From: Phytophthora quininea
Lineage: Eukaryota; Oomycota; Peronosporomycetes; Peronosporales; Peronosporaceae
Reading direction: 5' to 3'
DNA length: 64,000 bases
Assembly (NCBI GenBank): GCA_011947345.1
Contig: JAAVTG010000254.1
Span: 1 to 64,000, forward strand
In this document: piece after piece, positions 1 through 64,000 of the stretch
Layout: the number at the start of each line of letters is the position of its first letter
Position numbering within the stretch: the first letter of the stretch is position 1
Notes under the pieces: model-generated
Database searches by the model: none
What the model was told of the DNA's origin: nothing
What the model saw: the letters and a program-made list of their open reading frames with translations, nothing else
Made by a program: the position numbers and the translations under genes

Positions 1-242
1 ACTTCGAACTGCAGCCGCGAAGTTTCACCCACACTAAGTCGTCTTTTGTCTCTCCTCTGCATACTCGCGCGTCGTTCGTTTTGCACGCGGTTCGGGGAGA
101 TAACTCGGCCATGACATTATTCGATTCGTACGTTGGCTCCTTAAACAATGTGCGAGAGTTGTTTCTTGTGGGCACGCGCTTCTTGAAGATGAGGAATCGT
201 CTCTTGAACGAACCCGAGTATGTTGGATCGGAACCGTCCGAT

Positions 243-1062
243 TTAACTTTGGCTCCTTGGGGTGAGGATCCCAGTCGCTTCCAATACGTTTCTCGAGCTG
301 CGTGAGATGGACAGCGATACAGCTCGCGTTTTCGTTAGGAATTGTCCTTTTGGAGGGTTATTGCGCTCTTGGAGCGTTGTCTGGTCATTTGGTTTGCCAG
401 CATGTGCTTGCTCGGGTCTCGTTGGCGATAACCGGTCGCGTACGAGCGTCGTCCGTCTCCTCTTCGGTGCCTGAGGGTGGCGTAGCTCGCTGTCTTCTGG
501 GAAGATCAGCGGCGGCACTGCCGGGTTGTCGTTGCCCTTCTCGCTCGTGGAAGGTGACTGCGCCGCAAAGTCCATGTGGTACATGCGCTGCGTTTGCATA
601 ATGAAGGCCGCACCCTGTTGCTGCGAGTTCTTGTGTCCCTGGATGCGTGCAGACGTCGCGTCTTTCTTGATCACTGCTGGGCAGCGGAGCCGTCCGTCCT
701 TCCAGCTTGAAGCCCAACTTGCGCAGTATTCTCCGTAGTCGCCACGAAAACCCACGCGAGCGGCCATTCAAGACGCGATGTACTTCCTCGTTCTGTGTGG
801 GTTCTGCGCGACGTCTACAGAGCCAGCAGCACCGCGATAGAGACAGCAGTCCACACAGCACCACGACGCAGCACAGACACAGGAAGAGCTGCAGGTACGC
901 GTCCACCAGCACGCACGTGTGGCTTCCCGAGCAGTAGGCCCGCGAGAACACCTCGAGCGTGCCCATGTCGGCCCCAGCCTCCACTTGAAATTGCAGCAAC
1001 AAAGAAACTATTAACGACACGTCGAATATGAAAATAAATCGTAACCCTCGTGCCTTTGACAC
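243..1062 (-). CDS. Hypothetical small membrane protein (frame break inside)
   Basis: I do not recognise the family. Reading leftwards from ATG at 1062, the first ~75 residues hold two hydrophobic stretches (FIFIFDVSLIVSLLLQF, then LFLCLCCVVVLCGLLSL) followed by a Cys/Arg-rich cytosolic-looking segment (CCWLCRRR). Around 660-700 the natural-looking reading changes frame. The frame that ends at 243 carries a plausible tail (MYHMDFAAQSP, then NDNPAVPPLIFPEDSEL), whereas the frame ending at 385 turns into arginine/alanine-rich text. I infer one protein of ~270 residues broken by an indel or a short intron. Whether both halves belong together is inference. A short ORF on the other strand (111-305) overlaps the 3' end and has no support. 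Confidence 0.4.
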
Positions 1063-1274
1063 CCGAGAAGCCGCTCATCGCTCCACCATCGCAGTTCGAG
1101 AGTACTCCCACGACGGAATCGCCTAGTGGTCTGTCCGAAACTTTTCGCTACTGTAGTGCCTGGACGCCGACAACGTCCCGGTGCTCGGCTCAACTTCTCG
1201 CCTAAATTCATCGACACCGGCGCCGTCTTCTGATCCGCAACCGCGACACGCTCTTCGACAACTACGGCACGTCG

Positions 1275-1885
1275 ATGCTCTGGGAGCTACTGGACGTGCC
1301 GTTCGTCGACATGTTTGAACAGGAAAGTGGCCACCTTCTGGTGGATCGAAGTCGCCATGCCGCGGTGCTTACGGTCATCAATTTCTTCGAGAAGCTCAGC
1401 TTCAGCAACGGCGACAAAAGTTCTTCCTGGATCGTGCTCAACTCGTCCTTCCGCATGATCGAGACGCCACCGGCGAGTGAAGGACACTTTTTTGGCATGA
1501 CGGTGGTGCAGCACGACGAGAATGGAGAGGTGCTCTTCCTACACGGAACTAATACAAGCTCACAGGCGAAATCAAAGCCATTGATCCAGCAGGAGACGGT
1601 GAGGGGCCCGCTGCTCGAGAAACACCCCAGCCCAGTTATCGGGACCCACCTGCAATCCTTGCGCAAGGGCTGATCGACGCATACCAAGCACCTCCGACCT
1701 TCTCGTCGTGGTCGCCATGCCACAGGAAGGCAGACGTTAACGACAACGAATTCTTTGAAACGGAAGGGTTTGTCGACCTGAGCTTTGCCAGATTGGAGAA
1801 GAACGTGCGGGGATATGTACTCGAGGCGATGCATACAGGCAGTTTGCGAAACCCACATCTTGGAAGAAACGGACAAACTGTGTGA
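1275..1885 (+). CDS. Hypothetical protein, C-terminal part, frameshifted
   Basis: The first segment begins at or before ATG 1275; the same frame is open from 1206 and may be an exon. It reads as a compact globular domain (ELLDVPFVDMFEQESGHLL, later HFFGMTVVQHDENGEVLF). At about 1550-1556 the sensible reading moves by one base into a frame that continues through TGEIKAIDPAGDGEGP and FVDLSFARLEKNVRGYVLEA to a stop at 1883-1885. Restoring one missing base near 1555 joins them. I do not recognise the family. The N-terminus may lie in an upstream exon near 1130-1210. Coding character is supported only by amino-acid composition on both sides of the break. Confidence 0.45.
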
Positions 1886-2067
1886 GCAGAACTGCTGCGA
1901 ATATAATGATAAAGTATATCCAATATGATCAAGAACGCCATCCGAGTTCGTGTTGTTGCCGCTGAATCGGAATAACGGTTGAAATTGCTACGACGTCGAT
2001 GACCAGAATTTTGGTCGCACAGAGCAATCACAGACGGCTGGCGAACAACCTCATGGGCAGGAAGGTA

Positions 2068-2153
2068 GAGGCTGTTTCAGGTGTTTCCAGAGTCTGCTTG
2101 CCAGATAGCGGAGGCTGTTTCAGGTGTTTCCATAGTCTGCTTGCCAGAAATGC
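2068..2153. repeat. 43-bp tandem duplication (2 copies)
   Basis: GAGGCTGTTTCAGGTGTTTC starts at 2068 and again at 2111. The two 43-bp units differ at only a few positions (for example CCAGAG versus CCATAG). They lie in the 5' flank of the COG4705-like gene. Confidence 0.85.
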
Positions 2154-2261
2154 GATGCCATTACCTGGCCCGGCTCAAAAATCCCGTACGGCTGCGGTAA
2201 GACCGATGCCCGGCTCATTCTAACCGCCACTCCAGTTTGCCGGCACCGCCTTTGGACATCT

Positions 2262-2277
2262 CTCACTTTCCAATTCG
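2262..2277 (+). promoter_or_regulatory. Oomycete Inr/FPR core promoter
   Basis: CTCACTTTCCAATTCG matches the known oomycete initiator plus flanking promoter region. It lies 40 bp upstream of the ATG at 2317, a typical distance. Confidence 0.6.
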
Positions 2278-2316
2278 CACCAGAACCACTCCTCCTCCTG
2301 TCCATTTCCGCCCCAA

Positions 2317-3271
2317 ATGACCTTCTTCAACGACCAAGTCGGCGTCAAGGTGCCGCAGGTGACCATCTTCTTCTGGATCATCAAGGTGCTGGCCACGACC
2401 GTCGGTGAGACTTTGCCGACTTCCTCAACGAAAACATCGGCCTCGGTCTGAGCGCCACGTCCGGCATCATGCTTGCCATCCTGCTGGCCTCGCTGGCCGT
2501 CCAGATGAAGCTCAACTTCTACTTCGCACCCGTGTACTGGTTCGTCATCGTCGCCATCAGCACCGTCGGCACGCTGTTGAGCGACAACCTGACCGACAAC
2601 CTCGGCGTCCCACTCGCGGTCACGACGCCGATTTTCTCCGTCTTGCTGGCGATCGTCTTCATCTCGTGGTTCAAAGTGGAGAAGAACTTGTCGATCCACA
2701 GCATCTTCACGCGACGACGAGAGTCCTGGTACTGGCTGGCCGTGCTCGTCACTTTTGCGCTGGGGACGTCGGCGGGGACCTCATCGCGGAGCAGCTCAAC
2801 GTTGGCTACGGCAACTCGCTCGTGCTCTTTGCTGGCTGTATCGCCTTTGTGAGTTTGTTGTGGTGGTTCAAGCTCATCAACGGGGTGCTGGCCTTCTGGG
2901 CCGTGTACGTGCTCACTCGGCCGCTGGGGGCTTCGCTCGGAGACCTGATGTCGCAAAATCCGGCAGACTCGGTGAACACTGGCTCCGGGTCTGGGTCCGG
3001 CTCCGGCTCGGGATCAGCAACTGCAACGTCAGCTTCTGGGTCTGGTAGCGCTACCGGGGCACTGCCGTCTGGCTGGAAGGCGGGTCTCAATCTCGGAACG
3101 ACCGTAACCAGCATGATCTTCTTGGGTGTGATCGCGGTGTTGGTCGTCTTCCTGACCATCACAAAGAAGGACAAGCTGAAAGTGAGTGCTACCGATCTCG
3201 AAAAGGGCGAGTCTGAGTCTGCCGCAGTGGAATCGACGACTGCTGCCGACCACGACTGGGCCCCTAAATGA
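2317..3271 (+). CDS. COG4705-type multipass membrane protein
   Basis: The start ATG at 2317 gives KVPQVTIFFWIIKVLATTVGE, the characteristic opening of the COG4705 membrane protein family known mainly from bacteria. Later family signatures are present: TDNLGVPLA at ~2600, WYWLAVLVTFALGTSAGD at ~2730, FWAVYVLTRPLGASLGDL at ~2900 and NLGTTVTSMIFLGVIAV at ~3090. About eight membrane segments are expected. A Gly/Ser/Ala-rich insert (2980-3060) lengthens the last loop, followed by an acidic tail. The frame breaks twice, at ~2414 and ~2768. Each is repaired by one missing base (a T run and a G run), so I treat it as an intact gene with sequencing indels. Function is unknown. The bacterial affinity suggests ancient transfer (inference). 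Confidence 0.8.
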
Positions 3272-4256
3272 CAGCAGTCCCAAGTAGATGCCGATGCGAG
3301 TTGCAGACAAGGACGCCCCCGTACCGTAGCAATTCATACGAATATATTCACTCTCAGCTTATTGCTTTAGCTGCTGCTAAGGTGCCTAAAGGGATTACTG
3401 CAAAGGCTCACTTCCCGCCGCTACGACGATCTTACTACTGGTAGCTTCTCGAAATACAACTCCGCTTTGCCCGGACTCGCGATGTTTTATTCGTCTTGAA
3501 GCGATGCTGTGACGAGTTGGGTCCCATCGCAATCATCGTCCCCTCTGACACTGCATATAGCACCATGAGCAACGGCGAGATCTTCGATATGCCACGAGAA
3601 GAACGTAGTCAGATCACTTTGCACCTTGTTGAAGTTGGTGTAGCCATGTACCGGAACATAGATACAGAAAGTACCACCATTATGGTACCCGTCGTCGGAA
3701 ATCGTTGATCTTACCTTTTGTATACCGAGTCATATATATCTTGCTGTTTGTATACCGCGTCGAATGGTTGGCAGCGACTGGCAGTGCCGACCAGCACAGT
3801 CGCCTTCCAGTTTGGAATCGGAAACCTCCTGACGGTATGTCGCTCTCTCCAGTCGCTTCCAGCCTGCGGATCCCGGTCCTCTGAACGCCCTCGCAGGGCC
3901 CAGCCGCCTTCAAGAAGCCGTCCACCGGCGAGGAAGCTGCGCTCTGCGTGTATCAAGGATCGGATTGGGTGGTTCCTTTTGATAAGGGGGCGCCTGATCC
4001 GTAGGTATATGTATGAACCAGCTCCCCGACCGCGTCCGGAGTGCCGATTGCTCAAGACCAAGACCCTCAAGGGAGACGACAGACGACAGGGCGCCCGGCG
4101 CAGCTACAGGCTTCCTGGCTATGTTGTTATCGGCACTGGAGTCTTGTCTTCGAGGGTCTCTTGAGTTTCTAATTGGACTCTGTGACGCGGTTGTTGGGGA
4201 GCTCGTTGCCGTTGGGGTTTGAGGACTAATTAGAAACGGTGTGTCCACTACAGAAA
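3272..4256. other. Intergenic, ubiquitin 5' flank
   Basis: No convincing gene. A short open frame at 3565-3708 (MSNGEIFDMPREERSQITLH onward, 47 residues, also open upstream to 3496 without ATG) reads like a piece of a real protein. It lacks context and may be a relic. The rest, with an AT-rich TATA-like stretch near 3715-3760, is taken as the promoter region of the ubiquitin fusion gene. Confidence 0.4.
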
Positions 4257-4801
<545 letters not shown>

Positions 4802-5259
4802 GCGTCTTGTGTCTCGTCTCAAGTGAACTGCCATGGGGCTTTGACTGTCGTTAACTTGGTCGTTTCTAACTGACCAGCTAATGTAATGCCACGCTTCGGT
4901 TTCCATCCAAACTGCTTCATGTTTCAGGGTGCGTACTGCAGTGCCAAATTCCAGCGGAATGGGGCCAATTCCGGCGGAATTTTCTTTCCAGCGGAACGGC
5001 CGATCCGCTGGCGCGTACTGCATAGAATTCGAGCGGATAAATGGCCATATTCCAGCGGATTCAATCCTCCCGAATTTCGGCAGATAGCGGATTGATCCAG
5101 CGGATTGAGCGCGAGCTGCCTTTTAAACACATAATTTCCAACGCGAACATTTTTGTTTCATGAACGAATGCTATTAGACAACAACCTCGCCATCTCTACC
5201 AGCTACGAATACAAGGTAGCTTCGCCACATGTCGGATGCTATTTTATCGCGAACCTGTT

Positions 5260-5720
5260 TCATCGATGCGTCGTCCATCTCGTAAGTTCAAGTAGCTCTT
5301 TTGCGGCCTCCGTGTTGTCTTCTTCCCTCGCACGGCTGTTCTGAAGCTCCTTGTCCGCAAATTCATCTTTATGGCAACGAATGAAATTGTGGATCGCAAA
5401 CGTGGCTTGCACGAGGCCCACCTGCGCGCCCAGCTCGTAGTTGGGCATCGATTGGAGGATCGGGAATTTCTTTTGATGGAGCCGTAGGTTCTTTCAATGA
5501 CGTTGCGTAACGATGAGCGCCGCAGATTAAAAAGCTCTTCCTTCGTCTGTGATTTTTGACTTCCCTGGCCAAATTCCTTCAGGTGGTACGTGACGCCTCT
5601 GTATGGCGTCAACGTGTGCTTGGCTATGGCATAACCAGCGTCTCCTAGGTAATATTTTCCTGTTGCAAACAGTGAACATTTAGTTAATATAGCATCTCCG
5701 AAATCAGTCGCAAAACACAC
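5260..5720 (-). pseudogene. Harbinger DDE transposase, C-terminal fragment
   Basis: The minus-strand reading contains GKYYLGDAGYAIAKHTLTPY and then LRNVIERTYGSIKR, typical of the C-terminal half of the DDE_Tnp_4/HARBI1-like nuclease (the GD of GDAGY is one catalytic Asp region; NVIERTYG contains the last acidic residue). A one-base frame change near 5450 moves to MPNYELGAQVGLVQATFAIH and on through IRCHKDEFADKELQ to a stop at 5260. Only ~150 of the usual ~350-400 residues are present and the N-terminal half is gone, so the copy is not autonomous. Confidence 0.8.
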
Positions 5721-5755
5721 CTTCCGGGATCACAAAGTCATGTCGAACTGCTCAC

Positions 5756-6312
5756 TTGGCGTCGCAAGATTCGCAATTACTGTCGCCTGTCAGCCTGAAC
5801 GCCAACGTCGATGCCTTCAACGACGAGAACGTATCCGCCGACAATCCGAGTGACGATGATGAAGATGGTAGCTCTGGCGAAGCTAGCGACGAGGAAGAAG
5901 AGACGGAAGAATCGGCGGGTAATGGATCTCGCTGCCGCAGCCGTGGTCGCCGAACATCGCTCAGTCCGTCCCAGGAAGGCGACAACAACGACGGTTGTTC
6001 CAAGCGCCACAAGAGCACGGGGAGAAGATGACCGAGGCCATCTTAGAGCTTGCGGTTGCTCACAAGACGCTTGCGGACACTAGTGCAGCTCGTCGAGAGG
6101 GTGATCGTATGTGCAAACTTTCGCGGTCTGACGTTGCGATCAAAGAGTTCAAGGACCAGCTAGCGAGCACGATTGAGGTGGCCGCACGTTTCCGGTTTAT
6201 TCAACTGCTGGCCACGAACCCGAACGCCGCAACGATGTACTGCGGCATGGACGACGAGTGTAGATTCTACTTTGTCCAGGAGTTTTTGGCGGGCAACACG
6301 GATTTCCAGTAG
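5756..6312 (+). pseudogene. Harbinger accessory (Myb-like) protein, C-terminal fragment
   Basis: An open frame without a proper ATG enters at ~5756. It encodes an acidic Ser/Glu-rich segment (DNPSDDDEDGSSGEASDEEE), then, after a frame change near 6020, a helical tail (EKMTEAILELAVAHKTLAD to FVQEFLAGNTDFQ) with stop at 6310-6312. Position and orientation opposite the transposase piece match the second ORF of Harbinger elements, which usually encodes a SANT/Myb-type DNA-binding partner. The DNA-binding domain itself is absent. The assignment is by element context rather than by a seen domain. Confidence 0.55.
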
Positions 6313-6756
6313 AAAACGTTGTAGTTCAGCAAGGCAGGTTGTCTCCTCTACAACTAAATACACGTTTGCTTTTGATGCTCTCGGTCTTGACTACATTTGG
6401 CGGTTCAAACTGGCGGATCGGTGAGCAGTGAAATCGTGCACTGCAAACAAAACAGCGGAACGGACAATTCGTCAGATCATTGCAGCGGAATGGCAGTACG
6501 CAGCCTCATCAATCCTTGATGATTAGCGTTTGGGCAGTCACTGTGCGTAGCATATCGTAGTCTGCTTTGGGACCAGCTTCATGTTCACCGTTATGATCGT
6601 CCTTGCACGCAGTCACCACGCGCCAATTTGTTACTTCGGGCCAGCATAACACCAAAACCAAGCAGTAAACGGATACCAAGTGCAACGTCTGAAGGTCACG
6701 ACGGTCACTGCATTTCTCGAGATCAAAAGCGTTGAGCTTTCGGTCGTCTTGGTCAG

Positions 6757-6771
6757 TTCATTCTGCAATTC
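6757..6771 (+). promoter_or_regulatory. Oomycete Inr/FPR of the elicitin gene
   Basis: TTCATTCTGCAATTCG is a close match to the oomycete initiator-FPR. The elicitin ATG follows at 6803, giving a short 5' leader. Confidence 0.65.
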
Positions 6772-6802
6772 GCCTTGCCAAGCTCAAGCAACCTCCATCA
6801 AG

Positions 6803-7174
6803 ATGAACTTCCGCGCTCTCCTCGCTGCCACTGCCGCTCTCGTCGGTTCGGTCTCCGCTACTACGTGCACCACCACGCAGCAGACTGCTGCGTACGTGGC
6901 TCTCGTCAGCATTCTGTCGGACTCGTCCTTCACGCAATGCTCGACCGACTCGGGCTACTCCATGCTGACGGCGACGGCACTGCCCACCACGGCTCAGTAC
7001 AAGCTCATGTGCGCGTCCACGGCGTGCCAGGAGATGATCTCGACCATCATCTCGCTCAACCCGCCTGATTGCGACCTGACGGTGCCCACCAGCGGACTGG
7101 TGCTCAATGTCTACGACTACGCCAACGACTTCTCGTCCACGTGCTCGTCGTTGTCGTCGTCGTCGTCGTCGTAA
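6803..7174 (+). CDS. Class I (alpha-type) elicitin with serine tail
   Basis: This 123-residue secreted protein has a 20-residue signal peptide ([19 protein letters not shown]), then a 98-residue elicitin domain beginning [19 protein letters not shown] with six cysteines in the family pattern. Elicitins bind and shuttle sterols from host membranes, which Phytophthora cannot synthesise, and are recognised by plants. Residue 13 of the mature protein is Val, as in acidic alpha elicitins. Class I members normally stop right after the final CxSL motif. Here a (TCG)n run adds six serines before the stop at 7172-7174. The start is chosen by the signal peptide and by the Inr ~40 bp upstream. No introns, as usual. 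Confidence 0.95.
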
Positions 7175-7246
7175 GGAAGATAACAACTTTTCATGAGCTC
7201 TAGAACGCTATGAACCGAAAGAAATGTCAATGTTTTTTTGAAATTC

Positions 7247-8725
7247 TTATGAGGTTTTGACCGAGTCTTCCATCACTTGTCGGATGTTGCTCTTTGCCGG
7301 GTTGATGACTTCCCACTCCTTTGAACTCATAAACGCTGCCGTGTCCATTTGCTGCGAGTACACGATCGCTTTCCCCGGTGACTCGAGAATGGACCCACCA
7401 CCGACCCCATTGCCTCGCACTTCAACGCTTGTTTCGTCGATCCAGAACTGCTCTCCATTTTCGATCACATCGTCTCCGAAAAGTGGCGGCAGTGCGTACG
7501 GGTCCGAGCAGAACGTCGATTGCTCTCCTTCTGCGAGTTTCTTCTTGTTTTCAAGCGCATTGAGCGATGCAGCGCGTCGAATTGTTGGACTGGGGGTCGT
7601 CAAAGTTGTTAAGAGTGGCTGTAGTTCTTTCAAAGAGAATGGGACCACACATACGACACACACTGACGGCGTCGTAGCAGAGCGGCGGTCGATACCGAGC
7701 AGCAAGCTGTGGAGGTTCATAGCCCCAGAACTTGTGCAGGTCCATGATACACTTGAAGGAAACTCGATGCGGCAAATTGACAGGGAGGAACGAGAAGGTG
7801 CAAAGTGCACACTCTACACGTTGGATAAACCCGTAGCGTTCACGGACGAGTTCGTTGGCGTACGGATCGTACCGAGCCAAAGCAGCTTCTTGGGAAGCGG
7901 AACCACGTAGAATCGTATCGCAAGTAGCTCGCTCCGTTCGAAGAGTGCGCAGTTCACGTGCTAAAAAGCGATAACTGGTTAAGTCGCGTTTGATCTGCTC
8001 ATCGTAGGCCATGACTATCGAACTCTCGGTTCGTGACGGATGAGGAGTGTGTTGGAGACTCACTTTGTTGTTATTTCGCTCATGATTCCGCTTCTTCTTG
8101 GGCTTGTGCTTCTTACCGACTTTCTGCGGGGTTTCAACCGGTCCCAGCTCCGACGGTGGCGGTCGTTCATCAACATCAACATCATTTTGGAGGTTTCGAG
8201 CTCCAGTCGCTGGTGTAGACGGTGACGAACCGAGTTTTGCGCTCGTCGTTGGCTCGGTCGAACAACCGGCGAGAGCATTTGCGTCTGGGCTTGTCGAAGC
8301 GAGAAGGCCTTCTGTTTCAACCTGGAAGTGCTGTTGGGCTGAGGCGACGCGAGGCACAACGTCACGGGTGGCGCAATGTCTAAAGGCAACTTCCGTGGCG
8401 CGACGCAGAATGCCACGAGTTTTTCCAGCGTGCTGCCGCTTGCATCTGCTTTCTGCCCCAATACACCTCGACAATTGCTGTGCATTTCGAACCAAAGCTG
8501 CGAGTCTGGTCGTGGAATTCCTTGCTGTTGAAGCTCCACCTGCATCGCAGACAAAGTCGATTGGAATTGGTGCTGTGTCATGAATTCCTCCACGAGTTGC
8601 AACGCAAACAGTGTCAGCTTATCCATCGACTTTTCTTGAACCGCCTTCTCTTCATGAGCTGCATCTTCGTCGATACTTTTCAGCGCTCGGTCGCTCTGGG
8701 GCGCCGACAGTGGTGCGACCTCCAT
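7247..8725 (-). CDS. LisH-motif protein of unknown function
   Basis: Starting at ATG 8725, the N-terminal region has a LisH-type dimerisation motif (LTLFALQLVEEFMTQHQFQS, residues ~38-57), then low-complexity Ser/Pro-rich sequence, a basic patch (GKKHKPKKKRNHERNNNK) and a conserved-looking C-terminal half with Cys pairs (VECALCTFSF, VSVCRMCGPI) that may bind metal. Two frame changes (about 8330-8420 and about 7630) split it into three readings that join naturally to ~490 residues ending at 7247. LisH proteins often act in centrosome/cilium or chromatin complexes. No specific function is claimed. Confidence 0.65.
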
Positions 8726-8823
8726 GTCCTTGCCAAGAAGTGCGAAAGCTCACCACTAAAATTAGTTGATGCAAAAGTAAGTTGACATTCGAATATATTG
8801 ACGGGGGTCATGACTTCACGGTC

Positions 8824-9796
8824 CTAATTTGCCTTGGCCTTGAGTTCCGAGAAGGCTTGGGTGGGGTCGTCGCCGTTGGGGTCCTGGAACTTGGAGCCGT
8901 GGGTCTTGGCGTCCTTGATTTTGGCCCAGATCTCGGTCGCGCGTTTGCGGTCCGTGACCAGACCCAACATGGCCATGAAGTCGATGGTCAACTTGGTGGG
9001 GTTGAACTGTGCCGTGGCGCCGAACTCGCTGGTGGCGTAGTCGTACGGGAACTTGTGGTGCCAGTTGTGCCAGCCCTCGCCAATGGCCCAGAGCGCCACG
9101 AACCAGTTCTCACGTGGCGGGGTGTTGTCGTACGTTTGGTAGCCGTAGAAGTGCGCGGCACTGTTCACCAGCCACGTAGCATGCAGCACCACCGTGTAGC
9201 GGAGGAACCCCAGCACAAAGAGAGGTGACCCAGCTCTCACCACCGAAGTGTGTGCCCAGGAACGTTGGGAACACGAAGCACATGAAGAGGTTGCCCCACG
9301 GGTTGAGCTTCTCCTGCACCACCACCGTCCAGTCGGCCCACAGGTCGTCGTAGTTGAGCTTCGTACCAGCCTCCAGAACACGCGGGTCCTTCTTGACCAG
9401 CAACCAGCCCATGTGTGCGAAGAAGAAGCCGCGACCGGAATTGTGCGGGTCGGCCACCGTGTCCGAGTACTTGTGGTGCACGCGGTGGTCCCGACTCCAG
9501 TGGAAGATGGTGCCTTGGTTGGCCATGCAGTTGCACAGCATGAGGAAGAAGCGCACGATGTCGTGCGCCTTGTAGCTGCGGTGTGCCCACAACCGATGGG
9601 CGCCCATGGTGATACCGATACCCGACAGGTAGTAGGTCAGCACGAAGAGCGGGTACGTCTCCCACCGGCAGAAGAAGAGACGGCGCAGACCTTCCAAGGC
9701 ACCGAGATGCACCACCGACAGGTAGTAGACCATGAACCAGTTGGCCTCCTTCTTGAACTGCTTGAGCGGCATCATCTTGGGACGAGCGATGTGCAC
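8824..9796 (-). CDS. Acyl-CoA delta-9-type fatty acid desaturase
   Basis: A membrane di-iron desaturase introducing a double bond into fatty acyl-CoA in the ER. All three histidine boxes are visible: HRLWAH, HRVHHK and GEGWHNWHHKFP, in the usual spacing, with hydrophobic segments between (YPLFVLTYYLSGIGITMGAH). A frame change near 9230 separates the first two boxes from the third. Adjusting one base gives a continuous ~324-residue protein, normal length for the family without a cytochrome b5 tail. The start at 9796 is the first ATG in frame. A few more residues could lie upstream in another frame. Confidence 0.87.
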
Positions 9797-10375
9797 GGTC
9801 GACTGGAAATCGCGGAGTGGCAGCCATCACCATTCACCAACCACCACCGACACCAGCGAGGGGTGGAGAAGGCTGCTGACGTTCTTGGACACGGCGCCGT
9901 CGATGTCATCCCATGACGTCTCGCTAGAAATCGCGATGATGTCAGGTCTCCATAGTCAAGAGCAGTGCAGAGGGCACCACAATCACGACAGATGCAACGT
10001 CTTGGAACGGACAGAGATACACACCCGTGGCGGCTCGCACCGCCACCGAATGGATCGGAGCTGGCTTTTCCCATGTCATCACCGCGCCTTGTTGCTTTCG
10101 TAGTCGTGAGCTGCTGTCGCTCACGCCGTTTGGGGCACGCGCGCGGTTGGAGATGGTGCTGTGCGTCGCCTGCCGTCACTAGCAACAGGAAGTTCCTCAG
10201 GGAGCTCCATGTTAAACCGCTTCAACATGGAGACGAACATGTTAAACGCGCGCTTCTGTGTGGCCACGCTGCGTGTCTTCGCGACACCAAGCAGCGCTGG
10301 AATGGCAAGAATGGCAAGGCTCAAATGAAGACAACGTCATTATCGAGCTAAGCAAACGCTACAGTAACTCACGAG
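9797..10375. other. Intergenic spacer
   Basis: No confident gene. A 67-codon minus-strand frame (10121-10324, MSLAILAIPALLGVAKTRS onward) has a mitochondrial-targeting look but no recognised homology or context. Confidence 0.35.
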
Positions 10376-13300
10376 CTATCGCTGCAACGCTTGGTCGTAC
10401 TCGAAGCGTAGCTCCCAGTCGTCCGTGACCAGCACCTGCGGCTTCCGCACCACAAGCTGGTCGCTCGCGCCGTCGTACACGAAGCTCACCGCACGGTCAC
10501 CGCCCACCAGCATCTTCGTGGGGACATTCGCTTCGGACTGGAAGCCGTACACTACAATGCGCTCCACCGACATCGCCGACGAGTATCGTTTGCCCTCCGG
10601 CGTGGCAGTCATCGCCGTCGACCGCAATCCGTCCTTGGTCTGGTGGTACGAGACCAACGTGCCTTCTCCTTCCAACTCGGCCGCCAACGAACTCTCGTCA
10701 TCCACGTACAATTGGCCACGGGCCTCCAAGTTCTCGTCTAGCGTGACCACCAACGTCATGGGGTCCTTACGCATCAGCTCTGCGCTACGACGGACACGCA
10801 CCTTGCGAGGCAGAATGGTCCCGCCACGCTGGAAGACCGGGATGGCTTCCATCGGCGCCGGTACATTCTCGTACGTCTTGCCGCCAAAGAAGCGCTTGTA
10901 GTTGTCGGACACTTGATACCACAGCGTCTTCTTGTGCTCGTCGACGGACGGTAGGAACACGTCGGTGGCTTCTACTCCTGCTTCTACGATCGGCTTGACG
11001 AGTAGAGCGTCTCCCAGCAGAAACTCCCCTTCCTCGGAGAAGCTTTGCGGTTGTTGCGGGAAGTGCGTCCACAGCGGCCTCATGACTGGCATGCCACTGG
11101 CGTAGCACTCGTAAAACAGCGTGTACATGTAGGGAGGATCGCGTACCGCTCGCGGATCGCTGAGCGGATGTTGGACGTGGTCGGTTCACCAAACAGCCAC
11201 GGCTCTCGACGCACAGAGTGTTCGTGCGCATGGCCGCGGAAGAATGGTTGATACGTTGCTGCCTGGTTCCAACGTGTGAGCAGCTCCGTGGACGGATCGC
11301 CAAAGTAGCCGCCGACATCGGCGCCGACGAACGTCAGGCCCGTAACGGACATGGACAGCAGCATCTTGGTCGCGTAGCGTAGATGGCCCCAGTCCGCAGT
11401 GTTGTCTCCCGTCCAGACGGCTCCGTAGCGCTGCGAGCCGGCCGAGAAAGCCCGTGACAGCACAAATGGACGCTGCATCTCGGGCACAAGCTCCAGCTGC
11501 TCGGCGAAGGCGGAGAAAGGTTTCGGTGGAGACTGTTGGCGAACGAGCTGGCCTTCCATGCTGGTGCGTTGGAACAAAATGCCGTACAGGTTGTGCCACT
11601 CGCGGTGCTCGACGCCTTCCAGACTGGTGCAGCCCTTCCGCATCGTCACCTCCGGGCCGTTGAAGACAGACGGCTCGTTCATATCGTTCCACGTGTACAG
11701 GAAGTCGGTGCTGCCGTGGTAGTTTTCGTGGCGGAATTGGTGACGCCACCACGCACGCGCTTTCGGGGACGTGAAGTCCACGTAGGAAGACTCGCCTGGC
11801 CAACACCAGCCTTTGAAGTCGTTGCCCTGCTCGTCCTTGACGAAGAGACCGAGCTCTTCCGCTTCCTTGTGGATGTAGAAGGGTTTCTTGTCGTTCTGCT
11901 GACTCACTTTGACGTGCGGGTCGACGATCGTCACGGTCTTCCGTCCGGTACGAGCCAACGCCTCCTGCACGTCCACAGGAGTCGGGAAGTTGTGTTCGTC
12001 CCACGTGAAGTAGCGTCTGCCGTCCGTGTGGTCAATGTCGAGCCACAAGACGTCGTACGGGATCAAGTGCTCGTCAAAGCCAGCATTCACACGCTTCATG
12101 TCCGTCTCGCTCTTGTAGTTCCAGCGCGATTGGTGATACCCGAGCAAACACCGGCGGGAGTTGTGCACGACCGGTGAGTTGTGTATACTGCGAGAAGAGG
12201 TCGGCGCTGGACGGTCCGGCCATCAAGAACAGATCGAATCCACCGGACTCACTGACCCAGTGACTTGTTTTCGACGCAGCGTCTTCGTTTGTCCAAATGT
12301 CCACGAACGTCTCGGTCGGGTTGTTCCAGAACATCCCCACAGTGTTGTGCTTGTTAGGCGCCACCAACACCGGGATGGATCCGTACAGCGCCATGGGATT
12401 GTCCAGCTCGTACTCGAACACGTCCAAGTTGTACAAGCGGTAGGGATCACTCACCGTTTTCCTCGTCTCGCTCTCGATCGTGTCCTTGAGAGCAAAGTCC
12501 GTGGCATGCTCAGGGATCCCGTACAGCGATCTCGGGGACGCTGACGCTCCGTGGAAAGTCACATCCAAGCCAATGGAGCTCGGACCAAACTGCTTCTTGT
12601 CTGTGTGCCCTCCGAAAGACTCCTCCCAGCCTTCCATCTTGCTATCGACATCAACGGTAGCTGTATGCTCCGCTCTCTTTTGCACAGACCCGTCTTCATA
12701 GATAGCGAGACCGTTTTCCCCGTAATCTACCACTACTTTCCCCTCGTGCTCATCAATCGAAGCTTGGTCTGCACCAGCTTCCAATTGAGCTTCAGCCACC
12801 GCCCGGTCCTTGCGAACCTCGTAGTGGAACAGTCCTTCATCGTTGGTAGACATGACCTTCTCTCCGTCCAGATAGAGATTCACTCCAAACGGCGACAGTC
12901 TCAAAGCAGCCACGACCTGATGTTCCTCTTGATCTTGAGTAGAATACAGCAATATCTTCTCTTCATCAATTGAAGCTTTCAGTCCAGCTTCAGCTGCTGA
13001 AATTTGCTGTAGCGGTCGAGTTTGATCCGCTGCATCCATGAGGATATCTTCACTGACCCAACGGGTCTTGGGGTCTTCAGGGTTGGCAAATTTCTCGGCT
13101 AGTCGAAGTCGTAGAACTGGAACTTTAGATTGTTGAGCAGTGAGCACAAAACCTAAAGAGCCTTGAAGTGGAATTCCTCCGTGGTTGACTTCATGGACGT
13201 CAAAGTGTACGAGATTGTCTTCGGTGTTTAGCTGGAGACTGGGTTTGAACACTTGAAACTTGGTTGGGAGCTCGGACTTGTCCACATTGCGGAACTTGTT

Positions 13301-13402
13301 GCAGAACTGGGTCTTCTCGCACGTCCGGAACTTGCTGCGGTCCACGGCGGAGACGACCGCAAGCAAGAAGGCGGCGGAGAGCAGCAGACGCCACAACACC
13401 AT
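10376..13402 (-). CDS. ER glucosidase II catalytic alpha subunit (GH31)
   Basis: Trims the inner alpha-1,3-glucoses of N-linked glycans in the ER. ATG at 13402 (internal to a longer frame) begins a clear signal peptide, MVLWRLLLSAAFLLAVVSA, followed by the family's Cys-containing N-terminus (CEKTQFCNKFRNV). Middle motifs include LGYHQSRWNY, WLDIDHTDGRRYFTWD and the GH31 nucleophile region YTWNDMNEPSVFN, then GADVGGYFGDPSTELLTRW and, at the C-terminus, beta-domain sequence. Two frame changes (about 12150 and about 11100) interrupt an otherwise complete protein of ~1,000 residues. The absence of a C-terminal KDEL fits the alpha subunit, which is retained by a beta subunit not seen here. Confidence 0.9.
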
Positions 13403-13727
13403 CGTCCACGTGTCGCGAAAGGAGAATAGTGGCGGGTGATAGAAGTCTGTCAAAGGTATCTCAGGCTGAAGACGGGGTGAAATTGTATGTTCAGCTAAAC
13501 TAACTGTGTATAATTTTAATTATAAAGATGACATCTATCCTTACTCAACGTCAACAAAGATGAGTTTGTCACGGTTGCAACAACGTCATTTTTGATTGCC
13601 CTGGCTAGGAAGCCTACACACGATAGTAAACACCCTTACTTTTGGAATCCTGTTTGTTTTCCTTTCAGAATCGGTAGCTTTCACTACGCTTTGACATTAA
13701 AACTTGTTGATCACACACACCAATTCT

Positions 13728-15112
13728 TCAGTACGTGGAGTCGATGTCGCCCACGCGGATGTTCATGAACTTGACAGTGGCGTCGGGATGTTGCGCTTCA
13801 ACATCCGCCGGACGTCCACCCGAAGTCGGACACGATCCGCGCTTGACTCCGGGCTTGGAGCTGTCGGCTTCGGCCGGGTAGCTGCTGTCCAGCCAAAGGC
13901 AGTAGGCGGCGTGGTCGGACCACAGACTCATGGCGAGCGTCATGCCGTTGGCCATTTGCTTGCCCATCTGAGCGAGTCCTCCTTTGGTGGAGTGATCGTC
14001 CGGATCGCCGAACGTCTTCTTGGCTGCGACGCACATGGCGTCCGTGATGGAGTTGGCGCCGTCGAGACCAGGCCAAGTGCTGCCGGGCATCTTCACAACG
14101 CGATCGTCCTGCTTGAACAAGCGACGCACCTCCACAAGCTCACCAGTCACAGTGTTGTCGCTGGTGAGGAACTGCGTGACGATCGTGAACTTGCGCGTCG
14201 AATCGATGGTGAACTGCGAACCGGGGCCGTAGAAGTTCTGGTTGCCCATGCGGAACGGATTGAAGTCGCAGCCGTCCTTATCGCACACGCCCTTATAGCG
14301 ATTGCCGTCTCCAGAGCCGCATTCCTCAGGACTGGAGCAGCGATGCAGTCCCTCGCCGGCGCAAGGGTGCGTCGTGAAAGCGTTGCTCATGCTGTTGGCT
14401 TCCCAGATATCCAACTCGGCACAGCAGGCGCCGTACTTGCCACCGCCCGAGTTTTGGCTGGTGCCGGCCCAATCCAAAGTGTTGGCCTCGCCGTTGATGA
14501 ACTTGATGTCGTGCGGACATTGAGCGTCGCAGTAGCCCGTGCCGTAGCTGGCACCTGCCTTGTTGGTGGGGAAGTTGGACGAACCTCCGTCAGCGTCCAT
14601 CTGCACGAAGTAGAGCGCGCCATTGAGACCGCAGGGCAGATTCGAGACGTCTACGTCCAGCGTGAACTCCTGGTTCAGCAGTTTGAACTGCTTGTATTGG
14701 GAACTGCCGGCGTCCATGAGGTACACGCGCGAGCCAACGTTGGCACCGTACGGGGTCTGGGTGACTAGCTTGAGCGTCAACTCGTCGGCCGACGTGGTGA
14801 TGCCGTAGGTGCCTTCATAGTTGGCACCTTCGAGCGCGCAGTTCTTGGCGCAAAGCTCGGGGTGGAGCAGAGCGTGGCGTCCCATTGATTGCCGGTGTAG
14901 CAGTTCTTGTAGTCACCTACTTGGTGCAGCCAGCGCCAGTTGGCATCCAGCACGATCGACGTGTCTTCAGTCACGCAACCACCCGACTTGGAGCATTGCT
15001 TGGAAGGCAGGGGAGGGTGCACTTCGGGCGTGTTGGTTCCAGCCTGCTGCGCAGACACTTGGAGGGCGGAAACAGCGGACACCAGCGCGAGGACCGAGAT
15101 CGAAGGCTTCAT
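13728..15112 (-). CDS. GH7 cellobiohydrolase
   Basis: A secreted cellulase acting on cellulose chain ends. The signal peptide [21 protein letters not shown] is followed by the GH7 start ([18 protein letters not shown]) and the catalytic signature ELDIWEAN, whose E-x-D-x-x-E residues are nucleophile, helper and acid/base. Many conserved cysteines and [16 protein letters not shown] confirm the fold. A frame break near 14855 (TLCS / [13 protein letters not shown]) needs one extra base. There is no carbohydrate-binding module; the protein ends soon after the catalytic domain at ~461 residues. Roles could be plant cell-wall degradation or remodelling of the oomycete's own cellulose-containing wall. 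Confidence 0.92.
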
Positions 15113-15145
15113 CGCTGGAGGGCTTGAGGTGTTGACGAAGTCTTA

Positions 15146-15160
15146 CGAATTGAAAAGTGA
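15146..15160 (-). promoter_or_regulatory. Oomycete Inr/FPR of the GH7 gene
   Basis: On the minus strand TCACTTTTCAATTCG lies ~35 bp before the GH7 ATG (15112). Confidence 0.6.
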
Positions 15161-15826
15161 CGGAAAAGCACTAAGCAGAACTTGGCAGCGACCGAATTCA
15201 ATCAAGCTGAAAGTGGACAATCGATGCAGACGTGCGTCAAGCGTCAGCACGGCATCGTACGACGGCGCTCGAGGTCGTCAGCGGTTCTCAGATCGGATGT
15301 TGCCTTTCACTTCAACGTGTACACAATATTGTGTACAGTGTTCCCCTTTCAAACTGATTGGACCCCTCTTTAAAGCGATCCAGTTTGGCTGGCTGTCACT
15401 GCCTGGCATCTTCATTCGGACGCCGTCGAGCACAAGTCCCCAGTAGATTTCATACCACAGCACTTCACAGAAGTTCACTTGGCTGCTCATCCAACGTGTT
15501 CTTTATTCATAGTGCGAGAGTCAACAACGCTCGCCTGCTTTCATGCTGCGCCCCACTCCTCCGTGGCCAGTGTGCAACAATTGCGAGCTTACATCTCCAA
15601 ACCTGCGTAGTATTTGGTCGTGCGTTGCACCTCACAGAAGACCGCTTGGTCGCCTCGTTAGAGACGGTCTTTTTCGGTGCCAAAGGAACCTTGTCACGCC
15701 TGCTTTCTTGTCGACTTGTGCCTCCGTAGTCGACTAGCAACATTAGCGTGCCCACATACCCCAACCAACACCTCGTAGTACTACATGTAGCAGCATGTAT
15801 CCCTTCAGAAATCAACCAGGTTGCAT
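15161..15826. other. Intergenic spacer
   Basis: No supported gene. Short open frames on both strands (for example minus 15507-15815) show no domain or hydrophobic pattern. Confidence 0.4.
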
Positions 15827-16759
15827 TTACGCCACGCTTTCCTTCTGCCTCCTGTCCCTACTGTCTCCGTAGATCTCTGATTGCTGGTCTAATTGGCCGC
15901 CGCGGCGCGTTTGGTCGAGCGGCTGCGCCTTGAGCTGCACGAACAGCTGCCGCATCCGAGAGACGTCCTGCTCGTCCTCCTTGGTCTTCTTGGCCGGGAC
16001 AGCCACAGGCTTCTGGTCCTGCGTCTTGCTGTCCTTCTTGCTGTTGGCCACGTCCAACTTCTTCTTGCGGTTCACCTCCAGGTCCACGAGCGTCACCACG
16101 CGCTCCCATGGGTTCTCGTTCTGCAGGTCGGCCACCATCTTCTCAAGAGTGGCCTGCTCGAACACGCGGTTGGCCTGCATTTTGGACTCTTTAATGCGTT
16201 CGCGCTCGGCCAGGAACTGCTTCATGTCCTCCTCGGCCTTGGCCTTGCACTCGACTGCCACCTTCTCCTGCTCCTGCGCCTTCACGGCGATCTTCTCCTC
16301 ATACTCGCGCATAAACTTGCTGTAAAATATAAAACATCAGTTTCCTGCCTTTTAAACGAACATTTCTAGACGTACGTGAGTTCATTGTCCTCTTCCACGA
16401 CGGGGATTTGGGCAGGGATTTCCACGGGGGCGGCGGGGATCTCGGGAGGAGCTTCGTACGACGTCCCAGCGGGAGCTTCAAAGGGAGTCTCTTGAGGGGC
16501 GTCGAACGGCGTCTCGTTCGGCTGGTCGAACTCCATGGGCTGGTAGCTCTCGCTCTGGTCGAACGTGCCGTTGGTGGCGTCCGTGGGCTCCACCTCGTAA
16601 AAGCTACGACATGATAATGGTTAGATATCTTGTTTCTTTGCTATAAAATGTTTTATTAATTGCCACGTACTCGCCGGCGTTGTCGGCCGGGGGCGCAAAG
16701 TCGGTGAGCTCTGCGGGCGTCTCGCCTTCGACTGGGGTGCCGTCTCCGAACGGATCCAT
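15827..16759 (-). CDS. Clathrin light chain (3 exons)
   Basis: Binds the clathrin heavy chain and regulates triskelion assembly in endocytosis. Exon 1 (16759-16671) starts MDPFGDGTPVEGETPAELTD. Exon 2 (16603-16376) is Pro/Glu-rich (TPFDAPQETPFEAP). Exon 3 (16319-15827) carries the long heavy-chain-binding helix (MREYEEKIAVKAQEQEKVAV) and NPWERVVTLVDLEV, the clathrin light chain C-terminal signature. Introns of 67 and 56 bp have GT-AG ends, and the joined codons read through (AGD/FYEVEP; NELT/KFMREY). Total ~269 residues, intact. Acidic N-terminus, coiled-coil middle and NPWERV motif together make the assignment strong. Confidence 0.88.
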
Positions 16760-17043
16760 TGTGTGCTATCTGTCTGAATCGCCTTGAGAGCCGCGCGCTT
16801 CTTCGCTTGCGTGTTGTCGTCGGGGGCAAGCGACGGTTAGGCTTGCCACTAAGGCGACGTTCATTGGCTAAAAATATCGCCAAAAGATACTGCCTAAGGT
16901 AGGTGATAGCTAGGATTGGTCCGTATTTTGAGACGAATAAAACACTATTCTAGGAGGCGACTGGCCACCAGTGATTCGCAGTGTTTCGCAAAGCGCTCCT
17001 CGGTCGCCGCACAGTAGGAAAACCAAGCCAATCCGACGCCAAA

Positions 17044-17393
17044 ATGGTCAAGCAGAAAAACCACACCGCCCGCAACAACACGGTCAAGGCCCACCGCAAC
17101 GGCATCAAGAAGCCGAAGGTCCACCGCTTCCACTCCACGCGCGGCGTACGTCCTTCCTCCAATACATAACGTTTATCTATTATCGAAGTTGCAGGCAATC
17201 TGACGCTCTGTTCTCCGCCCCCATTCAGCTTGACCCCAAGTTCCTGCGCAACCAGCACTGGGCCAAGAAGTTCGACAAGAAGCACCGCAACCGCAAGAAC
17301 AAGGACAGCAAGGTGGGGCCCTCTGCTCTATCTGTTAGCTACAAGGTCATCAAGGAACTGACTATTATGACACATTCTTTACAGGACGAATAA
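17044..17393 (+). CDS. RPL29: 60S ribosomal protein eL29 (3 exons)
   Basis: Exon 1 (17044-17145) encodes [20 protein letters not shown] and on to HRFHSTRG. After an 83-bp intron, exon 2 (17229-17312) gives [20 protein letters not shown] to KDSK. A 72-bp intron ending TTTACAG leads to a tiny last exon, GAC GAA TAA (17385-17393). The product is 64 residues, very basic, normal for eL29. Splice sites are GT-AG and all joins are in frame. Confidence 0.92.
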
Positions 17394-18062
17394 ATTAGCG
17401 ACCTCGCAGCTCTAGTCGACGGAGAAACTGTCGATCCTGCGAGTCACTTTTCCTCTGAACGCCCTGCTCGGTTTCCGTCTTCGGTCAGAGCCGAGCTCGG
17501 TGCGGAAGTGGCGAGTTAGGGTCGGTCGTGGTTGATTGAGACGCTTTGGTGAGAGCCGAGCGTCTTTGCTTGAAAACCGAAAATGCAGTTCAAAGTGCGG
17601 GAGGAATTGGCTTTTCTCCTCGCTTTTGTTTGCATTGGACAAGGGGCGTTACAGGGTTGAAGGTTCTTGTTTGTGTCTCGACAGGTTGAAGCGGACAAGG
17701 GAAACAGGTGCAGCGGCAGGGAAAGATAGAGTGTGCCGAAGCGAGTGACCGAGTGGAGATGAAGATCAACAATCAAACTTATCTACATTCACTGAACCAA
17801 AGCGTGAGCAGAAAAACACTTTTGTCGGATCCACTTGACACTCGACTTCGGTACACTTTGGATAGTGTTGCATGTTGGCGTTGGATGAGGAAGATGATGA
17901 TTTCCAAAATCTTATCTACATTTTCTGAAGCAACTTCGAGTTGCTTTGTGAAGACAACATCAACGTTTGATTCCTCATCCAACAACGCTGTAGTAATTCC
18001 AATTCAATGAACGTCATCTAATTGCCTGGATCTCAAAGTGTTATCCATCTGAACAATCTATC
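17394..18062. other. Convergent intergenic spacer
   Basis: 3' flanks of eL29 and the THUMP gene. Overlapping short open frames on both strands (17412-17776 minus, 17536-17748 plus) have no recognisable features, so I see no gene. Confidence 0.45.
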
Positions 18063-19031
18063 CTACTCCTGCTCCTCATCTTGGTCAGCTTGAACAGCCT
18101 CCTTCTCCTTGTCCGTACCTTCAGCAAGTTTGGCTTCGTCTTCAGCAGGTTTGGTGTCGTCGGTCTCGTCCTTCTCCTTCTTCACCTCCTTCTTGTCTTT
18201 CTTCTGGGTCTGTTGGCCCGGCACAGGCGGATCAATGATCGATCGCGCATTATACTTTTTGTATCTATGGAAGTTGGTGACAACGCTAAAGCCGCACGTG
18301 TTGCGGAACACTTCCATGAGCAGCACCGAGTGCGGCGTGGTGAGGTTCACCTTGGAGTCCTCTGGCCCCACAATGTCCACGAGCGCATTAATGACGTCCA
18401 TGCTGTCGAGGTTGGTGCAGTTGCGTCGCTTGAACTCGACTGCGAATTCCAACGGGTCGTTGGTGCCTGCCTTCTTCTGCTCTTCCCTGAATTTCTCTAC
18501 ATGACTTTTGATCATTGGCGTCGCCATCTCCTTGATGGCTTCTACACTAGAGTAACCAATCTTCTCTAATGGGATCATCCGGGTGATGAACCTCGACGTA
18601 AACTCCTTGGAGGTCTCCACCTCTGCAAAGAGCTTGTCCAAGAGCTCCACCACCGAGATATCGTCGTCTTTGCATTGGATCAGGATGGCTCCCTTCACGC
18701 CCGTATCTAATGGCGTGAATCTGCCAGTCTGGCGACTCTTGGATTGGCTTTGCAGAGCGGCAATCTCCTCTTGAAGCTTCTTCTGCACCGAATCGGCCGA
18801 CTCCTTCGAGTCTTCAGCGGCTTTTTCCTCGTCTTTGACTGGATAAAACTTGTCTGCTGCTTCGTTGAGGATATTGAGCGCGTCCGCCACGCTCTGGCGC
18901 TCCTTGGTCTTGTCGCAGGTCACCAACACTCCTCCGTGTCCCTTAGCAGTCGCAGCAGCACCCAGCGCCCCCTTGTGCCGCTTGTTGCCGTCGTTGCGGT
19001 TCATCCATTGCTTCTTGCGCTTCTCCACCAT
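18063..19031 (-). CDS. THUMPD1: THUMP domain protein (Tan1/THUMPD1 family)
   Basis: Adapter for N4-acetylation of cytidine 12 in tRNA-Ser and tRNA-Leu, working with the Kre33/NAT10 acetyltransferase. From ATG 19031, a basic start (MVEKRKKQWMNRNDGNKRHK) leads to GGVLVTCDKTKERQSVADAL, the Tan1-type opening, then the THUMP region (FTSRFITRMIPLEKIGYSSVEAI to GFSVVTNFHRYKKYNARS). A lysine/glutamate-rich tail of ~55 residues ends the protein (~322 residues). A longer frame begins at 19061, but the internal ATG fits the family and leaves room for the shared promoter. The reading is intact. Confidence 0.85.
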   Translation of the reverse strand: MVEKRKKQWMNRNDGNKRHKGALGAAATAKGHGGVLVTCDKTKERQSVADALNILNEAADKFYPVKDEEKAAEDSKESADSVQKKLQEEIAALQSQSKSRQTGRFTPLDTGVKGAILIQCKDDDISVVELLDKLFAEVETSKEFTSRFITRMIPLEKIGYSSVEAIKEMATPMIKSHVEKFREEQKKAGTNDPLEFAVEFKRRNCTNLDSMDVINALVDIVGPEDSKVNLTTPHSVLLMEVFRNTCGFSVVTNFHRYKKYNARSIIDPPVPGQQTQKKDKKEVKKEKDETDDTKPAEDEAKLAEGTDKEKEAVQADQDEEQE

Positions 19032-19115
19032 TGTATTGTAAAAATGCAACTGACCAATCACAGGATTTTACTAAACAATAAAGTCACTGGTTGGCAAAGT
19101 ACGTCACTTTCGACA
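19032..19115. promoter_or_regulatory. Compact bidirectional promoter
   Basis: Only 84 bp separate the divergent ATGs of the Tan1-like and WDR18-like genes. The interval has a CCAAT box (near 19052) and AT-rich stretches. Both products act in tRNA/rRNA maturation, so co-regulation is plausible. Confidence 0.55.
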
Positions 19116-20282
19116 ATGGCAACCACGGCGCTGTCCGACTACGTCTTGCTGCTGGGCTCCAGCCAGGAGAACGAGCTGCTGGTGGCCGATGCATCCACTG
19201 GCGGCCAATTGTACTGCTTTAAAAACTGCCGCGCGGCACAGAACGGCGTGCACGCGGTGCCCCGAACCGACCACTTAGTCGCCGTTCAAGACGGCAAGTT
19301 GGCGCTCAACCTCTGGAACTGGGGCAAGGACATGCCCGTGTGGAAGTGCCACGTGGCCGAGAAGATGGGACCCGTCACCTCCTCCAGTTGCGGCAATTTC
19401 TTATTCGCAGGTGCCGAGTCGGGCAAAGTCTACGTCTGGGACATCAAGACCGGCGAGTTGGTGACGGTGTTCGACGCCCACTACAAGCGAGTTTCCGCCT
19501 TGGCGTTGACGTCGGACGATTCCCACTTGGTGACGGCTGGAGAGGACGCCATCGTCCATGTGTGGAGACTCGTGGACTTGTTGGACGAACCGGACGCAGC
19601 TTCCAGTTTCCAACAAGGAGTGACTCCGGTCGTGAGCTTCACGGACCACGTGCTGCCGGTGACGGCGCTGCATGTCGGCCTGGGAGGAGTGAACGCTCGC
19701 ATCTACACTGCGTCGCTAGACCGAACCTGCAAGATTTGGACGCTCAGCTCGTCGCAGTGTCTGTACAGTGTCTCGTGTCCGTCCTACGTCAACGCCTGCG
19801 TGGCGGACCCCATGGAGCAGCGGTTGTTCATGGGCTGTGGCAACGGGAAGATCTACTCGCTGGAGTTAAATGCTGCAGCGACGTCGGTCACGGCTGCGAC
19901 TGCTCGTGTCGCCAATGCGTCGACTGCGCCGACTGCGAATGGATCGCCCTGGGGACCGGAAGCTTTGCTGCCGGACGCGTTTGAAGGACATGAGAGCAGT
20001 GTGACGTCGATGCAGATTCACGCCAGCGGCGCGTTCCTGGTGTCTGGAGATGAAAGCGGCGTCGTGCGAGTTTGGGACAGCTTGAGTCGCCAGTCACTGC
20101 GCACGATCAAACTGTTCAAGGGCAAAGTGACGGCGCTAGTGCTGCTCCCTCGACCACGACACCTTTTCCGTCAGGCCAAGACGCCGTTCACATTGGAGAA
20201 CGAAGACCCTGACGACCTGCTCGCCACACCGCTACCAGTTGCCCCGTTGAAGAAGTATATGAACGCCTCGAACGACAATTAG
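19116..20282 (+). CDS. WDR18: WD40 protein WDR18/Ipi3, pre-rRNA processing
   Basis: Component of the Rix1/PELP1 complex, which matures the 60S subunit (ITS2 processing). The 388-residue single-exon reading is all WD-repeat-like: GPVTSSSCGNFLFAGAESGK, KVYVWDIKTGELVTVFDAHY, RIYTASLDRTCKIWTLSSSQ and VSGDESGVVRVWDSLSRQSL. The pattern of a short N-terminal LLLGSSQENELLVADASTGG strand and a GH-poor first repeat fits Ipi3/WDR18 better than generic WD proteins. Intact; shares its promoter region with the Tan1-like gene. Confidence 0.82.
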   Translation: MATTALSDYVLLLGSSQENELLVADASTGGQLYCFKNCRAAQNGVHAVPRTDHLVAVQDGKLALNLWNWGKDMPVWKCHVAEKMGPVTSSSCGNFLFAGAESGKVYVWDIKTGELVTVFDAHYKRVSALALTSDDSHLVTAGEDAIVHVWRLVDLLDEPDAASSFQQGVTPVVSFTDHVLPVTALHVGLGGVNARIYTASLDRTCKIWTLSSSQCLYSVSCPSYVNACVADPMEQRLFMGCGNGKIYSLELNAAATSVTAATARVANASTAPTANGSPWGPEALLPDAFEGHESSVTSMQIHASGAFLVSGDESGVVRVWDSLSRQSLRTIKLFKGKVTALVLLPRPRHLFRQAKTPFTLENEDPDDLLATPLPVAPLKKYMNASNDN

Positions 20283-20458
20283 CCAGCCATTTTGACAGAG
20301 TACTTGGATCAATAGACAGACATTGCATTCCGACAAGCGCTTTTATTTCCAGCTCAATGGCGCCTGTATTTTCGTCCTTGGGACGTGGCGAAGAAGGACT
20401 TGCGACGTTGGCGATGCACAACACGATAACATCTCTGCGTTGAAAGGCTCGATCCATC

Positions 20459-20879
20459 ATGATGGACGATGGCTCGGTGAGAGAAGCGCAGCCTGCGGGC
20501 GAGTTCGAGGAGATGACGACGCCAAAGCTGCAGGAGCGGATGGACAGAGCCACCGACAACCAGGTTCGCTGTGAAGAGCATTCCTTTGGTGTTGCATTTG
20601 GCGTTGAGCTCAGCGTTTGTTTTGCAGGAGCGACAACTGGATGCCATCTACTCGGGCGTCAAGCGACTCCACCAGGCAGCCAACGCCACCAACAACGAAG
20701 TCATCTCGCAGAACGCCATGCTGGAGCACATCAGTGTGCAAGTCGGCGACACGGACGCGGCCGTGCAGGAGCAGACCAAAGCTGCCCGCAAAGTCGTCTC
20801 GGCACACCGCAAGCTCGGCTGCTACTACGTGATCATCATGCTGCTGGCTGCAGCTCTGCTGGCAGTCATCTTCATTTAG
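20459..20879 (+). CDS. Tail-anchored Qc-type SNARE
   Basis: A membrane-fusion protein of the endomembrane system. Exon 1 (20459-20563) encodes MMDDGSVREAQPAGEFEEMT and ends DRATDNQ. A 64-bp GT-AG intron (20564-20627) follows. Exon 2 (20628-20879) gives the SNARE helix RQLDAIYSGVKRLHQAANAT...NEVISQNAMLEHISVQ, with the central glutamine of the ionic layer, and a C-terminal membrane anchor YYVIIMLLAAALLAVIFI. At 118 residues there is no N-terminal regulatory domain, resembling Bet1/syntaxin-8-like proteins. The exact subfamily is not decided. Confidence 0.75.
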
Positions 20880-21164
20880 GAAGCAGCTTCGCGAAGATAA
20901 GACATTCCAATATCAATTCAGGAAGAACAGCATGACCCAACCTTGTGTTAGAATAGTGTTTGTTGATTGATTCACCATTACGATATCTCCTGGTGCCATT
21001 GACAGCCATGTGGGTCCAACAGAGCAAAGTGGTGGAGAGTGTCAGCGACACCTTTCAGCACAATGAAAGCGCTCAGTACAGAGAGCGCTATCTCTGCTGC
21101 GACTCAAACAGCCTCAGCACACAACAGCTTTGAGCACGACGGTAGGCGAAAAGGAAGTACCAAC

Positions 21165-21974
21165 CTAGTAACGGTAGGTCTCCGGCTTGAAGGGGCCCGT
21201 GGGCTTCACGCCAATGTACTCGGCCTGCTCGTCCGACAGCACCGTCAGCTGAGCACCGAGGTTGTCCAGGTGCAGACGAGCGACCTTCTCGTCCAGCTCC
21301 TTGGGGAGCACGTACACCTTACCGGTGGCGTACTTGCCCGTGTCACGCTCCTTCCAGAGCTCGATCTGAGCCAGGGTCTGGTTGGTGAACGAGTTGGACA
21401 TGACGAAAGACGGGTGGCCCGTGGCGCAGCCCAAGTTGAGCAGACGGCCCTCCGCCAGGACGATGACGGCGTGGCCGTCCTCGAACACGAAGCGGTCCAC
21501 CTGGGGCTTGATGTTCTGGCGCTTGGAGATCTTCATGACACCAGCCATGTCGATCTCATTGTCGAAGTGGCCAATGTTGCCAACAATAGCGTTGTTCTTC
21601 ATCTTGAGCATGTCCTTGGCCATAATAATGTCCTTGTTGCCAGTGGTAGTGATGAAGATGTCGGCCTTAGACACGACCGTCTCGAGACGGACGACCTGGA
21701 AGCCTTCCATACAGGCCTGCAGGGCGCAGATGGGGTCCACCTCCGTCACGTAGACGACCGAACCGGCAGCCTTCATGGCCTGGGCGCAACCCTTGCCGAC
21801 GTCGCCGAAGCCGCAGATCACGACGCGCTTACCGGCCAGCATGACGTCGGTAGCACGCATGATGCCATCGGGCAGCGAGTGGCGGCAGCCGTACAGGTTG
21901 TCGAACTTGGACTTGGTGACCGAGTCGTTGACGTTGATGGCCGGGAAGAGCAGTGAGCCGTTCTTCTCCATCTG

Positions 21975-22007
<33 letters not shown>

Positions 22008-22610
22008 CGAGACGCCCTTGCAGCGCTGGGCGATCTTGGTCCACTTCTTGGGGTCGCTCTTAAGCGTGCGGGCGATGATGTTGAGCACGCACTTCATCTC
22101 GGCGTTGTCGGTCGAGTTGGCATCGGGCACGGCGCCGTTCTCGGCGAAGGCCTTCTCGGCCTTGAAGCCCTCGTGGATCAGCAGCGTCATGTCGCCACCG
22201 TCGTCCACGATGATGTCGGGGCCGTCGCCCTTGCCGTCGTCCGAGGGCCACGTGATGGCGTTCAGAGTGCACTCCCAGTACTCCTCGAGGGTCTCGCCCT
22301 TCCAGGCGAACACGGCGGCCGAGTTGTCGCGGGCGATGGCGGCGGCGGCGTGGTCCTGCGTGGAGAAGATGTTGCAGCTGCACCAGCGCATGTCTCCGCC
22401 CAGAGCCTTGAGCGTCTCGATCAGCACGGCCGTCTGGATGGTCATGTGCAGCGAGCCGGCCACGCGGGCGCCCTTGAGGGGCTGCGAGGGGCCGTACTCG
22501 GCGCGGCTCTGCATGAGGCCGGGCATCTCGATCTGCGCGATCTCGATCTCCTTGCGGCCGAAGTCGGCGAGCGAGATGTCCGCCACGCGGTAGTCACCAA
22601 GGGAAGCCAT
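21165..22610 (-). CDS. AHCY: S-adenosylhomocysteine hydrolase
   Basis: Splits S-adenosylhomocysteine into adenosine and homocysteine, keeping methylation reactions going. The 481-residue intact reading from ATG 22610 contains [20 protein letters not shown], substrate residues in [13 protein letters not shown] and [15 protein letters not shown], the NAD-binding GFGDVGKG loop, and the C-terminal KPETYRY. It carries the ~40-residue insert ([20 protein letters not shown]) found in plant and many bacterial enzymes but not in animals. An in-frame extension to 22820 exists but is not family-like. An Inr lies at 22640-22655. Confidence 0.97.
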
Positions 22611-22639
22611 CGTTGTTAGGGAGGTTGTGCTTGAAAGGT

Positions 22640-22655
22640 CGAATTCCAAAGTGAG
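22640..22655 (-). promoter_or_regulatory. Oomycete Inr/FPR of the AHCY gene
   Basis: CTCACTTTGGAATTCG on the minus strand, 30 bp before ATG 22610. Confidence 0.55.
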
Positions 22656-22798
22656 CCAAAATGACACAAAAGCGGACAAGAGCGGCTCTGCACCAGTCGT
22701 TTGAGGACGAAAAACTTGCTCTGGCGAAAGGGAATCGTTAGATTGGGATGGAGTATGCCCGATAAAATGCTTTTTTAAGATGGGTACACGTTTGTCCG

Positions 22799-23739
22799 AT
22801 GGCGAATGTGAATGACGCACTGATGAGGCGCGGCAAGGGAGCTGCCGCTGCGGGCAAACGCAAGTGGACCGGCAAACCAGCCAAGGATGACGAAGTTCCT
22901 AAGAGAAAGAGGAGCTCAACCATGGCGTCGTGGCTCTCACCCGTCAAGGGAAGCCGAGGAAACAAGCGGACAAGGTCGCGACGACTGCCGAGCCGGAAGC
23001 TGAAGCAAATTTGGGCGTGTTGCCGACGTCTGCTCAGCCCCAGAAGCCGACGCAATCGTATATTGATCTGGGGCAACGCGATTTCGGCAAACACGTCACG
23101 TGTCCGACGTGCGGACTGCTGTACACTGCAGGGGAGGAAGAGGACGAGCGAGAGCATCAAAAGTTCTGTCGATACGTGAAGAGAGGAGTGACGTTCTCCA
23201 AGTGGAAGAACGAGCGGGTAAGGAAGACGTTTCCGGATACAGAGGCAAGAATTATTGAAATCTGCGGAGACGACCCGCCTGCTCATGTGAAGAAGTTGAT
23301 GGAGGTGAAGGCGGTGCTGGACGACGCCTTGGGCTTTGTGGAACACGAGTCGTTCCTGCAACGCAATATCTTTGTGTACATCCAAGAGCACAAAGTGGTT
23401 GGGTGTGTCACGTCGGAGCGGATAACAGAGGCGTTCCAGTTGGATCAGAGCGCGTCGAACGTGGTTGCTGATAGTGGAGACGACGACTCCATAACTGTCG
23501 ACGGAGCAGTGACTGCGTCAGCCAAGTCACAACCGGCGGTGGTGGGGATTTGCCAGCTCTGGGTGCACCCCAAGTTCCGTCGAAAGAGCGTAGCGACGAG
23601 GATGGTCGACGCTGTCCGCGAGAAAGCCATCTATGGCATGCATGTGGCCAAGAATCTGATTGCCTTCGCCCAGCCAACACGAAATGGTTTACTGTTCGCT
23701 AAGAAATACCAAGAGCCATGTCAAGTGCTCATTTATTAG
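22799..23739 (+). CDS. Eco1/ESCO-type cohesin acetyltransferase
   Basis: Acetylates the cohesin subunit Smc3 to establish sister-chromatid cohesion. The C2H2-type zinc finger ([16 protein letters not shown]...[11 protein letters not shown]) and the C-terminal acetyltransferase ([20 protein letters not shown] and GLLFAKKYQ) are in the family order. From ATG 22799 the N-terminus is basic ([20 protein letters not shown]). At ~22946 the frame must shift (one G missing in AAGGGAAG) to connect with [21 protein letters not shown] short linker follows. The total of ~313 residues is typical. The poly-acidic/serine insert between zinc finger and catalytic part ([12 protein letters not shown]) is lineage-specific. 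Confidence 0.85.
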
Positions 23740-23851
23740 TGAGCAACCATAGTATTCTACGTCAACTTTAACTGTATTCGTTTGTTTTAGCCAAAGAGCT
23801 TTTAGCGTCTTGGTTCCCTCGTCCCAAACAGAGTCGACCCGATCGTTCTAC

Positions 23852-26086
23852 TTACACACGACCGGAAATGGGCGAGTACTCGCGGCGCATACGGTGGCGG
23901 CGCCAGCGCAGGACGGCAAAGACCGCCGCGGCCACCGCAGCCACAACCAGCGCAATGAAGCCCAGGATAGCGGCGAAGCTCCACTTGGCGACCGAGACCA
24001 ACAAGTGGCCCGCCTTGGCGGTCTTCTTGTGGACGGGGATCGCAGAGGGCGATACAGCTGGAAGTTGCGTCGGTGCTGAGCCTGGAACGGTCAGCAAGTG
24101 AGCGGCACCACCGAAATCGCACGTCGCGCCCTTCTCGCGGTTCAAGTGCCAGTACTGGTTGAAGGCCCAGTCGCACTGCTCCTCCAGCGTTAGGAAGCGC
24201 TTCTTAATGTCCGTGCAGTCGACCTCCTTGAAGTTACAGGCGAACGCGAGACCGCTCTTAAGCTCGTACTCGTGCACGCCGCGCTTGGCACGGCACACGA
24301 AGTCTCCGCGATCTTCCTTCATGCAAGCGGCCTCGACGCCCTCGCTCTCATGGTAGTCCGACACGTTCTTCGGGAACATGCCCTGACGGGCTAGATCTAA
24401 GAAGCTCCATTTGCTAGTGAACTCGGTCTTAAAGTTCCAGAAGTACCAGCCGTGGCCCATACTGAACGCGTTCAGCTTCTTCAGCATCAGCGACTTGGTC
24501 AGAGCCTTGTCGTCCGGCTGATCGAACGACGTGTCACTAGTGACGGGACACTTGCCGAACGAAGGGCCCGACATGCCTGTACCGTACGGTCCCTGGATTG
24601 GCTTCGTCTTGTCCAAAGGCGTGCCAGGGAAACCCTCACCAAGGTATGTACTGTTAACAGGGCAGTCGACCCAAGTGCATTGCACCTTGGGGAAACCCGG
24701 AAGGTTGTCGTTGAAGCCGTTGAGCCACATGGCACAGTTGTCTGTAGCGACTGACCACTCGCCAACGATCACAGGCATCATGGCGTTCTCCATGTCGGAG
24801 ATGACGTACTTTTGCTGGCAGGCGTTTGAGAAGAAGTCCGCCTCAGTTCCAGGCGGGTTCCAGGCCTGGTAGATGTGCGTATCAAGCGCAATATCGGGGC
24901 ATCCCTTGAGGAAGTCAGCCCAGAATTGCAGTCCGAAGCGGAACGAGTCGTGGATGACGAACTTCCACGCCGGGGCCAAAGCCTTGACGCGTTTGTACGA
25001 CTTCCAGTAGTACTCCTTCAGCACCTCGATAGGTGTGAGCTCCCACGGCTCATTCACGGGCTCCAACCCAATGATGGCCTTGTGGGCCTTGTAGCGGTTG
25101 ATGATGGCCTCCACCGCCACAATGGAGTGGTTCAAGTGGGCGTAGTTGATGCTCGTGTAATTGTGCGTCTCGACGTTGAACGTTCCGGCCCATCCAGCCT
25201 GACGGATCGGCCAGTGCTCGAAGGTGGTCGTCCCCACAGGCTGGGTACTAGCAATGGACGTCCATTTGACGGACGACGACATGCCGCTGTTGTCGAAGCC
25301 GTTCTGCGACCCAATGAGGCCGTGGATGTCTAGGAGGATGTCAATATCGTACTCCAAGGCAAGATCCGCCATGTCGTCCAGCGCCTCCACGGCGCCGTCC
25401 GTGCAGCCGGCGTAGGGCTCGTACGGGTTGAACATCCAGTCTCCGACCGGCACGCGGATCGAGTTGACGCCCACGGCGTGCAGCTCGGCGAGGTCCTTCT
25501 CCGTGAACCAGCTCTTGTAGTGCTGTCTCAGCTGTTTGTTGGCCTCCTCTTTGCCCAGCGCCGTGCAGAACGTGTAGATGTCCATGGCCGTCTTCTCCGG
25601 CGCCTTGTCGCCGAACTTCTGCTGCGTGTTGAGAAACTGGTAGAAGAGCGAGGGCGTGATCCACGGCTCCAGCACCAGCCAGCCGCCGATGTTGACGCCG
25701 CGCACTTGCTTGTTGAAGGGCGTCGCGTGCGAGTCCTGCGAGCACGTCATGTCCGTGTCGTTGGGCTTGAAGTACTTGAAGACGCCGCTGTCCTGGCCGA
25801 ACATGGACGCCTCGCCGTGTTTCCAGTACCACTCGTAGTCCGGGACGTCCGGGGACTCGCGCGGGCCCGGGTCGGGTGTGGGGGCCGGTGTAGGAGCCTC
25901 CGTCGTCTGCTCTGGGGCGGGCGGCGCTGGAGGAGCGTCCTGCGAGTCTTGCTCGCCCTCGGGCGGCGGGTCCATGGCCATCAGGTCCACCGACGTGTAG
26001 GGCGACGGCTGCCAGGCCGCCTGGGCGTGCGCCAGTGCCAGCAGCGCCACCGCAGCGACAGTCTTGAGCTTGGATCCGACCAGCAT
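23852..26086 (-). CDS. Membrane-anchored GH5 exo-1,3-beta-glucanase, copy 1
   Basis: Probably remodels or degrades 1,3-beta-glucan of the cell wall. From ATG 26086 there is a signal peptide (KTVAAVALLALAHAQAA), a proline/threonine-rich stalk (APPAPPAPEQTTEAPTPAPT), then the GH5 domain starting GVNIGGWLVLEPWITPSLFY. Catalytic residues are visible: acid/base in GLEPVNEPWELTP and nucleophile in MMPVIVGEWSVA. A C-terminal Cys-containing extension precedes a single membrane span (FAAILGFIALVVAAVAAAVF) and a short basic cytosolic tail ending YSPISGRV. The reading is intact, ~744 residues. It is the head of a tandem pair with 26937-28968, to which it is very similar throughout. Confidence 0.92.
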   Translation of the reverse strand: MLVGSKLKTVAAVALLALAHAQAAWQPSPYTSVDLMAMDPPPEGEQDSQDAPPAPPAPEQTTEAPTPAPTPDPGPRESPDVPDYEWYWKHGEASMFGQDSGVFKYFKPNDTDMTCSQDSHATPFNKQVRGVNIGGWLVLEPWITPSLFYQFLNTQQKFGDKAPEKTAMDIYTFCTALGKEEANKQLRQHYKSWFTEKDLAELHAVGVNSIRVPVGDWMFNPYEPYAGCTDGAVEALDDMADLALEYDIDILLDIHGLIGSQNGFDNSGMSSSVKWTSIASTQPVGTTTFEHWPIRQAGWAGTFNVETHNYTSINYAHLNHSIVAVEAIINRYKAHKAIIGLEPVNEPWELTPIEVLKEYYWKSYKRVKALAPAWKFVIHDSFRFGLQFWADFLKGCPDIALDTHIYQAWNPPGTEADFFSNACQQKYVISDMENAMMPVIVGEWSVATDNCAMWLNGFNDNLPGFPKVQCTWVDCPVNSTYLGEGFPGTPLDKTKPIQGPYGTGMSGPSFGKCPVTSDTSFDQPDDKALTKSLMLKKLNAFSMGHGWYFWNFKTEFTSKWSFLDLARQGMFPKNVSDYHESEGVEAACMKEDRGDFVCRAKRGVHEYELKSGLAFACNFKEVDCTDIKKRFLTLEEQCDWAFNQYWHLNREKGATCDFGGAAHLLTVPGSAPTQLPAVSPSAIPVHKKTAKAGHLLVSVAKWSFAAILGFIALVVAAVAAAVFAVLRWRRHRMRREYSPISGRV

Positions 26087-26100
26087 CTTGCTGTCTGCAC

Positions 26101-26117
26101 GGCGAATGCGGAAATGA
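26101..26117 (-). promoter_or_regulatory. Oomycete Inr/FPR of GH5 copy 1
   Basis: CTCATTTCCGCATTCGCC on the minus strand, ~15 bp from the ATG. Confidence 0.5.
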
Positions 26118-26936
26118 GACTCAAAAGGCCGCACGGCACAAAAGATCTTGAACGGGCTGGAAATTACAGGTATAGCCTAGTTGTCAAGGACGCAGAGAGG
26201 CTGATTTTGGAGACGAGATTTTCAGAAATAGCCCCAACCAGGTTGAAGCCTGTCGTCCGCTCGTCCAAAACTAAGATCGCAATACTGGGCGGGGCAGCCA
26301 GCTCCGCTGACGATATCTGCCAGCTCAGGGTGCCGCGGAAACGCCGCGCTCGCCTCTGCGGAAGGCCGGTTTGCCATCAAAGGAAAGCCTTGGAGCGAAC
26401 TGTTTGGCATCGCCATATTTGCTTGCACGAAGAGAGAGATCTTCTTCTGCCAGAGCCAGCGACTGCAGGTCCAGTCGTCTAACGAGGCCATGGCGATTTG
26501 CATGGCCGCCATCGCAAGCAGCCACCTCGCATGAGACAACCGAATGGATGGCCGGCGGTGACGGTCCTCGACGTCGACGTTTGTCCGCAGCAAGCGGACT
26601 TGCTTGTCTTCGGAGACCATGGGATGCCCATCACGACTGAAAGATACGCTTTCCGACCAAGCACCGGACCAGGATTTACACCAACTTAGCGCTCTAGCAG
26701 CAAGGTCGACAGCAAGATGACCAGGTTTTACTTGTTGTTGGCTAACCTGTTGAATCCCCGACGATGGCTGACGATGCTGATGCTGTTGACGTACCACTCG
26801 ATTGTCGCCGACGGCATGCAGCTCTTGACGCATGCGACGCGCTCGTCCGAGGCCAAAATATGTTATCGTATTATGTAGTAGTTCTTAGTACCGGTACACA
26901 CACACTGCGAGACGACAGACAACTCACTAGGACTGC
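26118..26936. other. Spacer between the GH5 genes, possible small plus-strand gene
   Basis: On the plus strand a reading SSETMGCPSRLKDTLSDQAP...LHQLSALAARSTAR (about 26560-26718) is followed in another frame by MTRFYLLLANLLNPRRWLTM...SSEAKICYRIM, stop at ~26878. The two would join with a one-base change. The composition looks protein-like, with a hydrophobic stretch, but no family is recognised and the claim is weak. Confidence 0.25.
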
Positions 26937-28968
26937 TTAGACACTCACGACGTGGCCGATCAGCGGCGAGTATTCCTCACGTCTCCTGTGGCGCGCGACG
27001 GCCATGAGCACGGCAAAGCCCACGAGTGCAAACGCCACGCCACCGAGCGTCCACTCGAAGACCTCCTTGCCGACGGCCGTGGCCAGGAACTCCTGGCGCT
27101 CCACGCTCGACGGACTGGCGATAGTCAACAGGTGGGCGGCGCCGCCAAAGTCGCACGTCGCGCCTTCCTCGCGGTGGGCGTGCCAGTATTTGTTGAACGC
27201 CCAGTCGCAGCGCTCCTCGAGCGTGTCGAAGCGCTCCTCGATGTCGGCGCAGTCCACCTCGTCACCGCAAGCAAAGTCCAGGCCGCTCTCCAGATCGGAG
27301 CGGTGCACGCCGCGCTTGGCCGCACAGACCAGTGCGCCTTTATCCTCGACCAGGCAGGCCGAGAAGACTTCCTCGTTACCGCGATAGTTGGAAACGTTCT
27401 TGGGGAACGCGCCCTTGCGGACGAGGTCCAGGAAGTTCCAGCGCGAGCCAAACTCCGTCTTGAAGTTCCAGAAGTACCAGCCGTGGCCGGCGGCGAACGC
27501 GTTGAGCTTCTTCATGTTGAGGTTCCTTGTGAACTTGAGCTCGTCGGAGTCGTCCTGTTGGCCGAAGGACGTATTGCTGGTGATCGGGCACTTGCCGAAC
27601 GACGGACCGGACTGACCGGTGCCGTACGGGCCCTGGATCGGCTTGGTCACGTCCAACGGGGTGCCCGGGAAGCCCTCGCCGAGATACGTGCTGTGCACGG
27701 GGCACTTGGTCATGCGGCATTGGATGTTGGGGAAGCCCGGCAGGTTGTCGTTGAAGCCGTTGAGCCACATCGCGCAGTTGTCGGTGCCGAGAGACCACTC
27801 GCCCACGATCACGGGCATCATGGCGTTCTCCATGTTGGCGATGTTGTACTTCTGCTGGCAGGCGCTGGAGAAATAGTCCGAGCGCGTACCGGGGGCGTTC
27901 CAGGCCTGGTAGATGTGCGTGTCGAGCGCAATGTCGGGACAGCCGCGCATGAACTGCGACCAGTACTGGACGCCGAAGCGGAACGAGTCGTGCAGCACGA
28001 ACTTCCAGTGCGGGGCGCGGGCCTTGACGCGCTTGTACGACTTCCAGTAGTAGTCCTTGAGCAGGTCGATGGGGTGAGCTCCCACGGCTCGTTCACAGGC
28101 TCGAGGCCGATGATGGCCGGGTGGTCGGCGTACCGGTCGACGATGGCGTGCACCGTCGCGAGCGAGTGGTTCAGGTGCTCGTAGTTGATGGTCTTGTACG
28201 TGTTGGTGGTGGTGTCGAACTCCCCGGCCCATCCGGCCTTGCGGATCGTCCAGTGCTCGAACGTGGTGGTGCCAACGGGACGTGTGCTGGCAATCGACGT
28301 CCACTTGACGTCGGACGACATGCCACTGTTGTCGAAGCCGTTCTGCGAGCCGATCAGCCCGTGGATGTCGAGTAGCAGCTCGATCTTGTACTTGTACGCC
28401 AAATTGGCGACGCGGTCGAGCTCCTCCACGGCGCCGTCGGTGCAACCGATGTACGGCTCGTACGGGTTGAACATCCAGTCGCCGACGGGCACCCGCAGCG
28501 AGTTGACGCCGGCGTCGGCCATCTCCTTGATGTCGTTCTCGGTGACCCACGTGGCCCAGTGGATCTTGAGCTGGCGGTTGGCCTCCTCTTTGCCTAGAGC
28601 GGTGCAGAAGGTGTACATGTCCATTGCTGTCTTCTCTGGGGCCTTGTCGCCGTAGCGTTCTTGGGTGCTCAGGAACTGGTAGAAGAGCGTGGGGTGATCC
28701 ACGGTTCCAACACCAGCCAACCGCCGAGGTTGGCGCCGCGCACCTGCCGGTTGAACGGCGTGGCGTGGGTGTCGCTGGAGCAGGTTTGGTTCTCGTCATT
28801 GACGCGGAAGTTGGCGAAGAAGTCGAGGTGAGCCGAGGCGCGGGTGAAGACGTGGTCGTTCTCCCAGTACCACCTGGCGTCCTTGACCTCTGCTTGGTCG
28901 GGGGCGTAGGCGGTGGTGGTGGTCAACGCCAACGAAAGCGCCGTGGCCAACTGCAGCAAGAGCTTCAT
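26937..28968 (-). CDS. Membrane-anchored GH5 exo-1,3-beta-glucanase, copy 2
   Basis: Paralogue of the gene at 23852-26086, same strand, ~0.85 kb away. From ATG 28968 the signal peptide is MKLLLQLATALSLALTTTTA; this copy lacks the proline-rich stalk. The same GH5 motifs follow (GANLGGWLVLEPWIT, EPVNEPWELTP, MMPVIVGEWSLG), then a C-terminal membrane span (LGGVAFALVGFAVLMAV) and tail. Two frame breaks, at ~28695 and ~28070, both fall in GGGG runs where copy 1 has an extra base (GAGGGCGTG against GTGGGGTG at the first). They are therefore best read as missing bases, not decay. Restored length ~678 residues. Confidence 0.88.
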
Positions 28969-29040
28969 ACCGGTAGTTGGATCAAGTCGAAGCAGGCCGG
29001 TCGGTGGTGGTGGATTGGTGGTGGCGAGTGTGCGGCAGGA

Positions 29041-29060
29041 GTCAAATTTGCAAATGACTC
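29041..29060 (-). promoter_or_regulatory. Oomycete Inr/FPR of GH5 copy 2
   Basis: GAGTCATTTGCAAATTTGAC on the minus strand, ~75 bp upstream of the ATG at 28968. Both the TCATTTNNCA and AWTTT parts are present. Confidence 0.6.
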
Positions 29061-31600
29061 GAGAGCGGAGCCGGCCTCGGACTCGAACTCGACTCGACTC
29101 GAAGCTCCAGAACGCAGCCATGTGCACGCTGCTCGTCGCTTGCTGCACGTCCCGTATTGCGGCTGTAAAAAGGCAACGAGGCATCACCGAGGGAGAGGGG
29201 CCGCCTTGGCGTCGCAAACGACCAGGATTTGAACGCCGGCGCCGCGTTGACCGACTAGAACTTCAAGGTTTCAAAAACCAGCGGCGATATCCATGGGGCG
29301 GCGTTCTTCGTATGCTACGACAAATGCTTTCGGCGCGGTTTCCTATCGAGCAAAAGTGGCGGCTCGTGGTGGTGGTTCTTGCCGTTGACGACGCTCTGGG
29401 GAAAATGTTCACCACCGCCTTGATACTGCCGAGCTACGAGGAGGTGGGGAGCTCCCCAGCCGGCCCTCTGCCATCCTCCCCAAACATTTTGGCGCAGCTG
29501 CATGCGATAAGCCCCGCGGGAGTGCTCACGAAGGCAAAGCAGGGCGGCACGGCGGAAGAAACGCTGCTGTTGTTCGCTTGCTTTTGGTCCTGAAATTGTT
29601 GAGGGAGGCACCTTGAAACGACGTCTTTGCATCTCGGCACCAAGACCTCCAAAAAGCTGCATGTCTGGCAGCGTTGCTACGACGACCCAGAGAAAATGCT
29701 GCACCCTGTAGTACCAAACAGAGCACATACTTGTCCTGCGTTGCAGCGGGTTCTGATCTTGCCGGTCGACTAGCGGAGACCGACTCTGAAGTTTGGAAAC
29801 GACTGAGAACCAAGCACCAAAAATTGGCGTCGCAGCCCCATAAATGCATGGCTTTCTCGGGCGGCCGGTGGCCTGGGCAATATTTGCAAGCTCCGACCAC
29901 GTTTTGTGCGCGAGCTGACCTCGCCTGCCTTTGATGTGTGGGGCGTTTGCATCGGTTTTCTGGCCGTGAAAGCGGAGGAGCGCGCAGCCGCGAGCTGCTT
30001 GCAGGGCCTTGAGGGCGAGGCAAGCTCTTCACGGACCAGAACAACAGCGCTGCAGCTGGGTCACGAGGAAACCTGCCTACTTTTCTGTGTGATATGCATC
30101 TGCTCGCCGTGCAGCAATCCGAAGGGGAGAAATCAAGCGCTGCTATCCCAGCCCGACGGGCGTCGCAGTCCGCACCCAACGATCCCGTAAAGGATACTGG
30201 TGTTGCAGATGTGTGACCATCTCGAAGAAGAGCTTCCTGTCCGAGTGGTGAGCTCGTTGCAACTTCGGCTGCTTGGAGTGCAGAGGAACCTTTTCGATTG
30301 GAAAAGAGGGACCCAAAGGCATCTGAGCCTTCGGCCTCGAGTTCATTTAGCGCCGCGCTTCAATACACAGCACGAAAAAAGTAGCCTGCAGGGCTAGCGG
30401 TTGCACCGCAGCGACCTGCTTGTCCTCGTTGCTGTCGGTCGAGAGGGATCGTCTGGTGAGACGGCACTGCATCATCTGCCTGCTTCAATGACCGGCGGCG
30501 GCGCACGGCTTCTCGTCAATGTTGGTGCTCGCCCAGCCCCATGTTCCGACGTGCTCATCGTGCCCATCGGCGTTAAATGAGGCCGACTTGCCAATGCCGC
30601 TGCGAGCAGCTTGTAAACTGCCGCAAAGACACTGAGGCTGCTTGGACGGAACAAACCAAACACCGATCGCCGGGAATTTGCTTTGAGGGGGCTCCTGCAT
30701 CTCCAGACGCCGATCTTCGTCCGCTTGCCGCTCAAAAACGGGCTGCATTGAAGTCCAAATCTTCAAGACTGAGCGCTGATCGCGACGCTGATCATCGTCG
30801 TCGGCCCGCGCCAACAAGTCGGCGACACCCGCCAACCAAGCACGGGGCGATGCTAGGCGCGCAATGCATTGCACAGCGCTTGCTGAACGGCAAAGGAGCG
30901 AGACCTCTCCGCGAGGATTTTAAAATCGCACCGCCACCGACAAGCGCTTTGCGCCCACTTCGCCCTGCACTGATGCGCACCGACGCAGCAAGGAGGCTCA
31001 GCCGGCTGAGCCGCCGGGCAACGTAAATTTTCCCGCCGGGCAGCCATCGGTACCCGCTACTCTTTCCAATTGCCGGCATGCAGCGCTGCGAGCACATTCA
31101 CCGCGCTGTCCTCGCGGTCAGATCCGATTCAAGTGATAGCACGCAGCTCGCAAGCGTATCCCAAAGCGGTGAGGCGTCTAGATACCCGTGCGATGGCTAT
31201 CAAAAGCTCGTGATTGCATGGGTCCCTACAGGGGCCATGCTCTAGGTGTTGACAACGTACCCGAATCAATGCACCGCGACAGCAGTATAATAGCGCTACA
31301 GGACTATGCGGGGCATAGTACTGTATGCCCCAGGCACTGGCCTGCGATCCCAATGACGATGCCAGCAATAACATCGACCTCCGCTTCACTGTTCGGATGA
31401 CAAGCAAAGAGATGGACTTGACCGACTAAGATGGCGTGCGTGGATCCCACGCTACTATCGAAAATTCTCCGATCGCTCGAGTAAGCAGCATTTCACTTTC
31501 CAAAGCAATCATCCCGCGGCGAATGCTTCTTTCTCAACATTGACGGCTGCCGCTGGCTGGCTGAAAAGCACGCATATTCCGATAAGAATCGTTCTGGCAA
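29061..31600. other. Gene-free GC-rich interval
   Basis: About 2.5 kb without a gene I can support. Overlapping open frames on both strands (the longest minus 29526-30179, 217 codons) are Arg/Ala/Pro/Ser-rich, lack domains and are mirrored by frames on the opposite strand, as expected for GC-rich non-coding DNA. The right part (from ~31100) grades into the AT-rich repeat zone. Confidence 0.5.
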
Positions 31601-32700
31601 AGGGTGGTCGTCAAATATATCAAGTCAACATGTAGCGGGGCTATTCCAAAGAATTCCGACGTCTAACAGGACAGTTTTTAGAAACATGGTGATTGTACAT
31701 CGCCAAGTGAGAATGCCACCAACATGTATTCGCTTTTGTTTCTGACTGTACGACGTTACGAGCTGTTAAAGTGTTTGAATCCCGGCATTTTTTCTTTTCA
31801 CGGCAGCCAGAAATGAATCTTCATTTACCAGCCTGTTGGAATATGACGTCGAACAATTCTTCACCTTGTACGTTGGGGACAGCATCTCGAACATAATCGC
31901 AAGCTGTGAAATTCCAGATGTTTGACTTTCACGGAATCAACAGCACCAAGAACGACATCAGAGTCCCAACAGCGAGGCTTCTGTAGGAAATGGAAATAGA
32001 AGACCAGTTGTCTTGTTTTACGACGTTATTCACTTGATGGAAGCTCCAATTAAAAACACATACACACTGAGATTCACGAGCGTTCTGTCAGTTGATACCT
32101 TCCGAGGTTATCCTCCGAAATTATTGGACATGTAGAATGCATCTTGTTCGCTACGGCAAGGTCAAAGTCACGGAAGAGATATCGGAAAACAGCTAATTTA
32201 CTTATCACGATAAAACTCATGCATCTTGCGGCCAATATTCCGAATTGCACTCGATGTCAGCAGCTTCAGCTGCTGAAAAATCCCACTGAGCGAAACGAAT
32301 AATAAAAGTCTGCTTGAATGCACCAACAGGTATTTGGATGGGAGTAGGAATCATATTTGCCAAACTTCAGCTTAAGAAAGCTAGAAGGTCTTGGTAAAGA
32401 CCAGCAAACAGCAACCTTTGTTGTTGTTGCTATAACCCGTATCGAAGAAGCAACAAATTCAATGCGGTCTGAGGTATCGATTCTCGTCATTGCTCCCTTG
32501 CCCAAGGTTATGCTGCTTTTACTGGCAAAGCGAGACAACGTTGATATTTCTTCTGCCGATGGAATCCGCAGCGTTGGTATTTCCTTGAAATTCTTCGATA
32601 ATCAACTAGCTAAAATAAAAACAGATTCTCTAAGGGAACCATGAATTTGACGGCGATGCATAAAAGCCAGAATTGTAGCGCGCGAAAACATTAAAACACT
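31600..32700. repeat. Diverged dispersed repeat, copy A1
   Basis: About 1.1 kb similar to 40440-41430 in the same orientation. Shared landmarks include CATTCGCTTT(T/C)GTTTCTGACT, AACAGCACCAAGAACGA, GCCAATATTCC and GATATTTCTTCTGC(C/T)GATGGA. Only short degenerate frames are found, so the original coding content, if any, is unknown. Confidence 0.7.
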
Positions 32701-32789
32701 TCCGTACCCCGTTCTGACCCTTGCAATATACTGATTAATAATTGAGGTATTTATTATTCCTAGCCCAATTCATTTTTTTTATTGTCAGA

Positions 32790-32947
32790 GCACTAAAAGT
32801 CATGTACGTCTGCGTACTGGACCTAGATTTCGGGTGCTCCCGGTCTTATCACTGTTCAGAGCTGCCGTTTTCTCTTACGAGAAAGCTGGATGCCAACAGT
32901 GTGGTAGTCTAAGAAAGTTTGCGAGTGTTCTAGTAGAATTCACAATC
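32790..32947. repeat. Segment B1 of the RXLR-locus duplication
   Basis: Similar to 43120-43263 (GT(A/C)..TCTGC(G/A)TACTGGAC...GAGAAAGCTG and onward). It ends in CACAATC where the next insertion begins. Confidence 0.6.
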
Positions 32948-33426
32948 TATAGTGGATTCTATGTATGATCATGGTGGTGTATTTACAGTTAATCTTTTAC
33001 GCTCGAAATGCTGGTTTCTACGTTAGCTAACTTAGGTACAAGCCCGTGGTTTTTGCATGGTGATTGGCCACTTCGGCCCCCTGAATGCCGTGTTGACCAG
33101 GAATGATAAGAGTGAATTGTTTTCGTAGGTAAGTGAATGTCTAAGGTATGCTTCTTTTTTTACGTCGGCGGGACTCGAACCCGCAAGATTTGCCGGAGCT
33201 TCCACCACCTCGATTTGATGCTCTCTTCAATGTGGCTCCGATTACGCCACGCGGAGCACAAGGAGCACCGCGGTGGAGCTCCATCGCTAGACAATTGTTT
33301 AGCTGAGTCTACATCTTGCCTCGTAGGGCACCGACCACACAATACACTCGGCTCACAACTACCAGCAGGCTCGCCACCTGCCCCGCTGAGTGTTCCCATG
33401 CCTTCATCTCAATCCGGATAACACCA
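32948..33426 (-). mobile_element. tRNA-related SINE-like insertion (~479 bp)
   Basis: Flanked by direct repeats CACAATC (32941-32947 and 33427-33433). The paralogous segment at 43257-43263 reads CACAACC with nothing inserted. Inside, on the minus strand, lie an RNA polymerase III A-box-like and a B-box sequence (see 33161-33257). The element has no coding sequence. Boundaries are inferred from the empty-site comparison. Confidence 0.5.
33161..33257 (-). other. tRNA-like region with A and B boxes
   Basis: On the minus strand TGGCGTAATCGG (33249-33238) fits the A box. GGTTCGAGTCC (33181-33171) is a perfect B box within a GCGGG/CCCGC T-stem. The acceptor stem does not pair (CTCCGCG against CGACGTA), so it is not a working tRNA gene. 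It is followed by an A7 run. Confidence 0.5.
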
Positions 33427-34393
33427 CACAATCAAGACACTTTTCAATAGAGAATTTAACCGGTTCCATCCAGATTTCCGGTTTGTCCCTTTTCGCACAT
33501 CCAGCTACAACCGGTTTTTGACGTGATAATCGGTTTAAACCGACTTAAAATCGAATCCATTCGACTCGAATTCAATTATGTTTTTTTACTGTCATTATGC
33601 ATGCCATTAGTCATGCGTTTTAGAAGTTCATTGCTAAATACAGGGTATGAAAAGCTCATAATTGGTTGAAAATATTTTTGATTTGCACCAATCAGGTTGA
33701 TTTTGCAAGATTTTATATAATCAAGCAATGCAAATATATTTGTTGTCGAGGAGATCACCCAGTATCGCGAGTCGCGATGAAAACTCTGCACCGCAGGACT
33801 TCCAGCAACGTCGCGCATTGTGTGCGGCGTACCTCATGTTGGACGAGCTGGCTCCGTCTTCCAAGAACATCATCGTCATCGACAAGTCCTCCCTCGGTGG
33901 GGAACTAGATACTGACGCTGGGGGTCCTCTCACGGACGTGGTGCCAGGCAAACCCGAAGGCTGGCTTTCACCTTGACGGCAGAAGACAACAAACACGGAC
34001 CCTAAGTCGCGATTTGCTTCTCGACGACGGTGCTGGGAGTCCAGGAAGACTAGAAGCTTGCTGCTCTCATGGGGATGAAGCCCGCGTTGGTAGATACTGG
34101 TGCTTGGGAATCGCCTCGGTCACTTCGAGGACCGCGTGCATGCGGCTTTGACTGTCCACCTGCACTTGCAATGTAAGTCACCGAGATTTGCCAGCTCGAA
34201 AGGAAGCCATCTCGAGTTCTTGGCAACTCCACCACTGCGATGCTGTGACGCCGCTGTTCGCCACACGATGGCAAGCTCAGTGGTCCGTTTCATTTACAAA
34301 ATCGCCGGCGTCGACACAAGTGGTAGCGATCGTTGGTTGCCGTTCGAGTGATCGGAGACGTCGAGTGCCATTCGAGTGACGGCAACTTCAACG

Positions 34394-35165
34394 ATGCCGC
34401 GAGTGACCACTATCCAAGCCCCTCGTGATCATGCCAAAGAGCCCACCCCTCTGCTGCCGAGGTCGGATTCCCTCGTCCCCAAGGACGGCAATCCTCTCTA
34501 CTTGTACCTGCTCACGCTGTGCTCCACGATCGGCGGCTTCCTCTTCGGCTACGACACAGGCGTCATCTCCGGAGCTCTGGTGCTGCTCAAGAGCCCTGAC
34601 GTGTTCGATCTCAGCGACCTCCAGAGCGAGAGCGTCGTGTCTGCTGCTGTCGGCGGCGCAATCGTCGGTGCAGCGCTCAGTAGCTGCGGCAACGACATGT
34701 TCGGCCGCCGTCGCGTGATTCTCTTGTCCTCGGGGATATTCGTGTTTGGCTCGGCCCTCATGGCCCTGGCCGGCTCCTTCACGAAGCTGCTCGTCGGTCG
34801 ACTTGTCGTCGGAATCGCCATCGGTTTCGCCTCCATTACTGTCCCGCCCTACATTGCTAAGGCCTCGCCGCCAAGTATCCGCGGCCAACTCCTGTCTCTG
34901 AACAACGCATGCGTCACCGGCGGCCAGTTCTTTGCCTGTGTGCTTGATGCGTTCCTCGCCAACTTGGACGCCGGGTGGCGATCACATGCTCGGCTTCGCT
35001 GCTGTCCCCGCTCTCGTGTAATTCCTCGGCTTTCTTGCGCTGCCGGAGACCCCGCGCTACCTCATGAGCAAAGGACGGAAGGAGGATACTTGGAATTCAC
35101 TCGCAAATACTCGCGGGACGATGGACGTGTCTGCTGAGTTCAGCAACGTCGAAGCGGAGGTAAAG
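34394..35165 (+). pseudogene. Captured MFS sugar transporter N-terminal part
   Basis: Reads MPRVTTIQAPRDHAKEPTPL, then the sugar-transporter hallmarks GGFLFGYDTGVISGALVLLK, GGAIVGAALSSCGNDMFGRR and LLVGRLVVGIAIGFASITVP, covering about the first five membrane helices. From ~34980 the frame breaks (GWRS/HMLGFAAVPALV, then TAA, then FLGFLALPETPRYLMSKGRK). The transporter-like text fades at about FSNVEAEVKR (35165), directly abutting polymerase-epsilon sequence. A full transporter has ~500 residues and 12 helices, so this is a 5' fragment. It is similar to the inositol/hexose symporter branch. It lies wholly inside the hAT-type element. Confidence 0.8.
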
Positions 35166-36540
35166 CGCACCGATGACCACGACACCAATCTGCGTACTCC
35201 TAACTCACTAAGCTTCGACCCTGTACTACATGCGATGGTGAAGCGTTTGATGGAGAAGATCTTCTTGCAATTACTTGCAGAGTTTCGACGACTTGACTCC
35301 CACATTGTGTATGCGGACTTCAGCAAGATCATCGTCTGCACCAAGAAGAAAACCGTGCGAGATGCGCAGACGTATCTACAGTTTATCTTGCAGACTGTCC
35401 TTTCGAACGAGCTCTTCCAAGTCTTGAACCTTACACCGAAAAAGTGCTTTTCGAACCTCTTCTTCATGGACGCAGAGAAATATGGCTGTATTCTTAAAAA
35501 ACATGACAGCCGAAGAAGACCGAGGCGACAGCGACCACAAAGGCGGCGATAAGCCGCTGGAAATTGTCTCGCACTGGAATATCGCCAACTACTTACCACG
35601 TGGAGTGGACGAATACTTCTTGATCCTTGTAGGACAGTTCATTCGCGGACGCGCAGAGTTTCAACGTCGACAGTTAACCAAAGGTACCGATGCCAAGCCT
35701 AATGTTGCAGAAGACGCAGACGACCAACCAGTGGAGGAGGACGAAAAGCAGCATAGTCCACTCGCTTTGTACTCGCAGAAGCTCGTCTCGTCCTACTTCT
35801 CGGAGAAACTGCTGCGTTTGGTGCCGGAAATCTTGACATACAACATGGACCGAGACAGTTTCCCTGTCTTTGCTGGCTCGCATCTGCCCATGGAATCTCC
35901 CGCGCTCGAACTAGTAAAGTTTGGCTGTTCTGTGTTTAATCTTGAGCCAAGCGTAGAGACCCAAGTAGGGAAAATGCGGCGCACTCTGCTGAAGCTGTTC
36001 CGTATGAGTGAGTTTGCCGATGGCTCGCAATTCAAGAACCCGTCGCTGTCGTTCACAGTGCAGGACGTCATCTGTCTCTGCTGTAACTTGTGCCAGTCAG
36101 TGGATCTATGTCGAGACCCACAGCTTATCAAAGGCAGTGCAAATGGTAATGAGGACGAAGAAGAACAGGAAAAGACGGAAGAGACTGAAGCAGCCTCTTC
36201 ATGGCACTGTCCACGGTGCTTCGCTCTTTATGATAAAACTGCATTCGAGATGCGGCTCGTGGAGATGGTTCAGGCGCAGTCTGTGGCCTACCAACTTCAA
36301 GACTTGTACTGCTAAAAGTGCCATTTACCTGCCGAGCACAAGATGCGCGAGTACTGCCCATGCTCCGGAACGTACGCGTTGATGCCAGGTGTGCAGGAGT
36401 CACTGCAAGAGACTCTGCGCCTGCTCAACCGAATCGCGCAACAGCACAACTTTGAATGTCTCCTTGAGACTGTCCAGCGCCTGGAGCGTCAAGCAGGCCA
36501 ACATTTGCTAGGGTACGTAAGGGTCAATAGAGGTTTCTTT
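35166..36540 (+). pseudogene. Captured C-terminal end of DNA polymerase epsilon
   Basis: Two overlapping frames give the C-terminal non-catalytic domain of the large polymerase epsilon subunit: LQLLAEFRRLDSHIVYADFS, then (after a shift near 35480) EIVSHWNIANYLPRGVDEYF, and finally the zinc-binding modules CLCCNLCQSVDLC...WHCPRCFALYD and LQDLYC-stop-KCHLPAEHKMREYCPC. The stop (TAA at 36313-36315) interrupts the CysB motif between a Cys and the Lys-Cys that should follow. The remaining tail runs to ~36510. The polymerase and exonuclease domains are absent. In a working enzyme this region binds the B subunit and a Fe-S/zinc centre. Here it is a broken passenger in the hAT-type element. Confidence 0.85.
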
Positions 36541-37406
36541 GACCTGTAGTCCGATCTGATTCTCTTGGGCTTTGGTAAGAGTTCTGCCAGCCAGGCAATA
36601 TGAAGGATGCGATGAAAATCCTGGCGCTTACGATTGCCAATGGTTTTGATGCCGAATTGCGCCCGACTTGCAGCGTTGGACGTTGACTTAATGGTCGCGC
36701 TTGTAGCTGCGACGCGTTTTGGGCACGTTGCATTTCGCGCATAGCGGCTTGTTGGGTGTGTGAGTTGCTCTGGCTTCACTCCGCGTTGAGCTGCTGCCGC
36801 AGCAGGCGCAGTAGCCTGGTCATGCCGTTCGTGGTAGCTGCCGTGGTCGCTGTCGAGGTAGCAGCAACTTGGCCTTGCTGTTGTTGCTGCTGCTGCTGCT
36901 GAAGCTGGTGCTGCTTCTGCATGAGATATTGCTGTTGTTTGCGCTGCAGCTGCTGCTGCTTGCTCTTGTGGAGGTGCTGTAGTCGCTTGCGCGCAAGCGC
37001 ATGTTGCTGTTGCAACGTCTGCAGCTGCTGTCGGCGTAGATCGGAGGCGATGTTTTGCTGCTGTTGCTGCTGCGTCAGTTGTTGCTGCTGGTTCAAGTGT
37101 TGCTGGCGCAATTGCTGCTGCGTCAGTTGTTGCTGCTGGTTCAAGTGTTGCTGGCGCAATTGCTGCGTGTCTTGGTTTTGCGTGTGCAGCAACTGGCGCT
37201 GCTGAGCTTGGAGTTGCACTTGGATGCGCTGCAGCCACTGCTGCGCTTGCTGCTGTGGAGGTGTCGGCATGTTCACTGATGGCGTTGTACCGGTCGAAGT
37301 AGCTGCAGTGTTTGCGGCGTTCAACCCAGGTCGACCGTGAGGTCTGGATCAGCTCCGGATGCGTGCGCACGACCGCTCTCAGTCGCTCCATCTCGTGCGC
37401 CTTCAA
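36524..37406 (-). pseudogene. Glutamine-rich gene fragment inside the hAT element
   Basis: The minus strand opens with LKAHEMERLRAVVRTHPELI (no ATG in frame). It shifts near 37325 into NAANTAATSTGTTPSVNMPT and then a long Gln-rich stretch with two 16-residue tandem units (QLRQQHLNQQQQLTQQ) ending RLLRLLRQQLNAE. The start and the abrupt ends suggest another captured exon set, possibly from a coactivator or chromatin protein, but the family is not identified. All reading is within the element boundaries. Confidence 0.5.
37070..37165. repeat. 48-bp tandem repeat (2 copies) in the Gln-rich region
   Basis: The unit GTCAGTTGTTGCTGCTGGTT plus 28 further bases occurs twice with identical sequence, matching two 16-residue protein repeats. 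Confidence 0.8.
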
Positions 37407-37633
37407 GGCCCACGATTGCTAGCAGCTAACGTCGTAGCTCCGCTGCGCTGATCACCTTTGAACAGGTCCCTGGTGCTATGGATATCGATAATAGCAAACA
37501 CAAACCGGTTATAAACCGGTTTTACTCGGATCGAAACCGTTTGATTCGATTTGACGAGTTAAACCGAATTAAAATCGGTTTTGAACCGGTTGGAATCGGT
37601 TGAATCGATCTGTTTGCATTCTCTACTTTTCAA

Positions 37634-38600
37634 GGATTGCTTGCGCTTCACATCGCAGACTAGAGCGTGCGCGTTGAACGACCAAGCACAAGATCGGCAC
37701 CGATGGTCATACTTAACTCGTTGAGCTCGTTATGTCGCGACATATTCAACAACGAGTCGCCAAAAATGAGAATCAACAATACAACACACATGTGGTTTTC
37801 TAGTGAAAAGTATCTGGTTGCTGTGCAGCATCAAAACTGTTCAGGGCCTTCGAAGGCACGCTTCTCGGTGTGCCGACCCATCTCATGATTTTATACAGTC
37901 GCATATGGCAGATCCTGGCCGTCCAGTATAACAGCTTTTACACACAGCCACAAAAAAAAGTATCACGGGCTACTGTATTCACTTCCATGAAGCGCTTACA
38001 TTGGAGCTTTACCAGACTAGGTCTAATAGTACTTTGCAGTAGATGCCGTCAAAGGCGGCTCGGTCCTCGGCAAATACACGAGCCTCATGATGCCATGGTT
38101 ATGGCTCAATCTTTCGTGTCCGGTCTGGCACATCTAGCACATCTCACTCCTCTGTGCGACCAATGAACGACAGCCGAACTAGATAGTGCGAGCAGGAGCC
38201 ACGTGCTCTAATTGCACAAACTGGACCTTGAACGGATCTTGAGATCGAGAGCTTCAAGTGAGCCAGTGTGTCAGCACTGCAGTGGCCCTCGTGTCTCGAG
38301 CCGTGAGTGATGCTATTGACACCAATTGTTAGAAGGAAACGAGGACTTTTAACTCGTTGGAAGACAAACTCTTTGCTTCTTTTGATCGCTGGTCGCAGTT
38401 CGCAGGGTTCGTCGTGGCTTTCTTTTAATCAAAAGGTAGATTCATCGCAGTTGTTCAGAATCGACATTGTGAGAATACCCTGCGAGTGCTGTCATTTCGT
38501 TTCGACCCCAAATCGGAAGCTCCCGCATCTGCTGACTACGAGTCCCTTCATCCATACGGTTGGAAGGAGATGGACCGCTCTCTCGCGTTTTGCTGTTCAC
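37634..38600. repeat. Segment C1, 5' flank of RXLR gene 1
   Basis: Similar to 43270-44570 ahead of RXLR gene 2, with indels. Shared stretches include ACAAGATCG, GAATCAACAATACAACA, CTTCGAAGGCACG and GAACGACAGCCGAACTAGAT. No gene recognised within. Confidence 0.65.
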
Positions 38601-38607
38601 CAGCCAC

Positions 38608-38622
38608 TCACTCTTCAATTCG
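38608..38622 (+). promoter_or_regulatory. Inr/FPR-like core promoter of RXLR gene 1
   Basis: TCACTCTTCAATTCG, ~30-40 bp before ATG 38651. The second gene has the same string with TTACTCTTCAATTCG. Confidence 0.5.
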
Positions 38623-38650
38623 ACTCCAAGGTCCCAACTATCCAATCAAC

Positions 38651-39103
38651 ATGCGTCCAACCTACTACTTCGTCTTGCTCGCTGCGGCCACTGCTGTCTG
38701 CAGTGGCAACGCACTCTCCGGAGAAACTTCAGTCACCAAGGTGGCGTTGTCGGATCTGGTCGGCAGCGCAGTCAACGTCGACGAAAAGAGATTCCTGCGC
38801 AGCTACAAAACTGTCGTCGAGGAGGATGACGATGACGACGATGTCGAGGATGGCAGCGACTCGGACGAGGAGAGAGGATTATTCGACTTCCTCGGAACGG
38901 TCGACAAGGAACTTGCGTCCAAGAGAGAAGTTCTGAATGAATTGAATAACTCCGTCAGCAAGACCATACTGTTCCGCTCGTGGCGTGATGGCTGGCGCTC
39001 GGCGGACGACGTCGAAGAGTTTTTCCAGTTTGCTGGCGCTGAGAAGGCTAAGGAGATCCGTAAGGAATGGGTAGCGTGGGTCAATGCCAACCGAGGACAA
39101 TAG
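38651..39103 (+). CDS. RXLR-dEER secreted effector, gene 1
   Basis: A 150-residue protein: signal peptide (MRPTYYFVLLAAATAVCSG), RXLR motif in EKRFLRSYKTV at residue ~48, an Asp/Glu tract and the dEER motif SDSDEERGLFDFLG near residue 75, then a helical C-terminal domain with tryptophans (WRDGWRSADDVEEFFQFAG, KEWVAWVNAN). RXLR proteins are exported by oomycetes and act inside plant cells; the target of this one is unknown. The C-terminal domain is short, about one WY-like unit. It lies in a repeat-rich zone, as effector genes usually do, and is ~90% identical in protein to the gene at 44613-45056. Confidence 0.9.
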   Translation: MRPTYYFVLLAAATAVCSGNALSGETSVTKVALSDLVGSAVNVDEKRFLRSYKTVVEEDDDDDDVEDGSDSDEERGLFDFLGTVDKELASKREVLNELNNSVSKTILFRSWRDGWRSADDVEEFFQFAGAEKAKEIRKEWVAWVNANRGQ

Positions 39104-39210
39104 ATCAATGAATGCTCGTAAAATATGGCGATCCTCCATTGCCTACACATGAAATAATACCAAGTAGATGTTTGATATGGGCGTTAGTACCATTTATCGT
39201 ATGCGTTTAT

Positions 39211-39965
39211 TATATTGACAACCATACGCGTTCATCAAACATTGTCGAGCTTCCTATCACTTCGTGGGTTTCTCCTACCTGTGGTCCATGACATAATGCT
39301 GCGCCTGTACTTTGGTGATTTGACTGTGGGCTCGCGGCTTTACTTTCTAACATCACTGGACCCAAACATTCAACAATGTGTTCGTCCTACGTGTCAAGCT
39401 ATCGAGACGGTTGAGCACTGCTTTTATATGTGCCCAGCCTTGAAAGAAATGTGGCGCCAATTGTGGGCTCCGTAGTCATCAGTCTTTCGACCATCTCTCA
39501 GCTGGCGGCTGTTTCTTTTCCAAAGCTACAAGACATCCACACAAGATGGAGAGAGAAGTAAAAAGAATTGCTGCTTCTTTGGAAAGTGCAAACTGCTATT
39601 GTTTTCCACGCCACATGGAGATTGCGAAACGACATTCATTTCCGTGAGACGGAGGCAGAAATGCCTAATGTTGCTAATCTGCAAAGTTCCTTTAAGATGC
39701 ACTACCAATTCATTTACCAGCATGCGACGGATCTTCATTGCGATTCCTCAGCGATTGCAGAACTAGTCAGGCAATTGGGGTTTGATCCTCCGAAGGACAT
39801 TCTTCTAGAACGGCCGCAGGGTATTTGGATCCCGCGAGTTTAGCTGAATTCTGCGAATGGATTCTTGATTAGATAGATTGTCTAAGCTACACCTTCCAGA
39901 CGAGAGAACCCGTTAACTGGTTAATCAAATCATTTCAACTAAAAAATATATATATTGACAACCAT
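39211..39965 (+). mobile_element. 5'-truncated LINE with target-site duplication
   Basis: A 15-bp direct repeat TATATTGACAACCAT (39211-39225 and 39951-39965) flanks ~725 bp. The left part encodes a zinc-binding reverse-transcriptase end (DIMLRLYFGDLTVGSRLYFL, then CVRPTCQAIETVEHCFYMCP), typical of the zf-RVT domain at the LINE ORF2 C-terminus. A second frame from 39568 (MLLLWKVQTAIVFHATWRLR) continues it after a break, stop at 39841-39843. The right end has an A-rich tail (AAAAAATATA). It inserted shortly downstream of RXLR gene 1. Confidence 0.82.
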
Positions 39966-40439
39966 GGTTTCGCTCTAGCCAGTCATCGCAACAGAATTTT
40001 CATAGATGCCATCTTGATCTCTGGAAATTAAGCATCTACTTCGAAGCATGCGAAAACGAAAACGAGCTGCTCATGCACACAATACGTAGGCTCCATCTAG
40101 CCATATGTGCCGCGACGATTGTTAATTCATGTTGTCATGATACTTGTACTCTTGTGGTGTTGTCACCTCGAAGATATTCTAGCCCGATATCATTTTTCGA
40201 TCCAGGTCCGAGATGCTGACAGCAAGCGATAACGTCGTAGGTCCTCCGCCTACCGTTTTTGCTTAGGCGATTGATGCTGCAGCTATATCCTTCCGGGTTG
40301 ATCACAACTGCTAACTGCGCGACGCTCTCGTGAAGAATTCTCGCCTACTGGTATCACAGACCAGTTTGTTGCGTCTCAATGGAGAAGAAGAAGGTATCCC
40401 AGGAGTAGGCGGGGAATGGATCGCGTATCGATACGTGAG
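39966..40439. other. Intergenic AT-rich DNA
   Basis: No open frame or recognised repeat seen. Confidence 0.4.
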
Positions 40440-41430
40440 CAAATAAATCGAGTCAGCATGTTAGTTGGGATATCACAAAGAGTTCAGACGTCTTGTTGAT
40501 TGTTCATGGCCAAGTACATGCATTCGCTTTCGTTTCTGACTATAGTAGGAGGTTATGAGCTGTTATTGCTAACAGAAGTGTTTGGATCCTGACAATGTCC
40601 CCCTTATCACAGCAACCAGCGTGCACTAGCCCAGTTAGTTACGTTTACCAACCTGTTGGCACTTCAGCGAACAATTCTTCGGAAAAGCCATCGCAAACAT
40701 AACTACAGGCTGCAAAATCTCCAATATTTGAGTTTCACGGACCATAATGGTAGCGGCAACAGCACCAAGAACGAGATCACAAGGAATAACTAGCAGAATG
40801 GAACTGGCAACAGTTTATTGAGTTTCAACAGTGACTTCTATAGGAAGAAAATATCTCTTTCTTGGCCTTGCAGTAGTGTACAGCGATCCACTCTAAACAA
40901 TCGATAATTTCGAAAGTCAACTTCAAGAGGTGATTGAAAGAACACTTCCGCATCTCAGTGCACATTTATTTTAGCTCACATCGTCCGAATAACACTGTAA
41001 GGTGCTGTCAATGTTGGGGTTAAAATGTAATAAAAGATTTGTCACAACAAAACTCATCAAACTTGCAGCCAATATTCCAATTTGCGCAGCTTCGGTCGCT
41101 GAAAATTCCCGCTGAGCGAACGAATATCAAAGTATCTGCAAAGAAAACTATTTAATGTGTCTCTAAAGACCTACAAACATTCGCAATCTTTCTTTGCTAT
41201 TGCCCATGTAGACGAAAAATTCCATACGCCCTGACGATCTATTCTCATTATTGATCCCTTATACTGGCAAAACGAGACGACGTCGATATTTCTTCTGCTG
41301 ATGGAATCCGTAGCGTAGGTTTTCACCGAGTAATCAAGTAGCTAAAAGAGCAGGTCTGCCCGGAAACCACGAGTTTGACAGCGATGAATAAAAGTGGTAT
41401 GGCTATACAGCTTCGTTAGAAAAATATTAA
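40440..41430. repeat. Diverged dispersed repeat, copy A2
   Basis: Counterpart of 31600-32700, same orientation, with many substitutions and small indels. Confidence 0.7.
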
Positions 41431-42184
41431 TTATAATCTACGGTTTTGGGGGAAAGAATGTAGTCTATTTCCTACGAGTATTTGTACAAATTTTCGAGAA
41501 GGGAAAATGTTGTGCTTGTTCGATGATCGCCGCGAGAGGTCAGCTGTTGGCAGCCTAGTAACGAAGCCACCCGTCATTTACGTTGTTTTTAGTGTTAAAT
41601 GGCCTTCTATTTTGCTTTGTGCCTCTTTTCCTTATATCTTCCGAGACTCGACAAAATATTGCTACCCGATAGTCCTGTAAGAAGGAATCCTGCACAATTG
41701 GAGGATACCATGCAGGTTTCGTTCTGGGTGCTGTTACTATAAAATCTGGCTGAAGCCGTCTTGCGTCAAACTATCCGCGTGGCCCGTAAAAATCAAACAT
41801 GGATAGCCGTCATTTATATTGTCCGGCCACCACGCTATTAATCTAGGTCAAAGAAACCAGCAGTAGTAGGCTACTACTGCTGGTTTCTTTGACCTACTAG
41901 CAGTTAACTCTTTAACTCGTACATGGGCATTAACAAAGTGGTATACAACCAAACTGAAAACTAACAATTTTTCCTCCGCGAAAATCGATCGGATAGTTGG
42001 GGAGGGTGAACTTGAAGCCACGTTGTCAATTCTGCAGCAGCAACCGGATCGCAATCTTGGAAGTGAAGACGCATGCCACCTCCGAGATCTTAACTTCATT
42101 TGCCACCGCGTGCTGCTTGCATACACACCCGTTAAGTTCTTAGTAACTTTACAGGTATTAATCGTCCAAAGTTGAGTTCTTTGT
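41431..42184. other. Intergenic, contains a 53-bp palindrome
   Basis: No gene seen. The notable content is the inverted repeat at 41844-41896. The right edge is the first copy of the 16-bp direct repeat AAGTTGAGTTCTTTGT (42169-42184). Confidence 0.45.
41844..41896. repeat. Perfect 26-bp inverted repeat, 1-nt spacer
   Basis: The left arm, TAGGTCAAAGAAACCAGC and on to TAGTAG (41844-41869), is followed by G (41870) and its exact reverse complement (41871-41896). As single-stranded DNA or RNA it would form a long hairpin. Confidence 0.9.
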
Positions 42185-43103
42185 CACTTCGCAACTTTCG
42201 ACCTTGGACCAAGATATCCTTCGCCCCCTTTTCAGAGGATCCCGTTCTCGGACGCGAAGTCCCCCGCGTGAGGTCGACAATGGAGGAGAAGGAGTTCTTG
42301 ACACCTAGGATGCAGCAGTGACGTACTAGATGAATGTCCACCTCACTGCACCGCACAGGAGATTGGTTACCTCCTGGTGCGTGCTCAAGAAACAAACTAC
42401 CACAGCGCACAGGACTCGGCGGACCCTTCGCGTTCAGGATCAACACCCACCAGTACACGAGAGGATTGGAAACTCTCTCGTGTGTCCAAGGATTTCTCCA
42501 CCACGGCGCAATAGGCCCAGTGAACTGTCACGCTTCGAGACAACCCCACCAAAGCATGAAAGGCCACGTGTTCAAGATCTCTCACACCACAACGTACCGG
42601 GGCTGGTGACCCCGGGACGTTCTTGCTCCAGGACCAACGCATAGAGGACTTGGGGACCTCTATGCTCATGAATTCCCCTCCCCAGAGCAACACAGCAGCC
42701 CGGATATGAATCCGCCTTGGAGTGTGGCACCCGGACTCATGACAACCTATCCATAAGTGTGACCCACTGTACCAGGCTGGGGACCTACAGGAGCGTGGAC
42801 AATCGCAAACGTCTGACAAGATGCCCTAGCGGATCCTATGTAGCAGGCTGTGGACCCACCCGAGTCTAGACACCCCAGATGTCTGACAAGAATGACCAAG
42901 GTATAGCTGTCGACAGATCAATGGACCTACCAGGCAAGTGACGGAGGCAAGGACCTGACTGGAGTGTGGACAACCCAGATCGACCGCACAGAGAGGATCC
43001 GCTGTTACGGATCAGGACCCATACGCTGGACGGAGGAAAAGACTAATGTGAAGACATTGCTTCCAGTCATAAACACGAAATAGAAGACCTTACCCCCTCC
43101 CCC
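42185..43103. mobile_element. 919-bp insertion of unknown class with 16-bp target repeat
   Basis: Flanked by AAGTTGAGTTCTTTGT on both sides (42169-42184, 43104-43119). The insert has no long convincing frame and no A-tail. Parts are loosely repetitive (GTGGACAA-C...GTCTGACAAGA appears near 42780 and 42870). The long direct repeat suggests LINE-mediated retroposition, but the element itself is not recognised. Confidence 0.5.
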
Positions 43104-43119
43104 AAGTTGAGTTCTTTGT

Positions 43120-44600
43120 AATCGTGCATGTCTGCATACAGGACATAGATCTCTAGTGCTTTACCGCTCCGAGCTGCAGTTTTTCCTGACGAGAAAGCTG
43201 AGTGGTCGACAGCGAGTCTAGGAAAGCTTACGATGTGTTTTAGTACCGGTAGAGTGCACAACCAAGGCACTTTTCACGATTGCTTGAGCATCACATCACG
43301 GATTGGAGCGAGCGCGCGTGAACAACCCAGCACAAGATCGACAGCAATTTTCATAAACTTTATGATAAAGCACACTTGTCTCGAATGACCCAGGTTGATC
43401 CATTTACAACGAGTCACCAAAAATTCAATATGAGAATCAACAATACAACAACAACAAGGAAAGATAGTCTACAATTTAGCCTTTGTTAACAGATGGCTGA
43501 TAGAGCCATCCTCGTTCAAGGAGATTACTTTGCTTTTGGTTGCGCCAGACCTCTCGGCAGGGTCAAGTCCCCTTTCGCCATTTCCGATATTGCAGACCAC
43601 TGAGTTGGAGATTGAGGCTGTCTTTTTGGACAGGTGCCGGCAACGTTCTCTTGAGCTATGAGTTGTTGCTGACGTGTCCACTCCTTTCTTCATGCACGGC
43701 CTGGTGTCGCAGCCACAACAACATGGTACCGATACTGCACCAGATCCAGTCTAAATCCTCACCATAGTCCAGAATCAGCAACGCAGTATACATATGTGAA
43801 AAATTCGATGATTACTGGAGCGTCAACAGTATTCAGCTTCGAAGGCACGAAAGACACACGTTTCTTGGTGTTCCTGACCCATCTCATGAAGCATTTGGGA
43901 AATCTTGTCGTTGCAGCAGTTTTTACACGTGCTAGTCTACTCAACCACACAAAAGTTTCCTCGCCAGCATCCCGACACTTAAAACCCAATTTCAACAGGA
44001 CATTGGCTCGAGTGCAGGGTCTTGAATCAAATACAGTTTCACCTTACCCGTAGCAGCTCTCGAGGCACATGGTTACGCTCAATCGATCGTGTATGCTCTG
44101 TCAAATCTCATTCCAACGCACGACCAATGAACGACAGCCGAACTAGATAGTGCGACCACGTGCTCTAATCGCACAAACTGGACCTCGAACGGATCGTGAG
44201 ATCGAGAGCTTCAAGTGAGCCAGTCGATCAACTTGGTCAACGAGATTTTGTATTGCTCTCGTGAGTCACGATGTAAATTGTTAGAAGGAAAGAGGACTTT
44301 TAATTGTTGGAAGGTGAACTCTCTGCTTCTCCTGATGGCTAGACCGCAACTCTGCCGGGTTCGTCGTGGCTTTCTTTAACCAAAAGGCAATTCATCACAA
44401 ATGTTCAGAGCCGACATTGTGACAACACTCGAGTGTCATTTCGTTTCGACCTCAAATCGGAAGCTCCAGCATCTGTTGACTGCGAACCCCGCCTCATCCG
44501 TACGCACGCCTAGAAGGCGTGGATCTCTCTCTCTCTCTCAGCCATCGAGTTTTGCTGTTCGCCAGCCATTTACTCTTCAATTCGACTCCAAGGTCTCAAG
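43120..44600. repeat. Segments B2-C2 of the RXLR-locus duplication
   Basis: Counterpart of 32790-32947 plus 37634-38600, uninterrupted by the SINE-like and hAT insertions. It includes the hAT empty site at 43267. Short minus-strand frames (43469-43693, 43759-43995) have no recognised domain. Confidence 0.65.
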
Positions 44601-44612
44601 TCTCTAGTCACC

Positions 44613-45056
44613 ATGCGTCCAACCTACTACTTCGTCTTGCTCGCTGCGGCCACTACTGTCTGCAGTGGCAACGCACTCTCCGGAGAAACTTCAGTCACCA
44701 AGGTGGCGTTGTCGGATGTGGTCGGCAACGCAGTCAACGTCGACGAAAAGAGATTCCTGCGCAGCTACAAAACTGTCGTCGAGGAGGATGACGACGACGA
44801 CGATGTCGAGGACGGCAGCGACTCGGACGAGGAGAGAGGACTATTTGACTTCCTCGGAACGGTCGACAAGGAACTTGCGTCCAAGAGAGAAGTTCTGAAT
44901 GAATTGAAGAACTCCATTGGCAAGAACAGACAGTTCCGCTCGTGGCGTGATGGCTGGCGCTCGGCGGACGACGTCGAAGAGTTTTTCCAGTTTGCTGGCG
45001 CTGCGAAGGCTAAGGAGATCCGTAAGGAATGGGTAGCGTGGGTGAAGGCTAACTGA
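44613..45056 (+). CDS. RXLR-dEER secreted effector, gene 2
   Basis: A 147-residue paralogue of the gene at 38651. Signal peptide MRPTYYFVLLAAATTVCSG, RXLR in EKRFLRSYKTV, the same acidic tract and SDSDEER motif. The C-terminal domain differs at several positions (KNSIGKNRQFRSWRDGWRSA, AAKAKEIRKEWVAWVKAN) and ends three residues earlier because of an early TGA. Most changes between the two copies fall after the dEER motif, consistent with divergence in the effector domain. A CT-dinucleotide run (44523-44538) lies in its 5' flank. Confidence 0.9.
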   Translation: MRPTYYFVLLAAATTVCSGNALSGETSVTKVALSDVVGNAVNVDEKRFLRSYKTVVEEDDDDDDVEDGSDSDEERGLFDFLGTVDKELASKREVLNELKNSIGKNRQFRSWRDGWRSADDVEEFFQFAGAAKAKEIRKEWVAWVKAN

Positions 45057-45786
45057 GGACAATAGATCGTAAAATATGGCGATCCGCTATTGACGAAATG
45101 CCAATTAGATTTTTGTTTTTGACACGAGTTAAAGCCACTATCATGCGTTCACAATCTGTGAGTTTGTGCTCTGTTTAGCCCTCACAATTGCGGTCGTTCC
45201 TTAGTTGGGGTAGCCGCACCGAACTTGAACCTCTGGAACTCGAACTGAGGCCCTCATCAACACTATACAACGCCGTTTTTCCGGTTGTTCTTTTACTTTT
45301 GCCGCTGCTGTCAAATTCAAGCAGTTGAAGAATACCAGTGCCAATAAAGTATTGCCGAACCCAATGAGTACCTGTAGCGAATTCGCAATGACGGAGACGC
45401 ACGTTGTTGTGAAGGACTACAACCGACACTTATTGCGCCAATATTTCGCAAGGATTCGGACTACAGGAAATCTCATCGATGATAATGTGGCTTGGATAAT
45501 CGATAACCTATACTTGCCAAAGGAAAATAAGCGTCAATACCAACAGTTGGTCACTGAAAAAGAGCTTACGAGTGAGTTGAGCATTGTGATCGACAGATGA
45601 TCGAGCTCTAGTTTACGGCGTGTGGATCTTCAAATCCAATTCACCGCACGACCAAGAAACGACAGCAGCGAGAGAGCTCGGCGTGCTCTGAAACGGACCA
45701 AGAATGGAGCTTCCGATTGGATTCGCTCACTTTCCCTTTTGACGTCAAGGTCAATAGATTTCCTCTCCTCCATCCCCGTAACCGCC
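45057..45786. other. Spacer with one short open frame
   Basis: 45364-45600 encodes MSTCSEFAMTETHVVVKDYN and on to SELSIVIDR (78 residues). It has no recognised family and may be a relic. The remainder shows weak similarity to the RXLR 5' flanks. Confidence 0.35.
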
Positions 45787-46215
45787 ATGCGTCCGGCCCA
45801 CAACTTTTGCTGGTTGCTGTGGTAATCACTGCTTCAAGTTGAAACGCGCTCTCTGAGGAGACCTCAATGACCAAGGTGGCATCTCCCAACGTGGTCGCCA
45901 AACTAGTTCAATACGTCAACGAAAACCGATTCCGGCGCAGCTACAAGACTATCTTGTCCACGACGATGCCGATTCTGATGACTATTCGACGAGTGAATCG
46001 GTCGATGATGACGAGGCGCGAGGCTTCTTTGATTTCTTCTAGGGTGACGCCAAGTCCGAGATTCTGAAGGAGCTGGCAAGAGCAGGTTGTTCAATTCGTA
46101 GAAAACCAGCGGGATGTCCATGCAGGACATCGCCAGATTCTTCCAGCGCGACGACATCGCCGAGGATAAATGTTCATTCCTCAAGGCCGCAAAGGCCAGT
46201 AACTCGGAGTATGAG
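45787..46215 (+). pseudogene. RXLR effector pseudogene
   Basis: Aligns at DNA level to the two intact RXLR genes: ATGCGTCCGGCCCACAAC start, TCAATGACCAAGGTGGC, and CGTCAACGAAAACCGATTCC, where the motif reads RFRR rather than RFLR. It is then followed by GACGAGGCGCGAGGCTTCTTTGA at the dEER position. Several stops and frame changes (TGA at the 13th codon region, TAG in the FDF segment) make it non-functional. Broken positions differ from homopolymer errors, so this looks like true decay. Confidence 0.75.
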
Positions 46216-46314
46216 GTACGCTAGCGATGTTAGGATATCAAAATGCAATTTTCCATTACTAGTACTCCCAACGTGTGGTAGCCAGTACTGCAGGCTTGAG
46301 TTCTTCTGTGTCCG

Positions 46315-47190
46315 ATGTCAGGCGGTTGCTGGCAGTTCGTCGACGTCGACTCCTGGGAGACCACCACCACAGAATGGCGACGCCTACTGCACCAGCTCCC
46401 ACCCCGGAGCAGCAGCAGGTGACACGCTTCATGTTCCCCAAAGACCAGAAGTTGGCGTTAGCCAGTCGAGTGTTGCAACGGCAACTCGTGCATGATCAAT
46501 TTCAAGAGCACTACGACAACATCGAGATCTCACGCACTCCAGAGGTGCGTGCGTTGTCGCCACTATCCTAGACGTTCGCATAATGCTTCTTCTCGTCCAG
46601 AACAAACCTTTTGGAAAAGATCAAGCGACAGCAGAGCTCCTTTGACGTGGAACTACAACGTATCGCACCACGGCACTGTAGTTGCCATTGCTAGCGACTC
46701 TAACGCCTTGGTCGGGGTGGATGTCGTCCGCCTTACGGATCGGCCTCGTCGAAACAATGTTGAAGGCTTCTTCCGAGCTTTTGCGGACCATTTCAATCCA
46801 AGGGAGTGGGATTACATTCGCAGCAGTGAAGGCGACGACGCGCAGTACACTCGTTTCTATCGGCTGTGGTCGCTCAAGGAAGCGTACATCAAAGCGGTGG
46901 GGATCGGCCTGGGTTTCTCATTGCTGCGAGCCGAGTTTGTTCCAGTAGACTCGACTGAAGATCGATGGGAGCTGCTTCTAGACGGCCAGCCAGCTCGTGA
47001 CTGGAGCTTTGTTTGTTCTCAAGTCAATGATACCCATTTGGTCAGCGTTGCACGAGGCCCATTCGCAGCGATGTGGAAACCTGACACTAGCTCAATCTTC
47101 CCAAGCGGTGAACTGTTGCTTAGCAACAGCACTGATGGACTCGAAGTACCTGTATGGCAGGAATGGAGACTGCAAGACCTACTCCGCTGA
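46315..47190 (+). CDS. 4'-phosphopantetheinyl transferase (AASDHPPT/Lys5 type)
   Basis: Transfers phosphopantetheine from CoA to carrier proteins (fatty acid synthase ACP, alpha-aminoadipate reductase and others). Likely start ATG 46315 (MSGGCWQFVDVDSWE). A frame break near 46396 leads to PEQQQVTRFMFPKDQKLALA. Exon 1 ends at 46544, and a 56-bp GT-AG intron (46545-46600) precedes NKPFGKDQATAEL. A second break near 46640 leads to WNYNVSHHGTVVAIASD. Key motifs are GVDVV (Mg-binding Asp) and FYRLWSLKEAYIKAVGIGLG (Glu and Lys of the Sfp-type signature). Both breaks are cured by one missing base. Restored length ~270 residues, as in the eukaryotic broad-range family. Confidence 0.88.
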
Positions 47191-47306
47191 CGAACTAGTC
47201 CGTCCAACGCCTCTAAACAAGCAAACATGAGCGACACAGCCGCCTAGGCTGTGATCGTTGATGGTATTTGACGCTGCATCAAGCTTCCACATCTCTTCTC
47301 CTCACC

Positions 47307-48132
47307 TTATTGCGTCGGGAATAGCATCTTACGCACGGTGGGCTTGAGGTCGTAGTAGATCTGGTCCAGACGCGTGTCCAGCGTGTTGTCGCACACGATC
47401 TTGCCCTGCTTGGCGTACAGAATGACCCCGCCAGCCTTCGAGTCAGGCAGCATGCCTTCCGCCGCCTTGTTGAGCGTCACTTTGACCTTACTGACGTCCA
47501 CATTGGCCTCCTTCTTCATGGTGGCAATGTACTTGTCCGTAGCTTCTTTCAGTACCATCTCCGCCAGCCTCACATCCTTATTACGCACAGCCACCACCAC
47601 ATCCGGCTCAAAGAGCTTGATGAGGCCCTGGACGATCAGGTCCCGCAGTAGAACCTTGTTCTTGTCGTCGTTGGTCGCGTAGTTGCGTAGCTGGCCCTGG
47701 CCGTCCACGATCAGCGTCTTGAGCAGCTCATCTCGAGCGATCATCTTCTGACGACGCGAGGCGCCGATCTCCGCCGAACGAGCGCTACAAGAACATTTTT
47801 TTTTAGGATTATTACTTAAGGATCTATAATATTTATGGACGTACATGCGCTTGTTGATCTCGCGCTCCTTCTCCTTGCGCGTGTACTCCTCCTGGATCTT
47901 GATCTTGGCGTTGTGCACTAGCATTTGCTTCTCCAAGTTGAAGTCGTGCTCGGTCTGGAAAGATATTGTAAATAATAAGGGTTATGTTAGATATATCTTG
48001 CTCTAGATCTTGTTCGTTGCTGCTGCGGCGGCTCCCCACCTTGATGCGGATCTCGTTGGCCTTCTCCTGCGCCTCCTGCAGGATGAAGTTGACCATCTGC
48101 TTGATCTGGCGGTCTGCGTCCGACGCGTTCAT
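47307..48132 (-). CDS. V-type H+-ATPase subunit E (3 exons)
   Basis: Peripheral stalk subunit of the vacuolar proton pump. Exon 1 (48132-48040) encodes MNASDADRQIKQMVNFILQE to NEIRIK. An 85-bp intron leads to exon 2 (47954-47845), TEHDFNLEKQMLVHNAKIKI. A 60-bp intron leads to exon 3 (47784-47307), IARSAEIGASRRQKMIARDE through GGVILYAKQGKIVCDNTLDT to RKMLFPTQ. All joins keep frame, giving exactly 226 residues, the usual subunit E length. The N-terminal coiled coil and the C-terminal globular domain motif (GGV..., DNTLDTRL) are intact. Divergent with SDHAF2. Confidence 0.93.
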
Positions 48133-48269
48133 CGTGCCTAAGCTTTCTTCCTTCTTGACTTCCACAACAACTTTTCAATAAGAAATAAAGATCGCGACCA
48201 GGACCCAAAACCATACCCAATTTTAACATCGAATCCGCATGCTTTACAAAATCTACATCCCCGTTTTCC

Positions 48270-48351
48270 AAACTGTATCCATCTCGAAATGATAGCCCAC
48301 TCAATAGTAAAACTAAATAACCGAGCAATCATTTCAATATGGCTACAGTTT
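48270..48351. repeat. Imperfect 24-bp inverted repeat in a divergent promoter
   Basis: AAACTGTATCCATCTCGAAA... (48270-48293) and its reverse complement (48328-48351) match at about 20 of 24 positions around a 34-nt spacer, between the V-ATPase E and SDHAF2 genes. Confidence 0.7.
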
Positions 48352-48417
48352 GATAAAGACGACTCTTTTACTTTTAAGGCTAAACCTGCGTTTCAATCGT
48401 GCGGTGATCAGCTCGAG

Positions 48418-48921
48418 ATGCTGCGTCTTACTCGCCGTCTCGTGCGCTATGCGTCGACCAACCCGGCGGTCGACAACAACGCCTTCGTGCAGAGTATCTC
48501 CAAGGACCAAGCGGCCAAGGCTCTGTCCCGTGGCGCTGCCATCCGCGCCGACCACGAGGCCATGAAGTGCGACTTCCCGGAAGCCAGTCAAGGCGACCGA
48601 ACGGTAGACGCGGACGAGGCCAACCGCAAGCGCATCATCTACCGCAGCAAGCAGCGTGGGTGGCTGGAAGTGGACCTGCTACTGGGTCGCTGGGCCAGCC
48701 AGAACGTCATGGCCTTGAGCAGTGACGAGCTGCAGCAGTACGAAGCCATTCTGAACCAGGAGACCATCGACATCTTCAATTTCATCTCAGGGAAGAGCCC
48801 TGTACCGGAGGAACTGGACACTCCGATGATGAAGAGACTGCAAGAGTACTGTCTCACCTCCCCATTAGGCAAAGCGTCGGTGGAAGGCTTCGAGGAGAAC
48901 AAACAGTTCATGAGCAATTAG
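48418..48921 (+). CDS. SDHAF2: Succinate dehydrogenase assembly factor 2 (Sdh5)
   Basis: Promotes covalent FAD attachment to the mitochondrial succinate dehydrogenase flavoprotein. From ATG 48418 the protein begins with a mitochondrial presequence (MLRLTRRLVRYASTNPAV). The conserved core follows: RIIYRSKQRGWLEVDLLLGR, WASQNV and LNQETIDIFNFISGKSPVPE. The total is 167 residues, intact, single exon. The frame is open further 5' (to 48289), but the ATG at 48418 gives the presequence at the right place. Confidence 0.92.
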   Translation: MLRLTRRLVRYASTNPAVDNNAFVQSISKDQAAKALSRGAAIRADHEAMKCDFPEASQGDRTVDADEANRKRIIYRSKQRGWLEVDLLLGRWASQNVMALSSDELQQYEAILNQETIDIFNFISGKSPVPEELDTPMMKRLQEYCLTSPLGKASVEGFEENKQFMSN

Positions 48922-48959
48922 AAGAGACAAATAGTCGACGGAGATTGTTGCTGGTTACG

Positions 48960-51118
48960 CTATTTTCTTCTTCTTCCTTCTTCGGATGGACGGCATTTGT
49001 AGAAGGAGAGGTGGTGGAGACTCATCGCCAAGCACACGAGGAGCTGGCGGGACTCGTCAGGTAGTAGCAGATGACTCTCTTGAAACCGGAGTAGGAGACG
49101 CAGGACGAGGTGGAACGGCACCGGACGCTTCATGTCCCGATACAGCACGTTCTTGTCGTTAGTGGCAGGAATCACGAAGCCGAAACGCAGTAGAGTGTAC
49201 TCGCTGCCATTGTAAAAGTCCCCACGCGTTGTGGCGTTGACCACTTCTTGGTATTGAAGGTCAGCAGCTCGAGTCTGGATGTACGTCTCAATGGAGCGAT
49301 CAAGGCTCTTCATTTGGGTATCAAAAGTGGAAATCAAGCCACCTAGCTCACCGTCCTCAAGTTGGTCCAGCTTGGGAATGGTTTGGTTGACTGTCATGGC
49401 GATCTTCGTGTCGTGGTTGGTATCTGCGTAGTACGAGACGACTTCGTCCAAGACTGGAGCTTGGCTCTCCATAAAAGTCTTGAAGACGTGCAAAGGAGCT
49501 GCGTCGTCAGCGATGGACATGTTGACACTGCCAAGAAATGCGTCAGCGAATTCATCCGAGTCAAGATCGTGACGGGAGTACCAGACCGTGGACGGCGCTT
49601 GCAATCCATGGTTAAGAGCTCTTCTCTCGGCTTCAAAAGCAATCTCCACCATCTCTTGAAGTGCATCCACTCGGAGTTTCTTCTTCGTCGCTGACGACAC
49701 CTCACCGTCAGTCAATGACTGGAACAACGTGAGGTTTGCAAGTGTTGGCGTGTAAATCGTAACTCCAGACTGCACCAAGCACTCTTGCTCCATCGAGCAA
49801 TTGGCCACGAACGCTGGGCTACTGACAATGTCTGGATCGCGACGAACCACCCACTTATCGACTGACGGATAAGCGTAAAAGTGGATGAGGGTTTTGTACG
49901 CGCTGAAGTCAAACTCGGTGGAATTTCTGCTGCCGTTGACCGAGGATGGAAATCGTGTTGCACCTGGTTGACTTCTATCGCTGCTGCTCTCTACTTGGCT
50001 GACGTTAGTTTCTTGGTATGTTTGGCGGAATTCGTCCGGTGTCAGGAAACGTGCGAACGACGCGTTTGAGCTCATCGTAAAGCGTGGAATTCCAGTCTCA
50101 AAGTAAAATTCCTGTAGCAGGTTGTGGATTTCTGTGAACGCTTGCGTCTCCTGCGAACTCAACTTCTCTTCGTCATTCTCGGTATTTTTCCAGAGCTGTT
50201 GTTCGCCGCCGCCGGCGAAGAACCTGAAACATTCAAACGTTCAAGATGCCGCGTTGGTGCCCCACTACCAGCGTTAAGTTCCACGTCCTCATCACTTTGG
50301 CTTAGCGAGCTCATGAACTGCATCGCAACGACTCGAGTTAAGTCCAGCCGTGGCGACCAGAACCACGGGTAGCTGTCCGCAGGGAGCGTCGGCAATGGCA
50401 GATCGTCATCACGGCTGTAATATTGATCCGAGTAACCTACGTACGGAGAGAAGCCGACAGTATATCGCGCATAGATTAAAGCTCTTCTGGTGCTGCCGTC
50501 ACTCTCGTACGCGAGTGTAGCGTTTGGTCGAGTAGCTTCGTCTTCTTCTTGCGGTACTGTCAAGTTAAATTCTTGAATAATCTCGGTGGAGTTCATCATC
50601 TTCAAGCGCTGGGCAAAGAGTTCGTCTTCAACGTAGCCGACGTAATGCTTTTGGATGAGATTCCACGCCACGCGACCCAACGTCTTGAGCAACGGGAGTG
50701 CACTATCCTTCAGAAACATGCCGAGCGCTTTGTTGCGCCGGCGGCGCACGTTTTTCGACCGAAGCGAGCTGCCATAGTCCATCGGAGAGACGAGATTGTA
50801 CATCAACAGCCGAGGTAGATCCTTCTTCAAGGCGCGACGACCTTGTTTCGAGAGCACCCAATGCGCGACTGGCGTCTGTGCCGTGACGGCTTCTCGGAAG
50901 TCGCTGAAGTTGGCGAAGACCGAGCGACTATCCGGGACGACCTCCCCACCAGGAAGACGCTTGAAGCAGGGCTGGTTAGTGTACCCGTGGTCTTCCACCC
51001 AGTACTCGCTGTTGTTTGTCATCGATGACACGGGACTTCCAGCGATGAGCACCACCATGACCATGAAAGTCGTCGCCATCCCGACACCACCGAACTTTGA
51101 TGAACCAAGTTTCTTCAT
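48960..51118 (-). CDS. Large secreted or membrane-anchored glycoprotein-like protein, unknown
   Basis: I do not recognise the family; it is probably oomycete-specific. From ATG 51118 the N-terminus (KLGSSKFGGVGMATTFMVMVVLIAGSP) looks like a signal-anchor. It is followed by an extracellular-type sequence rich in N-x-S/T sites (FANFSDF, KMMNSTEI, NLTVPQ, RLNVSGS, NVSQ, FYNGSE). At ~50180 a missing base in GAAGAGAAG joins the first part (to 50159) to the second (EKLSSQETQAFTEIHNLLQE onward), giving ~720 residues that end in a basic tail. An upstream ATG at 51226 would add 36 residues. A copy of only its 5' end occurs at 58121-58205. Confidence 0.6.
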
Positions 51119-51429
51119 GACGATGATCGAGAGTCCGACAAATTTTGATTTTGGATTGTTGGAGTATACAATTGCTGATGTGACTTGAACTGACTTGGGC
51201 CATAAATCCATGAAGGCCAGATCCATTTGGTTGGCATTATCGGTCGGGACTTGGCGAAACGAACCACATGGCGACTTCCAGCATTTTATGGTCGTTGGAA
51301 GGCCGTCGAGAATGTGATTCCCAAGCTTGAGCCCTTTGAGACTACCTCTCTCGCATCACTTGGTGCTGGCTGACGAGGAACTAATCGCCGGTACCGCGGT
51401 GGCAAAAAGCCGCAGATAGTACCCTCATC

Positions 51430-51694
51430 TTCGAGAAGTCGAATGCGATCGCTCTCACCGGACCACAGCTCGACGACGATGAAGAGCGAGGTTTCTTTGA
51501 TTTCCTCAGCCAAGTTCGGGATTCTCAAGAAGCTAGGCACTCCCGCCGGCAAAAACAAGCTGTCCAAGTCGTGGCAAGACGGCGGACCCTTCCGTGACGT
51601 CGTTGGATTCTTTAAGTTTGCCGGTACTGACAAGGCCAAGTTGATCGCGAAAGACTTTACGAGCTACCTCACGAAGAATCACCGTCACGATTAG
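51430..51694 (+). pseudogene. RXLR effector relic (dEER and C-terminal part)
   Basis: DDDEERGFFDFL near 51466-51503 matches the dEER region of the intact genes. A frame change leads into KFGILKKLGTPAGKNKLSKS, then WQDGGPFRDVVGFFKFAGTD and a stop at 51692-51694, aligning to the effector C-terminus. No signal peptide or RXLR motif remains upstream. Confidence 0.6.
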
Positions 51695-51774
51695 ATCCGT
51701 GCAACAGCAGAGCGAGGAAGTTTAGAGCAAAATGGTGTCATTTTGGCACTTGGAATCGTGTGGTGAAGACTTGA

Positions 51775-51890
51775 GTTGAGTTCTTTTGTGTTCGATGGTA
51801 GGTGCCTGCTGGCGATATGTTGACATCGCCTCCCACCTCCAGAGCAGCAACAGGCGACTCATTTCACGTTCCATTATCCCGTGTAGTCAC
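51775..51890 (+). pseudogene. Relic of phosphopantetheinyl transferase 5' end
   Basis: GAGTTCTTTTGTGTTCGATG and on through GCCTGCTGGCGATATGTTGA matches 46295-46400 around the start of the transferase gene. It sits just after an RXLR relic, mirroring the order at 45787-46400. Confidence 0.5.
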
Positions 51891-52105
51891 ATGGGCGACA
51901 CTCTCGACGTATTTGACCCTCACATCCCGACTAGACGGAACCACACTTGCTTTTGCGAAAGTTGGAGACTGGGTCAACACGTTATGGCATGATTGAGTTT
52001 GACATGGACACTCATCAGTATTGGTGTCGGATTGATGGATGGTTCTTACTGGAGCGATCTCTATCTAGTTCCAATTTTTTATTTCTTCTAGTAATCAACG
52101 CCAGC

Positions 52106-54533
52106 ATGGTGTTTTACGACAGCAGTGACGAAGAACACTGCGATGTCAAATATGAAGACTTTGAAGAAGATTGGCCGTTCGGAGTCCACGATCGTACGAA
52201 GATGCGATCGCTCCAACGGGGAAAGCGTGCCGGTTGATCAGCAAAATACTGGCTCAAGCAGGAGACAACGCCGGCGAGTTCACTTTCGGAGGACAAGCAG
52301 AACCGCTGCCAATTTCGCCAGGACTTGAGGTCAAAAGTGTTGGACCGATCCCTCTACCGTTGATCGGCGACGTAGCAGAGAAACTCATTGCTGCGAGTAC
52401 GAAATCTCCCTACGGACAACAGTACGAGACGTTGATAGACGACAACATCCGCAAGAGCTGGGAGCTTCCACCGTCCCAAATTCAGTTAACGAATCCGCTG
52501 TGGCGGACAGGACTGGGGAGCTGGCCAAAACTATCGCAGTACGACTGGGCTATTGCAACGTTCCGCTTCAGATCAAGCTGTACAAGTTGCTGGTGTATGC
52601 TGAAGGCGGCCACTTCGCCAAGCACCGAGACACCGAAAAAGAAAACGGCATGATCGCCACGTTGGTCGTTCAACCGCCGAGTCTGCACGAAGGAGGAGAC
52701 TTGCTCGTGAACCGAGACACTGCTACCCAATACCGCCACGATTTCGGCAAGAGTGATGGAACGGCTGCTTACCTTCCCCATTATGCAGTGCACTATGCCG
52801 ATGCCGAGCATACGCTGGAGACGGTGACGAAAGGCTATCGACTGGTGCTGGTGTACTCGATTTGCGTGCCACCCTCGGTTGGATGTGTGAGGAACGATGA
52901 AACGAAGCGTCTGAGTGGCGAACTGGCGACGGCGATCAACAATATGGAGGAAGGAGACGACGCTTTCGCGTTGTTGCTGTCTCATCAGTACACACCGAAA
53001 AGTATTGAGATTTGGGTGTTCAAGCTCTCAAGGGAGTTGATCGAGCGAGGTATTTTGCTTTGAAAGAGGCGAACGACAGCGTCGACTCAGCGAAGAAGTT
53101 GCATCTCTTCCTGGCAGAGTTGTCGTCCACACTGGAGTTTATTGCAAGCGGTGATGAATGGGAACCACTCACCTCGACGGGTAGTATGTTTGGGCCGTCA
53201 CATCCAGGCAATAAGAACGATTCGATCACTTGGTATTCAGAGACTGGGAAGAGCTTTGGCTGTGTGGAAGACGCAAGTGTGGAATTGAATCTCCTCAACC
53301 CGCAGCAGGAAACACTATCTCGAATGTGGAGACCCTACGGCAGCACGACGTTGGAAGGATCTCTCGGCAACGACGGGATCACAAGAGACACCAAGTACTC
53401 CCGATACGCCATCGTCGGCCTGTCGGAGCTGAGAGGGGCGGAGAGAGTATTGGAGATTCTGAATGAACATGCAGCTCTGGACTTCTTCCACCGCCAAAAA
53501 GCAGCTACTACCAGCGCGCTGTCGGCCTTTAGCGAGACTGCATCCAAGCTCATCGACGACGATGCCACTACGAAGATTCTGGAATATCAAAAACCTGTCG
53601 ATGCTGAGGTTCTTGGGTCATTCATGAGTGCGGTCAATGCTGAGTTGTCGAGGACGGATCGACACTATCGCAAGACCCCGTCTCAATTGCTTTTGTTGTG
53701 ACTTGGCCGAACTCGTGGTTGATGCTGGCTCACCGCAGTTGGTGAAGCAGCTCTTTAGTGATATCGGAATACGTATGACCCTGCGAGACTGCACTGACAA
53801 CGCTCTAACCACGTGGGTTATGCTATTGATCTCGATCGCGAGCTCACTTGACTGGGATGCCATCAAGCAAGAGTTTCCCAAAGCACTTCTTGCTATCCCG
53901 AACTCTACCGGGATCTCCGTCCTAGTCGTCGAGTGTCTAGGGAGCGGTACAGCTCACGACGACATTCTGAAATCAGTTCTAGGCAGGATTACCATGCGGG
54001 ACTACAGTAAAGAGCAGTTGTGGAAGGGGGCTCTACGTAGCGATGATAAGACTGTGCTGGATGATGTGGTGAGTAAATTCAAACAAGCCGATCCAAGCGA
54101 GTTGCAGCCAGTGGTCGAGGGATTCCTACCACTTTTGGCCCATATCGACAAGGAGGATGACAAGTTCGTCAAGCTGAAAGTCATCGTGGACATGCGGATC
54201 AAGTGGCTCAACCACCAAACTCGTACATTGGACAAGCCTTTCTCGTGGGAGATGCCTGATGCGAAGTTTTCTGATAGTCGTGCAGTGGAGACGTTCCTTA
54301 GAGGACCCCAGACGTCTACGGTTGCCACAGGATTGCGGAAGTTTGAGAACCTGCAAGACGCCAGGAATTACGCTGCTAAAAGGACCCACAACCAACAAAC
54401 GAATGCGTCTTTCGAGATGGAAGCTGGCGGCGGTGATGAAAATGCGTTCGTGACGATTACGAAGACCCGCCAATGGTTTTCTGCACGTCAGGAAATGCTG
54501 AAGACCGAGCTTCAAAATATAGTAGCACTGTGA
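52106..54533 (+). CDS. 2-oxoglutarate/Fe(II) oxygenase-like protein, copy 1 (frame breaks)
   Basis: Begins MVFYDSSDEEHCDVKYEDFE at 52106. The middle carries the oxygenase fold: KLLVYAEGGHFAKHRDTEKE with the H-x-D iron ligands, GDLLVNRDTATQYRHDFGKS, YADAEHTLETVTKGYRLVLV with the distal His and the Arg that binds 2-oxoglutarate. A long C-terminal part ends ELQNIVAL. Frame changes occur near 52205, 52490, 53010 and 53680. Those at 52490 and 53680 are also in copy 2; that at 53010 (one G lost in TATTGGAG) is unique. Restored length ~800 residues. The fold resembles prolyl-4-hydroxylase-type enzymes; the substrate is unknown. Forms an inverted pair with 58828-61266. Confidence 0.65.
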
Positions 54534-54724
54534 AGGCCGAGTACCAACTCACTTCCACGTTAAGTTTGATTCTTATGTTTTGCCGTACAACTTCCTTCAA
54601 CTCATACAGTATAACGTCAATTTATATGTAGTGCGCTCCAGACTTTCATGTAGTGCTATCAATAGGCTGTCCCAGATAGCTCTTTAGCAAAAATGTCCCG
54701 TATTTAACATTTCCGTTGGCGGTC

Positions 54725-56138
54725 ATGTCGGTGTTGGTGGAGACGACGTTGGGGGCGCTGGTGCTGGATCTGTTCGTGGACGAGTGTCCGCTGGCGAGCC
54801 GCAACTTCCTCAAGCTCTGCAAGGTCAAGTACTACCACGGCTGCCTGTTCTTCAATGTGCAGGAGAACTTCATGGTGCAAGCGGGGACCCCACGGGCACA
54901 GGCCAAGGCGGGGACTCTATTTACGGGACACTCTACGGTCCTCAAGCTCGTTTTTCGAGGACGAACTTAAAACGGGGAAATCCCATGCAGACCGTCGTGG
55001 TCTTCTAGGAATGGCTTCAGCTGCAGCCAACCAGAATGGGTCTCAATTCTACATTACCACTAGAGCTGAAGATATGTCTTATTTGGACGACCAACACACC
55101 ATTTTTGGCGAAGTGGCCGAAGGAATGGACGTGCTGGACCAAATCAACACTTTATTCGTGGACAAAGACTACCGTCCTCTGCAAGACGTGCGGATCAAGC
55201 ATACATATGTGCTGGAGGACCCTTTTCCGGACCCAAAAGGGCTGGAAGAAGTGATTCCGCCAATGTCGCCAACCAGGGAGCGACCGGAGCAGGAAACAGT
55301 CGAGCCGAGACTCGCAGCTGACGAGAAATTAGATGAGAACGAAGGGCGTACCGAACAGGAGATTGAAAAAGCCGTGAGGGAGAAGGAAGCCAAGTCCCGA
55401 GCGGTGGTACTCGAAATGATCGGAGATCTGCCAGATGCGGATGTCAAACCACCTGAAGAAGTGCTGTTTGTGTGTAAGCTGAACCCCGTCACGGAGAGTG
55501 CTGATCTAGATATGGCCTTCTGTCGCTTCGGGCCGTGCAAGTCCGAGGTGATCCGAGACGCCAAGACGGGCGACTCGCTGTGCTTTGCGTTCGTGGAGTT
55601 TACGGACAGAAGACACTGCGAAGAAGCGTATTTCAAGATGAACAACGTGCTGTTGGATGATCGACGCATTAAAGTAGACTTTAGTCAGTCAGTGTCGAAG
55701 CTCTGGAATAAGGCCAAGCGACGTGGAGAGAAAATGAGCAAGAGGGACGGCGATTTTGGTAATGAGAAGAGAGGTGGGGGTCGTAACAGTAGCAGCAAAA
55801 CTGGGGCCCACAGAGGTGATCTCAGTGGTCTTCGGTTGAAGTCGGGCTCGAACGATTTCAAACTCGTGGAGGAAGAAGAGGGTTTCAGCTCCAAAGCTAC
55901 TCGCTCTGCTCGCCCACGTAGCCGAAGTGGCGGTCGTAGACGATCACCCCCGAGCAGAAGTTCTGGGTCTAAACGTGAACGCCCGCGAAGCCGCAGCAGA
56001 GACCGAGGACGTCGAAGCTCAAGCCGTGATCGCGATCAAAGACGCCGGAAAGCGAACCGGGACGACGACCGTGCTCGTAGACACCGAAGCCGTAGTCGGG
56101 GACGTAGTCGGGAGCGCGACCGTCGCTCTCGATACTAA
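54725..56138 (+). CDS. PPIL4: Cyclophilin with RRM and RS tail (PPIL4 type)
   Basis: A nuclear peptidyl-prolyl isomerase linked to splicing. From ATG 54725: cyclophilin domain ([53 protein letters not shown]), a linker, an RRM ([40 protein letters not shown]), and a C-terminal Arg/Ser-rich tail ([20 protein letters not shown]). Two frame breaks near 54890 and 54955 each lack one base in a run (GGGGG and TTTTTT): the expected QAGDPTGTG and ARFFEDEL readings return when they are restored. ~470 residues, domain order as in PPIL4. Confidence 0.92.
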
Positions 56139-56246
56139 GTTGGTCAACAAATTGGCTACACTCTGGACGAGGTTGGACAAACACGATCATGCTTTTTGTC
56201 ATCTAGTGGCAATTGTGCTAACAACAACAAATTGCAGATGAATAAA

Positions 56247-57953
56247 TTATACGGCGGCCGACTTCATCTTCTGCAGACTGACGTGGATCTTGTACAGCGC
56301 CTCGGCTGCAGTCGGACGTTTTGTGGGGTCCACCGACATACAAGCACGACCGAGCTCAACGATCTCTTCCGGACTGGAGGCTGTGAAATCCGCTTGGATC
56401 GTTCCCAGGGCCACTTTCTGCAGGAGAACCGAGTCTGCCATCGTGCGGCCGCTCGACTGTAAACATTCCTTCTTCGCGCGCGAGTACGGCAACGTGTGTA
56501 CATCCAGCTCCGACATGACCACTCCAAAGGAAAAGATGTCGGCCTTGTGGTCGTATCTCTCGCCCATCATCACCTCTGGAGCCATCCACAGCGAAGTGCC
56601 AACTCCTGCCGTCATGGTCTGGTCCATCCGTTCACGAGAGATACCAAAGTCCGATAGTTTGGCGTCCATGTCGGCGTTAAATAAAATGTTGCGCGACTTG
56701 AGATCTCGATGGATGACAGGCGGGTCTAGCGAGTGCAAATATGTCAGCGCGTGCGCGACCTGTAAGGCGATGGTGGTCTTCTGCTGGTCGAATCCCGTGG
56801 GCTGCTTCTGCTCCAAGTAGTTGTTCAGCAACGTCCGCAACTCGCCGCTGTCCATATACTCTAGCAAGACACAGAGATCCGAGAGCGCGTCCCAGGCGAC
56901 ACCAACGAACATAACGATGTGCGCATGGTCCATCGTCGCATGGATCTTGGCTTCCGCCAGGAAATCGTTCACTTCCTTGATATTCCCACGCGTCGACGGT
57001 AGCAGCATTTTAATGGCAACCAGCTCACCATTGAAGACTCCCGAATAAACTTCTCCAAAAGCCCCTCGACTGATCAGCATCTGAGTGATCACCTTGTCGC
57101 GAGGAACTCTTTTGGCAGTGATGATGTCGTCGTTCCACAGTCCAGTCTGCCCAGGCACTGGAGTTTCCAACATGGCGACGCTGTTGGTCCTCAGCGTTTC
57201 CTTCAACGACGACGACAATTTCTTCGTCGTCGCTCGACGCTTGTAGAAAATGGCGACCACGACGACAATCACCAGCGCCAAAAAGAACCCGCTCAAGGCG
57301 ATGCCGACGATCGCTCCGGTGGCCAGCCCACCCCCAGAATCGTCATGCATTCCGCTGTCATTGTCCTTTGGTGGGCCTCCTGAGGTCGAGTTACTTCCGG
57401 CATTTTGGTCATCCAGACTGCTGTACCACGAATACCCATTGCTACTGCACGAATGTTTCTCCAACTCAGTCTTGTTGGCGAAGTCTGTCCGATACAGTGA
57501 GCTCGAGAGACACGAACGTTCCTGGCTGAATTGCACCGATGCCGAGCCGTTCGAGTTGAGCGTCGCGATGACGTAGTAGCTTTTATCGTACGCACCCACA
57601 CAAGCTCCAGACGCAGGGTACCCGTACGACATGGAGAGTCCTGTGCAAGTGTCGTCGGTATGCATGGACTCGATGATGTACGGGTAGTTCCCGAACATGT
57701 CCCGCGTGGTCTGAATGTAGTCCGACGAGCACTTGGTGACCATCATGTCGGAACCGGCAGTGTTGGTGCTGGGTGAACACTCTTCGCTTGTGCAGGCCGT
57801 TGAACCGGTAACCTTGGAAGAGTAGACAGCATACGGTGTGCCGGTGCACTTGTCACCGAGATAGTATGCTGAGACCTTGTACGTCGCTTCTTCAGCGACA
57901 GCTATTTGGGCCGCCAGGGCGACCAACCCCACGGTGAACGCCCCACGCAGCAT
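56247..57953 (-). CDS. TKL-type receptor-like protein kinase
   Basis: The intact 568-residue reading from ATG 57953 has signal peptide (MLRGAFTVGLVALAAQIAVA), a Cys-rich extracellular region of ~195 residues with N-glycosylation sites, a membrane span (GAIVGIALSGFFLALVIVVV) with a stop-transfer KRR, and a cytosolic kinase. Kinase motifs: GAFGEVYSG glycine loop, VAIKM lysine, HRDLKSRN catalytic loop, SDFGISRE and GTSLWMAPEV activation segment. This architecture is known in oomycete TKL receptor kinases. The longer frame to 58196 is only upstream sequence. The ligand is unknown. Confidence 0.9.
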   Translation of the reverse strand: MLRGAFTVGLVALAAQIAVAEEATYKVSAYYLGDKCTGTPYAVYSSKVTGSTACTSEECSPSTNTAGSDMMVTKCSSDYIQTTRDMFGNYPYIIESMHTDDTCTGLSMSYGYPASGACVGAYDKSYYVIATLNSNGSASVQFSQERSCLSSSLYRTDFANKTELEKHSCSSNGYSWYSSLDDQNAGSNSTSGGPPKDNDSGMHDDSGGGLATGAIVGIALSGFFLALVIVVVVAIFYKRRATTKKLSSSLKETLRTNSVAMLETPVPGQTGLWNDDIITAKRVPRDKVITQMLISRGAFGEVYSGVFNGELVAIKMLLPSTRGNIKEVNDFLAEAKIHATMDHAHIVMFVGVAWDALSDLCVLLEYMDSGELRTLLNNYLEQKQPTGFDQQKTTIALQVAHALTYLHSLDPPVIHRDLKSRNILFNADMDAKLSDFGISRERMDQTMTAGVGTSLWMAPEVMMGERYDHKADIFSFGVVMSELDVHTLPYSRAKKECLQSSGRTMADSVLLQKVALGTIQADFTASSPEEIVELGRACMSVDPTKRPTAAEALYKIHVSLQKMKSAAV

Positions 57954-58120
57954 GGCCTTGATCCTTTCGTGGCCTCGCAAGAAATGAAGAGGCAAATCAA
58001 GCGTGAGACGCGAGGGTTGGAACAGACAGACGACAGACAGCAGTTCCTGCTGTTCGTGCACTGGTTTTGGCACCGCAGCACTTGGTCCAGGCTGGATTGA
58101 ATCCTTCGACAAGGCAATGA

Positions 58121-58205
58121 CAGTAGAATGCTTGAAGAAACTCGGTTCATCAAAATTCGGTGGTGTCGAGATGGTGATGACTTTGGTTGTGCTCATCGCT
58201 GGACG
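58121..58205 (+). pseudogene. Duplicated 5' fragment of the 48960-51118 gene
   Basis: Reads CLKKLGSSKFGGVEMVMTLV then VLIAG, matching the signal-anchor of the large glycoprotein-like gene at 51118. It has no continuation and lies upstream of the receptor kinase, on the opposite strand. Confidence 0.65.
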
Positions 58206-58339
58206 GGGCCGTGATCATTGATGACAACCAACACTTGACTACTGGGCAGCGGACACGTACACGAAAGCGAGAATCAAAAATATAGAGCCGCTTTCACTTC
58301 AGCACGATCTTAGCAGCGTTATCGCGATTCAATGGGGGA

Positions 58340-58510
58340 CTCCGACCTGACAAGACTCCAAAGGAGTAAAGTTCCAAGCACATCCTGGCACAACGCTTTC
58401 CCGGTTGGAGAAATCACATCTTCGTACGATCGGCCAATCTCCCGCAAAATCTTCGTATTTGGCGTCGCAGTATTCTCCTTCACTGCTGTCGTAAATCATG
58501 TTTGTTTGAT
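58340..58510 (-). pseudogene. N-terminal fragment of the 2OG oxygenase-like family
   Basis: Minus-strand MIYDSSEGEYCDAKYEDFAG DWP matches the first residues of copy 1. The following DNA, GAAGATGTGATTTCTCCAAC, matches the next coding block in a shifted frame. No oxygenase domain follows. Confidence 0.65.
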
Positions 58511-58827
58511 TTTGCTTGGAGCATGGATGCTGCGTTCTTCGTTTACCGAGGGAAATCACAAATGAAGTACGGCGAAGAAGGGCAGCCGAACGAAGTCGAC
58601 TTTATGGAGGATAAGGACGGAGAGAGTGGAGATGAAGACGAACACTTGGAAGCTCGGGGCGCGAAGCACGGGGCTTAAACACAGGACTGTTAGGTATGTG
58701 CTCAGTAACTCGTTTTCCAGCATGCCCCTCAGCAGAAAATTGGGTGACTGTCGCCCGGTCACGAGTCAGTCTATGAGTGGAGATATCGATTGGTGGCAGT
58801 TGAACTAACACGGCATCCACAGCCTAA

Positions 58828-61266
58828 CTACAACGCTACTAGTATTTGCAGCTCGGCCTTGTGCTTCTTCAGCATTTCCTGACGTGCAGAAAAACATTGG
58901 CGGGTCTTCGTAATCGTCACGAAAGCATTTTCATCATCACCACCAGCTTCCATCTCGAAAGACACATTCGTTTGTTGGTTGCGGGTCCTTTTAGCAGCGT
59001 AGTTCTTGGCATCTTGTAGGTTCTCAAACTCCCGTAATCCTGTGGCAACCGTAGACGTCTGGGGTCCTCTAAGGAACGTCTCCACTGCACGACTATCAGA
59101 AAACTTCGCATCAGGCATCTCCCACGAGAAAGGCTTGTCCAATGTACGAGTTTGGTGGTTGAGCCACTTGATCCGCATGTCCACGATGACTTTCAGCTTG
59201 ACGAACTTGTCATCCTCCTTGTCGATATGGGCCAAAAGTGGTAGGAATCCCTCGACCACTGGCTGCAACTCGCTTGGATCGGCTTGTTTGAATTTACTCA
59301 CCACATCATCCAGCACAGTCTTATCATCGCTACGTAGAGCCCCCTTCCACAACTGCTCTTTACTGTAGTCCCGCATGGTAATCCTGCCTAGAACTGATTT
59401 CAGAATGTCGTCGTGAGCTGTACCGCTCCCTAGACACTCGACGACTAGGACGGAGATCCCGGTAGAGTTCGGGATAGCAAGAAGTGCTTTGGGAAACTCT
59501 TGCTTGATGGCATCCCAGTCAAGTGAGCTCGCGATCGAGATCAATAGCATAACCCACGTGGTTAGAGCGTTGTCAGTGCAGTCTCGCAGGGTCATACGTA
59601 TTCCGATATCACTAAAGAGCTGCTTCACCAACTGCGGTGAGCCAGCATCAACCACGAGTTCGGCCAAGTCACAACAAAAGCAATTGAGACGGGGTCTTGC
59701 GATAGTGTCGATCCGTCCTCGACAACTCAGCATTGACCGCACTCATGAATGACCCAAGAACCTCAGCATCGACAGGTTTTTGATATTCCAGAATCTTCGT
59801 AGTGGCATCGTCGTCGATGAGCTTGGATGCAGTCTCGCTAAAGGCCGACAGCGCGCTGGTAGTAGCTGCTTTTTGGCGGTGGAAGAAGTCCAGAGCTGCA
59901 TGTTCATTCAGAATCTCCAATACTCTCTCCGCCCCTCTCAGCTCCGACAGGCCGACGATGGCGTATCGGGAGTACTTGGTGTCTCTTGTGATCCCGTCGT
60001 TGCCGAGAGATCCTTCCAACGTCGTGCTGCCGTAGGGTCTCCACATTCGAGATAGTGTTTCCTGCTGCGGGTTGAGGAGATTCAATTCCACACTTGCGTC
60101 TTCCACACAGCCAAAGCTCTTCCCAGTCTCTGAATACCAAGTGATCGAATCGTTCTTATTGCCTGGATGTGACGGCCCAAACATACTACCCGTCGAGGTG
60201 AGTGGTTCCCATTCATCACCGCTTGCAATAAACTCCAGTGTGGACGACAACTCTGCCAGGAAGAGATGCAACTTCTTCGCTGAGTCGACGCTGTCGTTCG
60301 CCTCTTTCAAAGCAAAATACCTCGCTCGATCAACTCCCTTGAGAGCTTGAACACCCAAATCTCCAATACTTTTCGGTGTGTACTGATGAGACAGCAACAA
60401 CGCGAAAGCGTCGTCTCCTTCCTCCATATTGTTGATCGCCGTCGCCAGTTCGCCACTCAGACGCCTCGTTTCATCGTTCCTCACACATCCAACCGAGGGT
60501 GGCACGCAAATCGAGCACACCAGCACCAGTCGATAGCCTTTCGTCACCGTCTCCAGCGTATGCTCGGCATCGGCATAGTGCACTGCATAATGGGGAAGGT
60601 AAGCAGCCGTTCCATCACTCTTGCCGAAATCGTGGCGGTATTGGGTAGCAGTGTCTCGGTTCACGAGCAAGTCTCCTCCTTCGTGCAGACTCGGCGGTTG
60701 AACGACCAACGTGGCGATCATGCCGTTTTCTTTTTCGGTGTCTCGGTGCTTGGCGAAGTGGCCGCCTTCAGCATACACCAGCAACTTGTACAGCTTGATC
60801 TGAAGCGGAACGTTGCAATAGCCCAGTCGTACTGCGATAGTTTTGGCCAGCTCCCCAGTCCTGTCCGCCACAGCGGATTCGTTAACTGAATTTGGGACGG
60901 TGGAAGCTCCCAGCTCTTGCGGATGTTGTCGTCCATCAACGTCTCGCACTGTCGTCCGTAGGGAGATTTCGTACTCGCAGCAATGAGTTTCTCTGCTACG
61001 TCGCCGATCAACGGTAGAGGGATCGGTCCAACACCTTTGACCTCAAGTCCTGGCGAAATTGGCAGCGGTTCTGCTTGTCCTCCGAAAGTGAACTCGCCGG
61101 CGTTGTCTCCTGCTTGAGCCAGTATTTTGCTGATCAACCGGCACGCTTTCCCCGTTGGAGCGATTACATCTTTTGCTGACCCGTGTGTTCCGAAGGGCCA
61201 GTCGTTCTTAAAGCCTTCGTAAAAGTCAGCATCGCACTCGTCGTCACTGTTTCCGAGGAAGCTCAT
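58828..61266 (-). CDS. 2-oxoglutarate/Fe(II) oxygenase-like protein, copy 2 (frame breaks)
   Basis: Begins MSFLGNSDDECDADFYEGFK at 61266 and reads DVIAPTGKACRLISKILAQA without the N-terminal break of copy 1. A frame change at ~60895 leads to ESAVADRTGELAKTIAVRLG and the same oxygenase motifs (HFAKHRDTEKE, TKGYRLVLV). A second at ~59690 leads to CDLAELVVDAGSPQLV and the stop at 58828. Between about 59010 and 61160 it is almost base-for-base the inverse of copy 1 (few substitutions, for example Tyr/Cys after RLVLV). The first ~35 codons and last ~20 codons differ clearly. The two shared breaks could be inherited lesions, tiny introns or assembly errors copied into both. Confidence 0.65.
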
Positions 61267-61343
61267 GACTTAAGCGAGAGAACCAAGGAATGACTAGGTC
61301 CTAGTCGAACAGAATGCGATGGATGGGACGAGACTCAACTGAT

Positions 61344-61529
61344 CTACTTGTGGCGGCGATTGGCCTTGAGGAATGAAAAGTACTTGTCGTCGATCTCGCT
61401 GCATTTTCCGGTGCTAGAATTCGTCTCCCATTGAGAATTCGTGCTCAAAAATAATTCCAAAGCCTCAGGCAGTATTGCTGCAAAGGCATTGTCTTCGTGG
61501 ACTTGCTCGCTGGATGGACCAGCGAGCAA
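61344..61529 (-). pseudogene. Possible RXLR C-terminal relic
   Basis: The reading ends KCSEIDDKYFSFLKANRRHK, resembling the tail of the relic at 51430-51694 (SYLTKNHRHD). No signal peptide, RXLR or dEER is seen. The assignment is tentative. Confidence 0.25.
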
Positions 61530-61677
61530 GTTTTACAGCTTGAAAAACAAAACTTTTTCGTTGCATGAATGTTGCATGAATGTCGCTTCTATGTGGCCCA
61601 CCTAGTAAGCGACATTCAGACAACATTATAGCTTATATTTTGCGGTGAATATGCAAAGTTGACATCCATCCCCAAGG

Positions 61678-63118
61678 ATGCTAGCATTGACACGCCGAGC
61701 GGCGTCGCTGTGCCGCTCTCGGGCGCCCTGAGCCGCCTGCAGCTGCATCTCCACGACCTCCTCCAGTCCCTCCGACCCTCCCACCAACCTCCACAGCCAC
61801 GTGCAAGCACGTCTGGACTACAAGAAGCTGGTGGATAATGTGCCGCACTTTGTGGCCAACGGCAAGAAGCGCTTCAGCGACGGCAACCCGCAGCTCGTGG
61901 CGGATCTGTACCAACGTCAAGCCAAACTACGACACTCATGCAACCTCCTTCGGGCCGAACGCAACGTCCATGCCAAACAATTGGGCCAGGCAGCTGCAGC
62001 TAGGAAGAAACAGGGAGCAGCAGCGGACGAAGCTTTTGAAGCTCTACGAAACCGCGGCCAAGAGCTCAAAAGGAGATTCTGGACATTGAGCAAGAACTGA
62101 GTCACGTGTCGACCCAACTGGAGCTGGAAGCGCTCAAAATCCCCAACGATACCCACCCAGACGTCCCTGTTGGGGCCGAGGAAGACTCGAGAGTCGTGCT
62201 GACTCATGGCGACAAGCCAGTCTTCTCTTTACGCCTAAAGACCACGCAGACTTGGCCACGGATCTAGAGCTCTTGGATACTCAACTGGGAGCTAAAGTGG
62301 CGGGGTCCAAGTTCACCTACTTGTGCAATGAAGGCGCGATGATGGAGATCGCGTTGGTCCACTGGACGTTGAGTAAACTGCGAGCACGTGGCTTTAAAGT
62401 CATGTTTCCGCCCGATGTGGCGCACTACAAGCTCGTCGAAGGCTGCGGGTTTCAACCTCGTGGAGAGGCGACGCAGATCTACTCGATCGCCAACTCGGAC
62501 TTGTGCTTGACTGCGACGTCCGAGATCACCTTGGCTTCTATGAAGAGCAATGAGATCTTGCCGACGCCGTCGCTGCCGTTGAAGTACGCTGGCTTTAGTC
62601 ACTGCTTCCGCACGGAGATTGGCCATGGCGGTCGCCAGACGCGCGGCATCTACCGCATCCACCAGTTCAGCAAGGTCGAGATGTTTGCCTTCTGCGCCAA
62701 TGAGACCCAGGCCCAAGCGTTCTTCGATGAGATGGTAGAGATCCAAACCAGTATGTACGCTGAGCTTGGTCTGCACTATGAGCTTGTAGATATGGCAACG
62801 GGAGACCTCGGAGCTCCGGCCTACCGCAAGTTCGATCTGCTGGCTTGGATGCCTGGCCGTGCAGAGTACGGAGAGGTCTCCAGTATGTCCATGTGCACAG
62901 ACTACCAGGCTCGTCGTCTGAATATCCGCCACAAAGACCCCAAAGACGAGGAAGCGGGAACTTCCTTCGTGCATACTCTTAATGGTACTGCTTGTGCCGT
63001 CCCCCGCCTACTCATCAGTCTGTGGGAAACGTACCAGCAGGAAGATGGCTCTATCATCATCCCGGAGGTGCTGAGGCCGTACATGGGTGGCCAGGAGGTC
63101 ATTCGCCGCGCCGAGTAG
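61678..63118 (+). CDS. Seryl-tRNA synthetase, probably organellar
   Basis: Class II synthetase charging tRNA-Ser. ATG 61678 opens MLALTRRAASLCRSRAP, a mitochondrial-type presequence, but a TGA (61729-61731) interrupts the same frame that later reads HSHVQARLDYKKLVDNVPHF, so the N-terminal join is uncertain. The coiled-coil arm (NPQLVADLYQRQAKLRHSCN to AFEALRNRGQELK) breaks at ~62071 (one A missing in AAAA) and again near 62228. The catalytic core from 62252 is intact: motif 2 FRTEIGHGGRQTRGIYRIHQ, and motif 3 TACAVPRLLISLWETYQQED with the Arg. The stop is at 63116-63118. About 480 residues. Confidence 0.88.
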
Positions 63119-63190
63119 AGCTAGAGGCTCCGACAAATAGACGTCTCCACTGATGCCTTGCGTGTTAGTCTGCGTACTAATCTATTGCAA

Positions 63191-64000
63191 CTACTGCGAG
63201 GCGCTCGTCGGCTCCCTCCTGCCGTTATTTGCTGCAACGGCTGCCTGGATGTACAGCAGACCTTGTAGACACTCTTGAATGTCAAAGGATTCCACAATGC
63301 CAGTGGCTGTGAGGAGATAAACTCGCGTCGCTGTAGCAGCAGTGATGATGCCGGATAGTACGCACTCGTCCTCCTCTTCCCCATCAGTCGATGCTTTCCT
63401 TTGTTTCCGCCTGAACACGTCGACTTCTTGTCCTTCTTGCAGCATCGTTGGGTTGTAGTGGCGTCTCGGCCGACGATTCTCCGCCACGCTCGATGGTCTT
63501 GGCGACACCAGTCGGCCGTCTATTGTCTGCGGCATTTGTGGTATTCTTCGTGGAGTGACAACCACTGGTCTTCGCTTAGATTTGGCTTTCTTCTTGTGTT
63601 TCTTCAGTTTCTTCTGGTGCTCTGGCTTCTCCTTCGATCCCTTCGACTTGTGCTTAATAGTGGTCTCTAGCTGCAGTGGAGTACACGGCACAGCACTCCT
63701 GATGGTCTCTAGATCCTCAGCAACCTCCTGCGCTGTCACTTGGCGCACTACGGGGTGAAGATCGACGCGCTCCCCAATAGTCGCTCGAGCCGCTTCTTCT
63801 CTTGGAACTGCACTCGATGGGCCCTCTCCTCGGGGAAGCTGAGGCGTAGAACACATCTTCTGGTCCGTCATCTTCTTCTTCATTGTTGTAGGTATTTCTC
63901 CGTCTTCTCATGCCATTATTGCCCGCTTTGGGGGTGGAGAAGCCTCTTGACTCGTCCCTCACAGCTCTGCGGCGGCGACTGGTCACTGAGACTCCGTCCT
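63191..64000 (-). CDS. Hypothetical basic nuclear-type protein, 5' end outside window
   Basis: The minus-strand reading enters from the right edge (at least 63986: RDESRGFSTPKAGNNGMRRR, then NTYNNEEEDDGPEDVFYASA). It changes frame near 63845 and continues PRGEGPSSAVPREEAARATI, a lysine-rich stretch (KKLKKHKKKAKSKRRP) and a C-terminal small beta-type module (LQEGQEVDVFRRKQRKAS...ECVLSGIITAATATRVYLLT), which could be Tudor-like. It ends at 63191. The family is not recognised and the protein is partial. The lysine tract suggests nuclear localisation. Confidence 0.5.

What the first reader, a model, noticed from the sequence alone, without database searches (positions are those of the whole stretch)
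33448..37625. A Pack-type hAT transposon loaded with three unrelated host gene pieces
Seen: perfect 8-bp TIRs (TAGAGAAT...ATTCTCTA), perfect 8-bp target duplication CTTTTCAA, dense ACCGGTT subterminal repeats, no transposase reading, and an interior of degenerate MFS transporter, polymerase epsilon C-terminus and Gln-rich sequence in series. Known: hAT elements make 8-bp duplications, and Pack-TYPE elements capture genomic fragments in plants. Inference: this is an oomycete Pack-hAT that captured and joined host exons. I am not aware of such elements being established in oomycetes.
Basis: partly seen in the sequence, partly recalled or inferred. Interest (0 to 1): 0.9.

Follow-up and report, generated by a model that had tools for sequence, protein, structure and literature searches.

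The report
Gene-carrying jumping element in an oomycete
A cut-and-paste DNA transposon in a Phytophthora-like oomycete carries pieces of several unrelated host genes (three clear donors and a likely fourth), has copies at eleven places, and in one copy also holds an effector-type gene; this way of shuffling genes is known in plants, animals and fungi, and my searches found no report of it for this kind of element in oomycetes.

Summary
Window 33448-37625 is a 4,178-bp element with perfect 8-bp TIRs and a perfect 8-bp target duplication. A homologous contig of the same genome holds the unoccupied site with a single CTTTTCAA. The genome shows 11 left and 9 right ends; 6 of 9 two-ended copies have perfect, all different, 8-bp duplications. 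Copies that reach them share the MFS/POLE junction and premature stops, which points to one loaded ancestor. One copy (C510) lost most of this cargo and holds a different 1.5-kb insert with an RXLR-family open frame. So: a multi-donor Pack-type element, most likely hAT. No partner transposase with these ends was found, so hAT membership rests on ends and duplications. Pack-hATs and hAT transduplication are in print for plants, animals and fungi; I found none for oomycetes. New member of a known kind.

The parts
33440..33447 (.). left 8-bp target site duplication CTTTTCAA
   Evidence: single copy at the empty site C616:255517-255524
33448..33455 (+). left terminal inverted repeat TAGAGAAT; the first 18 bp are identical in 8 of 11 left ends, one mismatch in the other 3
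33448..33600 (+). left subterminal region with AACCGGTT-type repeats
   Evidence: left end found in 11 copies
33828..33993 (+). likely captured piece of an M20-type peptidase gene (middle part), decayed
   Evidence: 72% to C185:442261-442393, genome-wide E 2.4e-11; extended; donor exon is Pfam Peptidase_M20; the piece itself rings no Pfam family
33994..35188 (+). captured MFS sugar/inositol transporter: 397 bp upstream of the start codon plus about 264 codons; premature TAA at codon 209
   Evidence: 94% to C463:11890-13080 and C830:536851-538039; start codon; Pfam; stop
35022..35549 (+). open frame of 176 aa running in frame across the MFS/POLE junction (Sugar_tr then DUF1744)
35191..36531 (+). 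captured 3' part of the DNA polymerase epsilon catalytic subunit gene, through its stop codon into 11 bp of 3' flank
   Evidence: 93% to C331:25509-26846 and C704:152395-153721; Pfam DUF1744, zf_DPOE_2, zf-DPOE
36552..36697 (+). likely captured piece of the 3' end of an M20-type peptidase gene; matched to 36640, the rest by inference
   Evidence: 85% over 62 bp to C185:440993-441054, genome-wide E 4.0e-11, and 88% over 33 bp beside it
36698..37329 (-). captured piece of a Gln-rich gene, antisense to the other pieces; lacks about 99 bp of the donor (no GT-AG borders)
   Evidence: 87-91% to C616:52794-53484 and C268:3629-4313
37330..37479 (.). interior of unknown origin; found only in copies. 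In copy C510, 37404-37477 is replaced by a different 1,516-bp insert
37480..37625 (+). right subterminal region with AACCGGTT-type repeats
   Evidence: right end found in 9 copies
37618..37625 (-). right terminal inverted repeat ATTCTCTA
37626..37633 (.). right 8-bp target site duplication CTTTTCAA

Best explanation
A non-autonomous cut-and-paste DNA transposon, most likely of the hAT superfamily, that behaves as a Pack-type element. A transposase supplied in trans would recognise the 8-bp ends and the AACCGGTT subterminal repeats and move whatever lies between them (inferred). During repair of breaks inside the element, template switching copied genomic stretches of unrelated genes into it (inferred). 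An M20-type peptidase stretch was probably first, then an MFS and a POLE stretch came to lie inside it, and a Gln-rich stretch was added (order inferred from nesting and divergence). The element stands at 11 sites (shown); one internally deleted form moved on as such (shown by a shared breakpoint at three unrelated sites); and one copy holds different cargo including an RXLR-family open frame (insert shown; whether taken before or after that copy's transposition is not resolved). The window's cargo is decayed passenger DNA.
For: 11 left and 9 right ends in the genome; 6 of 9 two-ended copies have perfect, mutually different 8-bp duplications; flanks of different copies share no match at E 1e-5 over up to 1.5 kb; empty site with one CTTTTCAA; donors on different contig sets with abrupt junctions; the same MFS/POLE junction in the 6 copies that reach it; the MFS stop at codon 209 in 6 of 6 and the POLE stop at codon 272 in 5 of 5 copies examined; C340, C355 and C3 share one internal deletion; the two M20 pieces match one locus, same strand, same order, about 1.2 kb apart. 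Substitutions among copies do not depart from neutral. At least 150 hAT dimerisation domains in the genome; two of 12 inspected hAT loci show 8-bp duplications with CAGGG/TAGGG ends.
Against: No partner transposase with these ends. 3 of 9 two-ended copies lack a perfect duplication: C408 differs at 2 of 8 bases, C430 and C3 do not match. The M20 match is weak (72% and 85%), the first piece rings no Pfam family, and a protein search with it found only the element's own copies at E up to 1. The origin of 33601-33827 and 37330-37479 is unknown. Unrooted trees keep the donor pairs as one clade each (support 1.000), which fits a single capture but cannot prove it; identity to the MFS donors (94-96% for the six longer copies) is close to that between copies.
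Confidence: 0.87

Rival explanations
1. The same Pack-type element, but moved by a transposase of another superfamily that also makes 8-bp duplications (P-like, Zisupton/KDZ or an undescribed one; their duplication lengths recalled).
For: The TIR is only 8 bp and no partner was found.
Against: TAGAG fits the YARNG start of hAT ends (rule recalled) and two hAT loci of this genome have ends of that style with 8-bp duplications; hAT domains abound. KDZ and P-like RNase H profiles found nothing, but the tool's controls rang nowhere either, so that absence shows little.
Confidence: 0.12
2. Not exclusive of the best explanation: the cargo was assembled by in-place repair (transposition-independent gap filling) in a resident copy and only afterwards amplified, so that capture has nothing to do with transposition itself.
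For: Described for most single-copy Pack-TIRs of animals (PMC8277862, passages); the C510 insert sits in a single copy and replaces 74 bp of the element.
Against: Multi-copy Pack-TIRs are ascribed there to template switching followed by transposition; the 11 copies found all carry some cargo and no unloaded precursor was found (counts are lower bounds).
Confidence: 0.4
3. The cargo is a functional chimeric gene kept by selection, not passenger DNA.
For: A long open frame in the native frames of both donors crosses the MFS/POLE junction in 5 of 6 copies (176 aa in four, 436 aa in C185); C301 has 123 aa with breaks nearby. The window's frame rings both Pfam families. Observed nonsynonymous to synonymous ratios (1.89 and 1.69) lie somewhat under the neutral 2.47 and 2.66.
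Against: The MFS stop is shared by 6 of 6 copies and the POLE stop by 5 of 5; substitution classes among copies do not differ from neutral (MFS 36:19, p 0.37; POLE 27:16, p 0.17), and for POLE they differ from the fixed differences to the donor, which are mostly synonymous (12:20, p 0.037; MFS 9:6, p 0.77).
Confidence: 0.07
4. The ends are chance and the stretch is a patchwork of ordinary duplications.
For: None found beyond the short TIR.
Against: Copies, duplications and empty site.
Confidence: 0.01

Closest known systems
Pack-hAT elements of maize and rice (Pack-TYPE; PMC8903248, passages seen)
   Same: Non-autonomous, hAT-type ends, 8-bp duplications, internal pieces of host genes, large clusters in maize.
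   Different: Plants; 'oomycete' does not occur in its main text. The passages I saw do not speak of several donors in one element; I did not read the whole paper.
Pack-TIRs of animals, hAT class (208 of 370; PMC8277862, passages seen)
   Same: hAT ends around host DNA; a frog case on three chromosomes with three different duplications.
   Different: Only four multi-copy cases named there; the frog cargo is one 291-bp UTR piece, against about 3.2 kb from three donors plus about 0.3 kb M20-like here.
hAT transduplication of histone H3 in fungi (PMC6710886 and PMC3538342, passages seen)
   Same: hAT-type element that amplifies host coding sequence; 8-bp duplications in PMC6710886.
   Different: Those elements have forms that encode hAT transposase domains; the cargo in PMC6710886 is an intronless, transcript-like copy of one gene. 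Here no transposase was found and the pieces run past gene borders.
Pack-MULEs, and MULEs of Phytophthora (PMC6446971, passages seen)
   Same: Mutator elements carrying host gene fragments are described for plants; in a table a Phytophthora MULE group is noted as having SET in 14 members, so extra domains in oomycete transposons are in print.
   Different: A different superfamily; where the table passages give values for Phytophthora groups they are TIRs of tens of bp and a 9-bp duplication. Here 8-bp TIRs and 8-bp duplications, no transposase, several donors. That Pack-MULEs can join several genes is recalled.

Membership tests
Pack-type (gene-capturing non-autonomous DNA transposon) | Copies at independent sites with shared ends and their own target duplications | tested here: met
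   11 left ends, 9 right ends; 6 of 9 two-ended copies with perfect, different duplications, C408 2 of 8 off, C430 and C3 not matching; flanks unrelated
Pack-type (gene-capturing non-autonomous DNA transposon) | Interior derived from host genes that still exist elsewhere as ordinary genes | tested here: met
   MFS, POLE and Gln-rich donors at C463/C830, C331/C704, C616/C268; M20-type family at C185, weaker
Pack-type (gene-capturing non-autonomous DNA transposon) | No transposase of its own | tested here: met
   Pfam scan of 13 open frames of the window copy finds only host-gene domains or nothing; shorter frames were not scanned
hAT superfamily | 8-bp target site duplication | tested here: met
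hAT superfamily | Short TIR beginning YARNG (rule recalled) | tested here: met
   TAGAG at both ends; 8 bp perfect
hAT superfamily | Mobilised by a hAT transposase (autonomous partner with the same ends) | tested here: inconclusive
   hAT domains abound (150 scored of 429 candidates). Of 12 hAT loci fetched none shows a TAGAGAAT/ATTCTCTA pair; single occurrences lie inside the dimerisation domain stretch of L073 and outside the recognised element in L077. The pattern TAGAGAAT-N(0-30)-ACCGGTT gives 19 places: 16 family ends, two alleles of one coiled-coil-like gene and one (C221) not looked at
P-like or Zisupton/KDZ superfamilies (rivals) | Matching transposase present in the genome | tested here: inconclusive
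   No hit for PF18758 or PF21787, but the tool's controls rang nowhere either

The most novel reading that the evidence does not exclude
In this oomycete lineage a Pack-hAT family gathers genes in successive, nested rounds and can carry RXLR effector-family genes between transposon ends, so that hAT transposition is one of the engines that disperse and recombine effector genes in the repeat-rich part of the genome.
Probability: 0.2. Interest if true: 0.8.

Novelty: new member of a known kind. Interest (0 to 1): 0.55.

Why it matters
Transposon capture of host genes is documented for plants, animals and fungi. A multi-donor family with an empty site would extend it to oomycetes, whose effector repertoires are known to turn over quickly beside repeats (recalled). 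The family gives markers for the order of capture (donor divergence, nesting, shared deletions), and the C510 copy offers a testable case of an effector-family gene between transposon ends.

Tried and rejected
Partner search. An 18-bp left end with up to 3 mismatches gave 35 places: the 11 left ends and 24 others, no more than the reversed-pattern control (22 and 30). The best outsider, C467, lies in LINE-like sequence. The gapped end pattern (control 0 and 0) added two alleles of a coiled-coil-like gene and C221, not inspected. Twelve hAT loci fetched, of 150 listed, have other ends or none recognised.

Spliced-transcript capture. The 99 bp or so absent from the Gln-rich piece have no GT-AG borders, so I read it as a deletion. 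No intron inside a captured stretch was identified, so transcript capture is not formally excluded; the MFS upstream part and the POLE 3' flank argue for DNA but could lie in untranslated regions.

C510 as an unloaded precursor. Rejected: it keeps 18 bp of the MFS piece, 16 of 18 identical to the donor, so it looks like a deletion form of a loaded element; 18 bp is a short stretch.

Independent captures in different copies. Rejected for the window's cargo because junction and stops are shared. C301 and C185 lack the 12-bp loss next to the MFS/POLE junction that the other four have, so that loss is not ancestral.

Selection on cargo: no departure from neutral among copies, with few sites.

Results dropped: (minus-strand loci were wrongly reversed; redone); the POLE half (wrong anchor; redone); the gap lists printed. 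The figure of about 1e-27 treats bases as independent and is not used.
Full report
What is there. The window lies on contig C213 of an 87.2-Mb, 993-contig genome. The closest named proteins to the MFS donor are from Phytophthora (85% identity to a P. ramorum protein, then 82% to P. nicotianae and P. megakarya; best 120 of 4,249 listed), and the genome holds an RXLR-family open frame; an oomycete of the Peronosporales is my inference and the species is open. The element at 33448-37625 has perfect 8-bp TIRs, a perfect 8-bp duplication CTTTTCAA, and AACCGGTT subterminal repeats that occur nowhere else in the window.

It moved. A second contig, C616, matches the left flank (600 bp, 94%) and the right flank (1,000 bp, 89.5%) and joins them at a single CTTTTCAA (C616:255517-255524), the 8 bp being shared by both matches. 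I read this as the unoccupied site, presumably on the other haplotype.

It is a family. The left 203 bp finds 11 places, the right 150 bp finds 9. Of 9 copies with both ends, 6 have perfect duplications, all different: C213 CTTTTCAA, C185 GTCGGAAG, C527 TTGCTAAC, C340 CATGCCGC, C355 TCGACAGC, C510 GCTTCTGG. C408 differs at 2 of 8 bases; C430 and C3 do not match. For C301 and C867 only a left end was found. Flanks of different copies share no match at E 1e-5; the two flanks of C3 hold a 1.09-kb inverted repeat, 99.9% identical.

Donors. DNA searches with the interior give three clear donor loci, each present twice as likely haplotypes (99.7%, 97.3% and 96.4% identical to one another): an MFS transporter (C463, C830; 94% to the element), the DNA polymerase epsilon 3' region (C331, C704; 93%), and a Gln-rich gene (C616, C268; 87-91%). 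Pfam names the first two; the Gln-rich frame rings no family. Homology starts and stops abruptly. The MFS piece starts 397 bp before the start codon and ends inside the coding region; the POLE piece starts inside the DUF1744 coding region and runs 11 bp past the stop codon; the Gln-rich piece is internal and lies antisense. This points to genomic DNA taken without regard to gene borders.

A likely fourth donor. Two remaining stretches, 33873-33992 and 36579-36640, match one locus on C185 at 72% and 85% with genome-wide E-values of 2.4e-11 and 4.0e-11; finer comparison extends them to 33828-34000 and 36552-36640. That locus is a cluster of M20-type peptidase genes (Pfam: one exon over the cut-off, one under it). 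The two pieces lie in the same strand and order as in that gene, one on each side of the MFS-POLE block. The simple reading is that an M20 stretch was taken first and the MFS-POLE block came to lie inside it; its greater divergence fits. But the true M20 donor may be a paralogue that I did not find, the left piece rings no Pfam family, and a protein search with it found only the element's own copies at E up to 1.

History. The MFS/POLE junction is shared by the 6 copies that reach it. The MFS frame has the same TAA at codon 209 in 6 of 6, the POLE frame the same stop at codon 272 in 5 of 5 copies examined. So this cargo was acquired, and had begun to decay, before those copies spread. Among the six longer copies identity over MFS is 95.0-98.4%; over POLE 97.8-98.4% among five, C301 being about 84% there. 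Unrooted trees keep each donor pair as one clade, which fits one capture without proving it. C340, C355 and C3 share one internal deletion (window 34653/34655 to 37024) at three unrelated sites, so the deleted form transposed too. C185 is split by a 12.6-kb insertion with about 560-bp direct terminal repeats 99.8% identical, C408 carries a 2.85-kb insertion, C867 runs into what looks like Gypsy-type sequence (the last by eye). Substitutions among copies show no significant constraint: MFS 36 nonsynonymous to 19 synonymous, POLE 27 to 16, against neutral expectations of 2.47 and 2.66 to 1 (p 0.37 and 0.17); fixed differences to the donor are 9:6 for MFS and 12:20 for POLE. A long open frame in the native frames of both donors crosses the MFS/POLE junction in 5 of 6 copies, less so in C301; in the window it is 176 aa with both Pfam signatures. 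Given the upstream stop and the lack of constraint I read it as a by-product.

Different cargo in one copy. C510 has both ends and a perfect duplication but keeps only the left end to 34012 and 37332-37403, then 1,516 bp not found in the other fetched copies, then the right end from 37478. The new stretch matches a clustered sequence family on C666, C41 and other contigs (mostly 73-95%, where 40 of 58 candidates were scored) and is interrupted by a 352-bp repeat with 14 near-full-length relatives at 90-96% (TG...CA ends and a 5-bp repeat GTTGC by eye). It holds a 70-aa open frame that scores over the Pfam cut-off for RXLR effectors (35.1 bits, cut-off 26.9). Whether the insert was taken before or after this copy's transposition cannot be told from one copy.

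Which superfamily. The 8-bp duplications and TAGAG ends suit hAT. The genome is rich in hAT domains, and two of 12 inspected loci (C614, with DUF659 and hAT dimerisation domains; C153) have 8-bp duplications with CAGGGATGCTA/CAGTGATGGTA and TAGGGCTGTCA ends. No transposase gene with TAGAGAAT ends was found. Membership is therefore inferred, while 'works like a Pack-hAT' is well supported.

Literature. Seen as listings and passages only; no paper was read whole. Pack-hATs are established in maize and rice (PMC8903248), hAT is the commonest class of Pack-TIRs in animals (PMC8277862), and hAT transduplication is described in fungi (PMC6710886, PMC3538342). For oomycetes: 'Pack-TYPE' with 'oomycete' returned no paper. 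The listings (20 of 72; 20 of 22; 20 of 318; 20 of 70; 20 of 46; 15 of 15; 15 of 25; 12 of 60; 15 of 22) showed none by title or abstract start. Two oomycete papers opened for passages speak of hAT only as a repeat class or not at all (PMC3522703, PMC3681718). Against full novelty, a table in PMC6446971 notes a SET domain in 14 members of a Phytophthora MULE group. The library lacks preprints and most subscription journals, so absence is not shown.

Verdict.

Noticed in passing
window 52151-54504 and 58866-61221: Large inverted repeat, arms about 2.36 kb and 98.4% identical, around a 4.4-kb spacer with a cyclophilin/RRM-type and a protein-kinase-type open frame.
   Followed up: partly
L016:670-879 minus strand (C510:31591-31800): RXLR-family open frame between the ends of a Pack-type copy; the surrounding stretch has relatives clustered on C666 and C41.
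   Followed up: partly
L070 (C614) and L077 (C153): Two other hAT loci with 8-bp duplications GTCTGAAC and GTATACAC; the C614 one has a 606-aa open frame with hAT domains.
   Followed up: partly
C3, contig positions 1423630-1428370: Copy flanked by a 1.09-kb inverted repeat 99.9% identical; no matching target duplication.
   Followed up: no
C301, contig positions 75203-75889 and 80018-80706: Direct repeat of about 690 bp, 98.4% identical, on both sides of a copy for which no right end was found.
   Followed up: no
window 37330-37479 and 33601-33827: Two interior stretches of the element were matched only by its own copies; they may be older cargo or the element's own sequence.
   Followed up: partly
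window 23852-28799, minus strand: Two neighbouring open frames with X8 domains, one also cellulase family 5.
   Followed up: no
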